Positions 1 through 21,001 of a DNA stretch of 21,001 nt are shown in pieces. A program made the position numbers and the translations under genes. This DNA comes from a virus. Below the pieces are notes generated by a model that saw only the letters and a list, made by a program, of their open reading frames with translations, did no database searches and was not told the origin of the DNA. Position 1 is the stretch's first letter. The number at the start of each line of letters is the position of its first letter. The DNA is taken from positions 1-21,001 of the IMG/VR virus record IMGVR_UViG_3300006565_000930; one strand, written 5' to 3'.

Positions 1-2
1 AA

Positions 3-59
3 AATGGTGAACTGTTAGAACTTCTTAATACAAGGGGAATAGAAATTAATCCTTCTTGA
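3..59 (+). CDS. C-terminal tail of probable clamp-loader large subunit (gp44), partial
   Basis: An open frame enters from the left edge and ends at TGA 57-59, giving 18 residues that end in GIEINPS. The fragment is too short for a family match. The call rests on position: in T4-like phages the clamp-loader large subunit gene 44 lies directly upstream of 62, and the next gene here is a clear gp62. An 85-bp gap separates it from gp62. That gap holds a weak -10-like TATACT at 95-100 without a convincing -35. The identity is inference; only the reading frame is seen. Confidence 0.45.
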   Translation, partial: NGELLELLNTRGIEINPS

Positions 60-144
60 CCTTGAAAAGAAATTCTTTTTATCTTGGTATATTTTATACT
101 TGTTAATCATTCGGTTACTGGAACTTCAATAGGAAACTACCTAA

Positions 145-528
145 ATGACTGAACTTAAAGACTGGTTAAATTCTATTAACTTTAATAAGAACAATCTTAT
201 TGAGGAAGATCCTTCTGTAATTAAAGATTATCCTCCCTATATTATTAATCGTTGTTTATCAGGGAATCTAGATTGTATAATGTTTGCTAATGAAATGAAT
301 AAGTATTCATTCCTAGATAAAGACATGCAATATTCTTTTTATCTAAATACACTTAGGAAAAAGAAGAGATTCAGTCCCTGGCTCCGTAAGGATAAAGTCA
401 CAGACCTTGAAATCATCAAACAATACTATGGTTATAGTAACGAAAAGGCATCTAATGCTTTGAAAATATTAACCCCTGAACAAATTAAATTTATTAAACA
501 ACGACTTGAAACTGGAGGATTGACATGA
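145..528 (+). CDS. 62: DNA polymerase clamp-loader small subunit gp62
   Basis: This 127-residue protein matches the cyanophage form of T4 gp62. With gp44 it forms the ATP-driven complex that loads the gp45 sliding clamp onto primer-template DNA. Recognisable stretches are the N-terminal LKDWLNSINF (4-13), the PYIINRCLSG block (31-40), the basic RKKKRFSPWLRKDK segment (71-84) and a C-terminal helix. It is shorter than T4 gp62 (about 187 aa), which is usual for cyanophages. A modest AGGAAA lies 8 bases before the ATG. The stop overlaps the regA start (ATGA, 525-528), so translation is probably coupled. The order gp62-regA follows the T4 replication block. Confidence 0.9.
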   Translation: MTELKDWLNSINFNKNNLIEEDPSVIKDYPPYIINRCLSGNLDCIMFANEMNKYSFLDKDMQYSFYLNTLRKKKRFSPWLRKDKVTDLEIIKQYYGYSNEKASNALKILTPEQIKFIKQRLETGGLT

Positions 529-959
529 CTACCACTGAACCTGAAGTAAAGTGGTCGCAAGCCCAAATGGTAGAGGTGACCCTAAATGAACCTGATGATT
601 TCTTAAAGGTTAGAGAAACTCTTACAAGAATTGGTGTAGCTTCAAGAAAGGAAAAGAAATTATATCAAAGTTGTCATATATTACACAAGCAAGGAAGATA
701 TTATATAGTGCATTTTAAAGAGTTATTTGCTCTTGATGGAAAACACGCTAACCTTACTGTTAATGATGTTCAGCGTAGGAATCGTATTGCTCAACTTCTT
801 GCTGATTGGGGTCTTATAGGTATAGTTGATACTGCTAAAATACAGGATATAGCACCTTTAAATCAGATTAAAGTATTAGCATATAGAGACAAAGGTGACT
901 GGATACTTGAGACAAAGTATAATATAGGTAGTAAGAAAAAAAAGGTTGAAGAAACTTAG
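525..959 (+). CDS. regA: RegA translational repressor of early genes
   Basis: This is a 144-residue RegA homologue. In T4, RegA binds mRNA near the ribosome-binding sites of early genes, including its own, and blocks initiation. From residue 15 on it follows T4 RegA closely: VEVTLNEPDDFLKVRETLTR, then LYQSCHIL, YYIVHFKELF, a RRNRIAQLLADWGLI segment and a final KYNIGS. The chosen ATG is preceded by a perfect GGAGG (514-518) 6 bases upstream, which supports a 14-residue N-terminal extension over T4. The alternative ATG at 567 would match the T4 start but lacks a good ribosome-binding site. A lysine-rich tail follows the conserved end. The start overlaps the gp62 stop. Confidence 0.92.
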   Translation: MTTTEPEVKWSQAQMVEVTLNEPDDFLKVRETLTRIGVASRKEKKLYQSCHILHKQGRYYIVHFKELFALDGKHANLTVNDVQRRNRIAQLLADWGLIGIVDTAKIQDIAPLNQIKVLAYRDKGDWILETKYNIGSKKKKVEET

Positions 960-1183
960 TGTTATTTCCTAGAAAATATGCTAGTTGTCCTTGGCCTGAT
1001 AATAGGTACAGGACATACATGAACGGACGACTTAAAAAAGTAGATATGAAATCACGTCTCCTTCATATAAAGAAAGGGATTGATGAGCATAGTTGGTATC
1101 CTGAATGGGATGATAAGGAACGTTGGGCAGCACAACGTGCATTGAATAATGCACTAGATGTATTGGATGAATATGATTATTGA
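959..1183 (+). CDS. Small conserved cyanophage protein, function unknown
   Basis: The frame opens with GTG at 959, overlapping the regA stop TAG by one base, and encodes 74 residues. The protein is rich in Trp, Tyr and charged residues, with WPDNRYRTYMNGRLKK near residues 12-27 and an acidic end. I recognise no domain. An ATG at 1019 is an alternative start that would remove 20 residues, but the GTG gives tight coupling to regA, which fits this region. It is the last gene before the strong terminator at 1205-1228, so it closes the replication transcript. Confidence 0.65.
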   Translation: MLFPRKYASCPWPDNRYRTYMNGRLKKVDMKSRLLHIKKGIDEHSWYPEWDDKERWAAQRALNNALDVLDEYDY

Positions 1184-1204
1184 AGAAAACCGAATAATTT
1201 TATA

Positions 1205-1228
1205 GGGGATTCAACATCCCCTTTTTTT
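1205..1228 (+). terminator. Strong rho-independent terminator after the regA block
   Basis: GGGGAT pairs perfectly with ATCCCC around a TCAAC loop, and seven T follow (1222-1228). It lies 21 bases after the stop of the small gene downstream of regA and separates the replication genes from hsp20. Confidence 0.88.
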
Positions 1229-1250
1229 ATGGTTTATGGTTAAATAGTAA

Positions 1251-1269
1251 TGTACGCCTTCGGGGTACA
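1251..1269 (+). other. UUCG-tetraloop hairpin in the hsp20 leader
   Basis: TGTAC-G-CC / TTCG / GG-GTACA forms a 7-bp stem with one bulged G (1256) closed by the stable C(UUCG)G tetraloop. No T-run follows, so it is not a standard terminator. It ends 32 bases before the hsp20 ATG and leaves the AAAGGAGA ribosome-binding site (1288-1295) free. UUCG hairpins of this kind are common between genes in T4 mRNAs. A role in mRNA end protection or processing is inference. Confidence 0.55.
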
Positions 1270-1301
1270 CAATTTACACTCGCTTTTAAAGGAGAACTAT
1301 T

Positions 1302-1742
1302 ATGCAAAATTTAGCAAGATACCATGCTGCAAATCTTCCTGAACTCATGGAGAAGATTACTCGTAACGGCATAGGCATGGATGAATATCTAAATAGATTC
1401 TGGGAGTCTGAATCCCAATCTAATTATCCACCATATAATTTGGTGCAGTTGAATAATCATGAGTCGAGATTGGAAGTCGCACTTGCAGGCTTCAAGAAGG
1501 AAGAGGTCAAAGTCTTCACAGAGTTTGGAAAATTACATGTCGAAGGCATCAAAGAAGATAAAGAAACAGATGCAACGTATCAGCACAGGGGATTGGCACA
1601 ACGTTCATTCAAACGCTCTTGGCAACTCAGCGAAGATTGCGAAGTTCGACAGGTCGTATTTGCCGATGGACTCTTGTCCGTGGAATTGGGAAAAGTAATT
1701 CCTGAGCATCATTCACGTAAGGATTACTTGACGGTAGATTAA
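1302..1742 (+). CDS. hsp20: Small heat-shock protein Hsp20 (alpha-crystallin family)
   Basis: This 146-residue small heat-shock protein would act as an ATP-independent chaperone in the host cytoplasm, holding unfolded proteins. Hsp20 is a core gene of T4-like cyanophages, where a role in virion assembly or host stress during infection has been suggested. The alpha-crystallin domain runs from about residue 45 to 135. It includes LEVALAGFKKEEVKV (57-71), a LHVEG strand, the FKRSWQL segment and the conserved end DGLLSVEL (122-129). A strong AAAGGAGA lies 6 bases before the ATG. It sits in its own unit between the terminator at 1205-1228 and pstS, with the UUCG hairpin in its leader. Confidence 0.9.
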   Translation: MQNLARYHAANLPELMEKITRNGIGMDEYLNRFWESESQSNYPPYNLVQLNNHESRLEVALAGFKKEEVKVFTEFGKLHVEGIKEDKETDATYQHRGLAQRSFKRSWQLSEDCEVRQVVFADGLLSVELGKVIPEHHSRKDYLTVD

Positions 1743-1772
1743 GATCAGTTTAAACTGCTCTATATAAAGAGC
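1738..1772 (+). promoter_or_regulatory. Candidate pstS control region: TTAA repeats, palindrome and hairpin
   Basis: Two TTAA cores (1739 and 1750) lie 11 bp apart in ATTAAGAT-CAG-TTTAAACT. This has the spacing of a cyanobacterial Pho box but matches its flanks only partly. The second half is also the perfect palindrome CAGTTTAAACTG (1746-1757). Next comes a hairpin, GCTCT/AGAGC around ATATAA (1757-1772), containing a -10-like TATATA or TATAAA. Host PhoB control of phage pstS has been reported in related cyanophages, so a Pho box is plausible here. The match is weak and the call is inference. Confidence 0.35.
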
Positions 1773-1789
1773 CCATTAAGCGGATCCTA

Positions 1790-2752
1790 ATGAAAAGGCT
1801 TATAGCAATAGCAGCATTGTCTGCTCTCATAGCACCAGTACACGCAGGTCAAAGACTAAGCGGGGCTGGTGCTTCTTTTCCATCTAAAATATACACTAGA
1901 TGGTTTGCCGATTTCTCTAAAGAGAAAGGAGGTCACAGAGTAAACTACCAAGCAGTTGGTAGTGGTTCAGGTAGAAAAGCATTCCTAGATGAAACAGTAG
2001 ACTTCGGTGCTTCTGATGATCCTATGAAGGAAAGTGATATAGACAAAGCAAAACGAGGATTAGTTCAGATACCTATGACAGGAGGCACGATTGCTTTCGG
2101 TTATAATAATCCTGGGTGTGATTTAAAACTTACACAAGAGCAAGCAGTTCAGGTTGCTATTGGTGAGATAAACAACTGGTCACAGGTAGGATGTGATGAC
2201 CAAGCAATGACTTGGGTATATCGTTCTGATGGTTCAGGAACTACTGCTGCTTTCACAAACTCTATGCAAGCATTCAGTAAGAAGTGGAAGTTAGGTGTGG
2301 GTAAATCAGTTGCTTGGCCTGTGGGTATAGGTAACAAAGGTAATGCTGGTGTTGCTGGTAATATCAGAACTACACCAGGTTCTATTGGATATGTAAATCA
2401 ATCTTATGTTAAAGGTGAAATCAGAGCTGCTGAATTGCAGAATAAGAATGGTGACTTTGTTGCACCAACAGTTGAGTCGGGTGCTTTGGCACTCAATGGT
2501 ATTACACTCGATGAGAACCTCGCAGGGACAGACCCTAACCCTGCAGCAGAAGGTGCTTACCCCATTGCTACGCTTACATGGATACTTGCTTATGAAACTG
2601 GTAATGGTCGTAAGACTGAAGCCATAAAGACAACTCTATCTACATTACTCTCTGAGAACTATCAGGAGAAAGCATCTGTGTTAGGGTATGTTCCTTTAAG
2701 AGGTGACATTCTTGAGAAGTCTCGTGCTGCTGTTGAACGCATAGGGAAGTAA
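1790..2752 (+). CDS. pstS: Periplasmic phosphate-binding protein PstS
   Basis: This 320-residue protein is the substrate-binding component of the Pst phosphate ABC transporter. It captures phosphate in the periplasm for the host PstCAB permease. Residues 1-19 form a signal peptide (KR, a hydrophobic core, then VHA before Gly). Ligand-loop motifs of the family are visible: GAGASFPSKIY (25-35), GSGSGRKAF (57-65), FGASDDPM (72-79) and YRSDGSGTT (144-152). The length is normal. Other pst genes are absent, so the product must work with host permease. Cyanophages use pstS to raise phosphate uptake during infection. A weak ribosome-binding site (GCGGATC) precedes the ATG, and the candidate control region lies at 1738-1772. 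Confidence 0.95.
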   Translation: MKRLIAIAALSALIAPVHAGQRLSGAGASFPSKIYTRWFADFSKEKGGHRVNYQAVGSGSGRKAFLDETVDFGASDDPMKESDIDKAKRGLVQIPMTGGTIAFGYNNPGCDLKLTQEQAVQVAIGEINNWSQVGCDDQAMTWVYRSDGSGTTAAFTNSMQAFSKKWKLGVGKSVAWPVGIGNKGNAGVAGNIRTTPGSIGYVNQSYVKGEIRAAELQNKNGDFVAPTVESGALALNGITLDENLAGTDPNPAAEGAYPIATLTWILAYETGNGRKTEAIKTTLSTLLSENYQEKASVLGYVPLRGDILEKSRAAVERIGK

Positions 2753-2778
2753 GATCCTATATAAAGAAAAAGGATTTT
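2751..2778 (+). terminator. Probable terminator after pstS
   Basis: AAGATCCT (2751-2758) pairs with AGGATTTT (2771-2778) through 8 bp including one G-U, around a 12-base AT-rich loop. The stem starts in the pstS stop codon, and its 3' arm ends in four T. The stem is weaker than the one at 1205-1228, so read-through to the next gene is likely. Confidence 0.45.
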
Positions 2779-2796
2779 ATTGAGATAATAATAATC

Positions 2797-3060
2797 ATGA
2801 TGGAGAACATTAGAATAAGATGTCGCTCTTGTAATAAAGAGGTTGTTGGTTGTGCTGGTAAATCAGTCTCGTGCGGATGTCCTAATAGGGCATCCGTTAT
2901 CGGAGATGTAGTGTCTGCTGTTGATATGGATCAAGTGATTATGCTGAACTCTTATATGCCAAAAAAAGAGAAAAAAGAAGGGTTAACCGACCAAGATCTT
3001 CAGTGGCAAGAACAAAGAAGGAAGCGTAAAGTTCGTAAGTTGGATTTTGAAGTTCGCTAA
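2797..3060 (+). CDS. Small Cys-rich cyanophage protein, possible zinc ribbon
   Basis: This 87-residue protein has no recognised function. Near the N-terminus are C9-x2-C12, C19 and C26-G-C28, a pattern that could bind zinc. The second half is highly charged (KKEKKEG at 56-62 and QRRKRKVRK at 73-81) and may bind nucleic acid. There are two adjacent ATGs (2797, 2800) and no strong ribosome-binding site; I took the first. It follows the pstS terminator. Zinc and nucleic acid binding are inferred from composition only. Confidence 0.6.
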   Translation: MMENIRIRCRSCNKEVVGCAGKSVSCGCPNRASVIGDVVSAVDMDQVIMLNSYMPKKEKKEGLTDQDLQWQEQRRKRKVRKLDFEVR

Positions 3061-3137
3061 ATATTAATTACTTAGATCCACAACTCACTGTGTAGCTTTT
3101 GGTGGGGAGGTTTAAGAGAAGCATTTTACAATAGAAT

Positions 3138-3299
3138 ATGACCGACAAATCTATTGAGTCTGAAATCAAAGAAGTTCATAAGAAACTGGACGATATTGAA
3201 AAGAAACAAGAGATGATGAATAAGTTGTATCAGTTAGACCAAGAGAAAAAGAAGAAAATGGGGGAACTCCCATCAACACACATCCGTGAGATGATGTGA
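3138..3299 (+). CDS. 53-residue charged helical protein, function unknown
   Basis: ATG 3138 to TGA 3297-3299 encodes a very hydrophilic peptide rich in Lys and Glu. Residues 5-42 are consistent with one long helix or coiled coil (ESEIKEVHKKLDDIEKKQEM, then a K/E-rich run), followed by a short SSTHIREMM-like tail. No clear ribosome-binding site precedes the ATG; a GGGGAGG at 3108-3114 is too far away. Codon use and position between same-strand genes favour a real gene, but the evidence is modest. Confidence 0.5.
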   Translation: MTDKSIESEIKEVHKKLDDIEKKQEMMNKLYQLDQEKKKKMGELPSTHIREMM

Positions 3300-3305
3300 T
3301 ATAAT
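3300..3305 (+). promoter_or_regulatory. Candidate -10 element upstream of 3338 gene
   Basis: A perfect TATAAT starts one base after the stop of the 53-residue gene and 32 bases before the next ATG. The region 17 bp upstream (CACACA) is a poor -35, so this would be a -10-dependent promoter. Low confidence in AT-rich DNA. Confidence 0.3.
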
Positions 3306-3337
3306 AGATATTAATACAAACAGTTCACACTGATACA

Positions 3338-3664
3338 ATGACCGAGGAAACCATTACCAGACTTTGTTATACTAAAGAACAAGTTGATGTAATGATTCGT
3401 GCTGCTGTAGAAGAAGCGAGAGAAATTGATCGCCTTTCTATGGAGAAGCATAACCGAGAAGCAACTATCATTAGTATGATTCTTGGATTTACTACTTTGG
3501 CATTATTTGTTGATGGGTTGCTTAGAATATTAGGAATCATTCCACCTTTTATGCATATTGATGTCAATATTTTAGATAAGGTTACAAATAGAGTTGAAAG
3601 TGATATAATGCCAATGTTACAAGACGCTGCTCAAAAGGCACAAAGATACATACCAAGAAGATGA
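3338..3664 (+). CDS. Predicted single-pass membrane protein, function unknown
   Basis: This 108-residue protein has a charged helical N-terminus (about 1-42), one hydrophobic segment at about 43-70 (IISMILGFTTLALFVDGLL, then ILGIIPPF) and a soluble C-terminus ending in RYIPRR. I do not recognise the family. The stop overlaps the start of the following secreted protein (ATGA, 3661-3664), so the two are likely translated together and may act together at the membrane. Confidence 0.6.
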   Translation: MTEETITRLCYTKEQVDVMIRAAVEEAREIDRLSMEKHNREATIISMILGFTTLALFVDGLLRILGIIPPFMHIDVNILDKVTNRVESDIMPMLQDAAQKAQRYIPRR

Positions 3665-4227
3665 AAAAAGTATTAACAGCAATAATGGCAGCATCAATGC
3701 TATTGCCTACAGGGGCATTAGCATCCTCTATCAGACCAGGAGCAAGACCCCAAACATATAAACCTAAAGGTCCAAGTTGTCTTGTACTAGTAGATGATGG
3801 TGAATATGTTGAAGAGAAGTGGGAGAAGTGTGATGTACTAATAGATGATACTGGTGTAACACATCCAATAGGTAAGATCAGTAAGGTTGTTCAATGGACT
3901 ACAGAAGAGAAAGACTTTAATATAGCAGGAGGAATTGTTGGTGGTGCTGCTGGTGCTGGTGTAGGTTTTGCTGCTGGACTTGGTAGTTGTGCTTTTTTAG
4001 GACCATTCTGTCTTATTACAGCACCAGCAATAATGAATACTGGTATGGGTGTAGGAGGAGCAGCAGGTGGTAAAGGTACTGGAAAATTCTTTACTATCGT
4101 TGGTGATGATATTAATGGTAGAAGATTGATAGGAGAGATTTATTATAAAACAGGAAAGGCAGTTAGAAAAGCATCTAAAGATCTACTTAGAACAACTGGA
4201 CTGGCAGAAGGGGAGGTAAGAAAATGA
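3661..4227 (+). CDS. Predicted exported glycine-zipper protein
   Basis: This is a 188-residue protein with a clear signal peptide (KK, hydrophobic core, cleavage likely after LASS near residue 22-23). After a hydrophilic domain with two Cys (about 25-80) comes a Gly/Ala-rich stretch at about 89-138: AGGIVGGAAGAGVGFAAGLG, then a Cys-containing turn, then GMGVGGAAGGKGTG. This looks like a glycine zipper that could insert in or associate with membrane. The basic C-terminus ends in GEVRK. Function is unknown. It overlaps both neighbours by ATGA, so it belongs to a coupled set with the membrane protein before it and the small membrane protein after it. Confidence 0.65.
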   Translation: MKKVLTAIMAASMLLPTGALASSIRPGARPQTYKPKGPSCLVLVDDGEYVEEKWEKCDVLIDDTGVTHPIGKISKVVQWTTEEKDFNIAGGIVGGAAGAGVGFAAGLGSCAFLGPFCLITAPAIMNTGMGVGGAAGGKGTGKFFTIVGDDINGRRLIGEIYYKTGKAVRKASKDLLRTTGLAEGEVRK

Positions 4228-4358
4228 TTTTAGAAACATTTTTAATTTTAGCAGCATTACCATTTGTTGCATTATCTTTATTCTTTGGAACTAAGGGAGG
4301 ATATTATGATAGTGATGACTATACTGGTGATGGTTGTGCTCACGATGTAAAACGATGA
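4224..4358 (+). CDS. 44-residue predicted membrane peptide
   Basis: ATG 4224 overlaps the previous stop (ATGA), and TGA is at 4356-4358. Residues 3-22 are one hydrophobic helix (LETFLILAALPFVALSLFFG), followed by a Gly/Tyr/Asp-rich hydrophilic end. The previous gene carries a GGGGAGG-type ribosome-binding site (4211-4216) 8 bases upstream, which supports this start. No family is recognised. It may be a small partner of the exported protein upstream. Confidence 0.55.
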   Translation: MILETFLILAALPFVALSLFFGTKGGYYDSDDYTGDGCAHDVKR

Positions 4359-4513
4359 AACAAACTAAATGGTCTGCTCAAATATTATTACAATCAAATC
4401 GATTAACAAAAGTTGAATTTGTTTGTGAATCTAATTTGAGAGGTGATGCTGAACAAAGATGTAAAGCACTTTATGGTGTATCAGATGTTAGACAACTTAA
4501 AAGAGAGTGGTAA
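4355..4513 (+). CDS. 52-residue hypothetical protein
   Basis: ATG 4355 overlaps the previous stop by ATGA, and TAA is at 4511-4513. The product is hydrophilic with two Cys (24 and 36) and the order KVEFVCESNLRGDAEQRCKA in the middle. No domain is recognised. Support comes from the unbroken chain of overlapping starts and stops in this stretch. Confidence 0.5.
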   Translation: MKQTKWSAQILLQSNRLTKVEFVCESNLRGDAEQRCKALYGVSDVRQLKREW

Positions 4514-4677
4514 TGACACAAGAACAGGCAGAAAAAAAGATTCTTGAAAAACAGAAAAGAAAAGCATACAAAGAATATCTCTCAGATCTTCGCCACGATA
4601 GAAGAAGTATTGGTGTAAAATTTTATGATGCTAAAGGAAGTGGTAGGATTATAAACGGCAAGAAGAAATATGATTGA
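4513..4677 (+). CDS. 54-residue basic hypothetical protein
   Basis: The start overlaps the previous stop by one base (TAATG). Residues 1-30 form a charged helix rich in Lys, Glu and Arg. The C-terminal half has GVKFYDAKGSGRIINGKKKY, which could be a small beta unit. No function is recognised. It is part of the overlapping micro-gene chain from 3661 to 4765. Confidence 0.5.
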   Translation: MTQEQAEKKILEKQKRKAYKEYLSDLRHDRRSIGVKFYDAKGSGRIINGKKKYD

Positions 4678-4765
4678 TACATCACCCAGTTCGATAAGAG
4701 TATTTTTTATTATTATTTTATCAATTGCGTGGTTGTGGATTTTTAATACTCCAACTAAAGAATAG
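4670..4765 (+). CDS. 31-residue predicted membrane peptide
   Basis: ATG 4670 lies within the previous gene's last codons (8-base overlap), and TAG is at 4763-4765. Residues 9-25 are hydrophobic (IRVFFIIILSIAWLWIF), so a single membrane helix is expected. Very short genes are easy to over-call; support is the coupling and the strongly hydrophobic core. Confidence 0.4.
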   Translation: MIDTSPSSIRVFFIIILSIAWLWIFNTPTKE

Positions 4766-4766
4766 C

Positions 4767-4810
4767 TTGACTAGATAGTTTACATCCATTATAATAGTAA
4801 GGTAAACTAT
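4767..4810 (+). promoter_or_regulatory. Sigma70-type promoter inside a symmetric operator-like inverted repeat
   Basis: TTGACT (4767-4772), a 17-bp spacer and a perfect TATAAT (4790-4795) form a near-consensus host sigma70 promoter, 24 bases before ATG 4819. A perfect 9-bp inverted repeat, ATAGTTTAC (4775-4783) and GTAAACTAT (4802-4810), surrounds it and is centred exactly on the -10 box. Start of transcription is expected near 4802, so the left arm is not in the RNA and the repeat is better explained as a DNA operator than an RNA hairpin. It probably drives 4819-5414 and may extend into the sugar cluster. Confidence 0.8.
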
Positions 4811-4818
4811 TCAGAGCA

Positions 4819-5031
4819 ATGACGCTTACTTCAAAATTTAAGAAAGATCTGCAGACACTTCGTGCTGCTGCTAACAAAGAAATTTTTCTTGATGTAAAGA
4901 ACCCGAAGTTATATAAAAAGATTAGAAGATTTTATCAAGATGAAGTAGTATTGGATGGGGAAGATCCAGAAAGAGATTATGAACTCTTGATTGAGTGTGT
5001 AAGACAGGATCTTGAAGGAGTAGAGGTATAA
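4819..5031 (+). CDS. 70-residue hypothetical protein, first gene after the early promoter
   Basis: This is a charged, mostly helical protein with an acidic C-terminal half (DEVVLDGEDPERDYELLIE at about 41-59). No domain or catalytic motif is recognised. It is the first gene behind the promoter at 4767-4795, so it is probably made early in infection. The next gene starts 2 bases after its stop. Confidence 0.6.
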   Translation: MTLTSKFKKDLQTLRAAANKEIFLDVKNPKLYKKIRRFYQDEVVLDGEDPERDYELLIECVRQDLEGVEV

Positions 5032-5032
5032 G

Positions 5033-5272
5033 ATGATTGTTCTCCTTGAAAGATTTCCTTATCGTTATGTTGAGAACGGTACATTAGAAAACGGTAAACC
5101 TGATTTCCGTATTCAAAAGATGGATAGAAATTCTCCCAGATGGAAGGATATGTATCTCTGTGATAACGGAATGCAGTTGTCTCAAGCTATGGAAGACTTT
5201 GAGTACACCAAATGGCTTGATCCTGCTGGTGTTACTTGCTACACTAAAGATGAGGCAAGAAGTTATGAGTGA
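5033..5272 (+). CDS. 79-residue hypothetical protein
   Basis: The start lies one base after the preceding TAA, with GGAGTAGAGG upstream as ribosome-binding site. The protein is rich in aromatic residues, with RFPYRYVENG at 7-16 and WKDMYLCDNGMQLSQAMEDF at about 37-56. No family is recognised. Its last codons overlap the start of the next small gene by 8 bases. Confidence 0.55.
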   Translation: MIVLLERFPYRYVENGTLENGKPDFRIQKMDRNSPRWKDMYLCDNGMQLSQAMEDFEYTKWLDPAGVTCYTKDEARSYE

Positions 5273-5414
5273 TGAGTTTAATAGGATTGCATCAGCATTG
5301 GAAAGAATCGCCAATGCGTTAGAGCACCTACATATTGAGAAGATCGATCACGCACATATCGATGACATTGGTGAGATCCACGGTGATGTGGTAACTCATC
5401 CTAAACAATTTTAA
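5265..5414 (+). CDS. 49-residue hypothetical protein with helical N-terminus
   Basis: I chose ATG 5265, which overlaps the previous gene by 8 bases and sits behind a GAGGCAAGA ribosome-binding site. A longer upstream frame exists but would overlap the previous gene almost fully. Residues 4-22 (EFNRIASALERIANALEHL) have a heptad-like Ile/Leu pattern suggesting a short coiled coil. The rest is rich in His and Asp (EKIDHAHIDDIGEIHGD). It ends 3 bases before gmd. Function is unknown. Confidence 0.5.
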   Translation: MSDEFNRIASALERIANALEHLHIEKIDHAHIDDIGEIHGDVVTHPKQF

Positions 5415-5417
5415 ATA

Positions 5418-6419
5418 ATGAAAAAAGCATTAATAACAGGCATAACTGGGCAAGATGGTTCTTATCTTGCCGAGTTACTTTTGTCTAAGGGGTATGAAGT
5501 TCATGGTATTGTGAGAAGAAGTTCTCTTATTAATACTCATAGGATTGATTCCATATATGATAAAATAACACTTCATTTTGGTGATATGACCGATTCAGGT
5601 GTTATTATTCATATCATACAGAAAGTACAACCAGATGAGATTTATAATCTTGCTGCACAAAGTCATGTGAAGGTATCCTTTGAGATGCCTGAGTATACTG
5701 GTTTAGTTGATGCTATGGGAACTCTTAGAGTTCTTGAAGCAGTTAGGATTCTTAATATGTGTGATAAATGTAGAGTTTATCAAGCATCTACTTCAGAATT
5801 ATATGGTGGTATTCAAAATACTGCATTAACAGAAACTACACCTTTCCATCCACGTTCTCCATATGGAGTTGCGAAACTTTATGGTTATTGGATAATTAAA
5901 AATTATCGTGATGCATATAATATACATGCAAGTTCTGGTATTTTATTCAATCACGAATCTCCAAGAAGAGGTGAGACATTTGTAACTCGTAAAATTACTC
6001 AAGGTTTATCTAAGATTTCTGTAGGATTACAAAAGGTTCTTTATCTTGGTAATCTAAATGCTAAGAGAGATTGGGGTCATGCAAAGGATTATGTTGAGGC
6101 AATGTGGTTAATGTTGCAGCAGGATAAACCTGATGATTATGTGATTGCTACGGGTGAGCAGTATTCTGTTAAGGATTTTATTAATGAAGCAGCACCTTAT
6201 TTTGGTTTTAATTTAGAATGGTTAGGTGAAGGTGAAGATGAAATTGCTATAGACAAGGCAACAAAGAAAACTGTTATTGCAATTGATCCAAAATATTTTA
6301 GACCTACTGAGGTAGATTCATTATTAGGTGATGCTACTAAAGCAAAGGAGATTTTAGGTTGGGAACCTAAAACATCATTTAAAGAACTAGTTGAGGAGAT
6401 GTGTATCTATGGACAATAA
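5418..6419 (+). CDS. gmd: GDP-mannose 4,6-dehydratase
   Basis: This 333-residue SDR-family enzyme would convert GDP-D-mannose to GDP-4-keto-6-deoxy-mannose, the first step to GDP-L-fucose, in the cytoplasm. The NADP-binding motif [10 protein letters not shown] is at 8-17. ASTSELYG (123-130) and YGVAK (149-153) supply the expected catalytic Thr125, Glu127, Tyr149 and Lys153. The R-rich [15 protein letters not shown] segment (178-192), typical of GMD, is present. It is slightly shorter than bacterial GMD (about 345-370 aa). No good ribosome-binding site precedes the ATG. It opens the sugar cluster and overlaps the fcl start by 11 bases. Host GDP-mannose is the likely substrate source, as no mannose-activating gene is seen. 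Confidence 0.95.
6354..6370. repeat. 17-bp palindrome, copy 1 (in gmd)
   Basis: TTAGGTT-GGG-AACCTAA is a perfect 7-bp inverted repeat within the LGWEP codons near the gmd end. The identical 17 bases recur at 7264-7280 in fcl. The shared protein motif probably explains most of the match, but codon choice also agrees. Confidence 0.6.
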
Positions 6420-7338
6420 TAGTAAGATATTTGTTGCAGGTCATAACGGACTTGTAGGATCAGCAATTATTCGTAATTTAAAATCTAATCATTATCAAAA
6501 TATCTATTGGGTTAGAAGACAGAATTGTGACTTGAGAAATAAGATTCAGGTAGATGCTTATTTTGAACAATCAAAACCAGAATATGTTATTCTTGCTGCT
6601 GCTAAGGTTGGTGGCATAGGTGGTAATTCTACATATCCTGCTGAGTTCATCTATGAGAATTTGATGATTCAAACTAATGTTATTGATGCTGCATATCGTC
6701 ATGGAGTTAAGAAGTTATTATTTTTAGGATCATCTTGCATCTATCCGAAGATGGCAAAGCAACCTATAACAGAAGATGCTTTGATGACTGGTCCATTAGA
6801 ACCCACTAATGATGCTTATGCTACTGCTAAGATTGCTGGTATTAAAATGTGCCAAGCATATCGTCAGCAGTATGGATTTAATGCAATATCATTAATGCCA
6901 ACTAATTTATATGGTCCTAATGATAATTTTGACATTAATAATGGACATGTATTTCCATCACTCATTGCAAAGTTTCATGGATCATTGGAGAAGAGTATTC
7001 ATTGGGAAGTAGAATTATGGGGTGATGGATCTCCTAAGAGAGAGTTTTTACATGTTGATGATTTAGCAGAAGCTTGTGTTAAGTGTATGCAAGAGTATGA
7101 TGAACCAGAACCAATTAATGTAGGTACTGGTGAGGATGTGACTATAAAGGAACTTGCTGAAACGATTGCAGATGTGGTAGGATATAAGAACAATGTTAAA
7201 TGGAATACTGATAAACCAAATGGCACTCCACGTAAAGTATTAAATGTGGATAAAATAAAGTCATTAGGTTGGGAACCTAAGATTGGTCTTAGAGAAGGTA
7301 TTGAATCAACATACGAATGGTATAAAGAGAATGTCTAA
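6409..7338 (+). CDS. fcl: GDP-L-fucose synthase (GDP-4-keto-6-deoxymannose epimerase/reductase)
   Basis: This 309-residue SDR enzyme would epimerise and reduce the Gmd product to GDP-L-fucose using NADPH. The start at 6409 has GAGGAG 10 bases upstream. The cofactor motif GHNGLVG is at 11-17, GSSCIYP at 107-113, and Tyr137 and Lys141 lie in AYATAK. Cys110 and His180 correspond to the acid/base pair known from the E. coli enzyme (Cys109, His179), so the protein should be active. It overlaps gmd by 11 bases and the next glycosyltransferase by 8. With the GT11 enzyme at 13638 this completes a route for making and transferring fucose. Confidence 0.95.
7264..7280. repeat. 17-bp palindrome, copy 2 (in fcl)
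   Basis: This is identical to the palindrome at 6354-6370 and also falls on LGWEP codons close to the 3' end of the gene, 910 bp downstream of copy 1. Confidence 0.6.
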
Positions 7339-8110
7339 AGTTAGTACTATAACTGCATGTTATAAAATGGGTAAGTATATGAAAGGTTTTTTAACTAATC
7401 TTTCGCAGCAAACTCATAAGGATCTTGAAATTGTTATGGATCATAATGATCCTTCTGATGCTGAAGTTAAATTAATTGAAGCACATAATGAAATATATGA
7501 TAATATTTTTCATATTCAAGTAGAAGGTGTTGACCCTCTTGGTATTTCTTGGAATCGTTGTATTGAAAATTCTTCTGGTGATTATCTTTGCATTTGGAAT
7601 GTTGATGATTTAAGAACACCTGATTCTATTGAAGTAATGGCAAAGGCATTGGATGATAATCCTGATGTTGATTTTGTCTATGGTGATTTTACTATAGTTT
7701 CTAAGTTTGGATCTACTAAAGGAGAATTTGTAGATAATGCTAATAGGGAGCATTTACTTAAATCTGGAATGATTCTTGGTCCATTTTTTATGTTCAGGAA
7801 ATCTGTTTTAGAGAAAACTAAAGTTTTTGATGAACAATTGGTATCTGGTAATGATTTTGATTTTGCTTTGAGACTTGCTTATAATAGTAAGGGAATGCAT
7901 ATTGCTCATGATTCTGGATATTATTTGAATGAAGGATTAGGTTTAAGCACTAGCCCTGATAGTAAACAAGCATTGGAAAGAACAGTTATTGAATTAAGAT
8001 ATGGTTTAAATGTACTTGAACCTCGCTTAATTCCTGCAACGAAGGATTATGATATAGAACGTATACATAATGGAACTTTTAAATTTAAAGCTAAGTGTTT
8101 AATGGTATGA
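7331..8110 (+). CDS. Family 2-like (GT-A) glycosyltransferase
   Basis: This 259-residue cytoplasmic protein follows the GT2 pattern. It has an N-terminal nucleotide-binding half opening with VSTITACYKMGKYMKGFL and the QQTHKDLEIVMDHNDPSD segment (26-43). A VDD metal-binding motif follows at 91-93 after GDYLCIWN. Late in the fold are FMFRKSV and a SGNDFDFALRLA stretch typical of the acceptor side. The sugar donor and acceptor cannot be told. No membrane segment is visible. The start overlaps fcl by 8 bases and the stop overlaps the next gene (ATGA). Confidence 0.85.
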   Translation: MSKVSTITACYKMGKYMKGFLTNLSQQTHKDLEIVMDHNDPSDAEVKLIEAHNEIYDNIFHIQVEGVDPLGISWNRCIENSSGDYLCIWNVDDLRTPDSIEVMAKALDDNPDVDFVYGDFTIVSKFGSTKGEFVDNANREHLLKSGMILGPFFMFRKSVLEKTKVFDEQLVSGNDFDFALRLAYNSKGMHIAHDSGYYLNEGLGLSTSPDSKQALERTVIELRYGLNVLEPRLIPATKDYDIERIHNGTFKFKAKCLMV

Positions 8111-9015
8111 AAATAATAGCGTTATTGCCTTTTAAAAATGAAGCATGGTGTTTACCATCATACTTACATAATACATTAAAGGTTGTGGATGAAATTATTG
8201 CTATAGATGATGGATCTATAGATGATTCTGCAAAAATTTTGGAAGATGCTGGAGCAAAAGTATATTCTGCTGATAAGTTAAGGAATTTTAATTCTGGTTG
8301 GTCTGAGGGATCTATCCGTGCAGAATTATTAAGATTAGGTAGAGAAGCAGGGGGAACTCATTTTGTTTGTTTGGATGCTGATGAATCATTTACAAATAGT
8401 TTTGTTCCTTTAGCAAAGAGTGCAATAAAGCAATTGCCAGCAGGACATAAGATAGCAATGCAATGGTTGGCATTGTGGAAAAGTTATACTCATTACAGGC
8501 ATGATAGTACTGTTTGGAGTAATAATTGGAAAGATTTTGTTGTAGCAGATGCTCCTAATTTAAGTTATAATTCGGAGCAGCATATGCATCTTGGTAGAAC
8601 ACCTCTTGGTCCCGATGAAAATGGTAATAGTCATTGGTTAATGTGGCCTCCTAATTATGCATCTGTTATGCATTATCAATTCTCAGTATATAATAATTTT
8701 CAATTAAAACAGTCTTGGTTAAGGTGTTCTGAATTGATACAAGAACCAGGAACAGAGGGAGCAATTAATTCTAAGTATTCTATTACTTTATTAGATCAGA
8801 ATGTAGGTTTACAAGAGATGCCTAATGATTGGTATGAGGGTGTTCCTATACCACAGGTAGATAATTTTGATCCAGAATGGGATGAAAAGAATTTCCTTAG
8901 AAAGGATTTATTACCTGGTATAATGAAGTATTTTGATGATTATGGTGTTGAGTATTTTAAAGGTTTGGATATCTGGCATATACCTCAACTTAGAGAGAGA
9001 TTAGAATCTGCATGA
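8107..9015 (+). CDS. Family 2-like (GT-A) glycosyltransferase
   Basis: This 302-residue protein begins with IIALLPFKNEAWCLPSYL, the usual first strand of GT2 enzymes. IDDGSIDDS follows at 33-41, and the metal-binding CLDADESF at 88-95. The second half is rich in Trp, Tyr and His (SYTHYRHDSTVWSNNWKDF, HYQFSVYNNF) and probably holds the acceptor site. I chose ATG 8107 because it gives the ATGA overlap and starts directly at the first strand. Specificity is unknown. It is a soluble, cytoplasmic member of the cluster. Confidence 0.85.
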   Translation: MKIIALLPFKNEAWCLPSYLHNTLKVVDEIIAIDDGSIDDSAKILEDAGAKVYSADKLRNFNSGWSEGSIRAELLRLGREAGGTHFVCLDADESFTNSFVPLAKSAIKQLPAGHKIAMQWLALWKSYTHYRHDSTVWSNNWKDFVVADAPNLSYNSEQHMHLGRTPLGPDENGNSHWLMWPPNYASVMHYQFSVYNNFQLKQSWLRCSELIQEPGTEGAINSKYSITLLDQNVGLQEMPNDWYEGVPIPQVDNFDPEWDEKNFLRKDLLPGIMKYFDDYGVEYFKGLDIWHIPQLRERLESA

Positions 9016-9581
9016 GAAAAATCATTGTACCTATAGGATTAGATTGTGGTATTGCCAGTGTATTAAAGAAATATAATCTAAGAAATTTTTCTTTACCTTT
9101 TGATTGGACAGTTACTTATAATGGTGTGTCTGATATAATAAAGGATAATTTTAGGAATTTTCTACCAAGAGGTTCTGAAAAGCATAATGTTTTATCCAAT
9201 ACTTCTTTTATTCATGAAGTTTTTCCTAATGATTACGATAAAATGTATAGAAGAATCCGTAGGTTTATGGATTTATTTAATAGTGATGATGAAATAATAT
9301 TCTTCAGAAGAGGACATGGTGTAAATCATCATCAAGAAAGTGAAGATAGATCTTTTAAATTGAAAAATGATCTTGAAGATTGTGAAGATCTATATGAATG
9401 GATAAAGGATAATTATCCTAATTTAAATTTTAGAATTATTGTATTGTTGGTATGTAATAAATGTTTTGAACCTTATAAAGAATATCAGTCAGACAATGTG
9501 GAGATATATAATATTTCAGATATAAAGGATTCTGTTGATGGTGATGAACGATTGGATTCTATTATTAAACAACTAATTTAA
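9012..9581 (+). CDS. DUF1796-type protein (putative papain-like cysteine peptidase family)
   Basis: This 189-residue protein has the family signature at its N-terminus: PIGLDCGIASVLKKYNLR (7-24) followed by SLPFDWTV (27-34), with Cys12 as the candidate nucleophile. Further on, EIIFFRRGH (about 95-103) and LRNFIIVLL-like strands alternate with acidic helices. DUF1796 members are often found in polysaccharide and phage sugar clusters, but their reaction is not established; the peptidase label is only a family name. It overlaps the previous GT by ATGA and is followed by the internal promoter. A glycan-related role is inferred from context. Confidence 0.6.
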   Translation: MRKIIVPIGLDCGIASVLKKYNLRNFSLPFDWTVTYNGVSDIIKDNFRNFLPRGSEKHNVLSNTSFIHEVFPNDYDKMYRRIRRFMDLFNSDDEIIFFRRGHGVNHHQESEDRSFKLKNDLEDCEDLYEWIKDNYPNLNFRIIVLLVCNKCFEPYKEYQSDNVEIYNISDIKDSVDGDERLDSIIKQLI

Positions 9582-9582
9582 C

Positions 9583-9611
9583 TTGTCAAAATACCAAAAG
9601 AGTGGTATGAT
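9583..9611 (+). promoter_or_regulatory. Internal sigma70-type promoter with an inverted repeat
   Basis: TTGTCA (9583-9588), a 17-bp spacer and TATGAT (9606-9611) form a good promoter in the only sizeable gap (52 bp) of the sugar cluster. The repeat ATACCA (9591-9596) / TGGTAT (9603-9608) lies in the spacer and overlaps the -10 box, all upstream of the expected start near 9618, so it could be an operator. It would drive the second part of the cluster from 9634. Confidence 0.7.
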
Positions 9612-9633
9612 ATAGTATAACTTAAAAATTCAT

Positions 9634-10386
9634 ATGACACACGATTTAGAACAATTATATGATAAGGCATTTTTCTTAGATAATGTTGCTGATAGTTTGC
9701 CTATGGCAAGATGGTTTGCTCCAAGAATTACGAAAGAATTGGGTATTACTTCAGTATTAGATGTTGGATGTGCAAGTGGCCATTGGTTATCATGTTATGA
9801 AAAGGAGGGTGTTGAGGTTAATGGAATAGAAGGTGCGAAAAATGCTATACCTTTTATGTTAATAGATCCTGCAAAGATTTTAATACATGATTTAAGAAAT
9901 CCTCTTGAAGATGATTATTCTGTAGATTTGGTAATGAGTATTGAAGTAGCAGAACATATTGAACCAGAGTATGCAGATACTTATGTTGATACTTTAACTA
10001 AGCATGGTGCAGATTATATTATAATGACTGCTGCTCCTCCAGGACAAGGTGGTGTTGGTCATTGGAATTTACAACCAAAGTCTTATTGGGTAAAGAAATT
10101 TAATGATAAGGGTTATACAAGATTTGATTCATTTGAAGATAAAATTATTGAATGGGCTAAAGAGGCAAGAGAAACAAAAACAACAAACCCAGATTATTTG
10201 TGGATGACTACTGAGGGTGATTCTACTGGTCAACCTGCTGGTCAAGTTAGAGATCGAATTGCATATTGGGGATCTCATGAAGATGCTATGGAAGGAGATC
10301 TTTCTAAAATAAAATGGGGTAAAGGTGAAGGTCAGGTTATGCTTCCTTTCTGGTGGCCTAAGAATTTAATAGTATTTAAAAAATGA
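9634..10386 (+). CDS. Class I SAM-dependent methyltransferase
   Basis: This 250-residue protein has the Rossmann motif I VLDVGCASGHWL (41-52), an acidic GIEGAK at the end of strand 2, the DLVMSIEVAEHIEP motif (about 98-111) and a post-motif DYIIMTAAPPGQGGVGHWN. These are features of sugar or small-molecule methyltransferases. The substrate is unknown; given the neighbours, a sugar hydroxyl or carboxyl is likely. No ribosome-binding site is evident, and the leader from the promoter at 9583-9611 would be only about 16 bases. The stop overlaps the following GT4-like gene by ATGA. Confidence 0.88.
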   Translation: MTHDLEQLYDKAFFLDNVADSLPMARWFAPRITKELGITSVLDVGCASGHWLSCYEKEGVEVNGIEGAKNAIPFMLIDPAKILIHDLRNPLEDDYSVDLVMSIEVAEHIEPEYADTYVDTLTKHGADYIIMTAAPPGQGGVGHWNLQPKSYWVKKFNDKGYTRFDSFEDKIIEWAKEARETKTTNPDYLWMTTEGDSTGQPAGQVRDRIAYWGSHEDAMEGDLSKIKWGKGEGQVMLPFWWPKNLIVFKK

Positions 10387-11471
10387 TTAGAGTAGCTTTC
10401 ATCAAGTTTGGTGGAATGGCAAATGGAGGTACTGAAAAGTATCTCCAAACCATTGCTTCATATCTACCTAAAGATGATTTTAAGGTAGATTTTTTTTATT
10501 GTGATGCTGCTCCATATATTGGATCGGATTATGCTCATCAGGACACTGATAATTCCAGAATTGAGTATACAAAGTCTCATGGAGTTAATTTGATTAAGGT
10601 TGAGGTTGGTGCTAAAGATGTAACTAAACCAACTCATGATTGGGTTAATACTAATTTTTGGGAATTATTTGATGAGAATAATTATGATATAATTCAGACT
10701 GGTCGTGCTGGACATCCTGAATATCCATTTCATTTAATTAAAAATACACCAATAGTTGATAGCATTCATTTAGCAGGAATGGTTGATGGTAATCCTAATA
10801 TTGCTAAGACTGTTTTAATATCTGAAGATCAAAAAAGAAAATGGATAGGTTCTGGTGGTAATCCATCAAAAGCGATTATTATACCTGTGCCAGTAGAGAC
10901 TGTAAGTGTTAATGAATCTTATAGAGAAGAGTTTGGGTGGGAAGATAAATTTGTATTTGGAATGCATCAAAGAAATGATATGCATATATTTTCATCAATA
11001 CCATTAGAAGCATATGATGAAATTGAGGATGATAACACTGCCTTTTTGATTTTAGGTGGCAGTGCTAATTATAGAAAACAAGCAAAGGATTTGGGATTAA
11101 AGAATGTTCGGTTCCTTGATACTACAAGTGATGTATCTTTGATTCATAAGTTTTTAAATACTTTGGATGTATATGCTCATGGACGTTCTGATGGGGAACA
11201 ATGTTCAAGTGCTATTATTGAAGGGTTATCTCATTCATTACCTATGATAAGTCATACTGCACCAAGTATGGGTCAATTAGAACAAATAGGTGATGCTGGT
11301 GATGTTGTAGATGATTATATTGAGTATGCTGAAGTTATGGTATCAATGATGAAAGATCATCAATATTATAAGGATTGTGTTAATAATGCTTCTAAAAGAT
11401 ATCAAGAGATTTATAATGTAGAATCAATTATAAAGAAGTTTTCTAATTTATATAAAGAGGTTGTGGGATAA
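10383..11471 (+). CDS. Family 4-like (GT-B) glycosyltransferase
   Basis: This 362-residue protein has the two-domain GT-B layout. The N-terminal domain starts with RVAFIKFGGMANGGTEKYLQ (3-22), with the glycine-rich acceptor loop. The C-terminal domain has VFGMHQRND (191-199), FLILGGSANY (221-230) and the diagnostic E-x7-E motif at Glu272 and Glu280 inside GEQCSSAIIEGL. Such retaining enzymes use nucleotide sugars; donor and acceptor are unknown. The sequence between the domains is acidic. It overlaps the methyltransferase by 4 bases and abuts the HddA-like kinase. Confidence 0.85.
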   Translation: MIRVAFIKFGGMANGGTEKYLQTIASYLPKDDFKVDFFYCDAAPYIGSDYAHQDTDNSRIEYTKSHGVNLIKVEVGAKDVTKPTHDWVNTNFWELFDENNYDIIQTGRAGHPEYPFHLIKNTPIVDSIHLAGMVDGNPNIAKTVLISEDQKRKWIGSGGNPSKAIIIPVPVETVSVNESYREEFGWEDKFVFGMHQRNDMHIFSSIPLEAYDEIEDDNTAFLILGGSANYRKQAKDLGLKNVRFLDTTSDVSLIHKFLNTLDVYAHGRSDGEQCSSAIIEGLSHSLPMISHTAPSMGQLEQIGDAGDVVDDYIEYAEVMVSMMKDHQYYKDCVNNASKRYQEIYNVESIIKKFSNLYKEVVG

Positions 11472-12419
11472 ATGTATATTGCATCTTGTCCTCTGAGAGT
11501 TTCTTTATTTGGTGGTTCAACAGATAATCCATATTTTGTAGAGAAGTATGGTCGTGGATCTGTCATTAGTTTTACTTCTAATCTTAAAACTTATGTAACG
11601 ATTAGTCAAGATAAGTTTGGTTTTAATAAAGATAAGCACAAGTATATCATAAATTATTCAAGGAGGGAAGAAGTTTCTACTATAGATGAAATACAGAATG
11701 AGGTGGTTAGAACTGTATTGAAACATTTTGACATGCCACCAGTTCAAGTTACTCTTACCAGTGATGCATATTCTCAAGGTAGTGGTCTTGCTTCTTCATC
11801 ATCTTATACAATAAGTCTTATTAAAGCTTGTTGTTTATTTTTTAATCTTTCTATTACTAACAATGACATATGCAAACTTGCCTATAGATTGGAACGCATA
11901 TACAACCCTTTTTGCGGCTATCAAGACCCATATGGTTGCGGCATGGGAGGGTTTAAAAGGATTGATTTCCTCGGTGGGTCTTCTGTTCGGTATCAGTTTT
12001 TACCTTGTACTATATTTGATGATTTTGATATCAATCTTGTCTTTAGCGGTGTTACTAGAAACTCACGAAGAATCCTCAGAAACGTCACAGACAACTTAGA
12101 TAAGGTTAAACCATTATTAGAAACTTGTGATAAAGCATATGATATTCTTATGGAAGAAGACTATGATAAGTTTTTATACCTCTTAGGGAAGAGTTGGCAT
12201 CAGAAGAAATTAACATCTTCTATTATTTCAGAAAATGATACTATTCGTGATATTGATTTAACCTTAGAAGAAAATGAATCTGTTTGTGCTCATAAATTAT
12301 GTGGAGCAGGTAATGGTGGATTTTTTCTAACGTTTTCTGAAAAGGGTAAGTTGAATATTCCGTATGAATCTGTTAAAATAAGTGTTGAAACGAATGGTGT
12401 TACTGGTAGAATTATATGA
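11472..12419 (+). CDS. hddA: GHMP sugar kinase, D-glycero-D-manno-heptose 7-phosphate kinase-like
   Basis: This 315-residue GHMP-family kinase most resembles HddA, which phosphorylates heptose 7-phosphate at C1 to give the 1,7-bisphosphate. PLRVSLFGGSTD (7-18) is the N-terminal motif with the HddA-like GG(S/G)TD. The ATP loop is GSGLASSSS at 103-111, and the third GHMP motif KLCGAGNGGFF is near residue 281-291. A FCGYQDPYGC segment in the middle is typical of sugar kinases of this group. The start follows directly on the preceding TAA, and the stop overlaps gmhA by ATGA. The direct neighbourhood of GmhA and a phosphatase/nucleotidyltransferase supports the heptose assignment over other GHMP substrates. 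Confidence 0.82.
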   Translation: MYIASCPLRVSLFGGSTDNPYFVEKYGRGSVISFTSNLKTYVTISQDKFGFNKDKHKYIINYSRREEVSTIDEIQNEVVRTVLKHFDMPPVQVTLTSDAYSQGSGLASSSSYTISLIKACCLFFNLSITNNDICKLAYRLERIYNPFCGYQDPYGCGMGGFKRIDFLGGSSVRYQFLPCTIFDDFDINLVFSGVTRNSRRILRNVTDNLDKVKPLLETCDKAYDILMEEDYDKFLYLLGKSWHQKKLTSSIISENDTIRDIDLTLEENESVCAHKLCGAGNGGFFLTFSEKGKLNIPYESVKISVETNGVTGRII

Positions 12420-12919
12420 ATCCATTTGATGAATATATTGAAACTTTGAAGTCTGCTCATATGGAAGTAGAGTTCTTTAAGTTTCAGAAAGCATTTTATA
12501 CTCATAATAGAATTATTATATTAGGTAATGGTGGAAGTAACTCTGTTGCTTCTCATATATCTCAGGATTATATGAAGTTTCATGGTAAGAAGGTTTCTCT
12601 TCTTTCTGATCCTTCTATGATTACAATGCTTACTAATGATTATGGGTATGATAATGCATACCAGAAGTTTTTAGAATGTTATGCAGAAGATGATACTTTG
12701 GTAATTATTATAAGTTCTGGTGGAGAATCAATGAATATGGTTAATTGTGTAAATTGGTGTGAGGATAATGATGTTCCATATGGAGTATTGACTGGATTTA
12801 ATAAAGATAATACTATAAGGAAGTCTGCAAATAATTGCTTATGGAATTATCATATTGCCAGTGAGAGTTATGGTGTGGTAGAATGTGTTCATCAAATATT
12901 TTTACATGGGGTTATATGA
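12416..12919 (+). CDS. gmhA: Phosphoheptose isomerase-like SIS protein (GmhA)
   Basis: This 167-residue SIS-domain protein would convert sedoheptulose 7-phosphate to D-glycero-D-manno-heptose 7-phosphate. The phosphate loop GNGGSNSVASH (37-47) has the GmhA form with His47. The second loop is SSGGESMN (100-107), and ECVHQIFLH (156-164) is the C-terminal catalytic helix. It is shorter than E. coli GmhA (192 aa), mainly at the N-terminus. By eye, two metal-site positions differ conservatively: Asp51 where E. coli has Glu65, and Glu156 where it has Gln172. The start overlaps hddA (ATGA), and the stop overlaps the next gene (ATGA). Other SIS sugar-phosphate isomerases remain possible. Confidence 0.82.
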   Translation: MNPFDEYIETLKSAHMEVEFFKFQKAFYTHNRIIILGNGGSNSVASHISQDYMKFHGKKVSLLSDPSMITMLTNDYGYDNAYQKFLECYAEDDTLVIIISSGGESMNMVNCVNWCEDNDVPYGVLTGFNKDNTIRKSANNCLWNYHIASESYGVVECVHQIFLHGVI

Positions 12920-13641
12920 GATATTGTTTTGATATAGATGGTACTATTTGTCATACACCTTGTGATCCAGATGGGCATAATGTAAGGTATTGGGATGCTG
13001 TTCCTTTTCCATATATGGTTGAGAGGATTAATCAATTATATGATGAAGGTAATTATATTATATTGATGACTGCAAGAGGTAGAGGATCTCGTAAAGATTG
13101 GACTGAATTAACAAGAGAGCAGATGGAACATTGGGGTATTAGATATCATGAGATAGAACCTATGTTTCATAAACCTCATGCTCATCTCTTTATTGATGAT
13201 AAAGGTATTGATGTAGAAGAATGGAGAAAGACACAACCACCTAAGAAAGGCATTATTGCTGGTGCATTTGATTTAATACATCCTGGGTATATTAGAATGT
13301 TTAAAGATGCTAAAGCATATTGTAATCATTTAACTATTGCTTTACATGAAGATCCTTCTACAGAACGCCCTAATAAATTGAAACCAGTTCATTCAGTAGA
13401 AGAAAGGAAGGAAATATTATCTTCTATAAAATATGTTGATGATGTGGTGGTATATACTATTGAAGAACAGTTTTTATCATACTTAAAGGATTATGAAGTT
13501 CGTTTTTTGGGTACAGATTATTTGGACGGTAGTTATACTGGCAAAGATATTGCCATTGATGTTGTCTGGTTAAATAGAGATCATGACTATTCTACTACTA
13601 AATTAAAGAAAGATATTTACAATTCTATAAAACCATTATGA
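12916..13641 (+). CDS. Fused HAD phosphatase and nucleotidyltransferase (GmhB/HldE-C-like)
   Basis: This 241-residue protein has two domains. Residues 1-105 form a small HAD phosphatase with DIDGT (6-10; Asp6 nucleophile, Asp8 acid/base), MTARG (51-55) and the metal-binding FIDDKG (92-97). Residues 112-241 form a cytidylyltransferase-type domain with GAFDLIHPGY (116-125) and the DYSTTKLKK motif (224-232). In the heptose pathway these are the phosphatase (GmhB) and nucleotide-transfer (HldE C-terminal or HddC) steps. The second His of the usual HxGH motif is Tyr125 here. The HAD part lacks the zinc-binding Cys loop of E. coli GmhB and resembles small capsule-cluster phosphatases. An NDP-glycerol or other alditol product is the alternative. 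Overlaps both neighbours by 4 bases. Confidence 0.78.
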   Translation: MRYCFDIDGTICHTPCDPDGHNVRYWDAVPFPYMVERINQLYDEGNYIILMTARGRGSRKDWTELTREQMEHWGIRYHEIEPMFHKPHAHLFIDDKGIDVEEWRKTQPPKKGIIAGAFDLIHPGYIRMFKDAKAYCNHLTIALHEDPSTERPNKLKPVHSVEERKEILSSIKYVDDVVVYTIEEQFLSYLKDYEVRFLGTDYLDGSYTGKDIAIDVVWLNRDHDYSTTKLKKDIYNSIKPL

Positions 13642-14435
13642 TCACTTTTAATAATCTTGGAAATCTTGGTAGACTTGCCAATCAAATGTTTCAGTATGCA
13701 TCTCTTAAAGGTATTGCAAATAATAGAGGATTTGAATTTTCTATTCCACCAGAGAGTGATTTTGGTAATACTGATGTTATGGTTAGAAATGAACGTTTAA
13801 ATTTGCATAGTTGTTTCTATGTCAATGAACACACTAAGATTGGTACATATCCTAATCAAATATTTCCTGAAAGAATGCATACATTTGATCAAGAATTATT
13901 TGATAAATGTCCAGATAATGTAGATTTATTTGGATATTATCAGTCTCCAAAATATTTTAATCATATTGAAGATGAGATAAGAAAAGACTTTGCTTTTTCT
14001 AAAGAGTTAATTGATAGTTGTCAATCTATAATTGATGATTTTATTATAGGTGGTGATGCCATTGCACTTCATATTCGTAGAACTGATTATACTGCAAATC
14101 CAAATCATCCACTTCAGGATATGGAGTATTATAAAAATGCTTTAAAAGAATTGCCAGATGTTCCTGTTCTTGTATTCTCTGATGATCCAAAGTGGTGTCA
14201 TGAGCAAGAGTTATTTCTTGAAGATAAGTTTGCTATTTCTGATAATGATGGAGATTTTGATTTATGTTTAATGACATTATGTAAGTATCATATTATTGCA
14301 AATAGTTCTTTCTCTTGGTGGGGTGCTTGGTTAGGTAAAAGTGATAAGATTATTGCACCTAAGAATTGGTTTGGTGCTACATGTGCTCATAAATCTGTAG
14401 ATGATATGGCATTTGGTGATTGGACTTGGTTATGA
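13638..14435 (+). CDS. Family 11 alpha-1,2-fucosyltransferase
   Basis: This 265-residue GT11 enzyme would transfer L-fucose from GDP-fucose, usually to the 2-OH of galactose. The N-terminal GNLGRLANQMFQYA (8-21), the FGYYQSPKYF block (98-107), the GDP-binding HIRRTDY (145-151; HxRRxDY of alpha-1,2/1,6-fucosyltransferases) and the C-terminal NSSFSWWGAWL (222-232) are all present. The length is normal for short bacterial members. Its donor would come from Gmd and Fcl in the same cluster. GT11 enzymes make the H-type fucosylated Gal in bacteria and animals, the acceptor for the GT6 family enzyme found here at 16575. Overlaps both neighbours by ATGA. Confidence 0.93.
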   Translation: MITFNNLGNLGRLANQMFQYASLKGIANNRGFEFSIPPESDFGNTDVMVRNERLNLHSCFYVNEHTKIGTYPNQIFPERMHTFDQELFDKCPDNVDLFGYYQSPKYFNHIEDEIRKDFAFSKELIDSCQSIIDDFIIGGDAIALHIRRTDYTANPNHPLQDMEYYKNALKELPDVPVLVFSDDPKWCHEQELFLEDKFAISDNDGDFDLCLMTLCKYHIIANSSFSWWGAWLGKSDKIIAPKNWFGATCAHKSVDDMAFGDWTWL

Positions 14436-15292
14436 TTAATTTGTGGTATGATACTTCATACTTTTCTGGTAGAATGGGAGGACCTGAAAAGTTAGTAAAG
14501 AATCTTCAATCATCATTATCAGATCAAAATATTCCTTTTTCTATAAATGAGGATCGATATGAAAAGAATATTCTAATACAGTATGATACTATAGGTCATT
14601 CTAAGCATGAAAAATTAGAGCATAGTTCTTGTTTCATAGGACCACAGGTCTGGCCATTTGATCCTTATGGTAAATTTCTTTTAGATAATACTAAGTTTTA
14701 TAATAAGATAATTGTACCTTCTAAGTGGGTAAAGGATTTATTCATTAGTAAGTTTGGATGTCCAGCAGATAAAATATCAATATGGCCAGTTGGTATTGAA
14801 GAGTTATATTCTGATCGTAATATTACATATGATTGTTTGATTTATTCTAAGCGTAGAAGTAGTGAGGAGTTGGAGCAAGTTAAATCATTTTTAACTAAAC
14901 ACAATTTAGAATATAAGATGATAGAGTATGGTGGATATGATGAAAATGAATTTAGAGATCTTGCAAGACAGGCAAGATTTTGTTTCTTATTAAATGGAAC
15001 AGAGAGTCAGGGTATAGCAGTTCAAGAAATGATGTCTCTTGGAGTTCCTTTATTTGTATGGGATCTAAGAACTTGGGAAGATCAAGGATCTGAATGGTCT
15101 GTTCCAGCAACTTCTGTTCCATATTGGGATGATAGATGTGGTGAAAGATTTTATGATATTGGTGATATACAAGAGACTTTTGATAAATTTTATGCTACAA
15201 TAGGGAAGTATAAACCGCAGAACTTTGTAAAGGATACTCTTTCTTATGAGTGTTCTGTTAAGACTCTTTTGGAGATATTAAATGCTGATTAG
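14432..15292 (+). CDS. Family 4-like (GT-B) glycosyltransferase
   Basis: This 286-residue protein starts with INLWYDTSYFSGRMGGPEKL (2-21), where the GGPEK loop recalls GT4 acceptor sites. PSKWVKDLF (96-104) and WPVGI (118-122) are typical of the linker. The C-terminal domain carries E-x7-E at Glu191 and Glu199 in TESQGIAVQEM. It is shorter than most GT4 enzymes (about 350 aa), chiefly in the N-terminal domain. I placed the start at ATG 14432, overlapping the GT11 stop by ATGA; an upstream TTG would add four residues. Specificity is unknown. Confidence 0.8.
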   Translation: MINLWYDTSYFSGRMGGPEKLVKNLQSSLSDQNIPFSINEDRYEKNILIQYDTIGHSKHEKLEHSSCFIGPQVWPFDPYGKFLLDNTKFYNKIIVPSKWVKDLFISKFGCPADKISIWPVGIEELYSDRNITYDCLIYSKRRSSEELEQVKSFLTKHNLEYKMIEYGGYDENEFRDLARQARFCFLLNGTESQGIAVQEMMSLGVPLFVWDLRTWEDQGSEWSVPATSVPYWDDRCGERFYDIGDIQETFDKFYATIGKYKPQNFVKDTLSYECSVKTLLEILNAD

Positions 15293-15917
15293 TTTTAAAC
15301 AATTAAAACAAAAGTATAATATGAATATATCTGGTGTAATTCATATTGGAGCACATTTTGGTCAAGAAGCAAAAGACTATGTTGATAATGGAATTACTGA
15401 AATGGTTTTCTTTGAACCTCTTTCTGAGAACTTGAAAGTTTTAGAAGAGAATCTTTCTTATGTTGCTATGGATGCAAATATTATGATCTATCCCGTTGCT
15501 CTTGGTAATGAGGAAAAGGAAGTTGAGATGTATGTGAGTAATCGTGATCGTATGTGTAGTTCAATACTAAAACCAAAGGTTGTCTTAGAGCAGTATCCAG
15601 ATATAACTTTTGATGAAAGAGAAACTGTAGAGATGATGAGATTAGATAATACTGATCTTGAATTTGATAATTTTAATTTCTTGAATATTGATGTTCAAGG
15701 ATATGAACTTGAGGTTCTTAAAGGTGGAGCAAAGACTCTTGAAGGTATAGATTATATTTACACTGAGATAAATCGTGCAGAAGTGTATGAGAATACTCCT
15801 CATGTAGATGAACTAGATACTTATCTAAAACCTTATGGTTTTACCAGAGTAGAAAGTGATTGGACTGGTGATACTTGGGGTGATGGATTGTATATCAAGG
15901 AGAAGAGTAATGTATAA
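15282..15917 (+). CDS. FkbM-family methyltransferase (1 of 3)
   Basis: This 211-residue SAM-dependent methyltransferase of the FkbM type, known for O-methylating sugars and polyketides, has GVIHIGAHFGQEA (18-30) as its SAM loop, VFFEPLSENL (42-51) and the strongly conserved FLNIDVQGYELEVLKGG (about 132-148) that defines the family. Its start overlaps the preceding GT by 11 bases and its stop overlaps the next FkbM gene by 8. Methylation of a transferred sugar is inferred from the cluster. The three FkbM copies are clearly divergent and not recent duplicates. Confidence 0.88.
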   Translation: MLISFKQLKQKYNMNISGVIHIGAHFGQEAKDYVDNGITEMVFFEPLSENLKVLEENLSYVAMDANIMIYPVALGNEEKEVEMYVSNRDRMCSSILKPKVVLEQYPDITFDERETVEMMRLDNTDLEFDNFNFLNIDVQGYELEVLKGGAKTLEGIDYIYTEINRAEVYENTPHVDELDTYLKPYGFTRVESDWTGDTWGDGLYIKEKSNV

Positions 15918-16578
15918 GGTATCTGAAAGTTGTCAGATTGATACTTTGAGTGATATCTACACAAAGTATTTTGGGTATCCATCTAAAGGATATTTTGTTG
16001 AAGTGGGTGCATATGATGGTGAGTTTGTATCTAATACATCTTGCCTTGCAGATCATGGATGGGAAGGTCTTTACATAGAACCAATATATGATCATTACTT
16101 AAAGTGTATGAAAAGGCATGATAAGAATGATGTTACGGTTGCTAATGTTGCTGTTGGTTTGGAAGAGGGTGAGACTACCATATATTATGGAGATACTTTA
16201 ACTACCTTAGATAAGGATCAGGTTAAAAGATATTCTGAGATGGATGTCTTTCAACATATTTCATTCAGCACTACAGTATGTGATCAGATGAGGTTGGATA
16301 CTTTAATGAAAAAGATTGAAGTTCCAAAGGAGTTTGATGTATTAGTTGTTGATGTTGAAGGTAAAGAAGCAGAAGTATTTGAAACCTTTGAATTAGATGA
16401 ATGGAAACCTAAGATGCTAATCATTGAATTAGAAGATGAACACCCATCATTCCAAAAGTATGAGGATCTTGTAAATCGTATAAAAGATTTACGACAATAT
16501 ATTCTTGATAAAGGATATACTGAGATCTTTAAAGATCATATCAATACCGTATTTGTCAGAGAGGAAATTAAAAAATGA
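15910..16578 (+). CDS. FkbM-family methyltransferase (2 of 3)
   Basis: This 222-residue protein has an FkbM fold with YFVEVGAYDGEFVSNT (28-43), the IEP following strand 2 (56-58) and LVVDVEGKEAEVFETF (about 146-161) in place of the usual DxEGxE segment. I set the start at ATG 15910, behind a good AAGGAGAAG ribosome-binding site and within the end of the previous gene; upstream in-frame codons would only extend it inside that gene. The C-terminus is Lys-rich and overlaps the GT6 start by ATGA. Likely a sugar O-methyltransferase, by context. Confidence 0.86.
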   Translation: MYKVSESCQIDTLSDIYTKYFGYPSKGYFVEVGAYDGEFVSNTSCLADHGWEGLYIEPIYDHYLKCMKRHDKNDVTVANVAVGLEEGETTIYYGDTLTTLDKDQVKRYSEMDVFQHISFSTTVCDQMRLDTLMKKIEVPKEFDVLVVDVEGKEAEVFETFELDEWKPKMLIIELEDEHPSFQKYEDLVNRIKDLRQYILDKGYTEIFKDHINTVFVREEIKK

Positions 16579-17270
16579 AAATTTGTATTTTAACAATAGC
16601 AACAAATAAGTATATTCAGTTTGTTGAGGAGTTGTATAATAATATTGAGGAGCATTTTCTAAATGGTCATGAAATAGAAGGTATTATTTTTACTGAACAT
16701 GAGGTAGAGGTATCTGATAATATTAAGGTATCTCAGATTGATCATCAACCTTGGCCTATGCCAACTTTAAAAAGGTATAATTATTTTATGAAAGAAGCAG
16801 AGCATATTTCTAAGTATGATTATTGTTTCTATTTTGATGTAGATATGGCTTTAGTTGATAAAGTTGGTGATGAGGTTTTAGGTGATCTTGTTGCTACGAT
16901 GCATCCTTATCAATCATTTGCTCCTAAAGAGAGTAGAACATATGATCGTAACCCTGAATCATTAGCATATGTTGCACCTGGTGATGAGTCAGATAACTAT
17001 TATGCTGGTGGGTTCAATGGTGGATCTACTAAGAGATTTCTTGAGATGGCAGAGGTTATTTCTCGTAGAGTTTCTAAGGATCTTTATAATGATGTTGTTG
17101 CCTTGTGGCATGATGAGTCACATTTAAATAGATATTTGATTGACAATCCACCAGATGTAACTTTGAGTCCTTCATATTGTTTTGCCGAGGAATTGAAGAA
17201 CAATCCTGAATATCCATTTGAACCAAAGATTGTTGCTTTAAAGAAAAATCACAGTGAGTTGAGAAGTTAG
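16575..17270 (+). CDS. Family 6 glycosyltransferase (ABO blood-group / alpha-1,3-Gal(NAc) family)
   Basis: This 231-residue protein shows the full GT6 signature: WPMPTLKRYNYF (60-71), FYFDVDM (85-91) with a metal-binding DVD, YYAGGFNGG (142-150) and WHDESHLNRYL (178-188), where Glu181 matches the catalytic Glu of mammalian GT6. Family members transfer Gal or GalNAc in alpha-1,3 linkage to Gal, and ABO enzymes need a fucosylated acceptor. It is soluble, lacking the stem and membrane anchor of animal enzymes. Bacterial GT6 proteins usually have NxN instead of DxD, so this one keeps the vertebrate-type motif; a GT6 of this kind has been noted in a cyanophage before. It lies between two FkbM methyltransferases. 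Confidence 0.9.
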   Translation: MKICILTIATNKYIQFVEELYNNIEEHFLNGHEIEGIIFTEHEVEVSDNIKVSQIDHQPWPMPTLKRYNYFMKEAEHISKYDYCFYFDVDMALVDKVGDEVLGDLVATMHPYQSFAPKESRTYDRNPESLAYVAPGDESDNYYAGGFNGGSTKRFLEMAEVISRRVSKDLYNDVVALWHDESHLNRYLIDNPPDVTLSPSYCFAEELKNNPEYPFEPKIVALKKNHSELRS

Positions 17271-17271
17271 A

Positions 17272-17922
17272 ATGTCTAGTTATTTACGTTGTTTAGATAG
17301 AATTGAATTTGATTCTGATTATGTACCAACATTCTTTGATGTTGGGTGTAATATTAATGAGATACCATCTCACTGTGGAACTCTTGAGGATTTTACAGAA
17401 TTATTTCTAAGTCAATATCCTAATGCTAAAGGATATGGTATAGATGCTTTGTATTGGCAGTCTTATGAGGAGAAATGGGGTGATAGAGTAACTGTTATAA
17501 AAAAGGCACTTTCCAATAATGTAGGTGTAGCAACTATGTATACACCAGGTATAGATGATGAGTTTAAGTCTCATGCTATATCATCTTTACATAATAGAGA
17601 TTGTTTTAGTCATGGAATTTCTGAAGAAGAAGTTGAGTGTACTACTATAGATACTCTTTTTGAAGAATTTGGATTAGAAAGTATTGATTATTTAAAGGTT
17701 GATACTGAAGGTGCAGAACTTATGATTCTTAAAGGTGCTGAAAAAAATTTGAGAGATAAACGTATACAATGTATTCAACTTGAGTATGGTGACACTTATA
17801 AAGATGCTGGATTTGGTGTAGGTGATGTGATAACATATTTAAAGAAGTTTGATTATCTTGAGTTTTTTAGAACTCAAGAAGAATTATTATTTGCTCATAA
17901 GGATGATATACCATGCGATTAG
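17272..17922 (+). CDS. FkbM-family methyltransferase (3 of 3)
   Basis: This 216-residue protein has TFFDVGCNINEIPSH (20-34) as a divergent SAM loop, GYGIDAL (54-60) after strand 2, and the FkbM signature CTTIDTLFEEF followed by DYLKVDTEGAELMILKGAE (about 139-157). The glycine-rich loop is less canonical (DVGCNINE rather than DVGxxxG), but the rest is well conserved. It begins one base after the GT6 stop and overlaps the GT25 gene by 10 bases. Sugar O-methylation is inferred from family and neighbours. Confidence 0.86.
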   Translation: MSSYLRCLDRIEFDSDYVPTFFDVGCNINEIPSHCGTLEDFTELFLSQYPNAKGYGIDALYWQSYEEKWGDRVTVIKKALSNNVGVATMYTPGIDDEFKSHAISSLHNRDCFSHGISEEEVECTTIDTLFEEFGLESIDYLKVDTEGAELMILKGAEKNLRDKRIQCIQLEYGDTYKDAGFGVGDVITYLKKFDYLEFFRTQEELLFAHKDDIPCD

Positions 17923-18551
17923 ATCTTAGAACTGTATCAGCAATCTATATCAATCTCAAGAAAGATGTAAAGAAAGATTTTGAGATGAAGAGGTTGATGG
18001 TTGACTTTGGATTCAAGAATGTTATTCGTGTAGAAGGTAATGTCATACCTGATAGACATCTTGCTGGATGTTCCCTCTCACACTATAATGCTCTACATGA
18101 AATAGATCCACCCTTCATTATCTTTGAGGATGATTGTGTAATCAAAAACAATATACCAGAGATAGAAATACCTGATGATGCAGATGCAGTTTATCTGGGA
18201 GTATCATCTTGGGGTAGAATGAATTCTCACTCAGGACCATTTGTTCAATATGAAAAGGTTGATGAAAATCTTGTAAGGGTGTATAATATGCTTGGTGCTC
18301 ACGCAATATTATATCTGAATCAAGAGTATGCTTCTATGTGTAGTAGAATCGCTCAGAATGGATATGATATAGCAGATCATCAGGATATAGGATTTGCAGA
18401 GATTCAAAGGTACTTTAATGTATATGCCTTTAATGATCCTCTGTTCTATCAGACAAGTTCTAATGGAACTAATGAACCATTAACTTCATATCCTACACAA
18501 GAACTGATGCAACCACATCGTTCATTCTGGAAACCAACTGCTTTATATTAA
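17913..18551 (+). CDS. Family 25-like glycosyltransferase (1 of 2)
   Basis: This 212-residue protein matches the GT25 layout of LPS beta-galactosyltransferases. It has SAIYINLKKDVKKDFEM (9-25) with the INL-KxD start, AGCSLSHYNAL (51-61) and FIIFEDDCVI (68-77) with the acidic EDD. The second half contains the YLGVSSWGR (193-201 region lies later; here about 93-101) and GAHAILY (102-118 area) type strands found in the family. GT25 enzymes use UDP-Gal or related donors with inversion. It starts 10 bases before the previous stop and is joined to the epimerase by TAATG. Confidence 0.75.
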   Translation: MRLDLRTVSAIYINLKKDVKKDFEMKRLMVDFGFKNVIRVEGNVIPDRHLAGCSLSHYNALHEIDPPFIIFEDDCVIKNNIPEIEIPDDADAVYLGVSSWGRMNSHSGPFVQYEKVDENLVRVYNMLGAHAILYLNQEYASMCSRIAQNGYDIADHQDIGFAEIQRYFNVYAFNDPLFYQTSSNGTNEPLTSYPTQELMQPHRSFWKPTALY

Positions 18552-19453
18552 TGAATTCTATAGTTACTGGTGCTGCTGGATTTATCGGATCCCATCTTGT
18601 AGATGAACTTATACAAATTGGACATACCGTCACTGCAGTTGATAATGAATATGCTGACAATGATAAGTTTCATTGGAATGATAAAGCATATAATGTTCGA
18701 GCAGATATAACAGATTACAAATCTATGAAGGGTGCTTTTGCTAATGGGCAGGATTACGTTTTTCATTGTGCTGCTGAATCTCGTATTGGACCTGCCATAG
18801 CAAATCCTATTAACGCTGTAGATATAAACGCTAAAGGTACTTGTACGGTTCTACAATGTGCAAGAGAATTTGGAGTTAAGAAAGTAATGTATTCATCCAC
18901 TTCCTCTGGTTATGGGATGAATCCTTCTCCAAATGTAGAAACGCAACCTGATGATTGTTTGAATCCTTATTCAGTTTCAAAGATAGCAGGTGAAAAGTTA
19001 TGTAAAATGTATACAGATCTATTTGATCTTCCTACAGTTATATTCAGATATTTTAATGTTTATGGTGAGAGAGCACCAAGGAAAGGACAGTATGCTCCTG
19101 TTATTGGTATTTTTCAGAGGCAAAAGGAAGCAGGTGAACCACTAACTATTGTGGGTGATGGTGAGCAGAGAAGAGACTTTGTATATGTTAAAGATGTTGC
19201 AAAAGCAAATATAATGGCAGCAATATCTAATGCAGATCCAGAAGTATATGGTCAAGTATATAATGTTGGATCTGGTGTTAATCTATCAGTAAATGAAATT
19301 GCTGATATGATATCTGATAATACAGTTAATATTCCACCACGTATAGGTGAAGCAAGAAACAGTCTGGCTAATATTGATAAGATAGAAAAAACATTTGGTT
19401 GGAAGCCACAAATGAATGTTGAAAAATGGATTAAGGAACAGACAAATGGATAA
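18551..19453 (+). CDS. GalE-like NAD-dependent nucleotide-sugar epimerase
   Basis: This 300-residue extended SDR protein resembles UDP-glucose/UDP-GlcNAc 4-epimerases. GAAGFIG (7-13) binds NAD, SSTSS is at 115-119, and the catalytic pair is Tyr140 and Lys144 in NPYSVSK. RYFNVYGERAP lies in the middle and GDGEQRRDFVYVKDVA follows later, as in GalE/WbpP-type enzymes. The likely reaction is C4 epimerisation of a UDP-hexose, supplying UDP-Gal or UDP-GalNAc to the GT25 and GT6 enzymes; a 4,6-dehydratase is less likely from the motifs. It shares one base with the preceding stop (TAATG), and its stop overlaps the next GT25 gene by 8 bases. Confidence 0.85.
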   Translation: MNSIVTGAAGFIGSHLVDELIQIGHTVTAVDNEYADNDKFHWNDKAYNVRADITDYKSMKGAFANGQDYVFHCAAESRIGPAIANPINAVDINAKGTCTVLQCAREFGVKKVMYSSTSSGYGMNPSPNVETQPDDCLNPYSVSKIAGEKLCKMYTDLFDLPTVIFRYFNVYGERAPRKGQYAPVIGIFQRQKEAGEPLTIVGDGEQRRDFVYVKDVAKANIMAAISNADPEVYGQVYNVGSGVNLSVNEIADMISDNTVNIPPRIGEARNSLANIDKIEKTFGWKPQMNVEKWIKEQTNG

Positions 19454-20234
19454 GAATAAATCAGTAAGTAAATTAAAGGGACTTCCCCATGTATATTGTA
19501 TTAACCTTGATGGTGAACCAAATAGATGGGAATCTATGGAGACAATGCTTAAGTATTGGGAAGTAGAGAACTATACTCGTATCTCTGCTTATGATGGTAG
19601 GGAAGATGATTTAAGTGATATTCTTAAAGGTAGGTATCCTGATTCTATGACTGGTGGTGAAGTTGGGTGTACTACATCACATCTAAAAGCACTTAAAGAG
19701 TTTCTTAAAACCGATGATCAATATGCGATTGTAATGGAAGATGATTGCGATCTTTCCCCAGTTGCACATTGGGGTTTTACTTGGAAAGATTTTTATGCCA
19801 AAGTTCCATATGATTATGATGTAATTCAATTAGCAATTATTAATCCTGCACAGGTATATCTTCAGATGCATCGTAGGTTTGTAAATGATTTCTCTACAGC
19901 ATGTTATATGATTACAAGACATCATGCAGAGAAACTTGTTAGGTTGCACTGTAGAGGTGATAAGTATAAGTTAGATCAAGGTGTTAAGCCAAGAGCAGTT
20001 GCAGACGATTTAATATACAATTCAGGTAATACATTTGCTATGCCACTCTTTCTTTACAAAATTGAGTTAGGATCTTCGATACATGATATTCATATCAACG
20101 TATTTCATAAAACCAGTTATGAAGGATTATGGCAGTTCTGGAGGAATCAAGCACCAGATGTTTCTGATTGGAATGCTTTGTTTTCGTATGATCCGTACTT
20201 TAATCGTATTCCACCAGGTTTTGAAGGTAAGTAA
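19446..20234 (+). CDS. Family 25-like glycosyltransferase (2 of 2)
   Basis: This 262-residue protein has the GT25 signature: VYCINLDGEPNRWESM (16-31), AYDGRE (48-53), GGEVGCTTSHLKAL (70-83) and the metal-site region AIVMEDDCDLSP (94-105). After that, DVIQLAIINPAQ and YMITRHHAEKLV follow the family order. I chose ATG 19446, overlapping the epimerase by 8 bases; an upstream start inside that gene would add only a short basic stretch. It is the last gene of the cluster, and the terminator begins 17 bases after its stop. Confidence 0.86.
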   Translation: MDKNKSVSKLKGLPHVYCINLDGEPNRWESMETMLKYWEVENYTRISAYDGREDDLSDILKGRYPDSMTGGEVGCTTSHLKALKEFLKTDDQYAIVMEDDCDLSPVAHWGFTWKDFYAKVPYDYDVIQLAIINPAQVYLQMHRRFVNDFSTACYMITRHHAEKLVRLHCRGDKYKLDQGVKPRAVADDLIYNSGNTFAMPLFLYKIELGSSIHDIHINVFHKTSYEGLWQFWRNQAPDVSDWNALFSYDPYFNRIPPGFEGK

Positions 20235-20251
20235 TATAAGTTAACTTTATG

Positions 20252-20276
20252 GGGGTCATTAGACCCCTTTAATTTT
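20252..20276 (+). terminator. Strong rho-independent terminator closing the sugar cluster
   Basis: GGGGTC pairs with GACCCC around an ATTA loop (20252-20267), followed by TTTAATTTT. It separates the 15-kb sugar operon from the hli unit. Confidence 0.88.
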
Positions 20277-20291
20277 GTTCGGAAACCCCTA

Positions 20292-20320
20292 TTGTAAACT
20301 TATATTACATATTTTATAAT
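20292..20320 (+). promoter_or_regulatory. Sigma70-type promoter for the hli cluster
   Basis: TTGTAA (20292-20297), a 17-bp spacer and a perfect TATAAT (20315-20320) lie just after the cluster terminator and 34 bases before the first hli ATG. Host RNA polymerase should use it, as expected for an early or middle transcript. Confidence 0.8.
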
Positions 20321-20354
20321 TGCTAAATAATTTCGTTACTATTCTTAACAAAGA

Positions 20355-20567
20355 ATGACAACTTCAAATCCAACTTCAAAGTATACAACCACGGAGTACG
20401 GTAAGCAAAATATGTTTGCTTCTCAACCCCCTATGGAATACGTTGAAGATTATAAAGGATATTGGGAAGAAGCAGAACTACTCAATGGTCGCCTAGCGAT
20501 GATTGGTTTAGTTATCGGCATCTTTAATTACACCGTCTTCGGATGGGTAATTCCAGGCATAGCCTGA
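20355..20567 (+). CDS. hli: High-light-inducible protein with complete chlorophyll-binding motif
   Basis: This 70-residue Hli protein has a soluble N-terminus (1-37) and one membrane helix (about 42-60). Its ExxNxR motif (Glu41, Asn44, Arg46 in ELLNGRLAMIGLV) is complete, and it ends in WVIPGIA as usual. Hli proteins bind chlorophyll and carotenoid in the thylakoid membrane and protect photosystem II; phage copies are thought to keep host photosynthesis running during infection. It is the first gene after the promoter at 20292-20320 and is separated from the next hli by two hairpins. Confidence 0.92.
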   Translation: MTTSNPTSKYTTTEYGKQNMFASQPPMEYVEDYKGYWEEAELLNGRLAMIGLVIGIFNYTVFGWVIPGIA

Positions 20568-20611
20568 CCTTATAGGTCTTTTACACCGTCAGCGAGTGCT
20601 GACCACTTTTT
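20566..20611 (+). terminator. Tandem hairpins between first and second hli genes
   Basis: The first hairpin is GACCT/AGGTC with a TAT loop (20566-20578), overlapping the hli stop and followed by TTTT. The second is GTCAGC/GCTGAC with a GAGT loop (20588-20603), followed by CAC and TTTTT (20607-20611). Either could terminate or protect mRNA ends. The second is the stronger stem. They would let the first hli be expressed differently from the next three. Confidence 0.6.
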
Positions 20612-20641
20612 AACCCTCAATCAAACAAAAGGAGAAAAACA

Positions 20642-20749
20642 ATGACACCAGAAGCAGAAAAGTTTAACGGTTGGATGGCAATGATTGGATTCGTTGCAGC
20701 AATGGGAGCATATCTCACAACAGGACAAATCATTCCAGGTATTTTCTAA
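20642..20749 (+). CDS. hli: Short Hli protein lacking the motif arginine
   Basis: This 35-residue single-helix Hli protein starts behind a strong AAAAGGAG (20627-20634). The motif reads Glu6-x-x-Asn9-Gly-Trp11: the Glu and Asn are kept, but the Arg of ExxNxR is replaced by Trp. The rest (MAMIGF, TTGQIIPGIF) is typical. Its length is near the minimum for the family. The stop shares its last A with the next start (TAATG), so the downstream genes are translationally coupled. Confidence 0.88.
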   Translation: MTPEAEKFNGWMAMIGFVAAMGAYLTTGQIIPGIF

Positions 20750-20862
20750 TGAACAACAAACAAATCTTTTTAAGAGCAAACGGAAGAGCAGCTATGATTG
20801 GCTTCCTAGTACTCTGTGCATCATACGCAACAACTGGCAACCTTATTCCTGGTATTATCTAA
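20749..20862 (+). CDS. hli: Short Hli protein lacking the motif glutamate
   Basis: This 37-residue Hli protein starts at ATG 20749, coupled to the previous stop by TAATG; an upstream in-frame extension inside the previous hli is not needed. The motif reads Leu8-x-x-Asn11-Gly-Arg13: the Arg and Asn are kept, but the Glu is replaced by Leu. It is otherwise a standard helix (AAMIGFLVLCASY) with a TGNLIPGII end. It pairs logically with neighbours that have the Glu but not the Arg. Confidence 0.88.
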   Translation: MNNKQIFLRANGRAAMIGFLVLCASYATTGNLIPGII

Positions 20863-21001
20863 TGTCAAAGCAAACAACAAAGAAAACCGAAGACACAGTA
20901 GACTTCTCTATCGCTGAGAGAATCAATGGCATAGCAGCTATTGTTGGATGTGGAGCACTTATCGTTTCTTACTCATTATCAGGTCAAATCATTCCTGGTT
21001 T
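20862..21001 (+). CDS. hli: Hli protein lacking the motif arginine, partial at window edge
   Basis: It starts at ATG 20862, coupled by TAATG, and runs off the right edge after 46 codons near the usual PG end (SGQIIPG). The N-terminus is longer and hydrophilic (about 1-15). The motif reads Glu19-x-x-Asn22-Gly-Ile24: the Glu and Asn are present, and the Arg is replaced by Ile. One or two codons plus the stop are probably missing. Confidence 0.86.
   Translation, partial: MSKQTTKKTEDTVDFSIAERINGIAAIVGCGALIVSYSLSGQIIPG

Follow-up and report, generated by a model that had tools for sequence, protein, structure and literature searches.

A cyanophage operon was found to combine the supply of GDP-fucose with a GT11 fucosyltransferase and a GT6 glycosyltransferase of the ABO family, and the genes of these last two families are neighbors, in phages as in bacteria, more often than gene shuffling predicts. 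The contrast of this pairing with the behavior of GT25 genes, together with the several gene orders in which it occurs, argues for a functional link between GT6 and GT11. Because Fuc-alpha1,2-Gal is the acceptor of BoGT6a, H. mustelae BgtA and E. coli O86 WbnI, the characterized GT6 enzymes of bacteria (PMC3961637, PMC4202792), the simplest interpretation of the pairing is an H-to-A/B sequence of steps, and a blood-group-like product is plausible.

Anatomy and gene content of the glycan operon

The window (the whole stretch of 21,001 nucleotides analyzed) is a 21-kb virus record with the hallmarks of a cyanomyovirus, namely Hsp20, PstS and Hli proteins. Its glycan operon spans 5418-20234 on the plus strand, on which all features described here lie. 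Neighboring genes abut or overlap by a few bases, the sole intergenic gap measures 52 nt, and a terminator-like hairpin recognized by a consensus scan (20251-20268) closes the operon. This anatomy supports the original prediction of one transcription unit, and a single transcript is likely, as predicted from gene spacing and the hairpin; a promoter scan gave no excess of sigma-70-like sites (96, versus 94 in shuffles). Every family named in that prediction was found, well above chance, with Pfam or NCBIfam or, for the GT25-like protein at 17913-18551, with AlphaFold and Foldseek only. The interval originally proposed, 13638-19453, holds GT11, GT6 and the epimerase, but Gmd and Fcl lie outside it, 6-8 kb upstream (5418-7338), and the Pfam-recognized GT25 gene extends past its end. 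Based on gene content and spacing, GDP-fucose supply, GT11 and GT6 are all located inside one genetic unit, the operon at 5418-20234.

The first gene of the operon encodes Gmd, GDP-mannose 4,6-dehydratase (5418-6419; NCBIfam gmd equivalog, 543 bits against a cut-off of 415), and is followed by that for Fcl, GDP-L-fucose synthase (6409-7338; NF047922, E = 1.5e-141, 471 bits, slightly below the 500-bit cut-off), so that the predicted GDP-fucose synthesis genes are confirmed at the level of profile matches. Besides these two, GT11, GT6, two GT25-type enzymes and a GalE-like epimerase, the operon contains four additional glycosyltransferases: GT2 (7331-8110; PF00535, E = 1e-13), GT2-like (8107-9015; PF00535, E = 2e-7), GT1/GT4-type with a GT-B fold (10383-11471; PF00534, E = 4e-9) and GT4-like (14432-15292; a weak match to PF13439, E = 2e-6, just under the cut-off). 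Three FkbM methyltransferases match PF05050 (15282-15917, E = 4e-19; 15910-16578, E = 3e-21; and 17272-17922, E = 7e-20, with no P-SSM2 counterpart at that place), and a SAM methyltransferase (9634-10386) matches Pfam Methyltransf_11 over its cut-off. A DUF1796 (papain-like) protein has no assigned role (9012-9581; PF08795, E = 4e-13). The heptose-pathway-like genes, whose NCBIfam matches are all well under cut-off, encode an HddA-like GHMP kinase (heptose-7-phosphate kinase; 11472-12419; NF049969, E = 2e-29, far under the cut-off), a GmhA-like SIS isomerase (12416-12919; TIGR00441, E = 2e-13, under the cut-off) and a fusion of HAD phosphatase-like and heptose-1-phosphate nucleotidyltransferase-like parts (12916-13641; PF01467, and PHROG 7878, E = 7e-29).

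The GalE-like SDR epimerase (18551-19453; PF01370, E = 1e-59) has GalE and WbpP as its PDB neighbors, and its gatekeeper position is occupied by Ser, a small residue; its substrate would be UDP-Gal or UDP-GalNAc, between which an SDR sequence does not decide. The two GT25-type enzymes are the candidates for a beta-galactosyltransferase, although GT25 donors are not uniform. One is a Pfam GT25 protein (19446-20234; PF01755, E = 8e-13). The other (17913-18551) matched no model in Pfam or NCBIfam, but its AlphaFold model (pLDDT 92) is a GT-A enzyme whose nearest solved folds, by Foldseek, are mimivirus R655, human COLGALT1 (a GT25 collagen galactosyltransferase) and bacterial beta-1,4-galactosyltransferases, with TM-scores of 0.5-0.58 that express likeness at the fold level only. 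The earlier hunch of a second GT25-like protein is therefore upheld at that level, and the protein is a probable galactosyltransferase, as judged from its model. Its family adjoins GT6 in 19 of 62 viral loci, where the null mean is 5.7.

The GT6 and GT11 enzymes

The GT6 protein (16575-17270) belongs to CAZy family GT6 by its match to PF03414 (E = 1.9e-42) and by its catalytic and metal-binding motifs, and its best PDB matches are BoGT6a (4ayj, E = 8e-39) and the human ABO transferases (E = 2e-36). It has a DxD motif (D88-V-D90), H110, T122 (aligned with Thr134 of BoGT6a in the alignment to solved structures), a catalytic W178-H-D-E181 and a C-terminal lid of the mammalian K..H...R type (K224, H226 and R230). 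BoGT6a of Bacteroides ovatus (4AYJ), an A-antigen synthase, shares with it the catalytic HDE, the conserved Lys and an identical donor triplet, AGG (A144-G-G146 in the phage). In place of the DxD of the phage enzyme, BoGT6a carries NxN and works without metal (PMC3961637), and the C-terminal Arg of the phage GT6 is positioned as in mammalian GT6, not as in BoGT6a. DxD is present in all 140 distinct viral GT6 examined, whereas 81 bacterial GT6 comprise 42 with NxN and 32 with DxD.

At the donor site, human GTA has Leu266 and Gly268 and human GTB has Met266 and Ala268 (PMC4202792). As the AGG triplet is that of the UDP-GalNAc-using BoGT6a, GalNAc is our favored guess for the donor of the phage GT6, over Gal. 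The triplets of the 140 viral GT6 vary (AGG in 93, QGC in 22, AAA in 15 and CGG in nine); donors thus probably differ among them, and a product common to all viral GT6 is unlikely. In a GT6 tree from a quick search, the window's protein groups with cyanophage GT6, while human ABO sits on a long branch whose position is uncertain; the tree is therefore not used as evidence of how ABO arose.

The GT11 protein (13638-14435) matches PF01531 (E = 6e-24) and carries the family's HxRRxD motif as HIRRTDY, in which H145, R147, R148 and D150 are invariant among viral GT11. Its AlphaFold model (pLDDT 92) has a GDP-fucose-using GT-B fold, the nearest solved folds in Foldseek being NodZ, POFUT1, FUT8 and AtFUT1, all fucosyltransferases; a sequence search against solved structures gave no match, and the likeness is by fold only. 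An alpha-1,2 linkage would be the expected product, but it is not fixed by the sequence, since the GT11 family is not exclusively alpha-1,2 (HhFT2 is alpha-1,3; PMC4202792).

Pairing of GT6 and GT11 genes

Should GT6 use what GT11 makes, the genes of the two would be expected to lie in closer association than those of other pairs of glycosyltransferases. GT11 was present on the fetched stretch in 48 of 62 non-redundant viral GT6 loci. It directly adjoined GT6 in 23 of these 62 loci, which are not fully independent, against a mean of 9.4 (p = 0.0005) in shuffles of the six flanking genes on each side, operon structure not being modeled by the shuffles. The control pair in the viral loci, GT6-GT25, showed no enrichment (two adjacencies, 3.5 expected), nor did GT25-GT11 (six, 6.1 expected); scans with the window's GT2 and second FkbM methyltransferase gave nine and five loci, too few to serve as controls. 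In bacteria, GT11 adjoins GT6 in 26 of 74 loci, again not fully independent (null mean 9.4, maximum 19). When proteins were clustered at 50% identity, the adjacency was found in 26 of 48 GT6 clusters, and GT11 occurs in three orientations relative to GT6 (upstream, downstream, and downstream on the opposite strand), so that a single frozen arrangement is unlikely. Direct GT11-GT6 neighbors are found in the cultured phages Bellamy, S-CAM9, S-PRM1, SynMITS9220M01 and B23, and also in the metagenome-assembled phage DSL-LC02. Where the bacterial GT6 is of the DxD type, in loci that come mostly from Dependentiae and Chlamydiota, only ten of 32 had GT11 nearby.

In loci anchored on GT25, the presence of GT6 and that of GT11 were uncorrelated (23/12 versus 16/9, p = 1.0). 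Presence alone is uninformative here because most such clusters carry both genes; it is adjacency that is informative. The window, P-SSM2, ACG-2014f and DSL-LC02 each have Gmd and Fcl in this cluster, but high-scoring Gmd and Fcl occur in only three of eight complete GT6 phages, with no clear Gmd and Fcl in the other five. The supply of GDP-fucose is thus not a constant partner of GT6, and other phages may use host or divergent enzymes.

A proposed pathway and its carrier

From the observed families, active-site residues, operon anatomy and GT11-GT6 pairing, we infer acceptors, linkages, donors and a carrier as follows. Fucose would be supplied as GDP-L-fucose by Gmd and Fcl, and UDP-Gal or UDP-GalNAc would come from the GalE-like enzyme; a GT25-type enzyme would add a beta-Gal (or similar) residue, which GT11 would cap with alpha-1,2-fucose; and the metal-dependent GT6 would then add an alpha-1,3-linked GalNAc (less likely Gal) to give an H-to-A-like branch. 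The branch would sit on a larger methylated oligosaccharide assembled by soluble enzymes in the host cytoplasm, with phage virion proteins as the most likely targets and a host glycolipid core as the alternative. As a whole explanation, a largely self-sufficient cyanophage operon for such a branch has our moderate confidence. The originally predicted order of H and then A/B steps agrees with the families, the GDP-fucose supply and the pairing beyond chance. An A/B-like trisaccharide could be no more than one portion of a larger glycan that is methylated, given the heptose-pathway-like genes, the three FkbM methyltransferases and the four additional glycosyltransferases. A bolder version, in which an autonomous soluble pathway places a genuine A-type epitope, GalNAc-alpha1,3[Fuc-alpha1,2]Gal, on cyanophage virion proteins and GT11-GT6 is a widespread viral and bacterial epitope module, seems to us improbable.

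In E. coli, a complete O-antigen system builds the O86 antigen on a carrier lipid. In the eight complete GT6 cyanophages, genomes other than that of the window, the corresponding families were not found: PglC/WbaP (PF02397), WecA (PF00953), Wzx (PF01943) and Wzy/WaaL (PF04932) were all lacking, with positive controls, as was the STT3 family, and a Wzx/Wzy-dependent O-antigen pathway is thus not recognizable in these genomes. No strong membrane segment was found in any glycan-operon protein of the window. What O86 shares with the phage operon is the pairing of the two families: its GT11, WbwK, makes Fuc-alpha1,2-Gal, to which its GT6, WbnI, adds a terminal alpha-1,3 sugar (PMC4202792). Given the lack of lipid-carrier, flippase, ligase and STT3 families in these eight phages, a pathway of the O-antigen type fits less well than soluble assembly in which phage proteins, or a host glycolipid core, are glycosylated directly. 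Mycobacteriophage virions bear glycans on the subunits of capsid and tail tube (Freeman 2023, cited in PMC12619734); a cyanophage glycan on virion proteins would follow the same principle.

A rival explanation differs in the carrier and not in the GT11-GT6 chemistry: in infected cells, the operon might remodel the LPS core or the exopolysaccharide of the host surface and so block superinfection or alter recognition. This is the usual reading of cyanophage 'LPS genes' in the literature (PMC9602691, which names P-SSM2 too), and soluble enzymes could extend the host lipid A-core without a flippase. However, a simple LPS, rich in glucose and lacking heptose, is reported for marine Synechococcus (PMC4515613), which would deprive the enzymes of the usual core acceptor; together with the operon's own heptose-type genes, this mildly favors a phage-made structure over editing of host LPS. 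Since the Und-P, flippase and ligase families were also not found in the eight complete GT6 cyanophages, and a lytic phage would presumably gain little time, we regard host-surface remodeling as possible but doubtful.

Somewhat less likely still, GT6 and GT11 may share an operon but differ in acceptors or specificities, with no H-to-A/B sequence. Three genes stand between GT11 and GT6 in the window, the donor triplets of viral GT6 vary and GT11 enzymes are not solely alpha-1,2 (PMC4202792), all of which would suit separate acceptors. Against this stand the adjacency above shuffles in both phages and bacteria, in several gene orders, and the fucosylated acceptors used by characterized bacterial GT6 (PMC4202792). 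Modification of phage DNA in the manner of T4 glucosyltransferases, of which phage glycosyltransferases are capable (discussed in PMC12619734 and PMC10611076) and which has been proposed for the PF03414 gene of DSL-LC02 (PMC10611076), is very improbable and was rejected as the main role, since the families GT6, GT11 and GT25 form oligosaccharides, nucleotide-sugar synthesis and FkbM-type methyltransferases are encoded in the operon, and no hydroxymethyl-base enzyme was recognized in it.

Comparison with P-SSM2 and implications

The cluster is collinear with the glycan/LPS cluster of Prochlorococcus phage P-SSM2, to which the region 12900-20600 aligns over 71% of its length with a nucleotide identity of 77%. 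The window and P-SSM2 (PSSM2_257-271, AY939844) have in common the gene order Gmd, Fcl, GT2s, GT1, GT11, GT4-like, FkbM, GT6, GT25-like, epimerase, GT25 and hli. The window differs in having the heptose-type genes (11472-13641) and additional FkbM genes, whereas P-SSM2 has another epimerase (PSSM2_259) and a gene annotated as phytanoyl-CoA dioxygenase, both absent from the window at that place. The P-SSM2 annotation reads Gmd, epimerases, GT2s, GT1, GT11, hypothetical proteins, GT6, a hypothetical protein, an epimerase, GT25 and hli. The gene set is therefore not new: GT6, GT11 and GT25 are already annotated in a public genome. Cyanophage GT6 is also in print, two cyanophages being mentioned in PMC3961637. 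GT6 and GT11 are closely related to the ABO and H enzymes of humans, and their arrangement recurs in many phages and bacteria.

The literature found assigns genes of this kind, in generic terms, to LPS, the cell wall or DNA glycosylation; one paper, for example, lists a cyanophage's fucose genes under the cell wall (PMC9602691), and the PF03414 gene of the related phage DSL-LC02 is the one ascribed to DNA glycosylation (PMC10611076). We met no proposal of an H/A/B-type phage pathway in the literature covered by our search, outside of which key reviews lie. The strong coupling of GT11 and GT6 in phages and bacteria predicts that the GT6 of cyanophages uses acceptors carrying alpha-1,2-linked fucose. 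If it does, sugars of the ABO type would be frequent among marine viruses without any connection to vertebrates, which would bear on the spread of GT6 genes and on the role of viral glycans.

The ABO-family (GT6) glycosyltransferases of viruses are uniform in their motif, as all 140 distinct viral sequences (from viral loci L003-L082) are of the DxD type, whereas the NxN type occurs in about half of the bacterial sequences. The donor-site triplets of the viral enzymes fall into four main classes, namely, AGG (the triplet of the window GT6), QGC, AAA and CGG. DxD-type GT6 genes are also found in bacteria: the filamentous cyanobacterium Moorena bouillonii (L280) has one with the triplet AGA and a GT11 gene close by, and they are numerous in Dependentiae/Babeliales and Chlamydiota (L264-L289), often without GT11 nearby. 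In the cultured cyanophages Bellamy, S-CAM9, SynMITS9220M01 and S-PRM1 (L255, L256, L260 and L263), the GT11-GT6 pair is immediately preceded by a gene for a divergent, weakly Fcl-like SDR reductase/epimerase of 350–373 aa.

The glycan operon of the window also includes a gene for a DUF1796 papain-like protein (9012-9581). Relative to Prochlorococcus phage P-SSM2, positions 11472-13641 are an insertion of heptose-type activation genes (HddA-like, GmhA-like, and HAD plus nucleotidyltransferase-like); in contrast to this, heptose has been reported absent from the LPS of marine Synechococcus (PMC4515613). At the nucleotide level, the gene at 17913-18548 shares 96.4% identity with gene 269 of P-SSM2, but the aligned blocks flanking it show only about 70–83% identity to that phage, and this difference is a sign that the gene was recently recombined or transferred.
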